From the NCBI RefSeq assembly GCF_003150675.1, contig NZ_QGGB01000006.1:248001-312000 (forward strand): a stretch of 64,000 nucleotides of DNA, given 5' to 3'. The stretch's first letter is position 1. Every line of letters begins with the position of its first letter. The notes beneath the pieces were generated by a model. That model was not told the origin of the DNA, ran no database searches, and worked only from the letters and a program-made list of their open reading frames with translations. Position numbers and translations under genes: made by a program. Positions 1 through 64,000 of this stretch are shown in pieces. The stretch is from Rhodohalobacter mucosus (GTDB lineage: Bacteria > Bacteroidota > Rhodothermia > Balneolales > Balneolaceae).

Positions 1-436
1 TCAGCAGCACCATCCATCTTCTCTGCCTGTGCCGGTAAAAGAGATGCGCAAACAGTGCAATGGCCGGCGTGAGCCACCCGGCGCGGATTTCGATCTCGTC
101 TGTATAGCGTATTTTGCCGGGCTCCGTCTCATGGAAGGTGATCTCATGGTTCCACACGGCTGCCAGCCGGCCGCTTTCCCGGCTCCGGATGGTGTTGGAT
201 TTCTTATCAATTTCGGTAAGCCGGATCGTATGCTCTCCCATTGGAATAAACCCGAATAACCGGAGCTTTAATCTGTAAGCTACATCAACCTGCCATTCAT
301 CCGGAAGAGACTTCCCACTCAGAGGCTTAAACGTAAGAACCGGAGATGCCACAAACTGCAGCGATGCCGGCCGGATGATCTTCTTCCAAAGCTGCTCCTC
401 CGTACAGGAGAAATGTGTTGTGATTTGGACACGCAC
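1..436 (-). CDS. SRPBCC-like ligand-binding domain protein (partial, C-terminus off window)
   Basis: An open minus-strand frame of at least 145 codons runs off the left edge. Its translation reads like a START/SRPBCC fold: an early EEQLWKKI segment, then a predicted beta-rich stretch with FKPLSG, EWQVD and YRLKLRLFGFIPMGEHTI, and a final helix near ALFAHLFYRHRQRRWMVLL. No ATG is available after the last in-frame stop, so I take the GTG at 436 (MRVQITTHFS); its Shine-Dalgarno is not obvious. The substrate cannot be told. A terminator hairpin separates it from the small membrane protein gene upstream, so it probably has its own promoter. Confidence 0.6.
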   Translation of the reverse strand, partial: MRVQITTHFSCTEEQLWKKIIRPASLQFVASPVLTFKPLSGKSLPDEWQVDVAYRLKLRLFGFIPMGEHTIRLTEIDKKSNTIRSRESGRLAAVWNHEITFHETEPGKIRYTDEIEIRAGWLTPAIALFAHLFYRHRQRRWMVLL

Positions 437-476
437 GTTTGTGTGATCTGAAAAGGAGTATGACGGTTATAAAGTT

Positions 477-511
477 AAAAAGCGGGGCTCACGACATTCA
501 ATAGGCCCCGC
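477..511 (-). terminator. Rho-independent terminator of the small membrane protein gene
   Basis: On the minus strand a GCGGGGC/GCCCCGC perfect 7-bp stem (505-511 with 482-488) is followed by five Ts. It lies 19 nt past the stop codon at 530. Confidence 0.75.
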
Positions 512-529
512 ACGTAAAAGTGGCAAGGA

Positions 530-814
530 TCAATCTTTGGCAACCAAAAGAGATAACGGCCGGTTTAACGCATAGAGAATAGCTCCCCAGATCATAATAA
601 CGACCGGAGTGATGTAGCCGGTCTGCCCGATGCCGGAAGATGCCATCATGGTCCTTTCCATCTCACCGAACGTTTCCGCCTGACCCGCCATTTCCTGAAA
701 CATACTGTTCATATTCTGGATTTGGAGAAAAACGACGGAGATCAGAACCAGGCCGCTAAATATCACCAGAATGGCAGTCAGCTTGATAACCCCGGATGCG
801 GTGTCTCTTTTCAT
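530..814 (-). CDS. Small two-pass membrane protein of unknown function
   Basis: A 94-residue protein with two hydrophobic segments (about residues 10-31 and 68-86) joined by a Met- and Gln-rich loop containing QIQNMNSMFQEM and MERTMMASSGIG. I do not recognise a family. The ATG at 814 follows a basic N-terminus, and a convincing terminator lies just past the stop, which supports a real transcribed gene. It stands alone, 288 bp downstream of the kinase gene's stop and on the same strand. Function is unknown; topology suggests both ends are on the same side of the inner membrane. Confidence 0.6.
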   Translation of the reverse strand: MKRDTASGVIKLTAILVIFSGLVLISVVFLQIQNMNSMFQEMAGQAETFGEMERTMMASSGIGQTGYITPVVIMIWGAILYALNRPLSLLVAKD

Positions 815-1050
815 AACGGTTTCATTTTATGGTTTGATTGTTAGGACAACACGTTTCACTTCGAGCTTCTTAAGCGAATTGTTTTGTTGAATCCATAAAT
901 GTACCACCAACGTACTGATTGTATTTAGTATAGCAGATGGGGGTGAGACCCGCAAGGGGAATTTATTGGTGGTTAGTTGTTTGTTGTAACAGACCGGCAG
1001 AAAGTTGATCGCTGTGTGTAGCCTGTTGTGAGCTGATTCAAAATCAGTCA

Positions 1051-1106
1051 CCTACAACCAGCAACCAGCCACTAACCACTAAAAACTCAAAACTAAGAAC
1101 TCTCAA
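1051..1106. repeat. Heptanucleotide mosaic array (8 units) touching a stop codon
   Basis: Read in steps of seven the sequence is cctacaa, ccagcaa, ccagcca, ctaacca, ctaaaaa, ctcaaaa, ctaagaa, ctctcaa. Words differ but keep the 7-bp phase. The TGA stop of the kinase gene (1103-1105) lies inside the last unit. Confidence 0.75.
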
Positions 1107-3586
1107 AGCCCCAATGCCTCAAGTTCCCTGATCTGGCTTTCAAACCTTTCCGGGTTGTCGCGAAAGAAGGCGAGTGCATCGCGAAGGTGTGTTTCTGCTT
1201 CGTCTTGGCGGTCGAGGTCCCAAAGGCAGCGGCCCAGGGTATAGCGGGTGGTCATCAGCTCCGGATGATCACCGGGCAGCTGGTTGCTCCGCAAGGTGTA
1301 GGCGCGCTCAGCAAAGGGCATGGCTTCGTCACATCGCTGTTGGCCCCGAAGCGCTTCAGCGAGTCCCTTAAGCGGATAGGCCTGGCGTATGTGATCGGCC
1401 GGCAGCAGTCGCTCGCTGTGATCCAGCGCCTCTCTCATAATTTCTTCGGCCTGTGCATACTCCTCCATCCGCAGATAGACATTGCCGTAGCTCTGCAAAA
1501 TCCCGGCAATGTAAAAGTTCTCATTTCCGTACTCCTCCCGGAAAATGGTCAGTACATCGCGATAGGTCTCCGCACTCTCTTCCAGCCGCCCAGCTCCGCC
1601 GTAGGCGCGGGCCGTGTTTGAATGTGCAGCGATTGTATTGAGGTGGCCCGGTCCGAAGATCTCCAGGCGCATCTCATGGGCATCGATAGCGTAGGAGATG
1701 GCATCTTCGTAGCGGCCCATGTTCTGGTAGAGGCTGGAGATGTGGTTCAGCGTTGAAGCGATTTTTTCATGGATGCCAGGGTAGCGTGCGCGGCTCAGCT
1801 CCAGGGAGCGGAAAAGATACTCCTCTGCCAGTTCGTACTCACCCAGCCGCCGGTAGTTGGTACCCATATAGAATACAAAATCGTCATATGTCTGGCCCGC
1901 CTCTTCTGCGTTGTTTTCGTAGATGGGCTCCACCAGCCGCAGCACTGAATCGGCCCTGGCATAATCCTGGTTTACATCGAGGTGATAGGTGTAGTCCAGG
2001 TAGACGCTTGCAAACTCCAGGGAGCCGGGCTCCAGGTTTTCATTCGCCAGGCTCAGCGCCTGCTGCATCACGTCCATCGCCTCGTCGTACTTTCCGGCCT
2101 TGTCAAGGATGATGGAGCGGTCGGCGAGCATGTTGATGTAGGTGAAAGAAGTGGTATCCTGCTGCGACTCCTTCCAGAGGCCGACCGCGAGCGCGGATAT
2201 TGAATCTGCCTTCTCAAGCGCGATCAGGTTCGCATAGACATCGGCCATGAGGATCAGCAGTTCTGCTCGCGTACGTGGATCTTCCTTGAGTTCCGTGTTG
2301 ATGTACGCGCTGCTCATATCCACCATCCCGAGCGCGGTCAGCTCCTGTCCCTGGTTCTGCATCGGGTCGATCGAGAGAAGGGAACTTCCCAGCACAGATG
2401 CAATGCGTGTGGCTCTGTCAGCTTCACTTTGTGCCCGTTCAGTTTCACTTTTCAGCTCCATGGTGTAGATAAAAACGAGAATGATAATGCTGATTATCGA
2501 AAAAATACCGATAAAGGAGGCTGCGCGGTTCCTTTTGAGCCACTTGCCGGCACGGTAGAGGGGAGCTTTGGAGTAGACGGACACAGGGCGTTCGTTCAGC
2601 CAGGATCGTATCTCATCAGACATCTCCGAAGCACTCTCAAAACGCCTCTCCGGATCCTCTGTAAGCGCCATTCCGCAGATTGCTTCCAGTTCACGATCAA
2701 CAGGCGAGGGCAAGCACCCTTCGGAACGGAATTTCGGATCGGGATGACAACCGGACAGCAGCTGGTGAAGAATAACGCCCAGGCTGTAGATGTCGGAGGA
2801 GGTGGAAGTGGGCCTGCCGTCACGCTGTTCGGGGGAGGCATAGGCGCGGGTCATCGCCCTTCGTTCAGAGCCGGGATCATCTGGCCCCTCCAGTATTTGA
2901 GCGATACCGAAATCGAGCAGGCGAACCTGCGGGTCCGTATCCTCACCGGTTACCATGATGTTGGCCGGCTTAAGGTCGCGGTGCACAATCAGATTTTTAT
3001 GTGCATACTGAACCGCTTCGCAGACTTTCAGAAATAGTTTAAGCCGCTTCTTAACCGGCAGGCTGAGGCGGTCACACCAGGATATCAGATTTTCTCCCTG
3101 CACGTACTCCATGGCAAACCATGGGCGGCCCTCATCCGTAATGCCGCCGTCGATCAGCCTTGCAATATTGGGATGCTGCAGGCTGGCCAGAATGCTGCGC
3201 TCAGCTTCAAAGTGCTCTATGGCCCGCGGTGTACCCATACCGTATTTGGTCAGCTTCAGCGCAACGGTCTGCTCAAAGCCTCCCTGCACGCGGTGGGCCA
3301 GGTAGACGTTGCCCATGCCGCCCGTTCCGATCTTTTCAGCTACCCTGTATGGACCAACCTGAACGCCATCCATAGGCACCAGATCGGAGAGATCAACGCG
3401 TTCAATGGCAAAACCGTCGAGGAGAGAGGTTTCCTGTGAATCCGCCGAAAGGAGAGAGTAAAGTTCATCGTAGAGGAGAGGGTCTTCGGTTTTGACCGAT
3501 TCCAGCCGCAATGTGCGCTGATCCGGTTCCAGATCCACGATTTCCTTAAATAGCGTCTGGACTTTTTTCCACTGTTCAGCGTTCAT
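1103..3586 (-). CDS. Membrane-anchored Ser/Thr protein kinase with C-terminal TPR repeats
   Basis: 827 residues. An N-terminal helical segment (1-58) shared with the paralogue at 53402 precedes a complete Hanks-type kinase domain: glycine loop GTGGMG at 87-92, VALK lysine K111, HRDLKPAN at 202-209, DFG at 225-227, SPEQ near 251 and DIYSLG near 265. A single membrane helix follows at about 356-376. The remainder is a run of tetratricopeptide repeats with YxxA/LGxxYxxxGxxxEA patterns, up to about residue 820. This predicts a cytoplasmic kinase with a periplasmic protein-binding array. It lies 184 bp downstream of an ECF sigma factor gene on the same strand, so the two may be one transcription unit and the sigma factor a possible substrate. 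All catalytic residues are present. Only the ligand is unknown. Confidence 0.93.
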   Translation of the reverse strand: MNAEQWKKVQTLFKEIVDLEPDQRTLRLESVKTEDPLLYDELYSLLSADSQETSLLDGFAIERVDLSDLVPMDGVQVGPYRVAEKIGTGGMGNVYLAHRVQGGFEQTVALKLTKYGMGTPRAIEHFEAERSILASLQHPNIARLIDGGITDEGRPWFAMEYVQGENLISWCDRLSLPVKKRLKLFLKVCEAVQYAHKNLIVHRDLKPANIMVTGEDTDPQVRLLDFGIAQILEGPDDPGSERRAMTRAYASPEQRDGRPTSTSSDIYSLGVILHQLLSGCHPDPKFRSEGCLPSPVDRELEAICGMALTEDPERRFESASEMSDEIRSWLNERPVSVYSKAPLYRAGKWLKRNRAASFIGIFSIISIIILVFIYTMELKSETERAQSEADRATRIASVLGSSLLSIDPMQNQGQELTALGMVDMSSAYINTELKEDPRTRAELLILMADVYANLIALEKADSISALAVGLWKESQQDTTSFTYINMLADRSIILDKAGKYDEAMDVMQQALSLANENLEPGSLEFASVYLDYTYHLDVNQDYARADSVLRLVEPIYENNAEEAGQTYDDFVFYMGTNYRRLGEYELAEEYLFRSLELSRARYPGIHEKIASTLNHISSLYQNMGRYEDAISYAIDAHEMRLEIFGPGHLNTIAAHSNTARAYGGAGRLEESAETYRDVLTIFREEYGNENFYIAGILQSYGNVYLRMEEYAQAEEIMREALDHSERLLPADHIRQAYPLKGLAEALRGQQRCDEAMPFAERAYTLRSNQLPGDHPELMTTRYTLGRCLWDLDRQDEAETHLRDALAFFRDNPERFESQIRELEALGL

Positions 3587-3770
3587 GGACGTTTGTTTAT
3601 CAATTAAATTGCGACATTGTTTTCATAGCCACAGAGGCACTGAGTCATAAACTTTTCTCTGTCTATTCTTGTCTTGGAGAATAGAAAAAATCCTGCTCAT
3701 GCCAGATTTGAATCATACTCACTCGGTGGCTTATATCTTATCGCGCAGAAACCTTCACCATCCGGCGAAA

Positions 3771-4340
3771 TTATTTTTCACCACCCATTGCCGTTTTCAG
3801 CCAGGCGCGGGCTACACGCCAGTCGTAGCGGACCGAGTGCTCGGTGCCGCCCATCACATCCGCAATCTCTTTGTAGCTCATTCCACCAAAAAAACGGTAC
3901 TGCACAATTTTGGCCTGGCGTTCATCCATCTCTTCCAGCTTCTGCAGCGCATCATCAAGGTCGATAAGTTCCGACAAATTAGCCTCATGTGGTGCCAATC
4001 CATCGGTAAAGGTAACGGCCGGTTCTTTGCCGCCTCGTTTTTCCGCGTTCTTCTTGCGGGCATAGCTGATCAGAATACGGCGCATGGCAAGGGCGGCAAC
4101 CGCCAGAAAATGGTTCCGGTTGTGGTATGTGGCCTGGTCCTGATCAACAAGCTTGATATACGCTTCATGGACAAGTGCAGTGGTTTGCAGCGTGTGGCCG
4201 GCCCGCTCGCGGCGCAGCTGAAAACTGGCTTCCTGCCTGAGGTGTTCATACACCAAAGGATAAATTTTCTCAATCACACGCTTTTCATCAGCTCCGGATT
4301 GATTGAGAAGCTGGGTAATGGAAGGATCTTGCCTGTTCAT
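3771..4340 (-). CDS. ECF sigma factor of the Sigma70_ECF (TIGR02999-type) group
   Basis: 189 residues from the ATG at 4340. The frame continues 70 codons further upstream, but that part has no sigma similarity. The HTLQTTALVHEAYIKLVDQ segment (about 47-65) is typical of region 2 in this group. Region 4 is visible as MDERQAKIVQYRFFGGMSYKEIADVMG followed by the recognition helix TEHSVRYDWRVARAWL. It would direct RNA polymerase to a specific promoter set. No anti-sigma factor gene is next to it; the downstream neighbour is the kinase-TPR gene. In some ECF groups (for example EcfP with PknT in Vibrio) the sigma factor is activated by phosphorylation, and the same logic is a reasonable inference here. 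Confidence 0.9.
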   Translation of the reverse strand: MNRQDPSITQLLNQSGADEKRVIEKIYPLVYEHLRQEASFQLRRERAGHTLQTTALVHEAYIKLVDQDQATYHNRNHFLAVAALAMRRILISYARKKNAEKRGGKEPAVTFTDGLAPHEANLSELIDLDDALQKLEEMDERQAKIVQYRFFGGMSYKEIADVMGGTEHSVRYDWRVARAWLKTAMGGEK

Positions 4341-4645
4341 TGTTTTTGAGAACGTAAATGGAAGGTCATGAGGAACTAGACGTAAACTATGGAATAATCT
4401 ATCTCTTACAGGCCAATACTGCAAAAAATTGATCTTTTTTAATAGTGGCCGGTACCCGACCCGCAGGTAAATCTCTGTCTTGTAGCGAGTAATCACAAAA
4501 CGAAAACGGATTTTTCTAAAAAAGGGCGCTTTGGAAAGAGATCTGATCACTTTTTATCAATCCGGATCTGCAATAAAAATTGAGTTTCGGGTAGTGTGCA
4601 CATTCGATTGATATACTCTACAGGAAAGATTTTACATCCGGGAAT
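4341..4645. other. 305-bp gap between ECF sigma gene and photolyase gene
   Basis: This is the intergenic region between divergent genes, so it should hold both promoters. The ECF reading frame stays open through most of it without recognisable homology. I see no repeat, hairpin or clear consensus promoter. Confidence 0.5.
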
Positions 4646-6154
4646 GTGGCAAAAAGTGTTTGTGTTTATCATGGCATGAAATCAATCAACTCCCATCGCG
4701 TACGTACACGAAATGACAAGGAACCATGGGCAGACGGAGAGTATGTGCTCTACTGGATGCAGATCAACCGAAGGTTTCACTATAATTATGCCCTCGAATA
4801 TGCCGTAGGATGGGCCAATAAGCTGGGAAAACCGCTATTGATTCTGGAGGCGTTTTCGTGCGACTACCCCTGGGCCACCGCTCGCTCGCACACCTTCATG
4901 ATGCAGGGTATGAAGGAGCATCTTGAAATTGCAGATGAAAAGGGTTTGAACTATGTCTCCTTTGTTGAGCAAGAACCGGGACAATACGATCGGCTTCTGA
5001 AGAAACTGGCCGGACGTGCCTCCCTGCTGATTACCGATGAGTACCCCGTCTTCATCATGCGTGAGCGCAACGAGCGCTATCCGGAGGAGCTCGATATCCC
5101 CTACATTACGGTCGACAGCAACGGCATCATTCCGCTGGGCCTTACCGATAAGGATCCGTACAGCGCCTACTTTTTCCGGAAAATTATGCAGAAGCATTTT
5201 GTGGAGGCCATTACGCATCCGCCAAAAAAGGACCCCTTGGATGAGCTGGAAGATCGGAAACCAATTGATCTGCCTGATTCCGTTATTGACGGATTGCCTG
5301 ATGTCCGCAAGGCTCTGAACGATATCCCGGAATTTATTTCAGGCCTGGATATTAACCATGAGGTAAAACCCATTGAGTGGCAGGGCACCCGTTCTGCAGC
5401 GCTGGGCATGCTGGGACAGTTCATCAAAAACGCGCTGTTGGAGTATGACGAAAAGCGAAACGACCCGGACGAGAAGAAAACGAGTCAGCTGAGTCCGTGG
5501 CTTCATTTCGGTAAAATTTCATCCTATGAGGCTGTTAAAGCCGTTCTGGATCATCAGCCGGATGGGTGGGACCTCGACAGCATCACCTTCAACAAGGGAT
5601 CCACGGGCGGCTTTTTCAACGGCAATCCCAATATCGACGGATTTCTGGATGAGATTATCACCTGGAGAGAGGTCGGATTCCACTTCGCTCACCACCGAAG
5701 CGATTACGATCAATACGACAGCCTGCCCGACTGGGCCCTGGAAACGATGAACGAGCACAGGGATGATCCGCGTGAATGGGTGTACAGTTATGAAGAGCTC
5801 AAAAACTCCCGTACACATGACGAAATCTGGAATGCTGCACAAACACAGCTGCGGGAGGAGGGTATCATTCATAACTACCTGCGGATGCTGTGGGGCAAGA
5901 AGGTGATCGAGTGGACGCCCGATTATGAAACCGCACTTCAGTACCTGATCGACCTCAACAATACCTACGCCATCGATGGCAGGGATCCAAACAGCTACTC
6001 GGGTATTTTCTGGTGTTTCGGAAGATTCGACCGCGCCTGGCAGGAGAGGCCCATATTCGGAAAACTGAGATACATGACCAGCGACAGCACGCGCAAAAAA
6101 GTAAAGCTCAGAGAGTACCTGAACCGGTTCGGGAATCAGAAGGCACTTCTTTGA
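4646..6154 (+). CDS. Class II CPD photolyase (deoxyribodipyrimidine photolyase)
   Basis: 502 residues, the usual length. The N-terminal half is a Rossmann-like antenna domain (VLYWMQINRRFHYNYALEYA). The FAD-binding half contains LSPWLHFGKISSYEA, ITWREVGFHFA, YLRMLWGKKVIEWT, DLNNTYAIDGRDPNSYSGI and RPIFGKLRYMTSDSTRKK, the signature of class II enzymes. It would split cyclobutane pyrimidine dimers with blue or near-UV light. The frame opens at GTG 4646. An ATG at 4676 (MKSINSHRVRTRND) is a credible alternative, because family members usually start close to the NxxR motif. It stands alone on the plus strand. A second, unrelated photolyase-type gene lies at 18.0 kb. Confidence 0.92.
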   Translation: MAKSVCVYHGMKSINSHRVRTRNDKEPWADGEYVLYWMQINRRFHYNYALEYAVGWANKLGKPLLILEAFSCDYPWATARSHTFMMQGMKEHLEIADEKGLNYVSFVEQEPGQYDRLLKKLAGRASLLITDEYPVFIMRERNERYPEELDIPYITVDSNGIIPLGLTDKDPYSAYFFRKIMQKHFVEAITHPPKKDPLDELEDRKPIDLPDSVIDGLPDVRKALNDIPEFISGLDINHEVKPIEWQGTRSAALGMLGQFIKNALLEYDEKRNDPDEKKTSQLSPWLHFGKISSYEAVKAVLDHQPDGWDLDSITFNKGSTGGFFNGNPNIDGFLDEIITWREVGFHFAHHRSDYDQYDSLPDWALETMNEHRDDPREWVYSYEELKNSRTHDEIWNAAQTQLREEGIIHNYLRMLWGKKVIEWTPDYETALQYLIDLNNTYAIDGRDPNSYSGIFWCFGRFDRAWQERPIFGKLRYMTSDSTRKKVKLREYLNRFGNQKALL

Positions 6155-6181
6155 AAAGGCTTCTCAGGGCGTACCCGTTAT

Positions 6182-6634
6182 TCATGACCGGTGGCGAATA
6201 ATTGCCAGCGTGCAGCGCGAGATGCAGACCAGTTTTCCGGACTCCGTCTCAATCCGGGTTTCCCACACCTGGGTTTGCGCACCGCGGTGAACAGGTCTGG
6301 CAATACCCCTTACGGTGCCGCCACTGCGTACCGCTTTAATGTGGTTTGCATTGATTTCGAGTCCGACAGCTGTTTTATCATCCGAATCCAGGTTCAGCCA
6401 TGCCCCGATCGAGCAGAGGGTTTCTGCCAGGGCAACGGAAGCCCCGCCGTGCAAAATGCCAAAGGGCTGAATGGTGTTTTCATTTACCGGCATCTCCGCG
6501 ATCATCTCATCACGGCTGATTTTTGTGTATGCAAAACCCAGTGCGTCACCCATCGTTTTTTTGCTTTCCGGAAAAATCATTTCTGCTTTATCCCTGATTG
6601 CCTCTTCGATGTAAATACGATTATTCTTTTCCAT
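6182..6634 (-). CDS. Hotdog-fold thioesterase (PaaI/YdiI-like)
   Basis: 150 residues from the ATG at 6634 (MEKNNRIYIEEAI); upstream in-frame codons look like leader sequence. The hotdog signature is clear: NTIQPFGILHGGASVALAET around residues 52-71, with the HGG and downstream catalytic acid (AET), then GLEINANHIKAVRSGGTVRG. Such enzymes hydrolyse acyl-CoA thioesters, often aromatic or medium-chain. It is divergent from the acyl-CoA synthetase gene, which fits a role in fatty-acid turnover, but the substrate is not shown by the sequence. Confidence 0.88.
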   Translation of the reverse strand: MEKNNRIYIEEAIRDKAEMIFPESKKTMGDALGFAYTKISRDEMIAEMPVNENTIQPFGILHGGASVALAETLCSIGAWLNLDSDDKTAVGLEINANHIKAVRSGGTVRGIARPVHRGAQTQVWETRIETESGKLVCISRCTLAIIRHRS

Positions 6635-6740
6635 GATACTGATGGCTCCGGGTTTTGGATGGTGATTGAACTTGAGGGAAAAGTAGAACTTTTTATTCAA
6701 CAAATTTTTAAAAGTCCGCGCAAAGTGTAAATTAATAGGG

Positions 6741-6751
6741 TAACAGTGTTA
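6741..6751. promoter_or_regulatory. Small palindrome in the thioesterase/acyl-CoA synthetase divergent region
   Basis: TAACA-G-TGTTA is a perfect 11-bp dyad, 41 nt before the acyl-CoA synthetase start and within the divergent promoter region. It could be an operator for the beta-oxidation genes, but it is short and no regulator gene is adjacent. Confidence 0.25.
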
Positions 6752-6791
6752 ACCTGAGCCTGAATGCCTTAAAAACCGCTTTTTTATAATC

Positions 6792-8579
6792 ATGAGTGAA
6801 ACCAAAATGACGCTTCCCGGTTTGCTTTTCAAGGGCCTGGATAATCACCCTGAAGGCTTGTTCTCTTCCACTAAAAGAGACGGCACCTGGCATGAAACCG
6901 ATGTAAAATCATTTCGTGAAAAAGTCCGGAATTTCGCTATGGGTCTGTACGATCTGGGGGTGAGACCGGGCAATAAGGTTTCCATTCACTCTGAAAACAG
7001 CACGGAGTGGCTCGTTTGTGACCTGGCTGTTCTCTCTCTTGGAGCCGCTAACGTACCGATCTATACCACACAGCCCGGCAACCAGATCAAATATATTCTG
7101 GAAAACTCCGACAGTATTGTTCATATCGTGTCAAACGACGAAATGTTTGCGGAGACCAAACCTCTTATTAAAAGCATCAAAACGGTTAAGGCGGTAATTT
7201 CGATAAGAGAGTCATCACATAAAAAACTTAAGCGGTTTGAGGATATTCTCGAAAGGGGCAAAAAAGTGAACGAGGAAAATCCGGATTTGTTCGACTCACT
7301 TCGAAATGATGTTGAGCCGGATCAGGTCGCCACGCTTATCTACACCTCGGGGACAACCGGTATGCCCAAGGGAGTGATGCTCACTCATAATAATATCGCT
7401 TCCAATGTGCTGGCATCCCTTGAAAGACTGCCATTTGATATGAGCGAATTTCATGGACAGCGCCTGCTCTCATACCTTCCCTTGTCGCATGTTTTTGAAC
7501 GGATGATTGACTACATGTACATTCGCATGGGATGCAGAATCTATTTTATAGAAAATATTGAAGAGATCCGGGATGATTTTCTCTACGTGGAACCATTCTT
7601 CCTTGCCACCGTACCGCGCCTGCTCGAAAAGATTCATACTGGGGTCAAGGTCAGGGGACAGGAGATGAGCGGCCTTCAAAAAAATATTTATTATTGGGCT
7701 ATCTATCTTACCGAATCCTACGATCCTGAGCATCCACCAACCGGACTGGCTGCAGTAAAGCACCGGATTGCAGATAAGCTTGTGTACAGTAAAATCCGTG
7801 ATCTGTTCGGAGGCAACCTGCGCGGGATGGTAAGCGGTGGAGCTGCGCTATCGCCGGAAGTTTTCCGCTTTGGTAATGCCATCGGGCTTATCGTGGTACA
7901 GGGCTATGGGCTGACTGAGACGTCACCCGTGATCTCTGTTCAAACGCCTAAGGACATGAGGGTGGGGAGCTCCGGCAAACCGCTCCGCGATGTGGAGGTT
8001 AAAATTGCGGATGACGGTGAGATCCTTACCCGCGGACCGAATGTGATGAAGGGATATTACAAGGATGAGGAGAAGACGAATGAGGTGATCACCTCCGACG
8101 GCTGGTTCAAAACGGGGGATATCGGCGAGCTGGATGAAGACGGAAACCTTTTCATTACAGATCGTAAAAAATCGATGTTCAAGCTTTCGACCGGCAAGTA
8201 TGTGGCCCCGAATCACGTTGAGGGTGAAATTTCGGGCTCGGGTTTTATCGATCAGATTGTTGTGATCGGATATCAGCGTAAATTTTGCTCCGCCCTGATT
8301 GTGCCTTCTTATGATAATGTGAAGAAAAGACTGAAGCGTGACGGTTATGATCCGGATGAGCCGTACAGCAAGGATCCGAAAGTGCGTGAGCTTATTCAGA
8401 AAGAGGTTGACAAGCACAACCAAAACCTGTCTCCATGGGAAACCGTCAAGAAGTTTGTGCTGCTCGAAGAACCCCTGACGATCGACAGCGGCGAGCTTAC
8501 TCCAACCATGAAGGTGAAACGACCGGTTGTTCTCGAAAAATACAAAGAAGAGATCGAATCGATGTATGAAGAGGAGTAG
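6792..8579 (+). CDS. fadD: Long-chain fatty acyl-CoA synthetase (AMP-forming)
   Basis: 595 residues. ANL-superfamily motifs are all present: P-loop YTSGTTGMPKG at 184-194, GYGLTE at 371-376, TGD at 441-443 and the DRKKSMFK hinge around 457-464. The overall sequence resembles the bacterial/eukaryotic long-chain FAA/ACSL group, including LSYLPLSHVFERM and SGGAALSPEV. It activates free fatty acids to acyl-CoA at the membrane, feeding the beta-oxidation genes downstream on the same strand. The end of the gene and the following 35 bp read in 7-bp steps like the heptad arrays. The start ATG at 6792 is the first in-frame start. Confidence 0.92.
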   Translation: MSETKMTLPGLLFKGLDNHPEGLFSSTKRDGTWHETDVKSFREKVRNFAMGLYDLGVRPGNKVSIHSENSTEWLVCDLAVLSLGAANVPIYTTQPGNQIKYILENSDSIVHIVSNDEMFAETKPLIKSIKTVKAVISIRESSHKKLKRFEDILERGKKVNEENPDLFDSLRNDVEPDQVATLIYTSGTTGMPKGVMLTHNNIASNVLASLERLPFDMSEFHGQRLLSYLPLSHVFERMIDYMYIRMGCRIYFIENIEEIRDDFLYVEPFFLATVPRLLEKIHTGVKVRGQEMSGLQKNIYYWAIYLTESYDPEHPPTGLAAVKHRIADKLVYSKIRDLFGGNLRGMVSGGAALSPEVFRFGNAIGLIVVQGYGLTETSPVISVQTPKDMRVGSSGKPLRDVEVKIADDGEILTRGPNVMKGYYKDEEKTNEVITSDGWFKTGDIGELDEDGNLFITDRKKSMFKLSTGKYVAPNHVEGEISGSGFIDQIVVIGYQRKFCSALIVPSYDNVKKRLKRDGYDPDEPYSKDPKVRELIQKEVDKHNQNLSPWETVKKFVLLEEPLTIDSGELTPTMKVKRPVVLEKYKEEIESMYEEE

Positions 8580-8612
8580 GGAAAAGGGAGTATTGAGCAA
8601 TGAGTATCAATA
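8571..8612. repeat. Heptanucleotide mosaic array over the acyl-CoA synthetase stop codon
   Basis: Units are gaggagt, agggaaa, agggagt, attgagc, aatgagt and atcaata in one 7-bp phase. The TAG stop codon (8577-8579) sits at the first unit boundary. Confidence 0.55.
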
Positions 8613-8680
8613 CACATTAATATCAAAACCTTGAGGATATGGCGTACTGACAGTTTCTGAATAGAATCGCGAACCATTCT

Positions 8681-8736
8681 CACGACTCAAGACACAAGAC
8701 TATAAAAACATGACTCAGGACTCAGAAATCAAGACG
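8681..8736. repeat. Heptanucleotide mosaic array crossing the fadN-like start codon
   Basis: Units are cacgact, caagaca, caagact, ataaaaa, catgact, caggact, cagaaat and caagacg. The ATG at 8710 is inside unit five, so the first nine codons (MTQDSEIKT) are made of repeat. Confidence 0.8.
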
Positions 8737-11094
8737 AATAACAACATTCAAAACGTTCTCATTCTAGGTGCAGGGGTGATGGGCAGCCAGATTGCAGCTC
8801 ACTGCGTTAATGCAGGACTGAACGTGAAACTGCTCGACCTGAAGTCGGACGACCCGCAAAAGCCGAATAAAACAGCTGAAGAGAGCATTCAGAAGCTCAC
8901 CAAAATGAATCCCGCACCACTGGCTCTTGCGGAGTGGGCGGACAGAATCACTCCCGGTAATTTTGAGGATCATCTCGACTGGGCCGCCGACGCCGACTGG
9001 GTGTGCGAAGTGATTGTTGAGCGGATGGATGTAAAGAAGGATATGATGGGAAGGCTTGAAAAAGTTCGCAAGCCGGGAACCATCGTAAGCTCAAATACTT
9101 CCGGTCTGCCGATCTCCGATATCAGCGAGGATGTGTCGGATGAATTCAAATCACATTTTCTGGGTACTCACTTTTTTAACCCTCCACGCTATATGAAGCT
9201 GCTGGAGGTCATCCCCACCGCTTCCACCGATGATGCCGTTACGGAGTATATGACGCGCTTTTGTGAAAGAATCCTGGGCAAGGGGGTGGTGCGCTGCAAG
9301 GATACACCCAATTTCATTGCGAACCGGATCGGCGTATTTTCCATGGCTTCTATCATGCCGTGGTTTTTTGACGGCTCTTTTCGCGCCGAAGAGATCGATT
9401 TTCTCACCGGTACCCTAACGGGTTACTCCAAAGCGGCCACCTTTCGAACCGCTGACATGGCCGGCCTTGACGTGCTGAATCATGTAGCAGAGAATCTCTA
9501 TCCGGCCGTTCCCGATGATGAGCGGCGGGAGCTGTTCAAGGTGCCGGAAGGATTCAAAAAAATGGTGGAAAAAGGCGCCCACGGAAATAAGAAGGGCCAT
9601 GGGTTTTATAAAAAAGTAAAAAGTGAAAATGGCAAAGAGTATCTGGTAGTGAATCCTGAGACCCTGGAATATGAGTCACAGAAAGATGTTCAATTTGAAT
9701 CGGCCAAAGAGGCAAAACAGAAATTTAAAAGCCCCGGCGAGCGCCTGAAGTATCTGGTTAAACGGGACGATAAAGCCGGTAATTTCCTCTGGAAAATACA
9801 TTGTGACCTTCTCCTTTATGCAGCAAATCGGATTCCTGAAATTACAGAGTCGGTAGAGTCGATCGACCGTGCAATGCAGTGGGGATTCAACTGGGAGCTG
9901 GGGCCGTTTGAGAGGTGGGACGCGATCGGTGTGGAAGAGTCGGTTAAGAGAATGGAGGATGAAGGACGTGATGTGCCCGAATCCGTGAAAAAGATGATTC
10001 AGAGCGGCCGAAAATCCTTTTACAAGGAAGACGGCACGGTATATAACCTTGTAACCGGAAAGGCTGATCAGCTGACTCCGCCAGCCGAAGGCGCTCTTAC
10101 GGCTGCTATGCTAAATAGAAACGATAAGGAGGTGTGGGGCAATAAAAGTGCGGGTCTCTACGACATGGGAGACGGAATCGCACTCTTTGAGTTTCGCACC
10201 AAACAGCAGACGCTCGGGTTTGAACTGGTGGAATCGGCTGAAAAGGCCGCTGAAATCGTCCGGGACCGGTTTGATGCGATGGTGATCGGTCATGACCATG
10301 AAAATTTTAGCTACGGTGCCAACCTGGCCGAGGCAGGCGAAGCGCTGAAAAGCGGAGATGAAGCCAAAATAAAAGAAGCCGTCGACAACTTTCAGCGCGT
10401 GGCGGTGGGACTGAGGTATCAGCCGTTTCCCGTAATCGGTGCCGTATCCGGAAGATGCTTTGGAGGCGGTGTCGAATTTATGATGCACTGCGATAAAGTG
10501 GTTGCCCATCATGAGTTCTACTGCGGTCTGGTAGAGCTGGGTGTGGGACTGATACCGGCCGGAGGAGGAACCAAAGAGCTGCTGTATCGATCGATGGATA
10601 AAGTGAATGAAGATGAGGATGCCGATCCGCTGCCGTACCTCAAAGATGCGTTCAAAACCATCGGTATGGCAAAGGTATCCGATGGTGCCCCAAAGGCCAA
10701 AGAACTCGGCTATCTTCGGGATACAGACATGATTGTAATGAACCGGGACCTTCTTCTTGCAACGGCAAAACAGCAGGCCCGCGCCATGGCAGACGCCGGG
10801 TATCGTCCGCCTGCGGAACCGAAAATCAAACTGATGGGTCAGACCGGAATGAGCGTTTTGGAAGTAACCCTTTACATCATGACCGAAGCAAAATGGGCAT
10901 CCCCGTACGATAAGGTGCTTGCAGGAAAAGTGGCCCGGGTAATGACCGGCGGCGATCTGAGTGAACCGCAGGAAGTGCCCGAATCATACATTCTGAAACT
11001 GGAGCGTGAAGCGATTCTGGAATGTTTTCAGGACGAACGAACGCATAAGCGAATGGAGCATATGCTGAAGACGGGGAAACCGCTTAGGAACTAG
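8710..11094 (+). CDS. fadN: 3-hydroxyacyl-CoA dehydrogenase / enoyl-CoA hydratase, FadN-type
   Basis: 794 residues. The dehydrogenase half comes first, with NAD motif GAGVMG at 20-25 and SSNTSGLPISDI and HFFNPPRYMKLLE. A crotonase half follows, with FPVIGAVSGRCFGGGVEF and ELGVGLIPAGGGTKEL carrying the oxyanion-hole and catalytic-acid region. This order and length match Bacillus FadN and are the reverse of E. coli FadB. It catalyses hydration and NAD-dependent oxidation in beta-oxidation. The first nine residues come from a heptad repeat array and are shared almost exactly with the thiolase N-terminus, so they are not ancestral. The downstream partner thiolase is separated from it by the S23-type gene. 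Confidence 0.93.
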   Translation: MTQDSEIKTNNNIQNVLILGAGVMGSQIAAHCVNAGLNVKLLDLKSDDPQKPNKTAEESIQKLTKMNPAPLALAEWADRITPGNFEDHLDWAADADWVCEVIVERMDVKKDMMGRLEKVRKPGTIVSSNTSGLPISDISEDVSDEFKSHFLGTHFFNPPRYMKLLEVIPTASTDDAVTEYMTRFCERILGKGVVRCKDTPNFIANRIGVFSMASIMPWFFDGSFRAEEIDFLTGTLTGYSKAATFRTADMAGLDVLNHVAENLYPAVPDDERRELFKVPEGFKKMVEKGAHGNKKGHGFYKKVKSENGKEYLVVNPETLEYESQKDVQFESAKEAKQKFKSPGERLKYLVKRDDKAGNFLWKIHCDLLLYAANRIPEITESVESIDRAMQWGFNWELGPFERWDAIGVEESVKRMEDEGRDVPESVKKMIQSGRKSFYKEDGTVYNLVTGKADQLTPPAEGALTAAMLNRNDKEVWGNKSAGLYDMGDGIALFEFRTKQQTLGFELVESAEKAAEIVRDRFDAMVIGHDHENFSYGANLAEAGEALKSGDEAKIKEAVDNFQRVAVGLRYQPFPVIGAVSGRCFGGGVEFMMHCDKVVAHHEFYCGLVELGVGLIPAGGGTKELLYRSMDKVNEDEDADPLPYLKDAFKTIGMAKVSDGAPKAKELGYLRDTDMIVMNRDLLLATAKQQARAMADAGYRPPAEPKIKLMGQTGMSVLEVTLYIMTEAKWASPYDKVLAGKVARVMTGGDLSEPQEVPESYILKLEREAILECFQDERTHKRMEHMLKTGKPLRN

Positions 11095-11106
11095 ATATGG
11101 TTATAA

Positions 11107-11130
11107 GGATAATGGTAGATGGTCAATGGA
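11107..11130. repeat. Left inverted arm of the S23 gene cassette (heptad-type)
   Basis: This arm carries ataatgg, tagatgg and tcaatgg units. Its reverse complement matches the region after the S23 gene (11574-11612), which has one extra heptad and two substitutions. The pair therefore flanks the gene as an imperfect inverted repeat. Confidence 0.6.
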
Positions 11131-11212
11131 TGATTTGATTCCAAAAAAATTGTAAGGGCAAATAAGTTTTCGGTTCATACAGGTAGTTAGTAGGAATAAA
11201 TACTGGAGAACC

Positions 11213-11569
11213 ATGAACAACTTTAGAAAATTGAAAATCTGGAAAAAATCGATTGACCTGGCAACAGATATTTATGATGTCACAAACCAATTTCCAAAAA
11301 CAGAAAGATACGGAATAACATCACAGATTCGGCGCTCAGTAGTATCAATAAGTTCAAATATTGCTGAGGGGGCTGGAAGACATTCTCAAAAAGAATTTTC
11401 TCATTATTTGAATATTGCAAAAGGATCATGCTATGAACTTGAGACTCAGCTGTTAATATCAAGAAATCTCAAATTTCTCAATGCAGAGTCATTCACTGAA
11501 TTAGAAGCAGAATTGGTTAAAATTGAAAAAATGATCTACACGGTGATAAAAAAAATAAATCAAAGTTGA
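11213..11569 (+). CDS. S23-type four-helix-bundle protein
   Basis: 118 residues with the family hallmarks: FRKLKIWKKSIDLATDIYD, TSQIRRSVVSISSNIAEGAGR (about 37-57) and KEFSHYLNIAKGSCYELETQL. The family (TIGR02436, related to Avd of diversity-generating retroelements and to proteins encoded in 23S rRNA intervening sequences) forms basic pentameric four-helix bundles that bind nucleic acid. Here it interrupts the beta-oxidation cluster, is more AT-rich than its neighbours and is bounded by inverted heptad-type arms. That suggests an inserted cassette. No reverse transcriptase, template/variable repeat or rRNA gene is nearby. Its role here is unknown. Confidence 0.9.
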   Translation: MNNFRKLKIWKKSIDLATDIYDVTNQFPKTERYGITSQIRRSVVSISSNIAEGAGRHSQKEFSHYLNIAKGSCYELETQLLISRNLKFLNAESFTELEAELVKIEKMIYTVIKKINQS

Positions 11570-11570
11570 G

Positions 11571-11654
11571 ATTGTAGATAGTCCATTGACTATCTACCAT
11601 TTACCATAATCCAAAATTGTAACCATGACTCAAGACTCAAGACTCAAGACTAAA
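11571..11654. repeat. Heptanucleotide mosaic array (12 units) crossing the thiolase start codon
   Basis: Units run in unbroken 7-bp phase from attgtag to gactaaa, including atctacc, atttacc, ataatcc and three gactcaa. The thiolase ATG at 11625 is inside the array. The segment also forms the right inverted arm of the S23 cassette. Confidence 0.85.
11574..11597. repeat. Perfect 10-bp-stem hairpin just after the S23 gene
   Basis: GTAGATAGTC and GACTATCTAC are exact reverse complements around a CATT loop, 4 nt after the S23 stop codon. No T-run follows, so it is not a standard terminator. It may be a structural end of the cassette. Confidence 0.6.
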
Positions 11655-12839
11655 AAAGAAGAAGTCGTAATCGTCGCAGCGAAACGAACCGCGTGCGGGA
11701 AGGCCAATAAAGGATCTCTGCGTTTTAAAAGGCCCGATTCACTGATGGGTGAAATTATAAAAGATCTTATGAATACTGTCTCCGGGGTGCAGCCTGAAAT
11801 GATTGATGATGTAATCGTTGGCTGTGCTTTCCCGGAGGGCTCGCAGGGGATGAATGTGGCTCGTCAGTCGGTTTTCCTGGGCGGATTGCCGGATTCCGTT
11901 CCCGGTATGACGGTTAACCGGTTCTGCTCTTCAGGGCTGCAAACCATTGCAATGGCAGCCGAGCGGATAATGGCCGGAGGGGCGGAGATCATGATTGCAG
12001 GCGGTGTAGAGAGCATGAGCCAGGTGCCGATGGGAGGGATCTCCTTTCAGCCTAATCCGGAACTGACCAAAGAACGTCCTGAGGTGTACATAAACATGGG
12101 TCTCACTGCTGAAAACGTTGCGGACAAATACGATGTAAGCCGTGAGGACCAGGATGAATTTGCCTTACAGAGCCATCAAAAATGTATCAAAGCGTGGGAA
12201 GAGGGATATTTTGATGAACAGATAACCCCTGTGGAGGTGCTGCATAAATACGTGACCTCCGGCGGTGATGTGGAGGAGGAGTCTTTTAGATTTAAACAGG
12301 ATGAAGGTCCCAGAAAAGACACCAGCCTCGAAGCGCTCGGCGGCCTGAAACCGGCGTTTAAAACCGGCGGATCGGTTACTGCCGGAAACTCCTCGCAAAT
12401 GAATGATGCCGCCTCCGGCGTTCTTGTGATGAGCCGTAAAAAAGCGGACGAGCTGGGACTGAAGCCTCTGGCAAGATACCGTGGATTTGCCGTGGCCGGC
12501 GTGGCACCGGAAATTATGGGAATCGGTCCCGTGGAGGCCATTCCGAAAGTGCTGAAGCAGACCGGGCTGAGCCTGGATGATATCGACCTGATTGAGCTCA
12601 ATGAAGCGTTTGCAGCACAATCTCTTGCAGTGATCAGGCAGGCAGGCCTCGATGCCGATAGAGTGAACATCAACGGAGGCGCAATTGCTATGGGGCACCC
12701 GCTCGGTTGTACCGGCGCCAAGTTAACTACCCAGATTCTTCACGATCTGCATCGTTTGGATAAGCAATACGGCATGGTAACCATGTGCATTGGCGGCGGC
12801 ATGGGTGCTGCGGGGGTATTTGAAAGAATATCTGAGTAA
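11625..12839 (+). CDS. fadA: Acetyl-CoA acyltransferase (3-ketoacyl-CoA thiolase)
   Basis: 404 residues. The nucleophile cysteine is C101 in NRFCSSGLQ; the acid/base residues are H358 in [12 protein letters not shown] and C388 in [11 protein letters not shown]. It cleaves 3-ketoacyl-CoA to acetyl-CoA in the last step of beta-oxidation and would partner the FadN-type protein. The canonical thiolase fold begins at [11 protein letters not shown] (residue 12). The preceding [11 protein letters not shown] is encoded by a heptad array and mirrors the start of the fadN-like gene. If those codons are translated, the tail was gained from repeat DNA. No nearer ATG exists, so this start is likely. Confidence 0.94.
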
Positions 12840-12871
12840 GTTTGGGAGATTTAATAAAGGCAGGTAGTTAA

Positions 12872-13028
12872 AAAGTCCCATCTTGCCCCGTAGGGATGCC
12901 TATGGCAAGAGGGGACAGAGAATGGGAAGAGCGCAAAGCGCAACTTCACAAACTCAGGGGTGTGTTAGTCAGTGCTCCGAAATTATAATGGACACACCCC
13001 TATATCCCCTCTCTAGAGGGGACTTTAG
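12872..13028. repeat. Nested palindromic element, copy 1
   Basis: An outer arm AGTCCCATCTTGCC.. meets CCCCTCTCTAGAGGGGACTTT at the far end; inside, AGGGGTGTGT faces ACACACCCCT. It fills the gap between the thiolase and SDR genes. Four relatives are at 47185, 48661, 49771 and 51797. Confidence 0.8.
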
Positions 13029-13053
13029 ACTTCCGAATCAAAACAGAAATTTT

Positions 13054-13081
13054 ACTCACGACTCACGACTCACGACTCACG
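13054..13081. repeat. Tandem heptamer (actcacg) x4 upstream of the SDR gene
   Basis: Four exact copies of actcacg end 9 nt before the ATG at 13091, a position where copy-number change would alter the ribosome-binding or promoter region. Confidence 0.85.
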
Positions 13082-13090
13082 AATAAAACC

Positions 13091-13942
13091 ATGTTCAAAG
13101 AAGACACCCTACAAGACGAAGTCATTCTCATCACCGGCGGCGGGAGCGGTCTGGGACTCTCCATGGCGCATAAATTTGCGGAGCTGGGAGCCGATATTGC
13201 AATCTGCGGCAGAACGGAGAAGAAGCTGCAAGAGGCCACGGAAGAACTGAAGGAGCATGGGACAGACGTGCGCTGGTACTCCGTGGACGTACGGGACTAT
13301 GAAAAAGTGGGAGAGATGATTGAATCCATTGTAAGTGATTTCGGGAAATTGACCGGACTGGTAAATAACGCTGCCGGAAACTTTTTGAGCGCCTCCGAAG
13401 ATTTGTCACCAGGCGGATTCAAGGCCATTGTGGATATCGTATTGCACGGCAGCTTTAACTGCACCCATCATTTCGGCAACTATCTGATCGATGATAAACG
13501 GGAGGGCAATATTCTCAATATCGTCACCACGTATGCGGAGGATGCGGGGTCAGCGTTCGTGCTGCCTTCGGCCTGCGGCAAGGCGGGTGTGCTTGCAATG
13601 ACGCGTTCGCTTGCCTTTGAATGGGGCACCTACGGAATCCGAGTGAATGCCATTGCACCGGGACCTTTTCCGACCGAAGGGGCATGGACACGCCTCTTTC
13701 CCACCAAGAAATTTGAGAAAAAATACCTTCAGAAAATTCCTGCCGGCCGGTACGGGGAACATGAAGAGCTGGCCAATCTCGCCGCCTTCCTGATGAGCGA
13801 CCTGGCTCCCTATATTACGGGAGAGTGCGTAACCATCGACGGCGGTGAGAAGCTTTCTGCGGGGCAATTCAACTTTATTGACGGATTGATGGGGCGAGGG
13901 AAGCTGAAGGCAATATTCAAAATGATGAAGAAAAAGGGGTGA
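13091..13942 (+). CDS. Short-chain dehydrogenase resembling 2,4-dienoyl-CoA reductase
   Basis: 283 residues. The cofactor motif is GGGSGLG (16-22), with NNAAGN at 92-97. The usual YxxxK catalytic motif is absent; instead S160-A-C-G-K164 lies in FVLPSACGKAGVLAMTRSLA, which closely parallels the mitochondrial/peroxisomal DECR group (PSASAKAGV in DECR1). R41 of GRTEKKL suits NADPH. Such enzymes reduce dienoyl-CoA esters so that unsaturated fatty acids can enter beta-oxidation, and the gene closes the beta-oxidation cluster. Function is a strong family inference; the exact substrate is not demonstrated. Confidence 0.88.
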   Translation: MFKEDTLQDEVILITGGGSGLGLSMAHKFAELGADIAICGRTEKKLQEATEELKEHGTDVRWYSVDVRDYEKVGEMIESIVSDFGKLTGLVNNAAGNFLSASEDLSPGGFKAIVDIVLHGSFNCTHHFGNYLIDDKREGNILNIVTTYAEDAGSAFVLPSACGKAGVLAMTRSLAFEWGTYGIRVNAIAPGPFPTEGAWTRLFPTKKFEKKYLQKIPAGRYGEHEELANLAAFLMSDLAPYITGECVTIDGGEKLSAGQFNFIDGLMGRGKLKAIFKMMKKKG

Positions 13943-14041
13943 TGCCCTTGGGTATTGTTCATGAGTTTGCAGGGCAGCAGAGCTCCGGAAGGCTGTGGCT
14001 CAGCGGAGCTGATCCACAGGGTAGATCTGATCCACTGGGGA

Positions 14042-14902
14042 TTACCATTTCTCCATGTGATTGCGGACTTTTTCGACAATACGGGCGGTAAGGAGCGCAT
14101 CGTAGGGTGAGAAAATAGATTCCCGCTTCATCTGAATGGACTTTATAAATTGCTGCAAAGCCCATTCAGCGGTGTCTGATGGATCAAACGCTTTTTCCTG
14201 AACCGTGATGCGCTTATTTTCATTAACACGGTATGCCTTCATTTTCTGAGTGAGCACGTTGCAATCGATCAGCGTTTGCTGATCCGAGAAGAGGCGCTGA
14301 TGGCGCTCTTCCTGGCTGAAGCCGGAAAACTGTATGGATGCGACAGATGCATCTTCAAAACGCATTGACAGGCTCAATCCAAGCGGAGTACCCTCCAGAA
14401 TCACAGGTTTGGCTTCGATCCTGTGAACGTTTCCTCCCATCCATTTTACGATGAACGCTACCTCATCGGTCCAGTGATGATCAAACATCTCCTTGTCGAT
14501 GGTGTAATTTAGCGGCCGCACCTCCTTTTTGATCTGAATAAGATCCGGCTTTTGGATCTGTTGTCGGATCCATTGGGTGGACGGCGTGATGGAGGGCCAG
14601 TGAGAAAACTGTACGGTTACTCCCGCTTCGGAGGAAATGTGATAGATCTGTTCAAGCTTTTTGATATCGACCGGAAGCCTGGAAACCAGAAAACTATTGA
14701 GACCCGATCGAATTGACTGATCCAGAAGATGCAAAGATGTTTTCGGATCGTCTTCAACCAATATAACCGTGCGAAGATTCTGATCCTCAAAAAGGGAAGA
14801 TGAAAGGATGACCTCCTTAATAACAGAGAGCTTGCGAAGGTGTTTTTCCCACGCGGAGGCCCTGCTCTTTTCACCTATTACGGCAACTTTCATGACGTTC
14901 AT
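14042..14902 (-). CDS. Degenerate Gfo/Idh/MocA-like protein
   Basis: 286 residues with the layout of a Gfo/Idh/MocA oxidoreductase. There is an N-terminal Rossmann half starting KVAVIG, a middle SEAGVTVQFSHWPSITPS segment like the substrate loop, and a C-terminal beta-sheet half ending in SPYDALLTARIVEKV. The dinucleotide loop reads GEKSRASAW instead of GxGxxG, and no EKP-type lysine motif is visible, so NAD(P) binding and catalysis may be lost. ATGs at 14902 and 14893 are both usable. It converges with the SDR gene. The product may be a binding or scaffold protein rather than an enzyme. Confidence 0.7.
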   Translation of the reverse strand: MNVMKVAVIGEKSRASAWEKHLRKLSVIKEVILSSSLFEDQNLRTVILVEDDPKTSLHLLDQSIRSGLNSFLVSRLPVDIKKLEQIYHISSEAGVTVQFSHWPSITPSTQWIRQQIQKPDLIQIKKEVRPLNYTIDKEMFDHHWTDEVAFIVKWMGGNVHRIEAKPVILEGTPLGLSLSMRFEDASVASIQFSGFSQEERHQRLFSDQQTLIDCNVLTQKMKAYRVNENKRITVQEKAFDPSDTAEWALQQFIKSIQMKRESIFSPYDALLTARIVEKVRNHMEKW

Positions 14903-14966
14903 CCGGTTTGTGAATGTAAAAGATGCTGAGCCGGACGAAACTATCCAAATAAATCCTTCAAAAGGG

Positions 14967-15149
14967 TTAATCCGGCATGATCAGTGCGAGAATAAAGTAG
15001 AGGAGTACCATGGACCCGACGGAGGAGAAGACAAGAATTAGAAAAATAATCCGGATGATGGTAGAATCCCACCCCAGGTACTCTGCGATACCTCCGCAAA
15101 CACCTGCAACCATCTTGTCTGTATGTGATTTTCTGAGCTTAGCCGGCAT
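14967..15149 (-). CDS. PspC-domain membrane protein
   Basis: 60 residues from the ATG at 15149 (MPAKLRKSHTDKMVAGVCGGIAE). The sequence is essentially one PspC domain: basic N-terminus, KMVAGVCGGIAEYLGWDSTIIR (about 11-32) and one hydrophobic helix (33-58). PspC proteins are associated with envelope stress responses, but single-domain homologues are widespread and mostly uncharacterised. It lies on the same strand just upstream of the Gfo/Idh-like gene. It is compact and complete, so confidence in the gene is high. Confidence 0.9.
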   Translation of the reverse strand: MPAKLRKSHTDKMVAGVCGGIAEYLGWDSTIIRIIFLILVFSSVGSMVLLYFILALIMPD

Positions 15150-15352
15150 GTTGATGTCCTTTAGGAATAGTTTTTGTGAACGTTCAGGTATCAATACGGC
15201 AATATTGACGGTGTGTTTCAAAAATAATGAAAAAAAATTTCAAACCGTTTCAATCCATCATGTCGCGTTTCTACCAGAACTGCAAGTACAGCTATATTTG
15301 CACAGGAACTGACGAATCGTTCTGAAAGGATGTTAAGTCAGAAAAACGGCAT

Positions 15353-15386
15353 AAAAAAAGCGGAACCCCTTGGCAGGACTCCGCTT
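15353..15386 (-). terminator. Rho-independent terminator of the blaI-blaR1 operon
   Basis: Minus-strand AAGCGGA...TCCGCTT stem (15358-15386) followed by seven Ts, 27 nt past the blaR1-like stop codon. Confidence 0.8.
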
Positions 15387-15413
15387 CCTTTCCGTATGCT
15401 GTGGCTCAGCATG

Positions 15414-17447
15414 TTAAAAATTCAGATCAATCTTTTGTGCACGATATCCAACGAAACTGACGGTGGCATGTGTTGCTTCAGACGAAATATTTGATATGGT
15501 AAATTCTCCATCCACATTTGTCGCGGTTCCGCGATTTACTCCGTCAATAACGATATTGGCACCTGCCAGGGGTTGTCCCGTGGTTCCGTCCACCACGGTT
15601 CCGGTAATGGTGGATCCGTTATGATTCATCCTGACGGTCATATTTCTGCCAATAATTTCAGGTTCAATAGAAGAAGAAGTTGATCCGGAGCTCGGGTTGT
15701 AACCGCTTACGGTTATTTCACTTAGAGAATTCTGATCGTTTATGGGTGTCTGTTCCGGGGTGTTTTCACTTCCCTGCAGCTTAAAAAATATGGGCAGGGA
15801 GTACTGAACGCGCACCGGCCGGCCGCGCTGCATGCCGGGCTTAAACTTGGCCTCTCTTACCACGCGCAGAGCCTCTTCATCAGCACCGCCTCCGATGCCG
15901 CGGATCACCTGAGGATCTTCCACCTCACCCTGTTCATTGATTACAAACTGTACGTACACGCGTCCTTCAATGCCCGCTCTGCGAGCCATTTGAGGGTAGC
16001 GGATGTTTCTCTGAAGTGTTTCCAATCCACCTATTAGCTCCGGCATATCTTCCACCACAACGAAGAAATCCTCCTTAGGTCCGGATTCGCCATTTTGAAT
16101 GGTAAGTGAGCCGGGTGTAACCGGATTCATTCCCAGTGCTTTCAGCGTATTGTTGTATGATTCCGCATCCAGCTTGGTTTTAACCTGAATGACCCCTTTT
16201 TCACCGCGGGTTCCGAATTTTTCCACAGCCTCTTCTCCTTTCCATACATGGATAGACTCTATGTGCCTGGGTTCAAGCATTTGAAGCTGTTCGAGTTTGC
16301 TTTCATGCCGCTCGGCCTGCTCCTCCTCACTCATGTAAATAATTATTTCATGAAACCCCTTCTCTCCGGTCCGGTCCACGTTGGTCATGAGGTCGAGCTC
16401 TTCCTCGTCGAACACGCTCTGTGTCTGCATGTCGGTACAGGCCATTACGATGGCGGTCGACATGAAGATGGCGCCCAGAACAGCCATGCTTGTTCGTTTG
16501 GGAACCGGGTGATCGTTCTTGTACTGAGTAATCATTGTGATCCTCTTTTTTAGGTTGGATGATTCCTGAGCCATGTTTACGGAAAGATGCTTTTCAAGAT
16601 TAGGTGATGGAATCAGCTCCAGCAGTAGGGAAGCGTACTCCTTACGGGATACGGTTTTCTCGTTCAGGACCAGACGATCGCACCTCATTTCGCGATACTC
16701 AACCAGTTCGTGCTTGAGCCTGTGCACCAGCGGATGAAACCAGAACAACGCTTCGGTAAGCATCACCAGCAAATGTGTCGCAAAGTCTTGCTCGTGAATA
16801 TGCGTGAGCTCGTGCCGAATGGCCAGGTTCATCTTCCCGTGATTCTTTTTGAGTGATTCCGGAAGGAGTATTACCGGATGACGCTTGCCAAAGGTAACGG
16901 GTACAATCTGCTGATGGATAAAGCAAACCGATACCGGCCGCTGAATAGCCTTCAAAAGCCCATGATTAATACTGCTCAACCCATCTGTTTTTGAAAGGGG
17001 TGCAAGTGAGCACCGATTCCGGAGATGATTCAGGCGGAAAAAATTGATTAAAAACCGGCAAATTGTCACCAGAAGGCCGGAAGCAAGTACGAGCACTACG
17101 GCAAGATAGAGCCAGTAGGTGAGCGGCATCCCGGAATCCGATTCCGCAGGTGCGAGGCTGAATTCAATGGGGGCTGACACTGAAATAATTTTCAGCGCTG
17201 CCTGCGATGCCGACGGGGAGAGGTATGCCGACAGATACTCTACCGCAATTAATAACAGAAAACCTACCGGCAGGGAAAAAACAAGCGCCAGGCGGGTATG
17301 GTACTGATATTCAGGCTGTATCCTGTCGGTTGATTTCAGAATCAGCCAGACGGCGGACCCGATCGTTGTCCATATCAGGAGTGGCAGCCATGCGGCTTTC
17401 AGCAGATTTTCGCCTGCAAGTGCAAGGTCTAATGCGATGTTTTCCAT
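15414..17447 (-). CDS. M56 BlaR1-like sensor metallopeptidase with TonB C-terminal and carboxypeptidase-like domains
   Basis: 677 residues. An N-terminal membrane part has about four helices (residues 1-30, 50-75, 107-135, 310-330). The cytoplasmic zinc protease carries HELTHIHE (about 208-215) and a downstream EYREMRCDRLV with the third ligand. After the last helix the periplasmic part contains a TonB C-terminal domain (IRYPQMARRAGIEGRVYVQF ... VVREAKFKPG) and ends in a CarboxypepD_reg-like repeat (GTVVDGTTGQPLAGANI ... ATNVDGEFTI). In this family signal sensing activates proteolysis and relieves BlaI repression. It follows blaI by 4 bp. The sensor domains are not penicillin-binding, so the signal is probably not a beta-lactam. 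Confidence 0.92.
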   Translation of the reverse strand: MENIALDLALAGENLLKAAWLPLLIWTTIGSAVWLILKSTDRIQPEYQYHTRLALVFSLPVGFLLLIAVEYLSAYLSPSASQAALKIISVSAPIEFSLAPAESDSGMPLTYWLYLAVVLVLASGLLVTICRFLINFFRLNHLRNRCSLAPLSKTDGLSSINHGLLKAIQRPVSVCFIHQQIVPVTFGKRHPVILLPESLKKNHGKMNLAIRHELTHIHEQDFATHLLVMLTEALFWFHPLVHRLKHELVEYREMRCDRLVLNEKTVSRKEYASLLLELIPSPNLEKHLSVNMAQESSNLKKRITMITQYKNDHPVPKRTSMAVLGAIFMSTAIVMACTDMQTQSVFDEEELDLMTNVDRTGEKGFHEIIIYMSEEEQAERHESKLEQLQMLEPRHIESIHVWKGEEAVEKFGTRGEKGVIQVKTKLDAESYNNTLKALGMNPVTPGSLTIQNGESGPKEDFFVVVEDMPELIGGLETLQRNIRYPQMARRAGIEGRVYVQFVINEQGEVEDPQVIRGIGGGADEEALRVVREAKFKPGMQRGRPVRVQYSLPIFFKLQGSENTPEQTPINDQNSLSEITVSGYNPSSGSTSSSIEPEIIGRNMTVRMNHNGSTITGTVVDGTTGQPLAGANIVIDGVNRGTATNVDGEFTISNISSEATHATVSFVGYRAQKIDLNF

Positions 17448-17451
17448 TGGA

Positions 17452-17829
17452 TCAGTCTTTCAGTTTGTCGATCATCTTCTTGATCTCGCTTCGTTCCTTT
17501 GCAGAGAGTTTTTCATTTTCTACAAGCGCCTGAACAAGATCTTTGGGTGAACCGTGAAATACCTTGTCGACGAGCCGGTCTACCAGGTTATAGCGAACAT
17601 CTTCAGGCTGTATGGCTGCACTGTATATATAGCTGAGCCCTTCCTTTCTATATTTCAGATATTTTTTGTCAGAGAGATTTTTCATGACTGTCATAACCGT
17701 TGTATAGGCAACGTTTCTGTTCTCCAGAATCCGTTCACGGACTTCGGCTACCGAGGCTTCCCCCAGTTCCCAGACATGATTTAGCACTTCCATTTCAGTT
17801 TCACCGAGGGGTGTAAGTGATTTACGCAT
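17452..17829 (-). CDS. BlaI/MecI-family transcriptional repressor
   Basis: 125 residues from the ATG at 17829 (MRKSLTPLGETEMEVLNHVW). The winged helix is clear: LGEASVAEVRERILENRNVAYTTVMTVMKNLSDKKYL (about 22-58), followed by YIYSAAIQPEDVRYNLVDRLVDKVF, the dimerisation region. Such proteins bind dyads and are cleaved when the paired BlaR1 sensor is activated. It is the first gene of a two-gene operon. A perfect TACTAA-N4-TTAGTA palindrome lies 79 nt upstream, in the shared promoter region with the Fe-S photolyase gene. Confidence 0.93.
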   Translation of the reverse strand: MRKSLTPLGETEMEVLNHVWELGEASVAEVRERILENRNVAYTTVMTVMKNLSDKKYLKYRKEGLSYIYSAAIQPEDVRYNLVDRLVDKVFHGSPKDLVQALVENEKLSAKERSEIKKMIDKLKD

Positions 17830-17907
17830 AGATGTTTTGGCTTGTGAATGTTGAATTTGCGCCTCATCTGCAGGTTGAGGTACAAAGGTGTGGTATGAAT
17901 GACTTAG

Positions 17908-17923
17908 TACTAATAACTTAGTA
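17908..17923. promoter_or_regulatory. Candidate BlaI operator between blaI and the photolyase-like gene
   Basis: TACTAATAACTTAGTA is a perfect 6-4-6 inverted repeat. It overlaps a second perfect dyad, TTAGTACTAA (17904-17913). It is 79 nt from blaI and 83 nt from the divergent gene, so one site could control both promoters. BlaI/MecI operators are TAC...GTA dyads of this kind. Confidence 0.6.
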
Positions 17924-18005
17924 AATAAGATAAAAAGCAAGTCTCTTTAAAAAATATTCGGAACGCCATCCAGCGTGAAATGCTTGTGAGTAGTGATCTA
18001 AACCA

Positions 18006-19589
18006 ATGATTCTTTATCCAATGAGCAGAAACTATCTGAAGCACATCGACGGCAATATACCCAGGGCAGACCTGAACCTGAATGATCATTCTCGTGCTGT
18101 ATTTGTTCTGCACGATCAGCTGAATCTGAAAGTATGGCCTGAATGGGTGAGAGAGGAAAAGCCGCTTCTGGTGTTCATGGAGAGCAACGAGAAGGGCAAT
18201 GAAATACCTCATCATAAATTGAAGGCAGCGTACATTATCAGCAGTATGCGGCACTTCGCGCTTGAGTGTCATGATGAGGGGTTTCCGGTGCTATATCACT
18301 CTACGCAGGGGCATTTTGACGATGGACTTAATGAACTGCTGGAAGATTTTGAAGGAGAGCTGACCTTTATGACACCCTCTGAATGGGATACCCGGCAACG
18401 CCTGCGGAATGTTCGCGAATCTTACAGCGAAAGAGTTCAAGAAATCCCAAACGGGTTTTTTATTGCTGATGCGGATCAGTGGAAGGATAAGATTGAACCC
18501 GGGTACCGGATGGAGTACTTCTATCGCGACATGCGAAGAAAAACCGGTTATCTCATGAATGGTTCGGAGCCCGAGGGAGGGGAGTGGAATTATGATGATC
18601 AAAACCGGGAAAAGCTGCCTGATAAAGTTCAGGTTCCGGATATTGAAACCATTGAAGCGGATGATGTTACGAAAGAAGTAATAGAAATGGTTGAGCACTA
18701 CTTTCCCGATCATTTCGGTAATCTCGACAGGTTTCCATATGCCGTACAAAGAGATCAGGCTCTGGCCCTGCTGGAACAATTTATAAATGAGAGGCTTGAT
18801 GAGTTTGGCCCTTATGAAGACGCTCTGAAAGCGGGAAACCACACCCTGTTTCACTCACGTCTTTCACTCTATCTGAACAACGGCCTGCTGCTTCCCCGGG
18901 AAGTTTGTGAGGCGGCCATCGAGGCATATGATGCCGGAAATGCACGGCTCAATTCGGTGGAGGGATTCGTCCGGCAGATTATAGGCTGGAGAGAGTATAT
19001 CAGGATATACTATGAAGCGATGATGCCCGGGGTGCGCGATGCAAATCACTTTGACTTTGAGGAAAAACTGCCCGCTATGTATTGGTCAGGGGAGACAGAG
19101 ATGAAATGCATGGAGCAGTGCCTGAAGCCGGTGATTGACGAAGCCTGGTCGCACCACATTCCTCGCCTCATGGTGCTGAGCAACTTCAGCAACCTTACCG
19201 AAACGGATCCCCGTGAACTCAACCGGTGGTTTCATCTGGCCTACGCAGACGCCTATGAGTGGGTGGAACTGCCAAACGTACTCGGCATGAGCACCTTTGC
19301 AGACGGTGGTGTTCTGGCATCCAAACCGTATGTTTCAAGCGGTAATTACATCAATAAGATGAGCGATTACTGCAAAAAATGCCGGTACAGTGTCACAAAA
19401 AAGACGGGGGAAAACGCATGTCCCTTTAATTACCTCTACTGGAATTTTGTGGACAAACAGCGCGACACATTCAACGACAGCGGCCGCGTAAACTTTATGG
19501 TGAACATGTTCGACAACAAAAAGTCGGATGATGAAAAAAAAGCGATCCGGGAATCGAGCGAGAAGTTCCTGGAGGAGTTGAAGAGGTAG
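18006..19589 (+). CDS. Fe-S cluster (6-4) photolyase / cryptochrome (PhrB/CryB type)
   Basis: 527 residues. The N-terminal antenna domain begins with LNDHSRAVFVLHDQLN. The FAD domain includes VEGFVRQIIGWREYIRIYYE, MVLSNFSNLTETDPRELNRWF and LGMSTFADGGVLASKPYVSSGNYINK. Four cysteines match the [4Fe-4S] ligands of Agrobacterium PhrB, offset by a constant 18: C368, C456, C459 and C472 (YCKKCRYSVTKKTGENACPFN region). The family repairs (6-4) photoproducts. An in-frame ATG at 18021 (MSRNYLKHID) is an alternative start. It is divergent from blaI and shares the putative operator. Confidence 0.93.
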   Translation: MILYPMSRNYLKHIDGNIPRADLNLNDHSRAVFVLHDQLNLKVWPEWVREEKPLLVFMESNEKGNEIPHHKLKAAYIISSMRHFALECHDEGFPVLYHSTQGHFDDGLNELLEDFEGELTFMTPSEWDTRQRLRNVRESYSERVQEIPNGFFIADADQWKDKIEPGYRMEYFYRDMRRKTGYLMNGSEPEGGEWNYDDQNREKLPDKVQVPDIETIEADDVTKEVIEMVEHYFPDHFGNLDRFPYAVQRDQALALLEQFINERLDEFGPYEDALKAGNHTLFHSRLSLYLNNGLLLPREVCEAAIEAYDAGNARLNSVEGFVRQIIGWREYIRIYYEAMMPGVRDANHFDFEEKLPAMYWSGETEMKCMEQCLKPVIDEAWSHHIPRLMVLSNFSNLTETDPRELNRWFHLAYADAYEWVELPNVLGMSTFADGGVLASKPYVSSGNYINKMSDYCKKCRYSVTKKTGENACPFNYLYWNFVDKQRDTFNDSGRVNFMVNMFDNKKSDDEKKAIRESSEKFLEELKR

Positions 19590-19709
19590 GTTTGGGAACT
19601 CAAAGGTGGACACTCATGAACAAACCCATCAAACCACAATCCCCACACTTCTATCAGAAATAAAGATCATAAATTGTTAACTTCGCTCTGCAGAAATGAA
19701 TCAGTCAGA

Positions 19710-20921
19710 ATGAGCGAAAAAATTAGCGACGTCACACTTCGAACGAAAGGAATTTTACCTGTCCAAAAGTTAAAACTGCTGGTCGAAGCCGGGATTGTAT
19801 CCGGCGTGGAGGGGCACCCTATTGAAGAGAATCAGTTTCAGCCCAACTCTATCGATCTGAGGCTTGGAGAAACCGCCTATCGCGTTCGCAGCAGCTTCCT
19901 GCCTGAAAATGAGACGGTTCAGCAGAAGATTGATAAACTGTACCAGTACTCGTTTTCCATTACGGACGGTGCCGTGCTGGAGCCAAACTGTGTTTACATC
20001 ATTCCGCTTCTCGAAACGCTGAATCTGCCCGATTCGCACTATTCCTCACAGAAAAAACTTTTTAACGGTTCCGGAACAGGTGATCTGCGGCTGATCTCTG
20101 CCGAAAATCTCACAGCAAAAGCGAACCCTAAAAGCACCACCGGCCGCCTGGATATCTTTACAAGGGTCATCACCGACTATTCACACCGCTTTGAGGAAAT
20201 TGAACCCGGTTTTGAGGGAAATCTCTACCTTGAGGTGGTTCCCAAATCCTTTCCTATCCGGGTCAGAACAGGGCAGAGGCTGAACCAGCTGCGCGTACGG
20301 CACGGTCATACCGTACTTTCTGATCAGGAAATTTTGCGCGTACACAGTTCGGATCCACTGCTTTTTGATGAAAACGGGGAGCCGATGGACGTTCATTCGG
20401 TGAAAGTTAACAACGGTCTCTTTTTGAGTGTAAACCTTCATGGTGATGAAAATGATATTCTGGGTTACAAGGCGAAGAAGCATCGCGATATGATCGACCT
20501 GGACAATATCAACCACTACGAAATTTCCGATTTCTGGGAGCCAATTCTTGCCGGTAGTGATGAGCATCTGATCCTCGAGCCCGAAGCGTTCTACATATTT
20601 GCATCGCGGGAAAGATGCCGCATACCAAAGCATCTTGCGGCAGAAATGGTAGCCTACGATACAGGTTCGGGAGAGCTTCGGACCCATTATGCGGGCTTTT
20701 TTGACAGCGGATTTGGCGGAACGGCTGAAGACGGTGGTGCCCGTGCAGTACTCGAAGTGAGATCCCATGACGTACCCTTCCTGATAGAGCATGGACAGAC
20801 CTTTTGCAGCATGGTGTTTGAACCCAACAGTGAAATCCCTGAATTCATGTACGGAAACGATATAAAGAGCAACTATCAGGGACAGGGGCTGAAGCTGGGC
20901 AAACACTTCAGGCAGAAATAG
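19710..20921 (+). CDS. Duplicated dCTP deaminase-like protein (DCD family, PF06559 type)
   Basis: 403 residues from ATG 19710 (MSEKISDVTLRTKGILP); a TTG 36 nt upstream is less likely. Two dUTPase/Dcd-fold halves are visible. One has QFQPNSIDLRLGETAYRVRS and RVRTGQRLNQLRVR; the other has HLILEPEAFYIFASRERCRIP, HYAGFFDSGFGG and VLEVRSHDVPFLIEHGQ. The long two-domain Dcd family is best known from alphaproteobacteria. It would convert dCTP to dUTP (or bind nucleotides) in dTMP supply. Two short genes, a BFD-like ferredoxin and rsmE, follow on the same strand. A separate dUTPase is encoded at 32.0 kb. Confidence 0.88.
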   Translation: MSEKISDVTLRTKGILPVQKLKLLVEAGIVSGVEGHPIEENQFQPNSIDLRLGETAYRVRSSFLPENETVQQKIDKLYQYSFSITDGAVLEPNCVYIIPLLETLNLPDSHYSSQKKLFNGSGTGDLRLISAENLTAKANPKSTTGRLDIFTRVITDYSHRFEEIEPGFEGNLYLEVVPKSFPIRVRTGQRLNQLRVRHGHTVLSDQEILRVHSSDPLLFDENGEPMDVHSVKVNNGLFLSVNLHGDENDILGYKAKKHRDMIDLDNINHYEISDFWEPILAGSDEHLILEPEAFYIFASRERCRIPKHLAAEMVAYDTGSGELRTHYAGFFDSGFGGTAEDGGARAVLEVRSHDVPFLIEHGQTFCSMVFEPNSEIPEFMYGNDIKSNYQGQGLKLGKHFRQK

Positions 20922-20934
20922 CAGAGGTAAGCGA

Positions 20935-21150
20935 ATGTCAGTAAACCGGTGTATTTGTCACGACATTTCGTTTGGTGAGATCAATCAAATTGCCGCGGGC
21001 AAAAATTTGTGTACAATCGAAGAGCTGCGGGAAGAAGAGATCTGCAGTACGCAATGCAGATTATGTGAACCCTACATCCGGGCCATGCTTAAAACCGGAC
21101 AGACTTCTTTTGAACCCGGTTTGATTCCCAATACAGGCCGGAAACGATGA
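20935..21150 (+). CDS. BFD-like [2Fe-2S]-binding small protein
   Basis: 71 residues with the cysteine layout of bacterioferritin-associated ferredoxin domains: CIC at 6-8 and C37-STQ-C41-RL-C44 after an Ile/Glu-rich helix. The sequence NRCICHDISFGEINQIA is typical. Such domains bind a [2Fe-2S] cluster and pass electrons or sense iron; the partner is unknown here. It is 13 bp after the dCTP deaminase-like gene and overlaps rsmE by 4 bp (ATGA), so the three are probably co-transcribed. Confidence 0.85.
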   Translation: MSVNRCICHDISFGEINQIAAGKNLCTIEELREEEICSTQCRLCEPYIRAMLKTGQTSFEPGLIPNTGRKR

Positions 21151-21851
21151 ATTTGTTTTACGCAAAACCTGAGCACATCCACCGGCCTTTACTACAGCTG
21201 GAAGGCGGTGAAGCAGATCATGCACTTAAAGTACTGCGCTACAGAAAAGGGGATGAAATTCATGTTACCGACGGGGAGGGCATCCATTACACCGCACAAA
21301 TTACTGAAACCGGAAAAGGGCATCTGATTGCGGAAATCACTGAAGAACGGAGCGCAGCGGAGCATAAACCGAAGGTGATTATTTTGATCGGACTTATCCG
21401 GAAACGCGACCGGCTTGAGTATGCTGTTGAGAAGTGCGTGGAGCTGGGTGCGGATCGAATTCTGCTGTTCAGGGGCGATCACTCAGAAAAGCAGAACGTG
21501 CGTATGGATAGAATTGAAGCGACCGTACTCTCTGCAATGAAGCAATCTTTACGGTTAACGCTGCCGGACTGCCAGCTGTATCAGAACTTGTCGGATGCGC
21601 TTAAGGCATCGGGTAAGGGTAAACTGATTATGGCTGATGAGACCGCGGATGATCAGCAGCAGAAGATAACAGAATCACCTTCTAATGAGGCCTTTCGGCT
21701 TATTGTAGGGCCGGAAGGCGGGTTTTCACGACAGGAGAGAGATCTTCTGGATCAGGCGGGGGCTGCGGCTTACTCTCTGGGACTGAACAGACTGAGGACG
21801 GAAACAGCTGCTGCAGTGATGGTTGACCGATTCACCAGAACGCAACGGTAA
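21147..21851 (+). CDS. rsmE: 16S rRNA (uracil-1498-N3)-methyltransferase
   Basis: 234 residues with the RsmE features: N-terminal PUA-like part (LEGGEADHALKVLRYRKGDEIHVTDGEG), ELGADRILLFRGDHSE, and the trefoil-knot SAM site GPEGGFSRQERDLLDQAG followed by LGLNRLRTETAAAVM. It methylates U1498 of 16S rRNA. The start ATG overlaps the stop of the BFD-like gene by 4 bp, indicating translational coupling. It converges on the S41 protease gene with a 9-bp gap. Confidence 0.96.
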   Translation: MNLFYAKPEHIHRPLLQLEGGEADHALKVLRYRKGDEIHVTDGEGIHYTAQITETGKGHLIAEITEERSAAEHKPKVIILIGLIRKRDRLEYAVEKCVELGADRILLFRGDHSEKQNVRMDRIEATVLSAMKQSLRLTLPDCQLYQNLSDALKASGKGKLIMADETADDQQQKITESPSNEAFRLIVGPEGGFSRQERDLLDQAGAAAYSLGLNRLRTETAAAVMVDRFTRTQR

Positions 21852-21860
21852 TGAGCAGTC

Positions 21861-23756
21861 TTAATCGAAAGAGTCCGTATTAAAACCGGCTGCAGCTTGC
21901 TGCTGAGCGTAAACCTCCAGCTGTTCTACTTCATCCCATAGCTTCATGGCCTCCTGAAGCGTCTCATTAAAAGCATCGTTTACGATCGGGTAGAAGTATT
22001 CATTACCCCAAACCTGACGGGCCAGTTCCGCTTTGAGCCTGCCGTGATTGAGGGTAACCAGATCGTCATACGTTTCGCGGGACAGTTTCAGGATTTCATC
22101 ATCCTCTATAACCGGTTCTGAAACGTCATCTGAAAATTCCATACCCTGCTCTTTCATCATGGTAAGGAACATGGCCTTGTCTTTCTGGCTCCACTCGAAA
22201 TTGTTTCGGAAATCCTGAAAATCGCTCTCCCAGCGGCTGCGAAATGACTCTCCCTGCTGATCGAGATAATCGCGCACAAAGTTGAAGTCAACCCTGTTTA
22301 CCAGCATGAAATTGAAAAGATAGGGTGACCGGGTTGTATCCTCCTGAATGATGAAGTCGGGCACAATGCCGCCTCCGCCGAGCACTGGGCGGCCTGCGGA
22401 AGTCTGATAGTGAAGCGAATCGGGAACCTCATCCCTGAAATACTTGATATCCATCGAGGCATCGGTTGAGCGGTGATGGATCTCGTACGCATAGTCTTCA
22501 TCGCTTCCGTTAAACGGTTTCTGAATCAGCCGGCCGGAAGGCGTCAGGTACCTCGATATGGTAACCCGGATATTGCTACCGTCAACCAGTCCGTACTGCT
22601 GCTGAACAAGGCCCTTGCCGAATGTTCGGCGTCCTACGATCAGACCCCGGTCGTGATCCTGAATGGCGCCGCTTACAATTTCACTTGCAGAAGCGGATCC
22701 TTCATTTACCATAACAATTACTGGAGTATCCTTGATAGATCCGTCTCTGCGAGATACAACTTCCTGATTAAAACGGGAGTGACGGCTTTGGGTTGAAACA
22801 ATTTTTGTGCCGCGAGGGAAAAATTCTTCAGAAATGGCGATCGCCTGGCTGAGATATCCGCCAGGGTTGTTGCGCAGGTCGAGCATGAGCCGGTTCATTC
22901 CCTGCTGCTTGAGATCATCCAGCGAGGCGAGAAATTCATCGTGCGTGGTTGCCGCAAACCGGTTGATTTTAATATAGCCGGTTTCTTCGTCCAGCATGTA
23001 GTGCGTATCAATGGTGGTTAGCGGAATATCATCCCGTACAATCGTAAGATTAAAAGGATTGGAGCTGCTGGGCCTCTGAATTTCAACATCAACGGAGGTT
23101 CCTTTCTCACCGCGCAATTTTCTCATTACATCTTCATTGGTGTAACCGATCGCGCTGCTGTCGTTGATGGAGATGATGCGGTCGCCCGACATTATTCCAA
23201 GCTGGTCGCTTGGGCCGCCGGATATAGCGGTAATAACGGTTATAGTATCCTGAATGATATTAAACTGGATACCAATACCCTGAAATTTTCCTGCAAACTC
23301 CTCCTCAATTCGCTCGCTGTCGTCTGCCTCGATATATACAGAGTGGGGGTCGAGCGTGTTCAGCATGGATCTGATGGCTCCTTCCGTAAGGCTTTTCATA
23401 TCAGCTTCAGGATAGGTGTTGGCAACATACAGGTAAGCTTCTTCAAAGCTATTGTAGGAGTCCCTTAGATTGTTGATTTCGGGAGAGGCCGTGGTGTCGA
23501 TCGGTGTTCCCTCAATATCCATTTCCGGTTTGTCCAGCCCCTTTACAATTCCGACGATGCTTCTGTTGTATAGGTAGGAGAGGTTTGTATCTCCAAAGTA
23601 GTTATCAATTACTCTCCTTTGAACCTGAAGATATTTGTGCAGGTTATCCTGATGAACGTCATTTGATACAATTACCTGGTCGATACCGGCAATCCAGACG
23701 GATGAAAGGATGAAAAGCAGTGCAATTTGCGGGGCAATAAACTTTTTCACGGACAT
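21861..23756 (-). CDS. S41-family C-terminal processing peptidase (CtpA/Tsp-like)
   Basis: 631 residues from ATG 23756, with a TTG one codon earlier. A signal anchor lies at residues 4-25. The PDZ domain is IGIQFNIIQDTITVITAISGGPS ... GIMSGDRIISIND. The S41 core has YIKINRFAATTHDEF, LDLRNNPGGYLSQAI, the serine in NEGSASASEIVSGAI and the lysine in RRTFGKGLVQQQ. The roughly 170-residue C-terminal extension is helical. It degrades or trims envelope proteins in the periplasm. It ends 9 bp from rsmE and sits downstream of hslVU in the same direction, separated by 142 bp. Confidence 0.94.
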   Translation of the reverse strand: MSVKKFIAPQIALLFILSSVWIAGIDQVIVSNDVHQDNLHKYLQVQRRVIDNYFGDTNLSYLYNRSIVGIVKGLDKPEMDIEGTPIDTTASPEINNLRDSYNSFEEAYLYVANTYPEADMKSLTEGAIRSMLNTLDPHSVYIEADDSERIEEEFAGKFQGIGIQFNIIQDTITVITAISGGPSDQLGIMSGDRIISINDSSAIGYTNEDVMRKLRGEKGTSVDVEIQRPSSSNPFNLTIVRDDIPLTTIDTHYMLDEETGYIKINRFAATTHDEFLASLDDLKQQGMNRLMLDLRNNPGGYLSQAIAISEEFFPRGTKIVSTQSRHSRFNQEVVSRRDGSIKDTPVIVMVNEGSASASEIVSGAIQDHDRGLIVGRRTFGKGLVQQQYGLVDGSNIRVTISRYLTPSGRLIQKPFNGSDEDYAYEIHHRSTDASMDIKYFRDEVPDSLHYQTSAGRPVLGGGGIVPDFIIQEDTTRSPYLFNFMLVNRVDFNFVRDYLDQQGESFRSRWESDFQDFRNNFEWSQKDKAMFLTMMKEQGMEFSDDVSEPVIEDDEILKLSRETYDDLVTLNHGRLKAELARQVWGNEYFYPIVNDAFNETLQEAMKLWDEVEQLEVYAQQQAAAGFNTDSFD

Positions 23757-23898
23757 CAATTTTTTATCTGTTTGGAAGAGGTAACGCTTCTTTTAACGAA
23801 ACAGTATAGCAAGACAGCGGTAGAAAAACCACAATCCTGCTATCTATAACGTGAGATTTGTAAAATCGTTTCTTGATGCCGGAAATCAATTTCTTTTT

Positions 23899-25308
23899 TT
23901 ACAAGATATAATGACTCAGGTCTTTGTTTTTCACAAGGTCACTGAGCTGTTTTTCAACGTAGTCTTCATCAATTGTAATTTCACCGCTGCTGATATCGTC
24001 CGGCACCGCAAAAAGCAGTTCTTCAAGCAGTGTGGAAAGAATTGTATGAAGCCTTCGTGCACCGATATTTTCAACGGCCTGATTCACTTCGGCAGCAATT
24101 CTGGCAATTTCCCGGATTGACTGTTCAGTAAATTCAACCGTAACACCTTCGGATTCAAGCATTGCCTGGTACTGCTTGGTGAGGGCATTTTTGGGTTTGG
24201 TGAGAATATCGAAGAAATCATCTTCCGTGAGTGAATTAAGCTCAACACGGATAGGAAACCTGCCCTGAAGTTCCGGTATGAGGTCGGAGGGTTTGGAAAC
24301 ATGAAAAGCACCGGAGCCGATAAAAAGAATATGATCGGTTTTAACAATTCCGTGCTTGGTGTTCACCGTGCTGCCCTCTACGATGGGAAGCAGGTCGCGC
24401 TGTACACCCTGGCGGCTAACTTCGCCGCCACCCTTGCTGCTGGCTGACGAATCGCTGGCCACCTTGTCAATTTCGTCGATAAACACGATACCCTGGTTTT
24501 GAACACGCTCAAGTGCTTCCTGAACGGCGGCTTCGTGGTCGATCAGCTTTTCGGCCTCCTGTTCAAGCAGGATTTCCCGCGCTTCACTGATCGGTACGGT
24601 TCGTTTTGTCTTGCGCCCGCCTCGTGAAAGGTTGCCAAGCATATCCTGAAGATTCACACCCATCTCCTCCATTCCCTGAGGTCCGAATACCTGCATCATG
24701 GGTGTTTTTTTGGAATCTACCTCAATTTCAACTTTACGGTCTTCCAGGTCGCCGTTGCGCAGTTTTTCCCTAAAACGTTCTCGGGTACGTTCATTCAGTT
24801 CCTGGTCGGAAGCAGAATCCGGGTTAAAGCCCACTTCTCCGGATGAACTGTTAACGGAGGAGGAGGATTTTTTTCTGACCGGCGGTATCAGGATATCAAG
24901 GATTTTCTCTTCAACCACAGAGGCTGCCTTCTCCTTCACACGCTCCTGCATCTCCAGTTTTACCATATTTACGGCAATATCGGTGAGGTCACGGATCATG
25001 GATTCCACATCACGGCCAACATAGCCGACCTCGGTAAATTTGGAGGCTTCCACTTTGATAAACGGTGCACCCGCAAGTTTTGCCAGCCTTCGTGCAATTT
25101 CGGTTTTTCCAACACCGGTAGGGCCGATCATCAGAATATTATTCGGTATAATTTCTTCCCGGATCTCCTCATCGGCTTTCAATCTTCTCCAGCGGTTTCG
25201 CAGTGCGATTGAAACCGACCGTTTCGCTTCTTTCTGGCCAATGATGTATTTGTCGAGTTCTGCGACAATCTGTCGCGGTGTCAGGTTCTGTTGTTCAATT
25301 AATTTCAT
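23899..25308 (-). CDS. hslU: HslU ATPase subunit of the HslVU protease
   Basis: 469 residues. Walker A GPTGVGKT lies near 54-61, followed by the family motif FIKVEASKFTEVGYVGRDVESM. Walker B is IVFIDEIDKV, after an intermediate (I) domain of about residues 110-240. The sensor region is VENIGARRLHTILSTLLEE, and the C-terminus ends YIL, which docks into HslV. It unfolds substrates for HslV in the cytoplasm. It lies 27 bp after hslV in the usual V-then-U order. Confidence 0.98.
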   Translation of the reverse strand: MKLIEQQNLTPRQIVAELDKYIIGQKEAKRSVSIALRNRWRRLKADEEIREEIIPNNILMIGPTGVGKTEIARRLAKLAGAPFIKVEASKFTEVGYVGRDVESMIRDLTDIAVNMVKLEMQERVKEKAASVVEEKILDILIPPVRKKSSSSVNSSSGEVGFNPDSASDQELNERTRERFREKLRNGDLEDRKVEIEVDSKKTPMMQVFGPQGMEEMGVNLQDMLGNLSRGGRKTKRTVPISEAREILLEQEAEKLIDHEAAVQEALERVQNQGIVFIDEIDKVASDSSASSKGGGEVSRQGVQRDLLPIVEGSTVNTKHGIVKTDHILFIGSGAFHVSKPSDLIPELQGRFPIRVELNSLTEDDFFDILTKPKNALTKQYQAMLESEGVTVEFTEQSIREIARIAAEVNQAVENIGARRLHTILSTLLEELLFAVPDDISSGEITIDEDYVEKQLSDLVKNKDLSHYIL

Positions 25309-25335
25309 GGTACTTCTCGTTTCGTAGGTACTTAC

Positions 25336-25887
25336 CTAATTTTCAATTTCAAGTATGGAGAGATTATGGTTGGTGTATATGCAGATGTCAGCTGCAATAT
25401 GCAGTGCTTTCTCAACAATCTCGCGGGCTGACAGCTCCGGTGCGTTCTCCTTAAGTGCGCGAGCCGCCGCCAGTGCATAGGATCCGCCGCTGCCTATGGC
25501 CAGAATCTGGTCATCCGGTTCAATAACATCTCCCTGTCCGGAGATCAGCAATGGTGTGTCCTTATCCATTACTACTAAAAGAGCTTCAAGTTTCTGAAGA
25601 AACTTATCTTTTCGCCACTCCTTAGCCATCTCGACGGCAGCCCTCTGTAAATTTCCATTGTAGCTGTTCAGTTTCTCTTCGAATTTCTCGAAAAGGGTGA
25701 ATGCGTCTGCTGTGGACCCGGCAAAACCCGCCAGGATGGTACCATTTTGTAATTTCCTTACTTTTTTAACGGTGGCTTTCATCACGGTTTTATCGAGTGT
25801 AGCCTGCCCATCGGCTCCAATGGCTACATCACCGTTATGAATAATTCCAAGCACAGTTGTAGCGTGCAAATTCCTGAGATTTGTCAT
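25336..25887 (-). CDS. hslV: HslV peptidase subunit
   Basis: 183 residues. The catalytic threonine is in HATTVLGI (T10 after the short propeptide MTNLRNLHA). [19 protein letters not shown] and [12 protein letters not shown] complete the active site, and the Gly/Ser-rich [15 protein letters not shown] region follows. It forms the proteolytic double ring of HslVU. It lies 63 bp downstream of the RNase G gene and 27 bp upstream of hslU, all on the minus strand. Confidence 0.98.
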
Positions 25888-25950
25888 TTTTCTGGTGTCG
25901 TTTCAAAAATATTAACGTGCAAATGCTGATACAGCGGTAGCAGTTATCAA

Positions 25951-27684
25951 TCAATTACCCTGCCGGGCGGGACGTTTCGGTCTTTTTGGCATGTTTCTTC
26001 GACCGTCACCGTTTTTGTCATCTTTTGAGTAGTAGTCGAGCGTATCGCCGTTGTTTTCATCTGTATCAATCTCCTGAAGCTGTTTATCCTGGGCAGCAAG
26101 TATCTTGTCGATCGATCCGCCCTGCAGTACCACGTCGGTGATCTCCAGATCAGAGCCTGCCAGTGTGGCTTTAAATTCGTTCAGAGATGTATTTTCATCA
26201 GCCACGAACGTAATCTTCACTTTGTATTTCCACATCCATTTCAGTCGCTGACTAATCGGTCCGCGGGTGAGGAAGGATTGAAGGTATGGGTTCACGTAGA
26301 TATCGGCCGCGCGGTAGTCGGTACTGTATTTGAATTTGCTGATCCACGACTCAATGTCGGTAATGATCGTATCCTGGCTCACCACGGAGCCTACACCACC
26401 GCACATCGGGCAGACTTTAGAAACGGAATTGACGACGCTGGGGCGGATTCGCTGCCTTGTAATCTGAACCAGTCCGAAATCGCTCATGCCGATAACGTTG
26501 GTTTTGGCACGGTCTTTCTTGAACTCTTTTTTCAGTTCATCATAAATCTTCTTGCGGTTTTTATCGTCGCGCAGGTCTATAAAGTCAACAACGATAATCC
26601 CGCCGATATCACGCAGACGCAGCTGCTTGGCAATTTCACGCGCCGCTTCCAGATTCGTTTTAAGAGAGTTGTCTTCCTGTCTTTCTTTTGCGGCGTAGGG
26701 CCCTGAGTTTACATCCACCACATACATCGCTTCAGTCTGTTCAAAAATAAGGTACCCGCCGGACGGCATGCGCACCCTCGGACTGAAAATAGAGTTTACA
26801 TCATGTCCGATGTTCACATGATCGAAGACATGATCCTTTCCCTTGTAGAGCTGAACGGATGGAAGCATTTTAGGGGCAATCTGTGATACATAGCTCTTCA
26901 CCGATTTATAAAGCTGATAGTCGTCGATCAGTACTCTGTCGTACTGTTTCGCAAAAAGATCGCGTATAAGGCTTTCCGTAATATCCAGATCCTTGTAGAG
27001 CAGGGTAGGGGGCTTGGCCGATTCCAGTTTATTGAGAATTCGCTCCCATTTTTTCAGAACCGTACGCATGTCGTCTTCAATAGACTCCTTGTCCTGTCCC
27101 TGGGCAACTGTACGTACAATCACGCCAAATCCGTCGGGCAGCATGGAGCCCACAATACTCTTCAGGCGTTTGCGCTCCCTTCCCCGGTTAATTTTCTTGG
27201 AAAGAGCGATGTATTCCCCCATGGGAATAAGAACCAGGAAACGGCCCGCAATTGTGATATCTGTGGAGACCCGCGGACCTTTTGAGCCAATCGGTTCCTT
27301 TACAATCTGTACCAGCAGATTTTGATTGTTTCTGAGCAATTTGCCGGCCAGGATCTGCTTTTCGTTATTGGAGAGCTTATCAAACTTTTGAAGTTCTTTA
27401 TCGGCGCTTTTGGAAATCGCACCCTCACCATTCATCATCTTGATATAAGACCCCAGGTGATCACCTGCATCGGAGAAGTGAAGAAAGGCATCCTTCTCCA
27501 TCCCAAGGTCGATAAACGCAGCTCTTATGCCGCTCATCACCTTGTGTACTCTCGCTAAATAAATATCACCAACTGTGCGCTGGTTGTCTTCAGATTCTAT
27601 AAATAACTGGGCAAGTTCCCCGTTTTCCAAAAGTGCTACCCGGGTCTGTTTGCCCGAAGAATGGATAATAATCTGGTTCTTCAT
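25951..27684 (-). CDS. rng: Ribonuclease E/G family endoribonuclease
   Basis: 577 residues. An S1-like domain near the N-terminus (GDIYLARVHKVMSGIRAAFIDLG) precedes the catalytic core with the metal aspartates in VVDVNSG and IIVVDFIDLRDD. The zinc link is CPMCGG. The C-terminal 60 residues are acidic then basic (NGDGRRNMPKRPKRP), probably RNA- or protein-binding and shorter than the E. coli RNase E scaffold. It would process rRNA and turn over mRNA. It heads the minus-strand run rng-hslV-hslU. Confidence 0.95.
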   Translation of the reverse strand: MKNQIIIHSSGKQTRVALLENGELAQLFIESEDNQRTVGDIYLARVHKVMSGIRAAFIDLGMEKDAFLHFSDAGDHLGSYIKMMNGEGAISKSADKELQKFDKLSNNEKQILAGKLLRNNQNLLVQIVKEPIGSKGPRVSTDITIAGRFLVLIPMGEYIALSKKINRGRERKRLKSIVGSMLPDGFGVIVRTVAQGQDKESIEDDMRTVLKKWERILNKLESAKPPTLLYKDLDITESLIRDLFAKQYDRVLIDDYQLYKSVKSYVSQIAPKMLPSVQLYKGKDHVFDHVNIGHDVNSIFSPRVRMPSGGYLIFEQTEAMYVVDVNSGPYAAKERQEDNSLKTNLEAAREIAKQLRLRDIGGIIVVDFIDLRDDKNRKKIYDELKKEFKKDRAKTNVIGMSDFGLVQITRQRIRPSVVNSVSKVCPMCGGVGSVVSQDTIITDIESWISKFKYSTDYRAADIYVNPYLQSFLTRGPISQRLKWMWKYKVKITFVADENTSLNEFKATLAGSDLEITDVVLQGGSIDKILAAQDKQLQEIDTDENNGDTLDYYSKDDKNGDGRRNMPKRPKRPARQGN

Positions 27685-28095
27685 GTATGCTTAGAAATTT
27701 CATCAGCAATTCGCTAAGCCTGCATTTCACCGTCAAAAAAATCTGGACAAACCTGAAATAATGGGTGGTACTCTCCGGCGGATTGTCAGCAGAAGTGGCT
27801 GAGCGAGCTGCCTTGCTGTTATAATTCTTGTTAAAAACCGTATGAGATGTATGCACAGCCCTTTCTGCCGAAGCAACAGGGTGTTCCTGGGGGCGGGAGA
27901 CCGCTCCTGCAAGGAATAAGATGTGGGAGATAATATTTTGCAAACTACTGTATAACAATGGTTTCAGTAAATATGTCTGAGTTTGGCATACAACATCAAA
28001 TTGTAAATAAATATAGCAGAAAGTTATCTAATAATTAAATATTGAATCGCTTCCAGCCAATTTAGTACAGCGTTATGTGAAAAACGCGTCAGTCT
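27685..28095. other. 411-bp non-coding gap between murA and rng
   Basis: Both flanking genes are on the minus strand, so this holds the rng promoter and the murA downstream region. A minus-strand frame at 27590-27958 has no recognisable composition or homology and overlaps rng. I see no strong hairpin with a T-run, no heptad array and no tRNA-like sequence. Confidence 0.5.
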
Positions 28096-29364
28096 CTATT
28101 CTGAATGTCTTTCCACGGATGCTCCGGCCGCATTGAGCTTCTGCTCCAGATCTTCATATCCGCGGTCGAGATGGTACACGCGGAGCACTTCCGACCGGCC
28201 TTCGGCAGCCATCGCGGCCAAAACCAGGCTGACGCTTGCACGAAGATCCGTACTCATTACCGATGCACCGGCAAGAGGGGTTTTACCCTCAATCGTCACG
28301 CTGTTCTTGTCTACCTTCAGATTTGCGCCAAGCCTGTTCAATTCAGGAACGTAGCTGAACCTGTCAAAGTATATGGTGTCGGTAACCACACTTTTTCCTG
28401 AAGCCTGGGTCATTAACGTGGCCCATTGTGCCTGAAGATCGGTGGGAAATCCGGGATAGATCTCTGTCTCTATGGATACCGGATTGATATTGGGCGCAGA
28501 TACGATGCGTATTTCATTGCCGATGTATTCTGTATGGACACCAAGCTTATCAAAGAAGTCCGGAAAGGTGCCCAGGTCGCTAGGGTTGCAGCCCGTCAGA
28601 GTGAGATCAGACCCGGGATGCATGGCAGCTGCGATCATAAAGGTTCCGGTTTCGATACGATCGGGAGAGTTGAAAAATTCAACACCCTGAAGCCGCTCTA
28701 CCTTGCGGATAGTGAGCTGATCGGTTCCCACGCCATCGATATCGGCACCCATTTTCCGAAGCATGGAACACAGAAGCACCACATCGGGTTCTTTGGCAGC
28801 GTTTTTAATCACAAATTTTTCAGCGCGTTTTACAGCGCCCAGAATAAGGTTTACGGTAGCTCCCACACTGCTTGGCTCGAGTGTAAACTCTCCGCCTTCC
28901 GTATATTCACCGTCCATGGATGCGACAACATATCCCTTGTCGAGGTCAATATTTATTCCCATCGCTTCAAAACCTTTCAGATGGAGATCCACCGGCCTCG
29001 GCCCCCAGGCACATCCTCCCGGCAGGGATACTTTGGCTTCTCCGGCTCTTCCCAGCAATGCGCCCAGCATATAAAAGGAGGCTCTCATTTTTCTTACCAG
29101 GTCGTAAGGCGCCTCAAGAAAGCTTAGATTTTCGGGGTCTATGGTAAGCCGGTTGTCGTCATCCGAAAAGTCAACACGCGTTCCCGTAACCCGAAGAACG
29201 TTGTTGAAGGTATAGATGTCGTTGAGTTTTGGAATGAGCCTCAGTACAGATGGGGAATCGCCCAGAAGGGCTGCGGCCATCAGCGGCAGCGCCGCATTTT
29301 TTGACCCGCTTACAGGTATGGTTCCTTTCAGCGGGGTAGGCCCCTCAATAATGAATTTATCCAC
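28096..29364 (-). CDS. murA: UDP-N-acetylglucosamine 1-carboxyvinyltransferase
   Basis: 422 residues. The N-terminus has IPVSGSKNAALPLMAA with the catalytic Lys/Asn pair. The PEP-binding cysteine is in LPGGCAWGPRPVDLHLKGFEAMG (near residue 117), so fosfomycin sensitivity is expected on family grounds. Later motifs are DRIETGTFM and YPGFPTDLQAQW. It catalyses the first committed step of peptidoglycan synthesis in the cytoplasm. The start overlaps the end of the biotin-carrier gene by 8 bp, so the two are translationally coupled, an unusual partnership. Confidence 0.97.
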   Translation of the reverse strand: MDKFIIEGPTPLKGTIPVSGSKNAALPLMAAALLGDSPSVLRLIPKLNDIYTFNNVLRVTGTRVDFSDDDNRLTIDPENLSFLEAPYDLVRKMRASFYMLGALLGRAGEAKVSLPGGCAWGPRPVDLHLKGFEAMGINIDLDKGYVVASMDGEYTEGGEFTLEPSSVGATVNLILGAVKRAEKFVIKNAAKEPDVVLLCSMLRKMGADIDGVGTDQLTIRKVERLQGVEFFNSPDRIETGTFMIAAAMHPGSDLTLTGCNPSDLGTFPDFFDKLGVHTEYIGNEIRIVSAPNINPVSIETEIYPGFPTDLQAQWATLMTQASGKSVVTDTIYFDRFSYVPELNRLGANLKVDKNSVTIEGKTPLAGASVMSTDLRASVSLVLAAMAAEGRSEVLRVYHLDRGYEDLEQKLNAAGASVERHSE

Positions 29365-29866
29365 GCGGTTCTATTTCTAAAAGAGGTTGATTTTTTTCTA
29401 CGTTGTCGTTCGTTTTCACATCCACTTTAACAACTACGCCATGAGTGGGAGCCTTAAGCTCATTTTCCATTTTCATGGCTTCCAGGATAATCACGGAATC
29501 TCCCTGTTCAACCTCATCACCTTCACGAACCAGCAATTCCAGTATCTTTCCGGGCATGGGGGCATTGAGGGTTCCGGCTGATCCTTCAGCCTGCGTACTG
29601 AATCCCATCTCTTCAAGCAGGAGATCCTTCTCATCCAGCACGTCTGTTTCAAGAAATTTTCCGTTGAGTGAAAACGAAACCTTTCGGCCGTCTGTCTCTA
29701 TGTTATCGATTCGATAGAGTTTGGTTCCGGTTCTGAACAAAATTCTGCCATTTTGGTTCTTAACCAATTCAAACGGGATGTTTTCACCGTTAACAATGGC
29801 CGATGTACGATCATCGCTTATGGTCACTTCAAACGACTGGTTACCGATGGTGCTTTTATATTGCAT
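29357..29866 (-). CDS. Biotin carboxyl carrier domain protein
   Basis: 169 residues. The C-terminal half is a biotinyl/lipoyl domain with the biotinylated lysine in VIILEAMKMENELKAPTHG, about 35 residues from the end, and the GKILELLVREGDEVEQGD strand pattern before it. The N-terminal half (ISDDRTSAIVNGENIPFE) resembles the extended carrier subunits of acyl-CoA carboxylases or oxaloacetate decarboxylase. It needs a carboxylase and a transcarboxylase, which are not in this window. It overlaps murA by 8 bp and the upstream small gene by 11 bp. Confidence 0.9.
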   Translation of the reverse strand: MQYKSTIGNQSFEVTISDDRTSAIVNGENIPFELVKNQNGRILFRTGTKLYRIDNIETDGRKVSFSLNGKFLETDVLDEKDLLLEEMGFSTQAEGSAGTLNAPMPGKILELLVREGDEVEQGDSVIILEAMKMENELKAPTHGVVVKVDVKTNDNVEKNQPLLEIEPRG

Positions 29867-30134
29867 GGTGCTGAATACTCTTTAATCCAAGTTTAGTGGC
29901 TTTAAAGCGAAACTGATCAATATGATCCGAATCGTAAAATGCGGATGGAACCCTCTTGTAGCCGCCATGGTCATCATAAACTTCAATGTATCCGTGATTA
30001 ATAAGTTTGATCAGATCATCACGAACAGCGCCGGAATTGAGTCCGGTTTCGCTTAGTATCAGTGAAAAATCTTCAGCAAAAATAAGAACCCTCAGAATGG
30101 ACAGCTCAGACTTTGTCAGTTTTGTTTTTAACAT
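29856..30134 (-). CDS. Small winged-helix-like protein
   Basis: 92 residues from ATG 30134 (MLKTKLTKSELSILRVLIFAE); further upstream codons are Ser/Cys-rich and probably untranslated. The order helix (TKSELSILRVLIFAE), helix (FSLILSETG), recognition-like helix (NSGAVRDDLIKLINHGYI) and wing (EVYDDHGGYKRV) suggests a winged helix-turn-helix, possibly DNA-binding. I cannot name a family. It overlaps the biotin-carrier gene by 11 bp and so is the first gene of a three-gene unit ending in murA. It may regulate that unit. Confidence 0.65.
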   Translation of the reverse strand: MLKTKLTKSELSILRVLIFAEDFSLILSETGLNSGAVRDDLIKLINHGYIEVYDDHGGYKRVPSAFYDSDHIDQFRFKATKLGLKSIQHHAI

Positions 30135-30248
30135 ATAAAAATAAGATAGAGTCTCAGATAATGAATGACAAGATGATGAACCGGCGCAGGTGCTCACGCA
30201 GTCTGTTCACAGCAGCATAAAACCCGGATCGTGGCTCTCTCTGATTAA

Positions 30249-30764
30249 TCATTCGATTCGAATGTCGCCGTACGTGATCACATTTTCATTAAGGTCGGTA
30301 ATCACCACCCTGTAGAGCCCCTGAGGATTTTCAGGAAACTCGGAAATAAGTGTGGGTTCAAGTGAAATCACATCAAGGCCCGGGGGCAGCGGATTTCGAA
30401 CATCATTATCTATGGGCCGCACATTACCCGATTCATAGAATACAAACACCCGCAGGCCCGACACAGATTCCACACCGGTTACAATACGGTTGATCCGGAC
30501 CAGCTCGTTTGTAAGAACAGGATTCGGATATGCCGGGTCAATTTCAATTACACCCTGAAAAAAGGGAGCTACTCTCCAGTCGTCAGAGTCGCGGCTGATC
30601 ACATTTCCGGTTGCATCGGTTTGAGTTATGCCCTCCGGTATGCTGAAGGCTGCGCGTTCAAATTCACGCTGGTCGCTTGAACGGTTACAAGCCGATGCGG
30701 TAATCAGAACGGTGAAAAGCACAATGGAAAAGGAAAAAGACGGGTTGCGAAAAAAAGAAATCAT
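30249..30764 (-). CDS. Predicted lipoprotein of unknown function
   Basis: 171 residues with a lipoprotein signal: hydrophobic SIVLFTVLITASAC with the lipobox cysteine at about residue 26. The mature part is acidic with beta-strand character (VIEIDPAYPNPVLTNELVRINRI, GLYRVVITDLNENVITYGDIRIE) and resembles the immunoglobulin-like or type IX-associated modules seen in Bacteroidota-type envelopes; I cannot assign a family. It should be anchored to the periplasmic or outer membrane face. It is divergent from the YffB-like gene. Confidence 0.7.
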   Translation of the reverse strand: MISFFRNPSFSFSIVLFTVLITASACNRSSDQREFERAAFSIPEGITQTDATGNVISRDSDDWRVAPFFQGVIEIDPAYPNPVLTNELVRINRIVTGVESVSGLRVFVFYESGNVRPIDNDVRNPLPPGLDVISLEPTLISEFPENPQGLYRVVITDLNENVITYGDIRIE

Positions 30765-30906
30765 CAGTTTCGGATCTGTTCGGTCTGTGCGAATGTCCTC
30801 TGTATAACTTTAAAAAAGCCTGTAAACGGATTTGTTTAGATTATACAAAGCTTAAGAAAAAGTCGTAATTTTTAAGTCATTGAAACAGGAATAATTACCA
30901 TTTGGA

Positions 30907-31248
30907 ATGATACAGGTTTACGGAATCAAAAACTGTAATAAAGTACGGGATACCTTTTCCTGGCTTAAAAATAACCAAATTGAATACGAGTTTATCGACT
31001 TTAAAAAAGAACCCCTTTCCAGGGGGGAACTTCAATCGCTTGTGCAGCAGATCGGTCTCGACGTACTGGTGAACAAACGCGGTATGAAATGGCGTCAGCT
31101 CGGCCTCAAAGATAAAAACCTGTCGGATAAGGAACTTTTTGACGTATTACTGGAAAATCAAACAATGATAAAAAGGCCTGTACTGGTGCGCGGTGAGGCG
31201 ATATTGGTGGGCTATGATGAGGACTCTTTTGAAGCATTTGTTTCGTAA
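30907..31248 (+). CDS. ArsC/Spx-family thioredoxin-fold protein (YffB-like)
   Basis: 113 residues. The N-terminus MIQVYGIKNCNKVRDTFSWL carries the single conserved cysteine (C10), and the C-terminus [25 protein letters not shown] matches YffB/Spx/ArsC members. YffB is the closest by look (KRG..W..L in the middle). The family reduces or senses thiols, and YffB itself is a glutathione-dependent-reductase-like protein without a proven role. Its last 35 bp overlap the start of the DUF3108 gene, in another frame. Confidence 0.88.
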   Translation: MIQVYGIKNCNKVRDTFSWLKNNQIEYEFIDFKKEPLSRGELQSLVQQIGLDVLVNKRGMKWRQLGLKDKNLSDKELFDVLLENQTMIKRPVLVRGEAILVGYDEDSFEAFVS

Positions 31249-32035
31249 AACCCGGCTTGTAATCCTGCTTCTTATTTTAACGGCTGGTGAGCTTTATTCA
31301 CAGACACAGTTCATTTATGAACGCAGTGAACCGCCTACCATGCAGATGATGCTGGATGCACGGGAGGTGTTTGAATACGAAGTGCGATACGGATTTCTTA
31401 CCCTTGGCTGGGTTGATGTCGAACTTCTGCCCGATACAACCTGGAACGGTAAAAAAGCGTACCACATGCGCACGAGGATCCGGTCGAACCGGCGTATTCC
31501 GTTTGTGGGTACGCGTATCGTGGATTATCAGAATATCTTTCAGTTTAATGATAAATGGCCCTACAGTTTCGTTTTCTGGCGCGACGATGTTCATGATGAA
31601 GAGTATAACAGCGTGCGTGCCGTTTTTGACCGTGAAGAGGATGAAGTAAGATTCTTTGAGCATGGTGAAGCGGTCGACACGCTCAGCCTCGAAGAACCGG
31701 CCAGCGGCGGGGACATCATTTTTTACTATTCCAGATTATATGCGGGCGAACCGGGGGCCTACAGAATGCCTGTATACATTGAAGGGGAAAAAGGAACCGT
31801 AACTGCGACCAGCCGCACCGAAACCAGGCGCAGGGAATACGATGCGTTTGATGAACCTGTAGAGACCTACCTGAGTGAAGGGCATGCGGATGTGGACGGT
31901 CCTTTCGGATTTAACGGTAACTTTAAATCATGGTTTTCGGCGGATGACCTGCGGATCCCTGTTGAGGCGCACGTGAAAGTTATATTTGGAAACGTAAAGG
32001 TGAGACTTATCTCCTATGAGCGACATGCAGAGTAA
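31214..32035 (+). CDS. DUF3108-family secreted protein
   Basis: 273 residues from ATG 31214; a second ATG follows immediately and a GTG at 31193 is possible. GGTGGG sits 3 nt ahead of this start. A signal peptide is evident ([20 protein letters not shown]). The mature protein shows the DUF3108 pattern: [41 protein letters not shown], and the end [20 protein letters not shown]. Members are periplasmic or outer-membrane-associated beta proteins of unknown function. It overlaps both neighbours (yffB-like by 35 bp, dut by 20 bp), so the three form one compact operon. Confidence 0.88.
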
Positions 32036-32483
32036 TGGGGTAACCGTTTGGTTCAAAAAACTGGAACACGCTATGGACCTTGACCTGCCGGGTTATGAGT
32101 CAGGCGAAGCGGCCGGAATGGATGTGCGGGCCGCCATTACCGAGCCAATCGTATTGAAACCGGGTGAACGTGCGCTGGTGCCCGCCGGTTTCCAAATGGC
32201 GCTGCCCCGCGGGTATGAAGCCCAGATTCGTCCCAGAAGCGGCCTTGCATACAAATACGGTATAACCATGCTCAACTCACCGGGTACGATCGACTCAGAC
32301 TACAGGGGAGAGGTGAAAGTGCTCGCTATTAATCATGGGAACGATCCTTTCACCATAAATCATGGCGACCGAATTGCCCAGATGGTCATCTCACCGGTGA
32401 TCCAGGCAACCGTTCGTAAAACAGATACCTTGCCGGGAACGGAAAGAGGCCAGGGAGGATTTGGCAGTACCGGAGTTGCTTAG
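32016..32483 (+). CDS. dut: dUTP diphosphatase (dUTPase)
   Basis: 155 residues with the five trimeric-dUTPase motifs in order: AAGMDVRAA (motif 1), [12 protein letters not shown] (2), [19 protein letters not shown] (3), [12 protein letters not shown] (4) and the C-terminal [10 protein letters not shown] (5). It hydrolyses dUTP to dUMP and PPi, keeping uracil out of DNA and supplying dTMP synthesis. Its start overlaps DUF3108 by 20 bp. Heptad repeat DNA begins 4 nt after the stop. Confidence 0.97.
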
Positions 32484-32487
32484 CGTA

Positions 32488-32557
32488 GAGTTAGGAATTA
32501 GGAGTGAGGAGTGAAAAGGCAAAAGGCAGAAAGGAAAAGTGAAAAGGCAGAAGGCAG
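32488..32557. repeat. Heptanucleotide mosaic array (10 units)
   Basis: gagttag, gaattag, gagtgag, gagtgaa, aaggcaa, aaggcag, aaaggaa, aagtgaa, aaggcag and aaggcag follow one another in exact 7-bp phase, starting 4 nt after the dut stop codon. Confidence 0.85.
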
Positions 32558-32636
32558 AAGTTTGCACTGGGTGATGTTGAGGGGTGAAAAATGGTAAAAG
32601 TTCTGTTGATAAATTCAACTTTATTATAAAAACACG

Positions 32637-32706
32637 CACGACTCACTACCAACAACCGGCAACCAACAACTGAGAACTCAAAACTCAACACTCAAAACTA
32701 AACTTG
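32637..32706. repeat. Heptanucleotide mosaic array (10 units) ending in the MFS start codon
   Basis: cacgact, cactacc, aacaacc, ggcaacc, aacaact, gagaact, caaaact, caacact, caaaact and aaacttg are in one phase; the last three bases are the TTG start codon of the permease. Confidence 0.8.
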
Positions 32707-33981
32707 TCCATTACCCTAAAACCATACATTGATCTTGTTCGTACCAATGCCGACTACCGAAGACTTTGGCTTGCACAGATTATTGCCAACTTTGGTGACT
32801 GGTTCGGGATACTCGCCATATATGCATTGATTCAGGAGTACAGCGGATCCGAACTCCTGCTTGGGCTCATTATTGTCGTAAAAATGCTTAGCCTGGCCTC
32901 TTTTTCACCGATCGCGGGCTATTTTACAGACCGTTTCAACCGCCGGAAACTAATGATCTGGTGCAATATTGCAAGGGGAGTGATTGTGCTTGGGTTTATC
33001 CTCATTACCTCTGCCGATCTGCTTTGGCTGGCCTATGTGCTCATATCGGCACAGATGTCGTTCGCCGCCATCTTTGAACCTGCGAAGACATCCTCTATTC
33101 CAAACGTCACAACATCGGAAGAGCTGGTTGTGGCTAACATACTCTCTGCAGCCTCCTGGAGCATCATTTTTACTACCGGTATGGCCCTGGGCGGGTTCGC
33201 AACGGCCTGGCTGGGTACCGATCTGGTTTTTATGATCAACGGGTTTACGTACATGATCTCAACGTTTATTATCTATCGGGCGTCCATACCTCAGGCAAAA
33301 ATGTCGAAAAGGGAACTATACCGTACCAGGAATCCTCTCACGGGCATTCGCGAAGGCTTAAATTACACGTTTAACAATAAGCACGTACTCCGGCCTACAC
33401 TTGCCAAAGGTATCTTTACCATGTGTTTGGGTGCCCTTGTGTATCTGCTGATTATTGTTGCCGAAGATATTCTGATGATGGGAAGCATAGGTCTGGGTAT
33501 TCTATACGCCGCGCGGGGAGTCGGTACGGGGATCGGTCCGGTAGTAGGCCGCAGGATTTTCAAAAGTGAAAACCGGTGGGTAATGGGTATGGGTATATTT
33601 ATGATATGCGGCGGTCTGATGTACAGCGTGGTAAGCCTGGTAGAAAGCGTGCTTATCATGAGTCTTTTCGTAATGCTTGCACATATGGCTTCCGGGTCCA
33701 ATTGGGTGATGAGTACGGTGCTTTTACAGCGAAGGGCCCCGGATACACTGCGCGGAAGGGTGTTCAGCCTTGAATGGCTTCTTTTTACACTGGCCCAGTC
33801 TCTATCCGTCACAATGGCGGCTCTTATACTGGAATTTGAACTTCTTTCAATCCGGCAGACGATGGGCCTCTTTTCAGTGATGCTGATCATTGCCGGTATT
33901 GCCTGGCTCAATGTTGTAGCACCTGCTGAAGAAAAATATACGGTTTCAGAGAAGAAAATGGCTGTTTCAGGACACCCGTAG
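32704..33981 (+). CDS. Major facilitator superfamily permease
   Basis: 425 residues with 10-12 hydrophobic helices. The loop after helix 2 holds the MFS motif in AGYFTDRFNRRKLMIWCN, and the layout (DYRRLWLAQIIANFGDWFGILAIYAL at the N-terminus) matches the MFS_3 exporter group that includes enterobactin and macrolide exporters. The substrate is unknown. No ATG lies near the N-terminus; TTG at 32704, the last codon of a heptad array, gives MSITLKPYIDLVRTN, which is where the family starts. The gene is probably monocistronic. Confidence 0.85.
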   Translation: MSITLKPYIDLVRTNADYRRLWLAQIIANFGDWFGILAIYALIQEYSGSELLLGLIIVVKMLSLASFSPIAGYFTDRFNRRKLMIWCNIARGVIVLGFILITSADLLWLAYVLISAQMSFAAIFEPAKTSSIPNVTTSEELVVANILSAASWSIIFTTGMALGGFATAWLGTDLVFMINGFTYMISTFIIYRASIPQAKMSKRELYRTRNPLTGIREGLNYTFNNKHVLRPTLAKGIFTMCLGALVYLLIIVAEDILMMGSIGLGILYAARGVGTGIGPVVGRRIFKSENRWVMGMGIFMICGGLMYSVVSLVESVLIMSLFVMLAHMASGSNWVMSTVLLQRRAPDTLRGRVFSLEWLLFTLAQSLSVTMAALILEFELLSIRQTMGLFSVMLIIAGIAWLNVVAPAEEKYTVSEKKMAVSGHP

Positions 33982-34125
33982 CCGCAAAGTTATCTGAATA
34001 GGGTTCAGTAAAAGATTTGAGGGGGCCAAACGTTAACTTTTCGCAAAAGCGGGTTCTCAGACCCCGGAATTAATGTTATCTTCAGGGCTGAATTCTTGTT
34101 TCTATAAAGAGATTAACACGCAGTA

Positions 34126-35175
34126 ATGATTTGGGAAAATAGCGGCTTTCTCTGGTTGCTCCTTTTAATTCCGATCCTCGGAGCAGGGTACTGGTGGTTT
34201 AAAACCATCCAGATAAAAAAGCGTAAGGCTCAGTTTGATGACCGGCTGATAGAGCAGCTTCGTCGCAACTACTGGAGCAGGGGTGATGTAGTTCGCCTCT
34301 TCGGTTTTTTATTCGCTGCCCTGTTTTTTATTGTAGCTCTCGCAGGCCCAAAGATCGGAACTGAGGTACGTGAAGTGCAGCGAACCGGACTCAACCTGAT
34401 GGTAGCCCTGGATCTCTCCAGAAGCATGAACGTTCAGGATGTACGCCCCAGCCGGTTAGACAAGGCCAAATTTGAAATCAACAGACTGGTAAACCGCTTG
34501 AGAGGAGACCGGATCGGACTGCTGGTGTTTACCGATGAAGCATTCAACCAGGCTCCGCTTACAACAGATTATGCTGCAATGCGGCTATTCCTTGACATCG
34601 CCAATACCGATCAGATGCCCAATAGCGGTACGAATTTTACATCTGCACTCTCCAGGGCTGCTGAAGCATTTGAATCGATGGAGCGTCATCAGGGAGCGGC
34701 AAACGTACTGCTGCTGGTTGCAGATGGTGAACATCACGGTCCGCCCTACGATGAAGAATTGAAGCGGCTAACGGATAACGGTATAGTGGTGTTTACGGCG
34801 GGTATCGGAACACGCGAGGGCGATCTGATTCCGATAACGGATGAAGCCGGCAGGACGGTGTCCTATCACAGAGACAGCGAAGGAAACACCGTAACATCCA
34901 CACTTGAACCACAGACGCTTCAGGAAATTTCACGTGAAGGAGGGGGAGAGTACTATGAAATTACGTCCGGCAGCGATACGATCGAGCCTTTTTTTGCACG
35001 GCTTGACGAACTGGAGCGCGGTGAATTTTCATCACAGGAGTATGCAGACTACGAGAACAGGTATCAGGTTATGCTCCTCACGGGACTTGGGTTTTTATTG
35101 ATAGCTCTCTTTTTCCCGGACTCCATCAAGAGAAAAGAGACGTGGATGTCACGATTCAATCAATCTGACTCATAA
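34126..35175 (+). CDS. VWA-domain membrane protein (BatA/BatB-like)
   Basis: 349 residues. Two N-terminal membrane helices (about 9-25 and 63-80) come before a von Willebrand A domain with an intact metal site: DLSRSMN (DxSxS), the threonine of LTTDYAA, and ADGEHHG. A C-terminal helix (VMLLTGLGFLLIALFF) follows. This is the BatA/BatB topology of the aerotolerance operons of Bacteroidota-type bacteria, which usually also have a MoxR ATPase and BatC/D/E. None of those is adjacent here, so the gene stands apart from its usual partners, followed at 6 bp by a HAD phosphatase gene. Confidence 0.88.
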   Translation: MIWENSGFLWLLLLIPILGAGYWWFKTIQIKKRKAQFDDRLIEQLRRNYWSRGDVVRLFGFLFAALFFIVALAGPKIGTEVREVQRTGLNLMVALDLSRSMNVQDVRPSRLDKAKFEINRLVNRLRGDRIGLLVFTDEAFNQAPLTTDYAAMRLFLDIANTDQMPNSGTNFTSALSRAAEAFESMERHQGAANVLLLVADGEHHGPPYDEELKRLTDNGIVVFTAGIGTREGDLIPITDEAGRTVSYHRDSEGNTVTSTLEPQTLQEISREGGGEYYEITSGSDTIEPFFARLDELERGEFSSQEYADYENRYQVMLLTGLGFLLIALFFPDSIKRKETWMSRFNQSDS

Positions 35176-35181
35176 AATCAT

Positions 35182-35925
35182 ATGATTAAACTATTCGTCA
35201 CGGATCTCGACGGGTGTATCTCACATCCCTTTAAAACACCCGATTGGGAAGCTATAAATGCTATCAGAGACTTAAACCTGAAAAGTAAAAATCCCGGAGC
35301 TGTTCCGCATCTCACCCTCTGTACGGGACGTCCATTTCCCTATGCAGAAGCCGTTGCACAGTGGCTCGACATACGGCTCCCGTTTATATTTGAAAGCGCT
35401 GGACTTTATCACTGGGATGGGAATCGAATTGTAACTGCTCTGCCTGAAGATGAAGGCGCGCTTGATATGATCAATACCATGCGAGACTGGCTGAGACATG
35501 AAGTTTTACCGGATTATCCCGGCGTAATCATTGAATTCACGAAAATGATGGACGCAGGGGTAGTCTGCATGGATCATGGTATCATAGACGAGATTCACGG
35601 ACGGGTTCTGGAGCGGGTTCAGGGGATGGATCCGGTTCCTGAGGTACATGCCACGGATATATCCGTCAATATTCTTTTGCCCGGGAATGATAAACTGCAG
35701 GGCGTGAAGCTGCTAAGCGAAGCACTGGATATCAGACTGGACGAAATGGCCTATATCGGGGATTCCAGCGGGGATGTGCCTGCCATGAAACAGGTTAAAA
35801 TGGCCTTTGCGCCTAAAAATGCACGTCAAATTGCAAAAGATAATGCAGAGGTGATCGACCAGGAAGCCACCCGCGCCGTACTGGAAGCCTATCAGAAAAT
35901 TATCAGGTTTAATTCTGAGTCTTGA
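35182..35925 (+). CDS. HAD-IIB family phosphatase
   Basis: 247 residues. HAD motif I is VTDLDGC (D8, D10), motif II LCTGRPFPYAEAV, motif III K in KLQGVKLLSEAL, and motif IV YIGDSSGDVPAM. The cap resembles Cof/phosphoglycolate or sucrose-phosphate phosphatases, and the substrate is unclear. It begins 6 bp after the VWA gene, in the same operon. The last codons (FNSES and stop) lie in a heptad array that continues to the stop of the convergent NlpE-like gene. Confidence 0.85.
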   Translation: MIKLFVTDLDGCISHPFKTPDWEAINAIRDLNLKSKNPGAVPHLTLCTGRPFPYAEAVAQWLDIRLPFIFESAGLYHWDGNRIVTALPEDEGALDMINTMRDWLRHEVLPDYPGVIIEFTKMMDAGVVCMDHGIIDEIHGRVLERVQGMDPVPEVHATDISVNILLPGNDKLQGVKLLSEALDIRLDEMAYIGDSSGDVPAMKQVKMAFAPKNARQIAKDNAEVIDQEATRAVLEAYQKIIRFNSES

Positions 35926-35977
35926 GTATCAAGTAGCGGGAAGTTCTCAATATTCACTACTCGCTGCCAGTTACTCG
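35915..35977. repeat. Heptanucleotide mosaic array joining two convergent stop codons
   Basis: Nine units in phase (ctgagtc, ttgagta, tcaagta, gcgggaa, gttctca, atattca, ctactcg, ctgccag, ttactcg) contain the TGA of the HAD gene and the TAA of the NlpE-like gene. Confidence 0.75.
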
Positions 35978-36753
35978 TTTCCCAAGAATCGTCCGCAGCC
36001 TCGTAATTCTCTTTGTTCGCTGTTGTTCAGCACGACTGTAACCTGATGGGTAAACAGAAATCCGCTCATTGTATCAGTGCACCAGTTTTTTTCAGCAGTC
36101 ACGGTCATGTTGATGCTGTTGTGCCGTGTGGTCCAGACAAATAGTTCATCGCCCGCAATCTGATGGCCGGCCTGTTCACTCCACTCCGATTCAGGCGTTA
36201 TGAAAGAGAGCACATCGGATGAATCAACCCGAACAGACCAGAAGGGCTCGTTACCGGATGCCAGAAAAACAATTCCCTCTTCTGTTCTCAGTTCCTCATG
36301 CCGCTCCCGTATTCCTGACTCCATTTGTGATCTCTCAAGCACGTACATTTCGCTGAGATCTCCGGTTATCTGCCGGTTGTGGCTGTCGAGCATCGTAACC
36401 GTTTCTTCACTATAGAGATATGTCTTAAAGCGTTTATCTTCGTCATCAAAAAGTGCGAGGGTATCACCACGCAAACTCCACGCTCCCTCTGTGATCATCG
36501 GTTCGGGGTTTCGGTCACGGTACCAGTTCAGTTCTCTGAACCGGTTGTTCTCTTTCAAAAGAAGATGCACCTCAATACCGGGACAGTCCGCACAGGGGAT
36601 TGTACCGGTAAACACTGCCGGAAGTGTAGATATCGGATCACTCAACTCAGCCTGCGGTTGTTCCTGTATCTGATTGCATGCTGTAAACAGGCGAAATGAG
36701 ATAAAAAGTGCCAGCAGCAGCAATAGCAGGATATTAATGAGTTTGTTATTCAT
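35971..36753 (-). CDS. NlpE-like lipoprotein with a second C-terminal domain
   Basis: 260 residues. A lipoprotein signal ends at the lipobox LFTAC (C26). The first domain has the NlpE pattern: PAVFTGTIPCADCPGIEVHL with the CxxC pair, EGAWSLRGDTLALF and MYVLERS. The second domain (from about 160: GNEPFWSVRVDSSDVLSFITPE ... ELRGCGRFLG) resembles the COG3650-type domain often fused in such lipoproteins. NlpE relays surface and copper stress in enterics. The role here is inferred from fold only. It stands alone on the minus strand. Confidence 0.83.
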   Translation of the reverse strand: MNNKLINILLLLLLALFISFRLFTACNQIQEQPQAELSDPISTLPAVFTGTIPCADCPGIEVHLLLKENNRFRELNWYRDRNPEPMITEGAWSLRGDTLALFDDEDKRFKTYLYSEETVTMLDSHNRQITGDLSEMYVLERSQMESGIRERHEELRTEEGIVFLASGNEPFWSVRVDSSDVLSFITPESEWSEQAGHQIAGDELFVWTTRHNSINMTVTAEKNWCTDTMSGFLFTHQVTVVLNNSEQRELRGCGRFLGNE

Positions 36754-36965
36754 GAAAATGATATATGGGGGTACCGCTTTCTGATAAATATAAGCAACTG
36801 TCTGCAGCTGCGGTAGGATATAAACATACCGTGATGATTGTGCAGGCGTAAGACTCTGTTTGAGGATATACGCCTCAATGCGATCTGCGAAATAATGAGA
36901 CGGGTTGTTCTAATCATATATTTTGATTATTTCAGAATTACATCCAAACCAAAAATGGGGATTTC

Positions 36966-38258
36966 ATGCTGAACAGAAAAGAGTTTCTGAGGCAGATGGG
37001 AAGTGTTTCTGCCGGCCTTGCCATAACGCCTATGCTCTCCTTGAAAGACAGGCACGAAACGCTTGATAAGCTGGCTGATTATAACGGAACGCCTTCTGAA
37101 ATAGCTGCCAACGAAGACTACTGGTACACCGTGCAACAGGCTTTCACAGCCGATCGAAGCCTGATCAATCTTAATAACGGAGGTGTGAGTCCGGCACCGG
37201 ACGTTGTTCAGGATGCCATGAAACGGCACCTTGACTACTCCAATGAAGCACCCGTCTATACCATGTGGCGTATTCTTCAGCCGCAAAAAGAGGCGGTTAG
37301 ACAGCGCCTCGCACGTACCTTCGGTACGGATACGGAGGAGATAGCCATAACCCGCAATGCTTCGGAAGGGCTTCAGATCTGTCAGCTTGGAATGGATCTT
37401 TTGGAAGGTGACGAGGTATTGACCACCACACAGGACTACCCGCGGATGATCACTACATTCAAACAGCGCGAACGTCGGGAGGGAATACGCCTCAAGCAAT
37501 TCCCTATCCCTGTGCCTGCCGAGGACCCGGATGAAATCGTATCACTCTTTGAGCAGAATATTACACCGCGCACAAAACTCATCCTGATGAGTCATATGAT
37601 CAACATAACCGGGCAGATTCTGCCCGTAAAACCGGTAGTGGAAATGGCGCGAAGAAGAGGCATTCCGGTGATTGTGGACGGGGCCCATACATTTGCGCAC
37701 TTTGACTTCAACCGAAATGATCTGGGGTGTGATTACTACGCTACCAGTTTACACAAGTGGCTGTTTGCACCCCACGGAACAGGAATGCTGTATGTAAAAA
37801 AAGACAGGATCAGGGATCTTTGGCCCATGATGGCTGCTCCCGAATCATTAGACAGCGACATTCGTAAATTTGAGGAAATAGGAACCCATCCTCTTGCGAA
37901 TTTTATCTCCATTGCAGAGGCCCTTACGTTTCACGAGGGGATTGGTCCGGCCCGCAAGGGTGCACGGATGAAATACCTGAGCGACTACTGGGTGGAACAG
38001 CTGATCGATGACGACCGCTTTGTACTGCACACCAGCCGAAATCCGGAGTACGCCTGCGGCATTGTGACCGCTCAGTTGAAGGGTATCGACTGCGGGGAGC
38101 TGGGGAACCATCTATGGAGAAAGTACCGCATCATCGTAACGCCCATCAAACACCCTGAATTTGAAGGTATCCGCGTTACGCCCAACGTCTACACTACGCT
38201 TAAAGAACTCGATCGGTTCGCCGATGCGATGAAAGATGTACTTGTAAACGGTATCTGA
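36966..38258 (+). CDS. Class V aminotransferase-fold PLP enzyme (isopenicillin-N epimerase-like) with signal-like N-terminus
   Basis: 430 residues. The PLP core is clear: SLINLNNGGVSPAP, ITRNASEGLQICQLGMDLLEGDEVLTT, IPVIVDGAHTFAHFDF (PLP-ring aspartate), and the Schiff-base lysine in YYATSLHKWLFAPHGTGMLYV. It is closest to isopenicillin N epimerase and cysteine-desulfurase-like members. The N-terminus MLNRKEFLRQMGSVSAGLAI looks like a twin-arginine signal with RK for RR, so export is possible but unproven. A lipoprotein RidA gene follows 34 bp downstream; RidA detoxifies PLP-derived enamines, which suggests a functional pair. Confidence 0.88.
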   Translation: MLNRKEFLRQMGSVSAGLAITPMLSLKDRHETLDKLADYNGTPSEIAANEDYWYTVQQAFTADRSLINLNNGGVSPAPDVVQDAMKRHLDYSNEAPVYTMWRILQPQKEAVRQRLARTFGTDTEEIAITRNASEGLQICQLGMDLLEGDEVLTTTQDYPRMITTFKQRERREGIRLKQFPIPVPAEDPDEIVSLFEQNITPRTKLILMSHMINITGQILPVKPVVEMARRRGIPVIVDGAHTFAHFDFNRNDLGCDYYATSLHKWLFAPHGTGMLYVKKDRIRDLWPMMAAPESLDSDIRKFEEIGTHPLANFISIAEALTFHEGIGPARKGARMKYLSDYWVEQLIDDDRFVLHTSRNPEYACGIVTAQLKGIDCGELGNHLWRKYRIIVTPIKHPEFEGIRVTPNVYTTLKELDRFADAMKDVLVNGI

Positions 38259-38292
38259 TCAACATCACTCAACGGTTTAACATCTACTATTT

Positions 38293-38742
38293 ATGAGACT
38301 TTACAGATTGATGGTCGCCGCCTGTTTCCTTTTCATGATTTCGGCATGTACCGGCACAGAGACCGAAAAGATCATAATCGATACGGATGAGGCACCCGCA
38401 GCCATCGGACCCTACAGCCAGGGGATACTGGCCGGAAATACGCTCTATGCCGCGGGTCAGCTGGGCCTGGATCCCGAAACAGGCGAAATGGCGGGTGAGG
38501 ATCTCGAATCACAAACCCGCAAGGCGCTGGATAACCTCGGGGTGGTGCTTGAAGCAGCGGGGATGAGCTTTCAGGATGTTGTTTCGGTGGATGTATTTTT
38601 GAGCGACATCGAAAATTTTTCAGCTTTCAATACGATCTACAGTGAATATTTTACAGAAACCCTCCCGGCTCGCGCTGTCGTTGAAGCCGCCAGGCTGCCG
38701 AGAGATGCCCTTGTGGAGATTAAAGCAGTAGCAGTGAGGTAG
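38293..38742 (+). CDS. RidA/YjgF-family protein with lipoprotein signal
   Basis: 149 residues. A lipoprotein signal (LMVAACFLFMISAC) precedes a standard Rid domain: IDTDEAPAAIGPYSQGIL, LYAAGQLGLDPETGEM, and the active-site arginine in ETLPARAVVEAARLPRDALVEIKAVAV. The catalytic arginine and terminal glutamate are kept, so deamination of 2-aminoacrylate-type intermediates is likely. Most RidA proteins are cytoplasmic; this one should be anchored outside. It lies 34 bp after the PLP enzyme gene on the same strand. Confidence 0.92.
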   Translation: MRLYRLMVAACFLFMISACTGTETEKIIIDTDEAPAAIGPYSQGILAGNTLYAAGQLGLDPETGEMAGEDLESQTRKALDNLGVVLEAAGMSFQDVVSVDVFLSDIENFSAFNTIYSEYFTETLPARAVVEAARLPRDALVEIKAVAVR

Positions 38743-38870
38743 GGGGAGATAGCCACGGGAATAGAAGGATTATGATACGTTATCAGAATGGATGATTTTG
38801 GTGAGAAGGCAAAAGGCAGAAGAAATGAATGTGCCTGAATAGTGTTTGTTACAAGCTCGGTAGCCGCCTG

Positions 38871-38905
38871 TGTCTCACGTTTGACGTCTCACGTCTGACA
38901 TTACA
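38871..38905. repeat. Heptanucleotide mosaic array (5 units)
   Basis: tgtctca, cgtttga, cgtctca, cgtctga and cattaca in phase, ending 16 nt before the purE stop codon. An aaggcaa-type stretch lies just upstream at about 38812-38826. Confidence 0.6.
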
Positions 38906-38921
38906 TTCCAAGTCTGCGTGG

Positions 38922-39410
38922 CTATTTCAAATTCTTCGTCTTGTCAATCGACTCATCCGCCATTCGGATATGGTACTTTTCCAGTTTTTCAGCGAGTTCC
39001 GAATTATCCATGCCCAGCATGCGGATGGCCAACAGGGCCGCATTTTTTGCTTTCCCGATAGCTACCGTTGCCACCGGCACGCCGTTTGGCATCTGAACGA
39101 TGGAGTAGAGGGAGTCGAGTCCGCCCAGTGCCGTGGTTTTTACCGGTACACCCACAACGGGCAGCGTGGTATACGATGCGAGCATGCCCGGAAGATGCGC
39201 TGCGCCCCCCGCCCCGGCAATGATGATCTTGAGTCCCCGATCACGTGCGGTTAAACCATATTCTGCCATCACGTCGGGCGTGCGGTGAGCCGATACCACC
39301 TGTTTTTCGAAGGGCACGCCGAATTCGGTTAATGTATCGGCAGCCTCTTTCATGGTGGGCCAGTCGCTGTCGCTGCCCATTACCACGCCTACAATTGGTT
39401 TGTCAGTCAT
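38922..39410 (-). CDS. purE: N5-carboxyaminoimidazole ribonucleotide mutase
   Basis: 162 residues from ATG 39410 ([20 protein letters not shown]). Motifs are [12 protein letters not shown], the histidine in [25 protein letters not shown] and the [20 protein letters not shown] loop, typical of class I PurE. It converts N5-CAIR to CAIR in purine synthesis. No purK is adjacent. It is divergent from the bactofilin gene across a 280-bp gap in which I see no clear site. Confidence 0.96.
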
Positions 39411-39690
39411 TTTAGTTCTGGTTATGGATGGAAATATAAACCCGGTTTCTTCCTTAAAAGTCAGGATGCAGACTTCGGTAACTTCAAAGTTATTTTCCTG
39501 AACACAAAATAGAAGATACAACTATTGACAGATAATGGTAAAAAAGCACCTTGGGGGAGTTTGTTTGATGCCGAAAATTTTGCAGAAACCCGGAACAGTT
39601 GAGATGCTTTTTCATAAAAGTGAAAAATGACTTTCAAACGTTTCAAACCAGGTTAAGGGACACGCTCCCGCGACCCCAACTGTACGACTC

Positions 39691-40074
39691 ATGATCAATA
39701 AAAAATCAGCTCCAACAACTTCACCGGTTTCCGGTTCATCATCCAACTATTTAAGCAGCGCGGTATCCATCAGGGGAAGTTTCACTTCCGAAAATGATGC
39801 GACCGTTGCGGGCACCATTCAGGGCGACGTTCATATTAAAGGGACGCTTAAAATGGATAAAAACGGATATGTAAAGGGCAAGATCTTTGCCACCAATGTG
39901 GATATTGCGGGAAAGGTGGAAGGGGAGATACACTGCGAAAACCTGGCTTCACTTAGAAGCACCGCCAGCATCAAAGCCGATATCCATACCAAATCATTGC
40001 AGGTGGACGCTGACGCCATGATCGAGGGGCAAATTTTAATGAATAAAAACGGCGGGCCTGCTTTCAAAAAGTGA
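39691..40074 (+). CDS. Bactofilin
   Basis: 127 residues. A short disordered N-terminus (KKSAPTTSPVSGSSSN) leads to the bactofilin beta-helix: SSAVSIRGSFTSENDATVAGTIQGDV, then repeating GxVxGxI rungs (GKIFATNVDIAGKVEGEIHCENL ... MIEGQILM). Bactofilins polymerise without nucleotide and scaffold peptidoglycan enzymes or polar structures in the cytoplasm. No partner M23 peptidase gene is adjacent. Confidence 0.93.
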   Translation: MINKKSAPTTSPVSGSSSNYLSSAVSIRGSFTSENDATVAGTIQGDVHIKGTLKMDKNGYVKGKIFATNVDIAGKVEGEIHCENLASLRSTASIKADIHTKSLQVDADAMIEGQILMNKNGGPAFKK

Positions 40075-40211
40075 TTGGACGCCTTGGTTGAATCACAGGC
40101 CGGTATCAAATTCCGTTGACGCTCTGATAGATATCTTCACTGCATCTCTTCATGAAATTCGATCTGAAAATTTCGGGTAAATTGTTTAATATTGAACGGA
40201 TTTGTTGGGAG

Positions 40212-40332
40212 TGGTCAGTGGTTAGTTGTAGGTTGTCTGTTGCCGGTTGAAACCTAAAATTCGGAAACCGTTAACTGCTGATTTTTGCTGCATCCTGCAT
40301 CTCACTACTCACTACTCAAAACTCAAAAAATG
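40212..40332. repeat. Two heptanucleotide arrays upstream of the LLM oxidoreductase gene
   Basis: Units tggtcag, tggttag, ttgtagg, ttgtctg and ttgccgg (40212-40246) are followed, after a 51-bp gap, by catctca, ctactca, ctactca, aaactca and aaaaatg (40298-40332). The last unit ends with the ATG start codon. Confidence 0.75.
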
Positions 40333-41367
40333 GAACTCGGAATCTACACTTTCGTCGAAAACACACCCCTTGGTGAGACCGGAAAGCCTCTTCATCCGGC
40401 CGAGCGCCTAGAGCACCTGCTGGAGGAGGCCGAGCTGGCCGATCAGCTGGGACTGGATGTTTTTGCAGTTGGAGAGCACCATCGCGAAGAGTATGTATCT
40501 TCGGCGCCTTCGGTGATTCTTTCGGCAATTGCCGCAAAAACGCAAAATATACGTCTTTCAAGCTCTGTAACGGTTTTGGGATCGGAGGAATCCATTCGCG
40601 TGTATCAGCAGTATGCCACGCTCGACCTGCTGTCGAAAGGCAGGGCGGAGATTATGGTGGGTCGCGGGTCGTTTATTGAATCATTTCCTCTGTTCGGGTA
40701 TGACCTGCAAAACTACGAAGACCTATTTGAGGAGAAGCTTCAGCAGCTGCTGGAGATCAATGACAATGAGATTCTTCACTGGAAGGGAGCGCATACGCCG
40801 GATGTGAATGGGAGAGGGGTCTATCCGAGGGCACTGCAGAGCAAGCTGCCGATCTGGCGGGCCGTGGGCGGAACACCCAAATCGGCTTACGTGACCGGTG
40901 CACTGGGGCTTCCCATGGCGATTGCGATCATCGGCGGATACCCGGAACAGTTCAAGCCGATGGCGGAACTGCATAAACGCGGCGCCATCGAGAACGGCCA
41001 CGATCCGCAGCCGGTCAGCATCAATTCGCACGGGTTCATTGCGGAGACCCGTGAGGAAGCCATTGAAACTGCATTTCCCGCATTCAAGACGCAAATGGAC
41101 AAAATCGGGCGGGAGAGGGGATGGTCGCCCATGACCCGCGAACAGTTTGAGGCTTCCTGTACGCTTCGGGGTGCCAATGTTGTAGGAAGTGCTGATGATG
41201 TGATCCAGAAAATTCTGTACCAGCAAAAGATCTTCGGCCATAGCCGGTTTTTGCTTCAGATGAGCGTGGGGTCTATCCCGCATGAGAAGCTGCTTCGATC
41301 GATTGAGCTGTTCGCCAAAGAGGTGGCCCCGGCCGTCAGAGAGAAAATAGGAGCTTTAGGGGTATAG
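40330..41367 (+). CDS. LLM-class flavin-dependent oxidoreductase
   Basis: 345 residues from ATG 40330 (MELGIYTFVENTP); codons upstream belong to the heptad array. The bacterial luciferase-like pattern is clear: LGLDVFAVGEHHREEYVSSAP, RLSSSVTVLGSEESIRVYQQYATLDLLSKGRAEIMVGRGSF, and MSVGSIPHEKLLRSIELFA. It probably uses FMNH2 or F420H2, but the substrate is unknown. It is monocistronic, flanked by repeat DNA at the start and by a CCCCGAA/TTCGGGG hairpin 12 bp past the stop. Confidence 0.92.
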   Translation: MELGIYTFVENTPLGETGKPLHPAERLEHLLEEAELADQLGLDVFAVGEHHREEYVSSAPSVILSAIAAKTQNIRLSSSVTVLGSEESIRVYQQYATLDLLSKGRAEIMVGRGSFIESFPLFGYDLQNYEDLFEEKLQQLLEINDNEILHWKGAHTPDVNGRGVYPRALQSKLPIWRAVGGTPKSAYVTGALGLPMAIAIIGGYPEQFKPMAELHKRGAIENGHDPQPVSINSHGFIAETREEAIETAFPAFKTQMDKIGRERGWSPMTREQFEASCTLRGANVVGSADDVIQKILYQQKIFGHSRFLLQMSVGSIPHEKLLRSIELFAKEVAPAVREKIGALGV

Positions 41368-41378
41368 CAGGGTTCACC

Positions 41379-41396
41379 GCCCCGAAGTTTCGGGGC
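41379..41396. repeat. Perfect hairpin after the LLM gene
   Basis: GCCCCGAA-GT-TTCGGGGC is an exact 8-bp stem. No T-run follows on either side, so it may be a dispersed intergenic palindrome more than a factor-independent terminator. Confidence 0.45.
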
Positions 41397-41646
41397 AAAG
41401 GGCGCGGAGTTGAATTGCCACGGAGGCAAGGAAAGGATTTTTTTGAGCTGTCCACCGGGAAAAGTAACATCTGCGGTAATCAGCGAGAGCCCCTGTCCAT
41501 CAGCCTGAGATATTGCATGTGGTCTTGGGTAGAAGTATTCACTGTTCTGAAGTCTCAGGCTCAGTGAGTTTTACCACGACTCATTATTTCCCTCAAAGAG
41601 AAACAGGACATGGTTTAAAGGCTGCCTGATTGGATAAATTTGCATT

Positions 41647-41818
41647 ATGCGTAAATTTGTGTCTCATATACCCGATATGATTGCCTCACGATTGTTTAAT
41701 AGCAAAAAAAACCAATTTCAGGAAGAAGCTGAAGCTTGAGAAAGATATAGCCGAAAAGCAGGTGGAGTTGATAAATGACAGAATTCTGATGGGGTATAGG
41801 AATAGGATGATATATTAG
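41647..41818 (+). pseudogene. Frameshifted small gene at an A8 run
   Basis: An ATG at 41647 opens MRKFVSHIPDMIASRLFNSKK and soon stops at 41739. The +1-shifted frame continues from the A8 run (41704-41711) as TNFRKKLKLEKDIAEKQVEL and ends at TAG 41818. Removing one A joins them into a basic, helical protein of 56 residues. It may be a decayed gene, a slippage-controlled gene or a base error. I recognise no family. It lies in the otherwise gene-free stretch 41368-41885. Confidence 0.4.
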
Positions 41819-41885
41819 TCGGCAGATCGGCATCCCGCAATGAGCAAATGGCATAAGCGTATAAGCGTAACTTTTGGTAATCTAA

Positions 41886-42383
41886 TCACTTTATGACAGA
41901 GGATTTGGTATCTGTTTGAGTGATCTGCCCTTTCTCATTCACAGCTTCCAATTCAAAATGCAAGTTGGATTCCGGAAGATCCCAGTACCAGTTATCACCG
42001 CTTATGTAAATTTGATCATCAAGCAGCAGAGAGTCACTTGATGGTAAGTTGTAATTGAGAAGTTCATCAAAGCAAACATAATTTTCGGGCATTCGATTGT
42101 ACCAAACCAGTTTCCGGTTTTCTTTCCGGGAATTGTAGGCCAACAAATTGAATGCACAGACGCCGGTTTCAATTCTGGCAGTGTCGGCTCCCATATTAAC
42201 GGCCCATATTTGTGTGTTAATTTCATTCGTTAAACCCACTCGGGAAACCGTTCCCCGCAGCTGCACATCACCATCAATATCCAGACTGTGTCGAGGCGGG
42301 GGGGGAGGGTCGAGTGACATATCTAACTCGTGGCATCCTGTCGATAGAATCGTTAAGAGCAAAAACAATAAAAAGTATTTCAT
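41886..42383 (-). CDS. Predicted lipoprotein of unknown function
   Basis: 165 residues with a clean lipoprotein signal (KYFLLFLLLTILSTGC, C17). A proline run (DPPPPPRHS) links it to a beta-rich domain (VQLRGTVSRVGLTNEINTQIWAVNMGADTARIETGVCAFNLL). The pattern of paired beta-strands and IWAVN..GADTA suggests an immunoglobulin-like module of the BsuPI/intracellular-inhibitor kind, but I cannot assign it. It is more AT-rich than its neighbours and stands in a patch of unknown genes. Confidence 0.7.
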   Translation of the reverse strand: MKYFLLFLLLTILSTGCHELDMSLDPPPPPRHSLDIDGDVQLRGTVSRVGLTNEINTQIWAVNMGADTARIETGVCAFNLLAYNSRKENRKLVWYNRMPENYVCFDELLNYNLPSSDSLLLDDQIYISGDNWYWDLPESNLHFELEAVNEKGQITQTDTKSSVIK

Positions 42384-42419
42384 CGAGATGGTATTTTGAA
42401 ATTTAAATTAAATTCCAAA

Positions 42420-42451
42420 TAGCAAGGATAAATAATAGCAAGGATAAATAA
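42420..42451. repeat. 16-bp tandem duplication
   Basis: tagcaaggataaataa occurs twice head to tail, in the gap between the two unknown AT-rich genes. Confidence 0.9.
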
Positions 42452-42544
42452 ATAGGTATTATGGGTAATTCCATAAATGATAGTAACTAAACTCAGTAGT
42501 GTAATTTCAATGTGCTTTATTGATGGCTAAAAATTTTAGACTGT

Positions 42545-43804
42545 TTAATCATCTTTAAAAAGACTCGTTATTTTAAACCACTCATGATCACCATTAATGT
42601 CTAATCGTTCTCTCTTATCTCTGCCGGATAATAAACCATCAAATCGTATGATAACTGAATTAGGTTGATAAAAAATATTTTCATTTTCTAAACTGAATTC
42701 TCTATATCCAAAAACCTGCAACTCATTGTTTTTGGTATTCGTCATGAGGTCAAAAATGTCCCATGGTTCTAACAAATAGTTTTGCCATCCTGAAAATTTA
42801 TCATCCCATTTATACGGGCTATTTATGGATATTACAGGTAAAATATGCACTCTGTTCGTCACGGCTGAATCAGATATTTCTAGAATTTCAAAAACAAATT
42901 CTTCATCTCTCTTATTTGCTACAATCAGATAGGGTTTTTCGTCATTATTTAAATAACCTTGCCAGCAATAAATACTATTAGTCATATTTCTGTACTCATC
43001 AACACACCCTTTCAGCACGGTATTGTTTCTGGCTCTCTCTGGTGCTTTGTTTCCATAATCTAATAATTCACCCAACAGGCTATCAGCTCGGTAATCAATT
43101 TGGTTAATCAATGAGTCTGTGTCTATAGCAGATTCAGTTCTAGCTGCTTGCAGCATTAAAAATGATATATTTGCTAATTCACCTGTATAGGTATATTGAT
43201 CCGGATTTCTACTGTAACCTATCATTTGGCCATAACCGAATTTAAAAGCTGAGTATTGTAATGTGACTCCCCCGGTGCTCATTGTATTACTTACCTGCTT
43301 ATAGCTGCTTCGGACCAACATTTCTTCCCATAAACTAATAAGCTTCTGAGCTAATGTTGAGTCAATGGCTGTTTGGTAGCTCTTGGTGCGTATGGTATCT
43401 ACAGATGAGAAATCTTGAGTTCTGCATGTTCTTCCGGAATTTTCAGGTAAATCATTCCCTTCAGAATCTTTGCATTGATCCTCAACCCAGCTGCCGTACC
43501 AGATGCTTTCTTCGGGCCTGATGTGAAATAGCTCATATCCAGTTGTATCAGCCCGTATTCCGGTCATATTTTCTATTCCATACTTAGCTTGCATTTGTAC
43601 TCTTGCCCGTACTGATCGATCATATGCTTCACTAAATACCGTCTTTAAAGCTCTCCCGTATTCATCGAATGTACCCCACCCCCAATAACCGGGAATAAGA
43701 TGAGCTTGCGCTGAAGTAGTTGATACTGAAAATATAGAAATGAGAGAAGTGATTATTACGCTCCAAATCGATATTGAGCAGAAATGTTTAGCTTTGTGTT
43801 TCAT
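42545..43804 (-). CDS. Secreted protein of unknown function
   Basis: 419 residues with a signal peptide (SIWSVIITSLISIFSVSTTSAQA, cleavage near residue 33). The mature part starts HLIPGYWGWGTFDEYGRALK and is mixed alpha/beta. Cysteine pairs in QCKDSEGNDLPENSGRTC and GCVDEYRNMTNSIYCW could form disulfides in the periplasm. No enzyme motif or known domain is visible. Base composition is clearly AT-richer than the flanking core genes and long gaps surround it, which suggests recent acquisition or a lineage-specific gene. Confidence 0.7.
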   Translation of the reverse strand: MKHKAKHFCSISIWSVIITSLISIFSVSTTSAQAHLIPGYWGWGTFDEYGRALKTVFSEAYDRSVRARVQMQAKYGIENMTGIRADTTGYELFHIRPEESIWYGSWVEDQCKDSEGNDLPENSGRTCRTQDFSSVDTIRTKSYQTAIDSTLAQKLISLWEEMLVRSSYKQVSNTMSTGGVTLQYSAFKFGYGQMIGYSRNPDQYTYTGELANISFLMLQAARTESAIDTDSLINQIDYRADSLLGELLDYGNKAPERARNNTVLKGCVDEYRNMTNSIYCWQGYLNNDEKPYLIVANKRDEEFVFEILEISDSAVTNRVHILPVISINSPYKWDDKFSGWQNYLLEPWDIFDLMTNTKNNELQVFGYREFSLENENIFYQPNSVIIRFDGLLSGRDKRERLDINGDHEWFKITSLFKDD

Positions 43805-43918
43805 CTTGGAGTAGAGGATTATAATAGATAGATAGAATAAACAATAGTTTAAAAAGTTTTTTAAGGCAAACTTATAATAGGTATTACTAATTCTTTTAAA
43901 GGTGTTTATAGAAATAGC

Positions 43919-44332
43919 TTAATCCGAATAACCGTCTTGCTCCGGCAGCTTATATTCAAACTCATAAGTATGCTTCCCATCTTCAATAATGATCGCCATG
44001 CTGCCGGCCAGGCCTTCCAGTTCGCCCGTACCGGAGCCGGGCACCACCTCCAGGATCAGCCGCTGATCTCCATTGGTCATGATTCCGTAATGCTGCAGGA
44101 CAAAGCTTCCCTTTTTACCGGATAAGGTTCCCTCTACCTGCTCGATCGCCACATACCCGGCCGAGCCCTTTTCAGGCGTCATCGCGCTCAGCATCTCTCC
44201 CTTGCTCACCGCATTCAGGTCGCCCTCAAACGTTTTATCAATTGACATCCGTCCCAGTTTCATGCCGTGCTTGCCGGTGGAGTAGGGTTCAAGTGGGGAG
44301 AGGTTTGGAGTGAAGGAACCGGAAATGTTCAT
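43919..44332 (-). CDS. DUF3224-family protein
   Basis: 137 residues from ATG 44332 (MNISGSFTPNLSPLEPYST); the frame upstream only translates heptad repeats. DUF3224 features are DKTFEGDLNAVSKGEMLSA, GYVAIEQVEGTLSGKKGSFVLQHYG and VPGSGTGELEGLAGSM followed by IIIEDGKHTYEFEY. The family forms small allene-oxide-cyclase-like barrels of unknown function. Its start codon is 9 nt from six tandem copies of a heptamer, so expression could vary with copy number. Confidence 0.88.
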   Translation of the reverse strand: MNISGSFTPNLSPLEPYSTGKHGMKLGRMSIDKTFEGDLNAVSKGEMLSAMTPEKGSAGYVAIEQVEGTLSGKKGSFVLQHYGIMTNGDQRLILEVVPGSGTGELEGLAGSMAIIIEDGKHTYEFEYKLPEQDGYSD

Positions 44333-44341
44333 AGCTTTTTT

Positions 44342-44418
44342 AGTGAAAAGTGAAAAGTGAAAAGTGAAAAGTGAAAAGTGAAAAGGCAGAAGGCAAAAGA
44401 CAAAAGGCAAAAGTGAAA
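44342..44418. repeat. Heptanucleotide array: agtgaaa x6 plus five variant units
   Basis: Six exact agtgaaa units (44342-44383) continue in phase as aggcaga, aggcaaa, agacaaa, aggcaaa and agtgaaa. The array lies immediately upstream of the DUF3224 start codon on the minus strand. Four further related units (gtagacg, tcagacg, tcaaacg, tgagaca) lie at 44452-44479. Confidence 0.92.
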
Positions 44419-44529
44419 AGAATGTCCAGAGCAGAGCCTAGGAATGAAAAGGTAGACGTCAGACGTCAAACGTGAGACAGATGATCTCAGAATGTAGTTT
44501 GTGATATACGATCTCAAAAGTTTCTAATT

Positions 44530-44615
44530 TTTTGAGTTTTGAGTATTGAGTTAATAAAATCAAATCTGCCGTTGCTGACTGCTGACTGCTGACTGCTGAC
44601 TGCTGACTGCTGACT
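44530..44615. repeat. Heptanucleotide arrays: ttttgag-type and gctgact x6
   Basis: ttttgag, ttttgag, tattgag and ttaataa (44530-44557) precede six exact gctgact units (44574-44615). They lie downstream of the VOC gene stop at 44668. Confidence 0.92.
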
Positions 44616-44667
44616 TTCGATCTCAGAAAAATTTCTCATTACGTCTTTTGTAGCCTGTAGCCTGTCC

Positions 44668-45072
44668 TCACCAGTCAACCTTACAAGTCCCGCCTTCAAA
44701 CTGCATGCTTTTATCCGTGTATTGGTGGAATTCAATTCGGACACCATTTGGATCGCGGGTCCACGCCTGCCAGGTGTGATCACCGCCCAGCTTCCTGTCT
44801 GTAGCCTCAAAGCCACTTTCACGCAGTCGGGATATGACCCTGTCTATATCCTCAGTCTCCATCGCCAGATGATTGATATTGCCCACATTTCCGGGATCCC
44901 CTTTAAAGACTTCGATAAATGACTTATTTCCCAGCTTGATGTAGAATCCATATAAATCTCCGTCTTTTTCAAATTCGAAACCTTTCTTAAGTCCGAGCGC
45001 ATCACAATAAAATCTCTCAGTGAGTGCAAGGTCCCGGGTATGAATGCAAATATGTGCCAGACGATTGATCAT
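44668..45072 (-). CDS. VOC-family protein (glyoxalase I-like)
   Basis: 134 residues from ATG 45072 (MINRLAHICIHTRDLALTERFYCD). The vicinal-oxygen-chelate pattern is intact: LAHICIHTRDLALTERFYCDALGL, YIKLGNKSFIEVFKGDP, INHLAMETEDID and WTRDPNGVRIEFHQY, with likely metal ligands His8, Glu (IEVF), His (NHLAM) and Glu (RIEFHQ). The fold is a lactoylglutathione-lyase type, but many such proteins serve sugar or antibiotic substrates. It lies just beyond a 147-bp heptad array shared with the TetR gene end. Confidence 0.88.
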   Translation of the reverse strand: MINRLAHICIHTRDLALTERFYCDALGLKKGFEFEKDGDLYGFYIKLGNKSFIEVFKGDPGNVGNINHLAMETEDIDRVISRLRESGFEATDRKLGGDHTWQAWTRDPNGVRIEFHQYTDKSMQFEGGTCKVDW

Positions 45073-45091
45073 GGGAAATGGATTGGAATTT

Positions 45092-45238
45092 GACTGTTGT
45101 CGGTTGGATGTGGTTGGTTGTTGGTCAATGATCAATGGTCAATGGAGAATATTTTATCAATTAGCAACTAACAACTAACAACTAACGACTATCTACCATT
45201 TACCATCTACCACCCTCCATCACCTAACCACACCTCCT
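45092..45238. repeat. Long heptanucleotide mosaic array (21 units) entering the TetR coding end
   Basis: From gactgtt to acctcct, 21 successive 7-mers hold one phase; words include aatggtc, taacaac (twice), tatctac, catttac and catctac. The last 19 bp code for the TetR C-terminus (GGVVR and stop), and the other end is 20 nt from the VOC start codon. Confidence 0.85.
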
Positions 45239-45801
45239 AAAATAAACTCCGTCAGCTGTTTTTCCAGCTCAATCGGATTGGCCTCCTCGGTGTGATCGGT
45301 GTACCAATAGTAGATCCATCGTACGGATGAGAGCACGGCATGGGTGATAATATCGAGATCAAAAGTCCGAAATTCACCGCTTTCAATTCCTTCGCTGATA
45401 ATCAACCGCACCTTCTCTTCATACTCCGAACGACGGTCAGTGAATTTTTTAAGCTTCGGTTCCTTCAGATTTCGCCACTCATTTACCAGAAGGCCTACCT
45501 GGTACGGCTTTGTGGCGGTGAGTTGGATGTTAAGGCTGATTAACGCTTTAAGTTTTCCCGTGGAGTTGTGACTGGATTCCAGGATATGATCTATTCCTGA
45601 ATGAAAATCCTCTGAGATCTGGAAGAGATAAGTTTCCAGAAGGGTTTCTTTCGAATCTATAAAGTTGTAAATATTCGACACCTCGAATCCCATCCGCTCG
45701 GCCAGATCACGCATGGTTGTGGCCTGATAACCCTTCTCATGAATCATTTTCAGGGATTCATCCAGGAACTGTTTTTTTCGGGGGGAGTGGTTTTTGGGCA
45801 T
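45220..45801 (-). CDS. TetR-family transcriptional regulator
   Basis: 193 residues from ATG 45801 (MPKNHSPRKKQFLDESLKMI). The N-terminal HTH is typical: GYQATTMRDLAERMGFEVSNIYNFIDSKETLLETYL. The ligand-binding half (about 75-190) is helical with WIYYWYTDHTEEANPIELEKQL near the end. It is divergent from hmgA, and a perfect TGAACA-N2-TGTTCA palindrome lies between them. It is therefore a candidate regulator of tyrosine/homogentisate catabolism. The ligand is unknown. The last six codons are encoded by a heptad array. Confidence 0.92.
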   Translation of the reverse strand: MPKNHSPRKKQFLDESLKMIHEKGYQATTMRDLAERMGFEVSNIYNFIDSKETLLETYLFQISEDFHSGIDHILESSHNSTGKLKALISLNIQLTATKPYQVGLLVNEWRNLKEPKLKKFTDRRSEYEEKVRLIISEGIESGEFRTFDLDIITHAVLSSVRWIYYWYTDHTEEANPIELEKQLTEFILGGVVR

Positions 45802-45863
45802 GGGAATGAGTTTAAAATGTATGCTGGATGTAGAGCTGATCTCGGTGTTAATGAACAGAAAGT

Positions 45864-45891
45864 TGCCAACCACCAAATGCCAGCTAACCAC
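45864..45891. repeat. Short heptanucleotide array upstream of the TetR gene
   Basis: tgccaac, caccaaa, tgccagc and taaccac in phase, 63 nt upstream of the TetR start codon. Confidence 0.55.
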
Positions 45892-45963
45892 TTTCTACTA
45901 TAAATTTTACTTGCCCTTGAATTCCATAGGATTTGAAATTTAATGGCCAACTTCTATCTTAGA

Positions 45964-45977
45964 TGAACAACTGTTCA
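45964..45977. promoter_or_regulatory. Candidate TetR operator upstream of hmgA
   Basis: TGAACA-AC-TGTTCA is a perfect 6-2-6 inverted repeat ending 15 nt before the hmgA ATG, in the divergent region with the TetR-family gene. Its position would block the hmgA promoter or leader. Confidence 0.6.
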
Positions 45978-45992
45978 CAAATCGGTTAACGT

Positions 45993-47153
45993 ATGCCAAT
46001 ATATCACAAACTTGGAAAAATACCACCCAAACGGCACACACAGTTCCGCAAGCCGGAGGGAGAACTGTATCATGAACAGGTATTCGGAACCATCGGCTTT
46101 GATGGAATGTCGTCCATACTGTATCACAACTATCCGCCCACAATGGTGAAAGAGATCAATGAGCCGATAGATGTCTCCCCGAGCGTGGCGGTTCAGAACA
46201 ACATAACTGCGCGCCTGCTGAAGGGATTTGACATAAAGCCCACGGATGATTTTCTGGATTCGCGGGAGGCCATCCTGACTAATTCGGATGTAACGCTGCA
46301 TCTGGCAGCTCCGAAGAAGTCGCTCACCGACTATTTTTACAAAAACACCGAAGCCGATGAGCTGCTCTTTGTTCATCGCGGTGAAGGCACCCTTCGCACC
46401 ATGTTTGGAAACATCGAATTTGAGTATGGGGACTATCTGCTCATCCCGAGAGGCGTGATCTATCAGATTGAGTTTAAGGATGAGGATAACCGGCTGTTCA
46501 TTACCGAGTCGAATGTTCCCATCTACACACCCAAACGATATCGGAACTGGTTTGGACAGCTTCGCGAAAGCTCACCCTTCTGTGAGCGCGATTACAAGCT
46601 GCCTCAACAGCTGGAAACTCACGATGAAAAGGGAAATTTCCGGATGAAGATAAAAAAGAAGGGCATGCTGCATGAGCTTATCTATGCTTCGCATCCGTTC
46701 GACGTAGTGGGTTGGGACGGTTATAATTACCCATATGGATTTTCGATCCATAACTTTGAACCGATAACCGGCCGCGTTCATCAGCCGCCGCCTGTCCATC
46801 AGACGTTTGAGACCTCCGCGTTTGTAGTCTGCTCGTTTTGTCCGAGAATGTACGATTACCATCCAAAGGCCATTCCTGCTCCCTATAATCATTCAAATAT
46901 CGATTCCGACGAAGTGCTCTATTATGTGGACGGTGACTTCATGAGCCGCTCACATGTGGGAAAAGGTCATATATCGCTGCACCCCGCGGGCATTCCGCAC
47001 GGTCCGCATCCGGGCACCTATGAAGGAAGCATCGGCAAAAAGGAAACCAAAGAACTGGCCGTAATGGTAGACACATTTAAGCCGTTAATGGTAACCGAAA
47101 ACGCCCTGAAGCTGGATGACGGGGAGTATTACCGGTCTTGGCTGAAGGATTAA
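45993..47153 (+). CDS. hmgA: Homogentisate 1,2-dioxygenase
   Basis: 386 residues. Signature stretches include DYFYKNTEADELLFVHRGEGTL, GDYLLIPRGVIYQ, WDGYNYPYGFSIHNFEPITGRVHQPPPVHQ and the iron-site motifs YNHSNIDSDEVLYYVDGDF (His, Glu) and HPAGIPHGPHPG (His). It opens the homogentisate ring to maleylacetoacetate using Fe(II) and O2. It is shorter than proteobacterial enzymes (about 430 residues) but all ligand motifs are kept. It is the first gene of a five-gene plus-strand cluster. Confidence 0.96.
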   Translation: MPIYHKLGKIPPKRHTQFRKPEGELYHEQVFGTIGFDGMSSILYHNYPPTMVKEINEPIDVSPSVAVQNNITARLLKGFDIKPTDDFLDSREAILTNSDVTLHLAAPKKSLTDYFYKNTEADELLFVHRGEGTLRTMFGNIEFEYGDYLLIPRGVIYQIEFKDEDNRLFITESNVPIYTPKRYRNWFGQLRESSPFCERDYKLPQQLETHDEKGNFRMKIKKKGMLHELIYASHPFDVVGWDGYNYPYGFSIHNFEPITGRVHQPPPVHQTFETSAFVVCSFCPRMYDYHPKAIPAPYNHSNIDSDEVLYYVDGDFMSRSHVGKGHISLHPAGIPHGPHPGTYEGSIGKKETKELAVMVDTFKPLMVTENALKLDDGEYYRSWLKD

Positions 47154-47184
47154 GGTGAAAGTTTTTGTAAGAAAGAAGATACAG

Positions 47185-47360
47185 AAGTCCTCTCTTGCCC
47201 CGCAGGGATCCCGATGGGAAGAGGGGATATAAGGGTGTGTAAGGTTAAAGCCAGGAAAAATAGCTGTTAAACGATTTTTGTTAGAGCTCTGAACACACCC
47301 CTTGCCCAACAAACCGGCATTTTGCCGTTTGTTTTCGATTTCCCCTCTAAAGAGGGGACG
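47185..47360. repeat. Nested palindromic element, copy 2
   Basis: The left end is AAGTCCTCTCTTGCCCCGCA..ATGGGAAGAGGGGATA, the inner pair AAGGGTGTGT and AACACACCCCTT, and the right end TCCCCTCTAAAGAGGGGAC. A further stem AACAAACCGGCA/TGCCGTTTGTT is at 47309-47332. It fills the hmgA-fahA gap. Confidence 0.88.
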
Positions 47361-47399
47361 TTAAACCGATACACGTAATAAATCACAACTGAACATAGC

Positions 47400-48653
47400 A
47401 TGCCCAAACTAACCCCCTGGCTCGACATACCGTCCGATTCGGATTTTTCAATCCACAATCTGCCGTTCGGTATTTTTTCACTCCCCGAAGCCGGAAAGGG
47501 AAAGCGTGTTGGGATGGCGATTGGCAACTATGTGGTGGATGTGGCCGATGCCGCCGAGGAGGGACTTTTTGAGGAGATGCAGTTTGATTACGGAGTATTG
47601 AAATCCAATGATCTGAATGGCCTTATAGCCTTGGGTAAAGAGGTTACGGGAAGAATCCGGCTCACGGTTCAACAGGCTCTTTGTGATGAATGTTCGGTTC
47701 TGAGAAACATCGGGGGTTTGCTGGCTGCTATGGACGAAGTCACACTTCACGTACCAATAAAAGCGGGAGATTATACCGATTTCTACTCCAGCCGTGAGCA
47801 TGCTTTCAATGTTGGGAAATTATTTCGCGATCCTGACAACGCCTTGCTTCCAAACTGGAAACACCTGCCTGTAGGATATCATGGAAGGGCCTCCTCGATT
47901 GTGATATCTGGTTCGGAAATTTATCGTCCAAACGGCCAGATTGTGCCTGATGGACAAAATCATCCCGTCTTTTCACCGTCGCAAAAACTTGATTTTGAGC
48001 TTGAAATGGCATTTGTGATCGGGAAGGAGACGAGACGCGGACGTCCTGTGAGTGTGGATACAGCCGAGGAACACATTTTTGGGATGGCTTTATTTAATGA
48101 TTGGTCAGCCCGCGACATACAAAAATGGGAGTATCAACCCCTGGGGCCCTTTCTGGGTAAAAGTTTTTCCTCTACAATATCGCCCTGGATTGTGCCTATG
48201 GAAGCCCTGGAACCATTCAAAATGGATGGTCCGGAGCAGCATCCCGCTCCGCTGGCCTATTTAAGGGACGAAGGCAAGAACCACTACGACATCAACCTGC
48301 AGGCAGCCATTCAACCGGACGGAGGGGAGGAGAAGGTGGTGTGCAATACCAATCACAGGTACCTGTACTGGAGTATGGCACAGCAGGTGGCGCACCATAC
48401 CTCAAACGGATGTAACCTGAATGTAGGAGATCTGATGGCATCAGGCACCATTTCAGGGCCGGATCCGGGATCACTGGGGTGTCTGCTTGAAATAACTGAA
48501 AACGGATCCAGGCCGGTTACGCTCGGCAATGGCGAACAGCGCAGCTGGCTTCAGGATGGCGATTCAGTGATCCTGCGCGGGTATGCCGAAAGTGAGGATG
48601 GAATCAGGGTTGGTTTCGGCGAATGTAAGGGAAAGATTATCGCTAAAGTATGA
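47400..48653 (+). CDS. fahA: Fumarylacetoacetase
   Basis: 417 residues, the usual length. The N-terminal SH3-like domain (WLDIPSDSDFSIHNLPFGIFS) precedes the catalytic domain with metal and active-site residues in DYTDFYSSREHAFNVGKLFR, LDFELEMAFVIGKET and ALFNDWSARDIQKWEYQPLGPFLGK. The later TSNGCNLNVGDLMASGTISGP is typical. It hydrolyses fumarylacetoacetate to fumarate and acetoacetate, the last step of tyrosine breakdown. It is flanked on both sides by palindromic elements. Confidence 0.97.
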   Translation: MPKLTPWLDIPSDSDFSIHNLPFGIFSLPEAGKGKRVGMAIGNYVVDVADAAEEGLFEEMQFDYGVLKSNDLNGLIALGKEVTGRIRLTVQQALCDECSVLRNIGGLLAAMDEVTLHVPIKAGDYTDFYSSREHAFNVGKLFRDPDNALLPNWKHLPVGYHGRASSIVISGSEIYRPNGQIVPDGQNHPVFSPSQKLDFELEMAFVIGKETRRGRPVSVDTAEEHIFGMALFNDWSARDIQKWEYQPLGPFLGKSFSSTISPWIVPMEALEPFKMDGPEQHPAPLAYLRDEGKNHYDINLQAAIQPDGGEEKVVCNTNHRYLYWSMAQQVAHHTSNGCNLNVGDLMASGTISGPDPGSLGCLLEITENGSRPVTLGNGEQRSWLQDGDSVILRGYAESEDGIRVGFGECKGKIIAKV

Positions 48654-48660
48654 ATACATT

Positions 48661-48837
48661 AAGTCCCCTCTCGAGAGGGGATATAGGGGTGTGTAATGGT
48701 AGAGCCAGGAAATATTGTTTTAACACGTTTCTAGTGCCGTGAACACACCCCTGGCTTAACAAACCGGCATTTTGCCGTTTGTTTTCGCTTTCCCCTCTTC
48801 CCATCGGGATCCTTGCGGGGCAAGAGGGGACTTTAAA
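48661..48837. repeat. Nested palindromic element, copy 3 (inverted relative to copy 2)
   Basis: AAGTCCCCTCTCGAGAGGGGAT starts it and TTGCGGGGCAAGAGGGGACTTT ends it. The long Gly/Cys-type arm is on the right here and on the left in copy 2. The AACAAACCGGCA hairpin is also present. It fills the fahA-flavin reductase gap. Confidence 0.88.
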
Positions 48838-48857
48838 ACCAATTTTCAAAAGAAATT

Positions 48858-49772
48858 ATGACACCAAAAACCAAAACCATCGACTTCGAATCCGTTGATA
48901 ACCGTACGCGGTACAAATTTATGACGGCTGCCGTGGCACCCCGGCCAATCTGTTTTGCCAGTACCATTGACGGTGAAGGGCGCGTGAACCTTAGTCCGTT
49001 CAGCTACTTCAATATGTTTTCGTCCACGCCGCCGGTGATGATTTTTTCACCATCGCGCAGCGGCCGAAGCGCGGAACATAAAGATACCTATCATAACGTG
49101 AAAGAGGTGGCTGAAGTGGTTATCAATATTGTAAACAGCCCTATGCTGGAGCAAATGTCGCTTGCCAGTGCAGCCTGGGAAAAAGGGGTAAATGAGTTTG
49201 ATAAGGCAGGATTTACGGAAGTACCCTCAGACAGGGTAAGACCTCCAAGGGTTATGGAGGCACCCATTGCGTTCGAGTGTGTGGTAGACCGCGTGATTGA
49301 GCTGGGAGCAGAGGGAGGAGCCGGAAATCTTGTGATTGCACGCGCAGTTTCGGCGCACATTAATGAAGAGTACCTGGACAAAGACGGATATCCCGACCAG
49401 GTAAAGCTAAAGCTGATTGCGCGAATGGGAGGGGATTGGTACTGTCATGCAAATTCACATTCCATGTTTCAGCTGGCGCGCCCCGGCGGCAGCAGTGTGT
49501 TGGGCGTGGACGGTCTACCGGATGAGATTCGAAGCAGCGCCGTGCTGACCGGCAGCCACCTGGGACGCCTGGGAAACCTGGATGCACTGCCGTCTGAAGT
49601 AGAGATTAAAAAAGCATCGGGTATGGAAGAGGTGAAGAAGATTTTGGAAGAATTGCATGATAACAGTGATACAAGGCGCGAGGCCATGCATCATCTGGGA
49701 AGGAAGATGATAGAGGAAGGAAAAGTGAAGGACGCACTGGCCGTGATGATGATTGGAAAGAGTGCGGAGTAA
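48858..49772 (+). CDS. Flavin reductase-like FMN-binding split-barrel protein
   Basis: 304 residues. The first 200 residues match the flavin-reductase-like barrel: NRTRYKFMTAAVAPRPICFASTIDGEGRVNLSPFSYFNMFSSTPPVMIFSPSR, then PPRVMEAPIAFECVVDRVIEL and GNLVIARAVSAHI. The C-terminal 100 residues (FQLARPGGSSVLGVDGLPDEI ... RREAMHHLGRKMIEEGKVKDALAVM) are typical of the longer subgroup often found with homogentisate genes. It should bind FMN. Its reaction in tyrosine catabolism is not established. It may fill a missing step, but that is speculation. Confidence 0.85.
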   Translation: MTPKTKTIDFESVDNRTRYKFMTAAVAPRPICFASTIDGEGRVNLSPFSYFNMFSSTPPVMIFSPSRSGRSAEHKDTYHNVKEVAEVVINIVNSPMLEQMSLASAAWEKGVNEFDKAGFTEVPSDRVRPPRVMEAPIAFECVVDRVIELGAEGGAGNLVIARAVSAHINEEYLDKDGYPDQVKLKLIARMGGDWYCHANSHSMFQLARPGGSSVLGVDGLPDEIRSSAVLTGSHLGRLGNLDALPSEVEIKKASGMEEVKKILEELHDNSDTRREAMHHLGRKMIEEGKVKDALAVMMIGKSAE

Positions 49773-49820
49773 AAAAATCCCCTCTCGCCCAGCAGGGAAC
49801 CCAATGGGAAGTGGGGACTT
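49771..49820. repeat. Palindromic element, copy 4 (end fragment)
   Basis: TCCCCTCTCGCCCAGCAGGGAA..CCAATGGGAAGTGGGGACTT is a single terminal hairpin of the element without the inner part. It begins at the stop codon of the flavin reductase gene. Confidence 0.75.
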
Positions 49821-49842
49821 GGACGACCAAAAATTAAATAGA

Positions 49843-51810
49843 ATGACACAATCAAACACCCTTTGGAAACCTTCGGAGCGATTCATCAATGAATCGAATC
49901 TAAAGAAGTACGAGAGGTGGCTTGAGGAACATCGGGGACTTTCATTTAACTCATACAGTGAGTTGTGGGAGTGGTCTGTGGAGGATATTGCCGGATTCTG
50001 GGGGTCGTTGTGGACCTATTTTGAGATCATTCACCATGCGCCCTACGAACGTGTTCTCTCCGCGGAGAAGATGCCCGGTGCCCGATGGTTTGAAGGGGCA
50101 ACGCTGAACTACGCTGAACATATTTTCCGGATGAAAAATGATGAGCGTCCTGCAATTCACTTCCGTAGCGATACCGGCAGGGTCGATACAATAAGCTGGA
50201 TGGAACTGGAGAGAAAGGTATCGGCTGTTCGCGAATGGCTGATCAGTGAGGGAGTTGGCAAAGGCGACAGGGTAGCCGCATATCTGCCCAATACTCCGGA
50301 AGCGATGATCACCTTTTATGCGGTAAGCTCACTCGGTGCAATCTGGAGCTGCTGTTCGCCTGATTTTGGTGTTCAAACGGTAATCGACCGGTTTTCGCAA
50401 ATTGAACCGGCCATCTTTTTTGCAGCGAAGGGATACACGTATGGTGGAAAGCGGCACTCACGTTTGAATGAGATCAATGAAATTGCAGCGGGGATCCCTT
50501 CAATTCGCAAAACCGTGATTATTCCTGCATTTGAGGATGAAACGCCGCATCCGCATTCACCGCAGATAGAAGTGTGGGAAGATATACTTCGCACACCCCC
50601 GGAGGAACTGTCTTTTACACCTGTGGAGTTTAATGATCCCATCTGGGTACTGTACTCCAGCGGAACTACCGGAAAACCCAAGGCAATCACTCACTCACAC
50701 GGCGGTGTACTGCTCGAACATCTCAAGTACCTGCATTTCCATAATGATGTAAAAGCGGGTGAAAACTTCTTCTGGTATACGACTACGGGATGGATGATGT
50801 GGAATTTCATGCAGGCCAGCCTGCTTGCGGGTGCAACTGCAGTGCTATTCGACGGATCGGCCGGTTTTCCGAATCTGAATGTTCTATGGAAATATGCGTC
50901 TGAACTTCCGATTCACCACTTTGGCACCAGCGCTCCCTATCTCTCTGCATGTATGAAAAAGGGATTGCAACCCGGTGAAGAGTTTGATCTTTCAAAACTT
51001 CGCTCAATAGGATCAACGGGTGCGCCCCTGCCTCCCGAAGTGTTCGACTGGGTCTACCATTCAGTATCGGGGGATGTATGGCTTTGCAGTATGAGCGGAG
51101 GAACCGATATGTGTACGGCTTTTGTAGGCGGCTGCCCGTATGAGCCGGTAAAACGTGGACGAATACAGCAGCGTTGTCTGGGAGCCGATCTGCACGCATA
51201 CAGTGAGGAGGGTCGTAAAACGATCGGCGCATTGGGTGAAATGGTGATTCAAAAACCGATGCCGTCAATGCCTATCTATTTCTGGGGTGATGATGATTAC
51301 GGACGGTACAAATCCAGTTACTTCGACACCTTCGATGGAAAATGGCGGCATGGCGATTGGATGAAGCTGTTTGAAGACGGAAGCCTGGTGATTCAGGGAC
51401 GCTCGGATGCTACACTTAACCGGAAAGGGATTCGGATCGGTACCGCAGAGATCTACGCAGTACTCAATAAGATGAAGGGCATAAAGGATAGTCTCATTGT
51501 GAACCTGGAAAACAATCATGGCGCGGATGTGATGCCGCTTTTTGTGGTGCTCGATGAGAAAACGGAGTTGGATGAGATCACGGCTGAAATTAAAGAGAAC
51601 CTGAAAAGCGAATGCTCACCCCGCCATGTGCCCGACTATGTAATCCGCGTTCCTGCCATACCATATACTCTTAGCGGGAAAAAGATGGAAGTGCCGGTGA
51701 AAAAGGCTCTTTTGGGTATGGAAATGGGTAAGGAGGTGAGTAAAGATGCAATGAAGAATCCCGAAGCAATGGAGGTGTTTATCCGGATGGGAAAAAAAGT
51801 CCCCTCTTGA
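49843..51810 (+). CDS. Acetoacetyl-CoA synthetase
   Basis: 655 residues from ATG 49843 (MTQSNTLWKPSERFINESNLKKYERWL); upstream in-frame codons belong to the palindromic element. ANL motifs are present: YSSGTTGKPKAITHSHGG, TGAPLPPEVFDWVY, GRSDATLNRKGIRIGTAEIY and the C-terminal lysine region YTLSGKKMEVPVKK. The overall match is to AacS, with the N-terminal WKPSxERIxxSNL block. It activates acetoacetate made by fumarylacetoacetase. The last residues (KKVPS and stop) lie in the next palindromic element. Confidence 0.93.
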   Translation: MTQSNTLWKPSERFINESNLKKYERWLEEHRGLSFNSYSELWEWSVEDIAGFWGSLWTYFEIIHHAPYERVLSAEKMPGARWFEGATLNYAEHIFRMKNDERPAIHFRSDTGRVDTISWMELERKVSAVREWLISEGVGKGDRVAAYLPNTPEAMITFYAVSSLGAIWSCCSPDFGVQTVIDRFSQIEPAIFFAAKGYTYGGKRHSRLNEINEIAAGIPSIRKTVIIPAFEDETPHPHSPQIEVWEDILRTPPEELSFTPVEFNDPIWVLYSSGTTGKPKAITHSHGGVLLEHLKYLHFHNDVKAGENFFWYTTTGWMMWNFMQASLLAGATAVLFDGSAGFPNLNVLWKYASELPIHHFGTSAPYLSACMKKGLQPGEEFDLSKLRSIGSTGAPLPPEVFDWVYHSVSGDVWLCSMSGGTDMCTAFVGGCPYEPVKRGRIQQRCLGADLHAYSEEGRKTIGALGEMVIQKPMPSMPIYFWGDDDYGRYKSSYFDTFDGKWRHGDWMKLFEDGSLVIQGRSDATLNRKGIRIGTAEIYAVLNKMKGIKDSLIVNLENNHGADVMPLFVVLDEKTELDEITAEIKENLKSECSPRHVPDYVIRVPAIPYTLSGKKMEVPVKKALLGMEMGKEVSKDAMKNPEAMEVFIRMGKKVPS

Positions 51811-51953
51811 GAGGGGACAGTATCAAACAGAAGCGCGCAGTGCGGTATGTTTGATTCAGGGGTGTGTTCTTCAAGCATATGGAATCATCCTGAACACCCC
51901 TGAAGATTCGCTGATCGCTTCAACTTCTTTCCCCTCTTGAAAGGGGATGATTA
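51797..51953. repeat. Nested palindromic element, copy 5, overlapping the acetoacetyl-CoA synthetase stop
   Basis: The left end is AGTCCCCTCTTGAGAGGGGACA, the inner pair CAGGGGTGTGTTC and GAACACCCCTG, and the right end CCCCTCTTGAAAGGGGATGA. The TGA stop of the upstream gene is contributed by the CTCTTGAGAG core. Confidence 0.88.
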
Positions 51954-52002
51954 AAACTGAAAAGAGAATATCAATTAGGAACAACAAATCAATCAAACAA
52001 CC

Positions 52003-53133
52003 ATGGATACCATAGCAGAGAAAAAACAGGGAACAGCAGAAATGGAAGATTTCATGCCTATCATGGGTACGGATTATGTCGAGATATACACCAGCAATGC
52101 GAGGCAGGCTGCCTATTTCTACCAGTCTGCTTTCGGATTTCATCCCGTTGCACATTGCGGACTCGAAACCGGGACAAGGGATCGTGAGTCGTATGTAGTG
52201 CAACAGGATAAAATACGGCTGGTTTTGACGTCTCCGCTAAAAAGCGGAACGGAGATCGGAAAGCATATCGACACGCACGGAGATGGCGTCAGGGTAATTG
52301 CACTATGGGTTGATGATGCCGCTTACGCCTATAAAACAGCCATCGACAGGGGAGCAGAATCCTATATGGAACCGATGGTGGAGCGCGACGAACACGGAAA
52401 GGTTGTGCGTTCCGGAATAAAAATATATGGTGATACAGTACACATCTTCGTAGAAAGAAAGGATTACAAAGGTGTTTTTTTGCCGGGATATGAGTCGTGG
52501 GATTCCGGAATGGAAATCAAGCCGATTGGCCTGAAATACGTAGACCATATGGTGGGTAACGTGGAGCTTGGCAGAATGAATTACTGGGTGAAATTTTATG
52601 AGGATGTGCTTGGGTTCCGCCAGATGCTTTCTTTTGATGACAAGGACATCTCAACCAAGTACACTGCACTGATGAGCAAGGTGATGAGCAATGGAAACGG
52701 GCGCATCAAATTTCCTATCAATGAGCCGGCCAAAGGTGCAAAGAAATCACAGGTTGAGGAGTATCTTGACTTTTATGAGGGTCCGGGCGTTCAGCACGTT
52801 GCCGTTGCAACCGACAACATTATAGAGACCATTTCAGAGCTGCAGTCACGCGGTGTACAATTCCTTTCTATTCCGGATACATATTATGACGAATTGGAAG
52901 AGAGAGTGGGAAAAATCGATGAGCAAACCGATACACTCAGGAAACTGGGTATTCTGGTTGACCGTGATGACGAGGGATATCTGCTCCAGATATTCAGCAA
53001 ACCCATACAGCCGAGACCCACGATGTTTTTTGAAATAATTCAGCGCAAAGGCGCCACGTCATTTGGCAAGGGCAATTTCAAAGCGCTGTTCGAAGCGATA
53101 GAATGTGAGCAGGAGCTCAGGGGTACACTGTAG
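52003..53133 (+). CDS. hpd: 4-hydroxyphenylpyruvate dioxygenase
   Basis: 376 residues with two VOC halves. Fe(II) ligands sit in KYVDHMVGNV (His), GVQHVAVATDN (His) and TMFFEIIQRKG (Glu). Other matches are GDTVHIFVERKDYKGVFLPGY, NEPAKGAKKSQVEEYLDFYEGPG and DEGYLLQIFSKPIQPRPT. It makes homogentisate from 4-hydroxyphenylpyruvate, which hmgA then opens. It closes the cluster on the plus strand. Confidence 0.97.
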   Translation: MDTIAEKKQGTAEMEDFMPIMGTDYVEIYTSNARQAAYFYQSAFGFHPVAHCGLETGTRDRESYVVQQDKIRLVLTSPLKSGTEIGKHIDTHGDGVRVIALWVDDAAYAYKTAIDRGAESYMEPMVERDEHGKVVRSGIKIYGDTVHIFVERKDYKGVFLPGYESWDSGMEIKPIGLKYVDHMVGNVELGRMNYWVKFYEDVLGFRQMLSFDDKDISTKYTALMSKVMSNGNGRIKFPINEPAKGAKKSQVEEYLDFYEGPGVQHVAVATDNIIETISELQSRGVQFLSIPDTYYDELEERVGKIDEQTDTLRKLGILVDRDDEGYLLQIFSKPIQPRPTMFFEIIQRKGATSFGKGNFKALFEAIECEQELRGTL

Positions 53134-53401
53134 AGGCAGCCAGGGCTTCACAGATCTGTCTGCTTTGTTTTATATCCGTTTTCAGATTTTGTACGGTTGA
53201 ATCAAAATTTGTTACTTATCCATCCAGGGCCTGGAAATCATAGGGAGTGGGCGGACTGTGTAGACTAGTTCCGGAAGTGCTGCCCTTACATAATGAATTG
53301 CAGGTATTATTATGAGAGTTCATAGGTAAAAACGACGCTTACAATAAGTAGAGATCACAAAGGCTGTGTAAGCAGCCTGTTAAATTTCAGGGTATAAAAC
53401 G

Positions 53402-56113
53402 ATGCAAAAGGAACGCTGGGAAAAAGTAGAGTCCATTCTGGATACGGCATTGACGCTGGATGAAGAATCACGGACTGCTTATATAGAAAAAGCCTGCAGC
53501 AGTGACGACGAACTTCTGAAAGAGGTCTATGAACTGCTCGACGCCATTCAGAAATCGGAAGAGACGGATTATTTATCCACCAAACCGGGTAGGGAAAAGA
53601 TGCTGATGGACGACCTCTCCGGTATTTCCATAGGATCGGTTGAGGATCTGATAGGAAAGCAGATAGGTGCCTTTCAGATTACCGAACAGATAGGATCCGG
53701 GGGAATGGGGGCAGTGTATAAAGCTGAACGCGCAAGAGGAGATTTTTCTCAGCAGGTCGCCATAAAGATTGTACAACAGGGCCTTAAATCGCATGACACG
53801 GTAAAACGGTTTCGGATGGAGCAGCAGATACTGGCAGCCCTCCATCACCCCCATATTGCCGCGTTATTCGATGGCGGAGTCACTGCGAACGGACTCCCGT
53901 TCCTCGTTATGGAGTACGTCGACGGAATGCCTGTCGATGAATACTGCAACCGTAACGCCCTTTCTGTCAATGACAGATTAAAACTGTTTTGCGACATTTG
54001 CTCAGCTGTTGAGTACGCACATTCCAACCTGATTATTCACCGGGATCTGAAGGCGGATAATATATTTGTTGATGCAGACGGGCGCGTGAAAATTCTTGAT
54101 TTTGGAATTGCAAAGCTGCTCGACCATCAGATGAGTGATATGGAGTTATTGGAAACCCGTCCCGGTCAAAAGTTCTGGACTCCAGCATACGCAGCACCTG
54201 AGCAGGTTGAAGGTAAAAACATTACCACTTCAACGGATGTGTACGCCCTGGGTGTGCTGCTTAATAAATTGCTGACAGGCCGTTTTCCGATTGATCTCAG
54301 CGAAAAATCCATCAGTGAAATCGAAATGCTCATCCGGCAGGCTGAACCCAGGCTTCCATCTCTTCAGGTAAGGGATTCAGCTCAGAGCGAAGAGGTGGCA
54401 GTTACCATGAATATGTCGCCTGTGCAGCTTGCACATAAGCTGACTGGCGACCTGGATGCCATTATCCAAAAAGCACTTCGCAAGGAACAGGAAAGCCGTT
54501 ATCGCTCTGTTGAGCAGCTCTCAGACGATGTTAGCCGGTACCTGAAAGGATTTCCGGTTCATGCACGTCCGGAAAATGCAGCGTATAAAGCCGGAAAATT
54601 TATACGCCGGAACAAAGCGCTGGTATTCGGGTCAGCGGCTGTTTTCCTGAGTATTGTAACCGCGACTATACTCAGTGTATCGTTCGCCATTGAAACGAAA
54701 CAGGCGGAAGAACGGGCACTGGCCCAGGCTGCAGAGGCACAGCGTCAAACGCAGGTTGCCAACTCTGTAAATCTGTTCCTGCAGCAGATTATCGGACAAG
54801 CCGATCCCATTACCAACCCGGAGGGCAAGGATCTTACCCTTATGGAAGCTGTGGAGCTTGCCAACGGACTGGTAGAGGAATCGTTTTCAGGCCAGCCAGA
54901 AACCGAAGCGGCTGTTCGCTATACCCTTGGAACGGTAGATATGAATCTTGGCCGTCTTGAGAGATCGATCGACCAGCTGAAACAGGCCCTCACGCTTTCA
55001 CTGGAGGCATTTGGTGAAGAGCATAAACAAACATACGGAGCGCGGTCCCAGCTGGGGCTTGCCTATATCCGAAACGGAAATCTGGAGGAGGCCGAAAATG
55101 TTTTGACGGCAGGGCTGGAGGCGGCTCAAAATGCACCTGAGGAAGACTGGAGGGAATCATCCATGGTGCTTAATCAGCTTGGCCTTGTATACCTTTACAG
55201 GGGGGACGGTGAGTCTGCCGAACCCTACCTTAGAGCTTCTTATAGCCAGAAAACAGGGATCGATTCTGTTGAGACAAACCACGACCTCACCACGCTGCAT
55301 AATATCAGCGGAGCTTTGATGATGCAGGGCAAGCTTGAAGAGGCAACAGAACTGGCACAGGACGTAATGGAGCGCCGAATTGCCTATCATAACGGATTTC
55401 ACCCTGAGGTTGCTCAAAGCCTGAATACGGTTGCCTATATGTTGATGCAGCAGGGGCGAAATGAGGAAGCTCTGCCTATTCGTCTGCAGGATCTTGAAAT
55501 GCGACAGGAACTGTATGACGGGGATCACCCGGATGTGGCACGCGGCATGCACAATCTGGCCAATCTCTATCACAATCTTGGAAGGCCGGAAGAAGCTCTT
55601 CCCATTCAGGAAGAAGCCGTGGCCATGTGGAAACGGACACTGCCCGAAACGCATGCAGATGTTCAGCGTGGCACAATCGTTCTTGCACGGATTCATACAG
55701 CACTCAATAATCATGAAAATGCGATAGAACTGAGGCAGGAACAGCTGGATCTTCAGCAAGAAGCTTCAGGTAATAATGTACTTGAGCGCTATCCCCATCT
55801 GATCGAAATGATTGAAAACTACTTGCAGCTGGAGGACTACGACGGTGCGGAGGAGGTAGTGAGGGAAGCCATTGCACTCTATGACAACGAAGAGGGCAGA
55901 GCGCAGTGGCAGTATCACTCCGGGAATAACCTGTTGGGCGAAATTCTGTATAAAAAAGGATTAACGGTTCAGTCTGAGCAGCTTCTCGCAGAAAGTTCTT
56001 CAGCGATCATGGAGATGAAGGATGAACTGAATCCCGCACTTGTTCAGTCGGTATTGCGGAGAACAAACCGCATATTCGGGGAGCTGGGCAGGGATCCGTT
56101 GGTTCTCGAGTGA
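53402..56113 (+). CDS. Membrane-anchored Ser/Thr protein kinase with TPR repeats (second copy)
   Basis: 903 residues. The N-terminal helical segment parallels the kinase at 1103. The kinase domain has GSGGMG at 98-103, K122 in AIKIV, HRDLKADN at 203-210, DFG at 223-225 and APEQ near 265, all consistent with activity. A membrane helix lies at 407-430. After it come at least ten TPR units (for example LGLVYLYRGDGESAEPYL, MHNLANLYHNLGRPEEALPI). Unlike the first copy, no sigma factor gene adjoins it. It is monocistronic, with a 268-bp upstream gap and a convergent uracil-DNA glycosylase downstream. Substrate and ligand are unknown. Confidence 0.93.
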   Translation: MQKERWEKVESILDTALTLDEESRTAYIEKACSSDDELLKEVYELLDAIQKSEETDYLSTKPGREKMLMDDLSGISIGSVEDLIGKQIGAFQITEQIGSGGMGAVYKAERARGDFSQQVAIKIVQQGLKSHDTVKRFRMEQQILAALHHPHIAALFDGGVTANGLPFLVMEYVDGMPVDEYCNRNALSVNDRLKLFCDICSAVEYAHSNLIIHRDLKADNIFVDADGRVKILDFGIAKLLDHQMSDMELLETRPGQKFWTPAYAAPEQVEGKNITTSTDVYALGVLLNKLLTGRFPIDLSEKSISEIEMLIRQAEPRLPSLQVRDSAQSEEVAVTMNMSPVQLAHKLTGDLDAIIQKALRKEQESRYRSVEQLSDDVSRYLKGFPVHARPENAAYKAGKFIRRNKALVFGSAAVFLSIVTATILSVSFAIETKQAEERALAQAAEAQRQTQVANSVNLFLQQIIGQADPITNPEGKDLTLMEAVELANGLVEESFSGQPETEAAVRYTLGTVDMNLGRLERSIDQLKQALTLSLEAFGEEHKQTYGARSQLGLAYIRNGNLEEAENVLTAGLEAAQNAPEEDWRESSMVLNQLGLVYLYRGDGESAEPYLRASYSQKTGIDSVETNHDLTTLHNISGALMMQGKLEEATELAQDVMERRIAYHNGFHPEVAQSLNTVAYMLMQQGRNEEALPIRLQDLEMRQELYDGDHPDVARGMHNLANLYHNLGRPEEALPIQEEAVAMWKRTLPETHADVQRGTIVLARIHTALNNHENAIELRQEQLDLQQEASGNNVLERYPHLIEMIENYLQLEDYDGAEEVVREAIALYDNEEGRAQWQYHSGNNLLGEILYKKGLTVQSEQLLAESSSAIMEMKDELNPALVQSVLRRTNRIFGELGRDPLVLE

Positions 56114-56167
56114 TGCCGCAAGAACCAGTTAATCTGTACTGTTCAACTGCCTGTCCTACGGAGCTCA

Positions 56168-56986
56168 TCAGGGTGTGCCGGCCAGCTCGTCATACCGTTT
56201 TCTTACCTGCTGAACATCTTCCCACACAGGGCGTTTCCATTGCGGGTTACGGAGCAGGGCGGCCGGGTGGTAGGTTACCGCGAGCTCTGCACCGCGAAAC
56301 GGATAAAACTGCCCGCGAAGATTTTTGAGCGACTCCTCGCGCCCGAGAAGTGTGGTGCCAGATACCCTGCCAAGACAGAGGATCAGCCTGGGCTGAATAA
56401 GATCAATCTGACGCAGCAGATAGGGCAGACTGCGTTCTCTTTCCGCAGTGGACGGATTTCTGTTGCCGGGCGGCCGGTGCTTGAGAATATTGGCAATGTA
56501 AACATCCTCACGGCTGAACCGGATGGCCTTTAGTATCTTGTTCAGAAGCTGCCCCGCTGCCCCGACAAAAGGTTCACCCTGAATATCTTCCTGCTCTCCG
56601 GGAGCTTCCCCGATAATCATAAGGTCCGCCGACGGATTTCCGACTCCGAATACCAGGTTGGTGTTATCCAGATCTGTTCGAAGCTCATCGGCGGTTTCGC
56701 AAAATGAGTACAGATCTTCAAGTGTTGAACATTTGGCCAGGCGTTCTTCGATCGAAAGTGAGACAGGCTCTTCACGTTCTGAATGATCCTGTTCCTTGTC
56801 GGTTTCTGAAACCGAATCTGACACTGCATCGGATTCAGATTGAGTATGTGCCGCATCCTTCTGAGTACCGGCACCGTCTGAATCATCCGGTACTGAATCA
56901 GGTATGGAAAATGCACCGAATACCTCGTTTTCAAACTCGAGATACTGTAATAGCTCTTTTTCGGTAACTGAATCGGGTTTTTCCAT
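56168..56986 (-). CDS. Family 4-like uracil-DNA glycosylase lacking the usual Fe-S cysteines
   Basis: 272 residues. Residues 1-80 are acidic and low in complexity. The UDG fold follows with GEAPGEQED (motif A, 116-124), EPFVGAAGQLLNKIL, IANILKHRPPGNRNP and motif B HPAALLR (240-246). In family 4 the cluster needs an N-terminal CxxC, a cysteine in KCRPP and one in the next helix (ACxPYL). Here those read FCETADEL (no CxxC; C86 and C96 are ten apart), H160 in KHRPP and S176 in RSLPYL. Function as a uracil glycosylase is likely; the cluster is probably absent. It converges with the kinase gene. Confidence 0.88.
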   Translation of the reverse strand: MEKPDSVTEKELLQYLEFENEVFGAFSIPDSVPDDSDGAGTQKDAAHTQSESDAVSDSVSETDKEQDHSEREEPVSLSIEERLAKCSTLEDLYSFCETADELRTDLDNTNLVFGVGNPSADLMIIGEAPGEQEDIQGEPFVGAAGQLLNKILKAIRFSREDVYIANILKHRPPGNRNPSTAERERSLPYLLRQIDLIQPRLILCLGRVSGTTLLGREESLKNLRGQFYPFRGAELAVTYHPAALLRNPQWKRPVWEDVQQVRKRYDELAGTP

Positions 56987-57009
56987 AATACAAATGCAGG
57001 TTACAAATG

Positions 57010-57642
57010 CTACAGGTTGGAGGCAAGCTGCAATTCCGGGTTATTCCCTGCTCCGACGGTTGAAAATCCCATCTTTTTGAGGTAGCGGTTATGTTCTTTA
57101 TCGCCTCTGCTGGCCCGGATAACACGGATACCCTGGTCAATAAAAAATTCTTTCCGGTCTTTGTACAGATATTCACCGGCTTTAAAGTCACGGTGACTTG
57201 GAATCACAAAATCCAGGTCCACATTCAGGATTTCACCTTGCTGATTGCCGCAAACCACTCCAACCGGCATCATTTTGTTAAAAATCATGAGGTTAAAAGA
57301 ATACCCTTCGTCCGGGTTGTAAGCCGGCTGGTGAGTCATAATTTCGTCCAGATGATATTGCAAAAAATGACTCAAAACCGAATTATCGGGTTTAACCTGT
57401 ATCAGGTCAAACTCGGTTTTCTTCTGATATATATTAACCAGATGGTAAATATTCACGATCACGATAAACGCGTTCATGGCGGCAACGGGCATCGAATTAA
57501 TCAGCAAGCCATAAACGGTGAAAGTGATGGCGCCCACCATATTCACTATCCGCAGCTTAACAATACCGCTCATCATCAGTGATATTGCAACCAATAGTGA
57601 TGCTGCGTAACCGATCAGTTCGTATATAAGGTCCGTTTCCAT
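57010..57642 (-). CDS. YgjV-like membrane protein fused to a GNAT-like tail
   Basis: 210 residues. Three membrane helices at about 5-24, 31-50 and 54-72 resemble the YgjV inner-membrane family (LIYELIGYAASLLVAISLMMSGI, VGAITFTVYGLLI). The C-terminal 130 residues are soluble: NLMIFNKMMPVGVVCGNQQGEILNVDLDFVIPSHRDFKAGEYLY and IRVIRASRGDKEHNRYLKKMGFS look like an acetyltransferase-type (GNAT) core with its typical final motif. The combination is described for YgjV-like proteins of this phylum by resemblance only. Function is unknown. It lies 23 bp upstream of the glycosylase gene on the same strand. Confidence 0.72.
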   Translation of the reverse strand: METDLIYELIGYAASLLVAISLMMSGIVKLRIVNMVGAITFTVYGLLINSMPVAAMNAFIVIVNIYHLVNIYQKKTEFDLIQVKPDNSVLSHFLQYHLDEIMTHQPAYNPDEGYSFNLMIFNKMMPVGVVCGNQQGEILNVDLDFVIPSHRDFKAGEYLYKDRKEFFIDQGIRVIRASRGDKEHNRYLKKMGFSTVGAGNNPELQLASNL

Positions 57643-57919
57643 GGTCAGAGGTGAATACCCGGCAGGGGTTAGTCCGTTTCAATTACTGATTCAACAAAAT
57701 AGGTAAAATCATTCGCTTTTTTATAGAGTGTAAAAGAGGTTTGAGAGATGAATAGGATTGCACGACAAAAACCGGAATCGGGATATGTAATAGAGATCAA
57801 ATAGCTGCGAGTGAAAAAAATTCACAGGACAAATCTGAATTGCAGTAAATATTCGATCCGGAAGTTTCTACGCTCAATCTGTATTGAAAGGCTTGAAAAG
57901 CAGCGGTCACCGTATGAAA

Positions 57920-58567
57920 TCATCCTTTTTTTTGAAAAATAGCCACCCGATCGCCCACCAGTTTGAGGGAAGCGTTCCGGTTGTCAGCCATCCACCGAAA
58001 TGTTTTCTCACTGTAAAACGCTACATGCGTATCATCCCTGCGATAGTGCCAGTTTTTGAACCGGTCATGGGATGGAACAAATTTGGTCATCACTCCCAGA
58101 AAGCCATGCGGTTTCAGACATTCCCACAGCCTGTCAAATTCGCTGCCCGGATCAAACAGATGTTCAGCTGTTTCGGTTGTGGTAATGAAGTCGTACTGCT
58201 TATCGAATACCGAATTGTCGGGTGCGTAAAACGGATCATAAATATTCATTGTATGACCGGCTTCTTCAAACATAAGGCTCAGTGTAGGTCCAGGACCTGA
58301 ACCGAAATCAAGTCCGTGACTTCCGGGCTTCAGCAATTTCTGAAGAGGTTTGAACAGCTGACTTAAAAATTCCCGGTAATCCGGATCATCCGGATCATTT
58401 TCATGCTGATCGTAACGGCTTTTTTCCTCATCCGGAGTGAGACGCTGCCCGGGGCGAACAAAAATGAGATCGCAGTTTGAGCAGATGAGGTATTCGTACC
58501 CATCCGCCTCAAGAAAAGGTTCTGTTTTTGAAGAGTTACACAGTATGCAGGAAATGGCGGTCCTCAT
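57920..58567 (-). CDS. Class I SAM-dependent methyltransferase with N-terminal zinc ribbon
   Basis: 215 residues. The first 35 residues hold two CxxC pairs (CILC and CSNC), a zinc ribbon. The methyltransferase domain has HGLDFGSGPGPTLSLM (SAM motif I), NIYDPFYAP (II), YDFITTTETAEHL (post-I/IV) and LKPHGFLGVMT. It belongs to the Methyltransf_11/23-type group that often follows such a ribbon. The substrate is unknown, and no metabolic partner is adjacent. A 277-bp gap separates it from the YgjV-like gene, in which I see nothing notable. Confidence 0.87.
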   Translation of the reverse strand: MRTAISCILCNSSKTEPFLEADGYEYLICSNCDLIFVRPGQRLTPDEEKSRYDQHENDPDDPDYREFLSQLFKPLQKLLKPGSHGLDFGSGPGPTLSLMFEEAGHTMNIYDPFYAPDNSVFDKQYDFITTTETAEHLFDPGSEFDRLWECLKPHGFLGVMTKFVPSHDRFKNWHYRRDDTHVAFYSEKTFRWMADNRNASLKLVGDRVAIFQKKG

Positions 58568-58679
58568 GCTTTAGCTTTTTTCACAATAATAAAAAACTAT
58601 GATTGGAAGGTATAAATGCTTTTATGTGGACATGGTAGAGTGAATTTGGTATCCTCTTGTTCAGCACTCAAAGAGTGAG

Positions 58680-58719
58680 TAACCATGCAGTAAAAGACCA
58701 AAATAAAAGCTCATGGTTA
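58680..58719. repeat. Inverted repeat TAACCATG/CATGGTTA upstream of the Gfo/Idh gene
   Basis: An exact 8-bp pair spaced by 24 bp, 37 nt before the start codon. It could be a regulatory site or a chance hairpin; no regulator gene is adjacent. Confidence 0.35.
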
Positions 58720-58755
58720 TGAATATGAAAAGCAAAAAAAGCAGACAGTAAAGAC

Positions 58756-59838
58756 ATGGCCGACAAAAAATACCGGGTGTTAGTGGTAGGATGCGGAAAT
58801 ATGGGAACTTCCCATGCCAGGGCTTACCGGCGGCTGGATGAATTTGATGTAGCGGGTGTGGTAAGCCGGGGTCCGGAGAGCCGGGGTCGCCTTTCACAAG
58901 AGCTTGGCGGTGTAGCAGAGTTTGGAGATTTTGAAGAGGCACTTTCTGCAGTAAATCCAGATGCGGTGTGCATCAGTACGTACCCGGGTACTCATGCAGA
59001 GTACGCCATTAAATCGTTGGAAGCCGGTGCCCATGTATTTGTCGAAAAACCGATCGCTGAGACTGTAGGGGATGCTGAAGCTGTGGTTGAAGCAGCCCGG
59101 CAAACCGGTAAAAAAGTGGTTGTGGGCTACATACTTCGTCATCATCCCGGCTGGCGGCAATTTATTGACCGCGCCCGAAAGCTTGGCAAGCCGCTGGTGA
59201 TGCGAATGAATCTTAACCAACAGAGCTCGGGCAGCGAGTGGGAAGTGCACAAAAATATCATGGAGGCAATGTCGCCCATCGTCGACTGCGGAGTGCATTA
59301 TGTGGATGTCATGTGTCAGATGACCGGAGCAAAACCTGTATCCGTTCACGCGATCGGTGCCCGCCTCTCAGAGGAAATTGACCCGGGTATGTATAATTAC
59401 GGTCAGCTCCAGGTACGGTTCGATGACGGATCGGTAGGCTGGTACGAGTCAGGCTGGGGACCGATGATCAGTGAACAGGCATATTTTATTAAAGACGTTA
59501 TGGGTCCTGAGGGGAGCGTCAGTATACGGAAAAATACGTTTGACCTGCCCCGCGGGAGTTCTGCTGATATCGGTAGTCATACTGGCGTACCCGCACTTCA
59601 GCTTCATTCATCAAAACGGGATAAAAAGGGACGTCTGGTCAGTCCCGAACAAATTCTTGATACACCTGAGGAGCCGGATCACGATGAACTGTGCTATCTT
59701 GAGCAAAAATATTTTCTGAAATCAATCATGGAAGACCTGGATCTGACCGGCCATCTGAATGAAGTGGTTCATACCCTTAAAATCGTACTTGCCAGTGATG
59801 AATCCGTGAAAACGGGTAGGGCAGTTGAACTGTCCTGA
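58756..59838 (+). CDS. Gfo/Idh/MocA-family NAD(P)-dependent oxidoreductase
   Basis: 360 residues. The Rossmann motif VLVVGCGNMGTSHARAYRRL (GxGxxG at 11-16) and EKPIAETVGDAEAVV with the catalytic EKP lysine are intact. IVDCGVHYVDVMCQMTGAKPVSVHAIG carries the usual acid-His pair (D..H) of the substrate site. It likely oxidises a sugar or inositol derivative, but the substrate cannot be told. It is monocistronic. The fragmentary relative at 14042 lacks these motifs. Confidence 0.93.
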   Translation: MADKKYRVLVVGCGNMGTSHARAYRRLDEFDVAGVVSRGPESRGRLSQELGGVAEFGDFEEALSAVNPDAVCISTYPGTHAEYAIKSLEAGAHVFVEKPIAETVGDAEAVVEAARQTGKKVVVGYILRHHPGWRQFIDRARKLGKPLVMRMNLNQQSSGSEWEVHKNIMEAMSPIVDCGVHYVDVMCQMTGAKPVSVHAIGARLSEEIDPGMYNYGQLQVRFDDGSVGWYESGWGPMISEQAYFIKDVMGPEGSVSIRKNTFDLPRGSSADIGSHTGVPALQLHSSKRDKKGRLVSPEQILDTPEEPDHDELCYLEQKYFLKSIMEDLDLTGHLNEVVHTLKIVLASDESVKTGRAVELS

Positions 59839-59891
59839 TTTAAATATTACAATACTCCACGGGCAGCAGGCCCTGATCAATCACTTGCCGA

Positions 59892-60275
59892 TCATAAATA
59901 ATCAACCTCTTTCCATGCATGCTTGAGAAGATCATCCATGGTCACGAAATCAAGTGCCTGTTCGTTGGTGGCCTCCAGAACAACCTGCGGTGCTTTGCCT
60001 GCATCAAAGGCCTCTTTCCATCGCATCACGCAGAGGCACCAGCGATCACCGGGGGAGAGCCCGGGGAAATTGTACTGGGGCAGAGGCGTGGAAAGATCAT
60101 TGCCCATCAGTTTTGAGAATTCTAAAAATTCTTCGGTCATGACAGCGCAAACCATATGATTCCCACGATCCTCGGGACCTGAGTCGCAGCAGCCGTTTCG
60201 GTAGAACCCGGTTAGTGGGTTCTCGCTGCATACAATAATCTCTTCTCCAAATACATTTTTAGCCTGCTTATTCAT
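59892..60275 (-). CDS. DUF2237-family protein
   Basis: 127 residues from ATG 60275 (MNKQAKNVFGEEIIVCSENPLTGFYRNG). The family core is plain: ENPLTGFYRNGCCDSGPEDRGNHMVCAVMTEEFLEFS, then DLSTPLPQYNFPGLSPGDRWCLCVMRWKEA and VVLEATNEQALDFV. The function of DUF2237 is not established. Cysteines at 16, 29, 30, 43 and nearby are conserved-looking. It overlaps the end of hisI by 8 bp and follows it in the same operon. Confidence 0.93.
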   Translation of the reverse strand: MNKQAKNVFGEEIIVCSENPLTGFYRNGCCDSGPEDRGNHMVCAVMTEEFLEFSKLMGNDLSTPLPQYNFPGLSPGDRWCLCVMRWKEAFDAGKAPQVVLEATNEQALDFVTMDDLLKHAWKEVDYL

Positions 60276-60672
60276 CTTTAAACTCCAGTTGGTTTCCTTC
60301 CCGGTTAAGTTTTCTGTAAAAACAGGATGTCCGATGAACGCCGTTCTTATTTTTTGTGTGGCAGACACCTTCACCTTCAAGGGTTACCCTGTAAACAAGC
60401 GCGTCCTGATCGCAATCAACCAACACGTCATCAAGCCGGATTGTGTTGCCCGATGTGAGTCCCTTGATCCATAGCTCGTTCCGGCTTGTACTCCAGAAAG
60501 CAGGCTCGCCTGTTTCCAGGGTATGATCAAATGCTTCCCTGTTCACGGAAGCAATCATAAGAATTTCGCCGGTCGACGAGTCCTGAACGGCTACTGGAAG
60601 CAGCCCGTCCCGCTTTTCGAATTGCAGGTTAATGTCGGTCCCTTCTTCAACCAAAGATCTGTTTTTGACCAT
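60268..60672 (-). CDS. hisI: Phosphoribosyl-AMP cyclohydrolase
   Basis: 134 residues from ATG 60672 (MVKNRSLVEEGTDINLQF). The HisI sequence is clear: LLPVAVQDSSTGEILMIASVNREAFDHTLETGEPAFWSTSRNELWIKG, the metal/active-site DCDQDALVYRV, and the final cysteines in GEGVCHT and RTSCFYR. It opens the purine ring of phosphoribosyl-AMP in histidine synthesis. It is monofunctional with no HisE domain, and no other his gene is here; the partner gene is DUF2237. Confidence 0.95.
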   Translation of the reverse strand: MVKNRSLVEEGTDINLQFEKRDGLLPVAVQDSSTGEILMIASVNREAFDHTLETGEPAFWSTSRNELWIKGLTSGNTIRLDDVLVDCDQDALVYRVTLEGEGVCHTKNKNGVHRTSCFYRKLNREGNQLEFKDE

Positions 60673-60988
60673 CTTTTTCTGTTTTAAATCATGTGATACC
60701 AATGACGCCTGCACCGGTGAACGCTCTTCCCGAATCAAATGTGGTGTAACAACGAGTTGTGGACGGGTATAAATTGTTGAATATAAGCTGAATATTATCC
60801 TGAATCTATCGAGAGTCAGAACGTTGTCTGTTCAGCAGGAGTTCAAAAAAATCATATTTTCTTCATTGCCATGATGAAGCCTTTGGGTCACCGGTACATG
60901 CGGTGAATAAAACAGTTATAAATTCTCTTTCGTCCCTTCACTCCACCTTTCTCAATATTGTTAATGTAAGAAAGTAATCAGATCAATT
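60673..60988. other. 316-bp gap upstream of hisI
   Basis: Intergenic between two minus-strand genes. It should hold the hisI promoter. I see no hairpin with T-run, heptad array or riboswitch-like fold. Confidence 0.5.
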
Positions 60989-61627
60989 TTAATGGGATAT
61001 GTGCTCCTGCGTTAATGCGTCTGCTTTTCTGAAAAGCCTTATCATATCTGCAGCAATCATACGGCAGGTTTTATCATATGCGGCTTGCTCTGAATCGGTA
61101 TTATCTGCGTATTTCGGATCCGTGTAGGTGAGGGGGAAACGCTGCATCGCGCCGGGTATGTAGGGGCAGTTGGCATCAGCATGATCACAGGTCATCACTG
61201 CTGCAAAATTTTCTTCAGGGTTTGATTCGTCATGATACATTTTGGACCATAGCCTGACGGAGGTATCGGAATCAGATGCTGTAATCCTGAAAACAGGATT
61301 TTCAAAACTATCACTCTCGATATTGATATTGCAGCCAGCCCGCTCCAAAGCGGCAACCGTTCGTTCATTGCAGGCAGTGACTTCCGTTCCTCCTGAGTAA
61401 CAGTCAGCCAAGTCAAGATTCATCCAATCCTGCACAAAAGCACACCATGCTTGAGCAAGCTGGCTTCGGCGTGAATTGTGAGTACAGATAAAGTGAAGTT
61501 TTGGGCGGTTACCGCGTTTAAGTTCTGATGCCACAAAAGAGGCAATCTCACTGAGCAGCCGTTCGTGGCGCTCCGTATCAAGCTCTGCAGGCTCTTTTTC
61601 AATACTTTCAAGGTATGTCTTTATCAT
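60989..61627 (-). CDS. Low-molecular-weight phosphatase / arsenate reductase-like protein
   Basis: 212 residues. A 45-residue helical extension leads to the P-loop FICTHNSRRSQLAQAW (C-x5-R). Later motifs are the general acid region in PLTYTDPKYAD and VMTCDHADANCPYIPGA with extra cysteines. This matches LMW-PTP/ArsC enzymes. The cysteines beyond the P-loop could serve arsenate reduction, but tyrosine-phosphatase activity is equally possible. No arsenic genes adjoin it. It is divergent from the cobalamin riboswitch. Confidence 0.87.
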   Translation of the reverse strand: MIKTYLESIEKEPAELDTERHERLLSEIASFVASELKRGNRPKLHFICTHNSRRSQLAQAWCAFVQDWMNLDLADCYSGGTEVTACNERTVAALERAGCNINIESDSFENPVFRITASDSDTSVRLWSKMYHDESNPEENFAAVMTCDHADANCPYIPGAMQRFPLTYTDPKYADNTDSEQAAYDKTCRMIAADMIRLFRKADALTQEHISH

Positions 61628-61768
61628 AAAAAGCGGTTATAGTTTCCATTCTCCATTGACGGCATTCTTGAATCCGGTTTTAATTGAACTTACTAAATGG
61701 GAAAATATGAAACAGATATTACCATAACTTTATCAGTTGACTTGCATGCCCAATCATCTTACCATTGC
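61628..61768. other. Promoter region before the cobalamin riboswitch
   Basis: A 141-bp divergent region. It must hold promoters for the phosphatase-like gene and the riboswitch-btuB transcript, though no consensus is clear. Confidence 0.4.
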
Positions 61769-61994
61769 AGTGCAACAGGTTCCTTATGAAACGGTTGGTT
61801 AACTTTTTCTGAGGATGAAAAGGGAATCCGGTGACACCTTCTCCAGGGGAATTGGAGAAAACGTGAAGTCCGGAACTATCCCCGTAGCTGTAATCTCTGT
61901 TTGCTTTTAGTCACCTTAAGCCACTGTCCCGAAATATCCGGGATGGGAAGGCCGCTGAAAGCTGAGTAAGTCAGAAGACCTGCCTGATTGCACT
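61769..61994 (+). ncRNA. Cobalamin (B12) riboswitch
   Basis: The outer P1 stem pairs AGTGCAACAGG (61769-61779) with CCTGATTGCACT (61983-61994). Conserved blocks follow in order: AAGGGAATCCGGTG (61819-61833), GCTGTAATC, GCCACTG (61920-61926), GATGGGAAGGC and the B12-box-like AGTCAGAAGACCTGCC (61969-61984). It binds adenosylcobalamin and should lower expression of the downstream BtuB-like receptor when vitamin is plentiful. Between the aptamer and the start codon lies a short GGCTTTC...GAAAGGCC stem that may act as the expression platform. Confidence 0.93.
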
Positions 61995-62134
61995 TCAGAT
62001 TCAGGCTTTCGGAGGAAAGGCCGGGAATGTAGGATTACTGTACGGATTCCACTTTTTGATCCATATGGCGTGCTATATCGCCCATCTTTTACTACTGCGA
62101 AAGCTCATCGGTTAACTAAATAAATAACAAAACC

Positions 62135-64000
62135 ATGAGCATGAAAAAGCTACTTTTAATTACATCTGTCATACTTTCTGGTGTTTCAGTCTCTGAGGCA
62201 CAGATTGCAGATACCACACAAACATCTTCGGGCGACTCACTCAGAGCTGAACTTGATCAGATTGTTGTTACCGCATCCAAGCTGCCGCTCTCGCGGCGGG
62301 AGACAACAAAGCCGGTTATCATAATCGACCGCAGAGAGTTGGAGCAAAGTTCGGGAAGCGACATTTCACAGATTCTGAATCGTCAGAGCGGAATCCGTGT
62401 GAACAATTCATACGGTTCACCAGCCAACAGCCGCATACTCTACATGCAGGGTGCCGCAGCCCAAAACACTCTCATTTTGCTCGACGGAAAACCGGTTACC
62501 GATCCATCGGGTGTGGGAGGGCTGTTTGATTTGCGTCTCCTGCCTGTCAATCAGCTCGAAAGGATAGAGGTGATCAAGGGCAGTCAGTCAACGCTATATG
62601 GAACGGATGCTATTGCGGGAGTAATCAACCTGATCTCTGCTACTCCCGCTGATAAAATTTTTAGCGGAACTGCGTCACTCTCCTATGGAGCTTTCAATAC
62701 AGTTAAGGGTTCTGCCGCCGTCAGCGGGGCGATTCAAAATACCTTGCGCTATCATGTATCCTATAACAGGGAATCATCCGACGGTTTTTCAGCAGCCAGA
62801 TCACAGGAGGCCGGGAATGAATTCGGGGACGATGGCCACCGAATGAACTCTTTCTTCAGCAGGGTAGAAATTCTGGCCGGCGACTCATTTACAATTACTC
62901 CTTTTCTGAATTACTCTGCGAATAACGGCGACTATGACGATGGTGCGTTTCAGGATGCGGATAACAGCTACGAGCTGGAGATGATGAATCCCGGCATCAG
63001 AACCGAATACAGGAGCGCAGATCTGCGTGTAAGAGCCGATTACGGGTACACCAGAACCACGCGGCTTTTTGAATCACAATTTGGTCTGAACCGGTTTGAA
63101 GGCCGTTTTCACGATGCAGATATCTTTGCAGATTACAGATTTGGGGATCATACCGCTTTTCTGGCCGGTTTCAATGTTCAGGATTACGCCATTCCGGGCG
63201 GGGAGGAAGCAACCGACAGGGAAGCGAGGATAGCAAGCCCGTATGCTACATTCTATCTCAAGGACGTAAACGGTTTTAACGCGGAACTGGGCTACAGGCT
63301 GAATCGTCATTCTGAATACGGTACTAATTCCACATTCAGCGCGGCACCGTCCTATTTTATAACCGAAAATCTGAAACTGAACGCATCAATTGCTACGGGA
63401 TTCAAAGTGCCGACACCCGATGAGCTCTTTGGTCCATTCGGTGCTAATGCTGAGCTGGATCCGCAGAGAAGTTTGTATATGACGGCGGGTATTGAAGGGT
63501 ACTTCTTCAACAGCTCATTGAAAACAGGCATACAGTACTACTCACGAAGAATTGACGATCTGATCATATTCACCTTTGGCCAGGGCTATCTCAACCGCGA
63601 CAGGCAGGACGACAGCGGACTGGAACTGACAGCCGACTGGCGTTTCGGCAACACCATTTCGGCAGCTGCATGGTACAATTATACAGACGGAGAGATCACG
63701 GAGCGGACGGATGGCGGTGAAGTTACACGCAGTAATCTGATAAGGCGTCCCGAACACAGTTTCGGGCTGAATACGAACGTGCGGTTCTGGAAAAAACTGA
63801 CGGTTCGGGTCGAAGGGGAGTGGAACGGTGAAAGGAGTGATCTCTACTTTAATCCTGCCAACAACTTTGCCCAGGAGAACGTAACCCTGGATGCTTACAC
63901 GCTTGTACATATTTATGCTGAGTACGGATTGCAGAACTACGGTGTCACAGTATTTGCTGATGTGAAAAATTTATTCAATACAGAATTTACAGAGGTGTAT
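62135..64000 (+). CDS. btuB: TonB-dependent vitamin B12 receptor (partial, runs off the right edge)
   Basis: 622 residues to the window edge, frame still open. A signal peptide (KKLLLITSVILSGVSVSEAQ) is followed by the TonB-box/plug region ELDQIVVTASKLPLSRRETTKPV. The plug shows RQSGIRVNNSYGSPANS and LERIEVIKGSQSTLYGTDAIAGVINLI. The rest is a 22-strand-type barrel rich in aromatic end residues, without an N-terminal carboxypeptidase-like domain. The cobalamin riboswitch 141 bp upstream and the BtuB-like plug indicate outer-membrane uptake of corrinoid. About 10 residues or more are missing at the C-terminus. Confidence 0.94.
   Translation, partial: MSMKKLLLITSVILSGVSVSEAQIADTTQTSSGDSLRAELDQIVVTASKLPLSRRETTKPVIIIDRRELEQSSGSDISQILNRQSGIRVNNSYGSPANSRILYMQGAAAQNTLILLDGKPVTDPSGVGGLFDLRLLPVNQLERIEVIKGSQSTLYGTDAIAGVINLISATPADKIFSGTASLSYGAFNTVKGSAAVSGAIQNTLRYHVSYNRESSDGFSAARSQEAGNEFGDDGHRMNSFFSRVEILAGDSFTITPFLNYSANNGDYDDGAFQDADNSYELEMMNPGIRTEYRSADLRVRADYGYTRTTRLFESQFGLNRFEGRFHDADIFADYRFGDHTAFLAGFNVQDYAIPGGEEATDREARIASPYATFYLKDVNGFNAELGYRLNRHSEYGTNSTFSAAPSYFITENLKLNASIATGFKVPTPDELFGPFGANAELDPQRSLYMTAGIEGYFFNSSLKTGIQYYSRRIDDLIIFTFGQGYLNRDRQDDSGLELTADWRFGNTISAAAWYNYTDGEITERTDGGEVTRSNLIRRPEHSFGLNTNVRFWKKLTVRVEGEWNGERSDLYFNPANNFAQENVTLDAYTLVHIYAEYGLQNYGVTVFADVKNLFNTEFTEVY

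Follow-up and report, generated by a model that had tools for sequence, protein, structure and literature searches.

The window, a 64,000-nucleotide stretch of contig C6 of Rhodohalobacter mucosus, contains a blaI-type repressor gene and a photolyase gene that diverge from each other, with a perfect palindrome in the interval between them. This raises the question of which gene the palindrome belongs to. The sequence-only reading took it for one operator shared by both units, its position implying co-repression of DNA repair and of the sensor operon. The comparison presented here points to another arrangement, which we consider quite probable: an operator through which BlaI would repress its own blaI-blaR1 operon and, at further copies, a few unlinked lipoprotein genes, whereas the neighbouring photolyase would be driven by a GGAAC-type promoter of its own and would escape co-repression.

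Genes of the divergent locus

The repressor consists of a Penicillinase_R winged-helix domain over its full length (PF03965, 6.2e-32, residues 8-121) and has no cysteine. Its named relatives are Balneolaceae, including Aliifodinibius. The second protein of the operon matches the M56 family (4e-31), with HELTH at residue 212 and EMRCD at 253 corresponding to the HEXXH and EXXXD motifs of the BlaR1 metalloprotease (PMC9834060). No C-terminal penicillin-binding or transpeptidase domain was identified in it by Pfam; TonB_C and CarbopepD_reg_2 are found there instead, as the sequence-only reading had described. Hence, the signal would not be beta-lactam binding by the known domain. The NCBIfam blaR1 models cover the N-terminal M56 part only, below their cut-off. 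Downstream of blaR1, a short ORF (14975-15150, minus strand) looks PspC-domain-like by eye. The genome also encodes a second BlaI/M56 pair (contig C3; L044 2584-4370), without an exact TACTA-N6-TAGTA and with short tandem repeats upstream.

The divergent gene encodes an Fe-S photolyase, as had been proposed: it matches PhrB (4dja) with 5e-126 over residues 29-524, and the cysteines C368, C456, C459 and C472 are aligned to the cluster cysteines C350, C438, C441 and C454 of PhrB. The His-His pair is aligned as well. The start supported by the orthologues is the second ATG, at 18021, since the relatives align from M(S/P)R. A dCTP deaminase gene follows. The features of the locus are collected in Table 1.

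Table 1. Features of the blaI-photolyase region and of an unlinked gene carrying the same site (window coordinates unless stated).
Feature	Position	Strand	Basis
blaR1-like sensor protease, M56 + TonB_C + CarbopepD_reg_2	15414..17447	-	Pfam, protease motifs
blaI, BlaI/MecI/CopY-family repressor, 125 aa	17452..17829	-	PF03965 6e-32
Second, imperfect dyad TATGAATGACTTAGTA	17894..17909	.	14 bp from main dyad, 2 bp in common
BlaI-type operator, main dyad TACTAATAACTTAGTA (TACTA-N6-TAGTA)	17908..17923	.	Exact; 64/68 family loci at blaI
TTGCTT, -35-like box of putative blaI promoter	17935..17940	-	TTG(A/C) conserved, 54/64 at same offset
GGAAC box, putative -35-like element of photolyase promoter	17960..17964	+	GGAAC-N20-T in 42/50 upstreams
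FeS-BCP (PhrB/CryPro-type, (6-4)) photolyase	18006..19589	+	PhrB 4dja match; probably not a BlaI target
FGE/SUMF1-like lipoprotein gene with site	L164 2916-2931 (site), 2931-3701 (gene); own genome C2:457915-458697

The palindrome and its rarity

The palindrome is real: TACTAATAACTTAGTA (TACTAA-N4-TTAGTA) is present in exact form on the plus strand. The range 17904-17923 quoted before is this dyad plus TTAG on its left, and the 10-mer TTAGTACTAA is thus a perfect palindrome, too. The latter occurs once in the 3.9-Mb genome, vs. 13 times for its mirror control, an apparent avoidance. The main dyad lies 78 nt from the blaI start and 82 nt from the first photolyase ATG (97 nt from the second), so that the distances of 79 and 83 nt given earlier were essentially right.

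With up to two mismatches allowed, the dyad pattern was found twice in the window against 1.2 expected; rarity within the window alone is therefore no proof. A pattern search of the whole genome for the exact TACTA-N6-TAGTA returned three copies. These three copies, together with the conservation at blaI across the family described below, show that the palindrome is not there by chance, and a chance origin was rejected on the genome-wide rarity of the exact form and on that conservation.

The site accompanies blaI and its putative promoter

BlaI orthologues were gathered from 92 Balneolaceae genomes. Of the 69 loci fetched, 68 had sufficient upstream sequence; the orthologue counts rest on tblastn starts, and many of the genomes are metagenome assemblies. 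The exact TACTA-N6-TAGTA precedes blaI in 64 of these 68 loci and in 17 of 20 loci fetched from outside the family, namely from other families that belong to its class and phylum. A recognisable photolyase stands beside blaI in only one of the latter 20. In two genomes (L068 and L073), the operon begins with an extra small gene, and it is this gene that the site precedes. The earlier naming of the palindrome as a BlaI-type operator is supported.

When the upstream regions were aligned on the operator, a TTG(A/C) on the blaI strand appeared upstream of it at a constant offset of 12-13 bp in 54 of the 64. Many species have TTGAC(A/T)-N16/17-TATATT on this strand, with the -10 inside TACTATTATATTAGTA. 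The corresponding TTGCTT of the window is a weak consensus match, and a single-sequence promoter scan found no blaI promoter in the window; a -10 at a spacing of 16-19 bp from TTGCTT would fall within the main dyad. As the site overlaps the putative blaI -10, a repressor sitting there would block the blaI promoter, and the palindrome is read as the autorepression operator of blaI-blaR1. The second dyad adds to this layout: columns +16..+29 of the operator-anchored alignment are conserved, and a tandem arrangement of two dyads 14 bp apart is frequent in the relatives.

The binding of another regulator, different from the BlaI of the window, is very unlikely in our view. In its favour, the site differs in sequence from the Gram-positive TACANNTGTA core (PMC7253601), and two genomes in which no blaI orthologue was detected (G067 and G034) nevertheless keep it at the FGE-like gene discussed below, although both cases may be assembly gaps. 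Against such a regulator stands the near-constant company of site and blaI orthologue across the class; moreover, BlaI proteins of other organisms control their own expression and recognise inverted repeats of a related kind, which also come in pairs (PMC8457756).

Rearranged neighbourhoods separate the site from the photolyase

In the mec/bla divergons, one operator is common to both units (PMC5341023). By analogy with these staphylococcal systems, a single operator at 17894-17923 could co-repress both divergent units, blocking the photolyase promoter as well. The adjacent divergent layout is in favour of this, as is the linkage of blaI and photolyase in 38 of the 41 genomes that have both (our count), which exceeds what one would expect of genes that are neighbours by chance.

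The rearranged loci, however, show that the site tracks blaI and not the photolyase. In many linked loci, the two are separated by a TIGR00725/SLOG cluster 4-type gene (Pfam LDcluster4, 4e-52), which has the same orientation as blaI. There are 13 loci with this gene intervening and the photolyase present; in all of them the site remains next to blaI, and none has an exact copy between the intervening gene and the photolyase. No exact site precedes the photolyases detached from blaI within 400 bp of their starts; in three of these cases (G050, G060 and G063), the genome still has a blaI. In one genome, a class II-like photolyase occupies the position beside blaI (L049 325-1812).

The photolyase upstream region has its own conserved box

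In 42 of 50 photolyase orthologues, a GGAAC stands 32-100 nt ahead of the start, compared to a Markov expectation of 9%. It is followed by an invariant T at +25 (position 17985 in the window), and the complete GGAAC-N20-T is present in 42 of the 50 upstream regions, against a chance rate of 2%. The box is found with photolyases adjacent to blaI (18/21), with those separated from it or otherwise placed (16/17) and with detached ones (8/12). It is absent from three genomes of the same genus with an adjacent photolyase (L026, L027 and L036), where the photolyase promoter could differ. Most likely, the photolyase has a separate promoter of its own; GGAAC would be its -35-like box, which an alternative sigma factor perhaps recognises. 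A classical ECF -10 (CGTC) was sought after GGAAC and was not found, only the invariant T at +25. In a few upstream regions of photolyases (L041 and L046), GGAAC...GTTCC could be taken for a LexA-like site, an idea that was rejected, as its spacing is not constant. In the same neighbourhoods, 15 of 24 class II photolyases carry GGAAT-N17-GGTTT (chance 0.06%), and this element may be recognised by the same sigma factor.

In the window, the dyad lies within the putative blaI promoter and 36 bp upstream of the GGAAC box. Among the genomes with adjacent genes, this distance ranges between 32 and 84 bp, unlike the fixed spacing on the blaI side, and the box is kept where blaI is absent from the neighbourhood. 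The arrangement is thus not that of a shared operator of the mec/bla type. Given the loci with an inserted gene, the detached photolyases and the separate box, co-repression of the photolyase was rejected as a general function, and we consider it improbable here; the implication drawn earlier from the position of the site is not supported. The photolyase is probably a conserved neighbour which does not share the operator.

An indirect coupling between the two promoters can also be envisaged, in which polymerases on the derepressed blaI promoter and on the photolyase promoter compete, so that BlaI binding would help the photolyase. The two putative -35 boxes stand back to back, 19 bp apart, and the linkage is kept in most genomes. 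This coupling is nonetheless unlikely: since the gap between the boxes is variable, and many genomes even have an entire gene in between, it cannot be the general function. A weak or indirect effect of BlaI on the photolyase may still exist in this genome, given the short distance between its two boxes.

Unlinked sites precede lipoprotein genes

A search of the genome for further copies, proposed with the sequence-only reading, yielded two more exact sites, both 5' of lipoprotein genes. The first (C2:457915-457930) ends at the start codon of an FGE/SUMF1-like lipoprotein gene, whose product is distantly similar to GldK/PorK. Among orthologues of this gene, the exact site is present at the start in 24 of 30 genomes; as a control, none of 24 class II photolyases has it. 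The other (C9:208100-208115; L010 about 1501-1540) immediately precedes a lipoprotein gene that follows mutS. Other sites in the relatives precede genes for secreted proteins or lipoproteins, among them serine hydrolases of the beta-lactamase family. Two relatives (L054 and L180) have BlaI-type sites beside such hydrolase genes (PF00144-like).

With its sites at lipoprotein genes, the regulon looks like a set of envelope proteins. Of the inducing signals suggested before (redox, light damage or envelope stress), the first two lose their basis, as they rested on the photolyase being a target, which is not supported. Envelope stress stays the likelier signal, judging from the candidate lipoprotein targets. 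In the literature, no paper was found on a link between BlaI and photolyases or on photolyases in Balneolaceae, and nothing specific on BlaI with formylglycine or on BlaR1 with TonB and M56.

Proposed mode of action

BlaR1 is an M56 protease that, when activated from outside, cleaves BlaI (PMC9834060). In the present system, a BlaI dimer would cover the -10 region of the blaI promoter and repress blaI-blaR1; probably, two dimers would sit on the tandem dyads 14 bp apart. A signal at the periplasmic TonB/carboxypeptidase-regulatory-like part would lead the M56 protease to cleave BlaI, which would open the operon together with the unlinked candidate targets, the FGE/SUMF1-like lipoprotein gene and the second lipoprotein gene.

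A wider reading is offered as tentative only: a class-wide BlaI-BlaR1 system without beta-lactam recognition may exist, in which the TonB-like/carboxypeptidase-regulatory-like part in the periplasm signals the state of the outer membrane or envelope and derepresses a small lipoprotein regulon, including the FGE-fold lipoprotein distantly related to GldK/PorK, the ring lipoprotein of type IX secretion.

For a BlaI-BlaR1 system which occurs widely in Rhodothermia and would be unable to sense beta-lactams by the known route, the analysis provides the operator sequence, a putative promoter layout and a first candidate target in trans. With these, the signal of the system becomes testable. Moreover, the comparison of rearranged neighbourhoods tells a shared site from the site of a neighbour, and it uncovered a separate, conserved promoter element of the photolyase.

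Comparison with known systems

The photolyase itself shows nothing unusual when compared with FeS-BCP/CryPro (6-4) photolyases; its closest solved relative is PhrB of Agrobacterium, over nearly the whole length.

As in the staphylococcal bla/mec divergons, a BlaI-family repressor and an M56 BlaR1-type protease form one operon here, and an inverted-repeat operator overlaps the (here putative) promoter. Unlike in these divergons, the half-sites are TACTA/TAGTA at N6, the sensor has TonB_C and CarbopepD_reg in place of the penicillin-binding domain, and the divergent gene would not be a shared target, the candidate targets being lipoproteins. The CopY/CopR copper repressors belong to the same protein family and use 16-base dyad operators that are often paired, but with the core KACANNTGTM and metal-sensing CXC motifs (PMC7253601), whereas the BlaI of the window is free of cysteine and is paired with an M56 protein.

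Small regulons, control of their own operon and inverted repeats placed in pairs ahead of it, all as proposed here, characterise BlaI_0696 and BlaI_1845 of Clostridium thermocellum (PMC8457756). They differ in their half-sites, GTCTAT/GACTAT, and in their targets, and their sites were defined by DAP-seq, those described here by comparison. As that species already offers an example of a BlaI acting on its own operon through paired dyads, the mode of action proposed for this locus is an ordinary one; the operator, the make-up of the sensor and the candidate targets are its variant parts.
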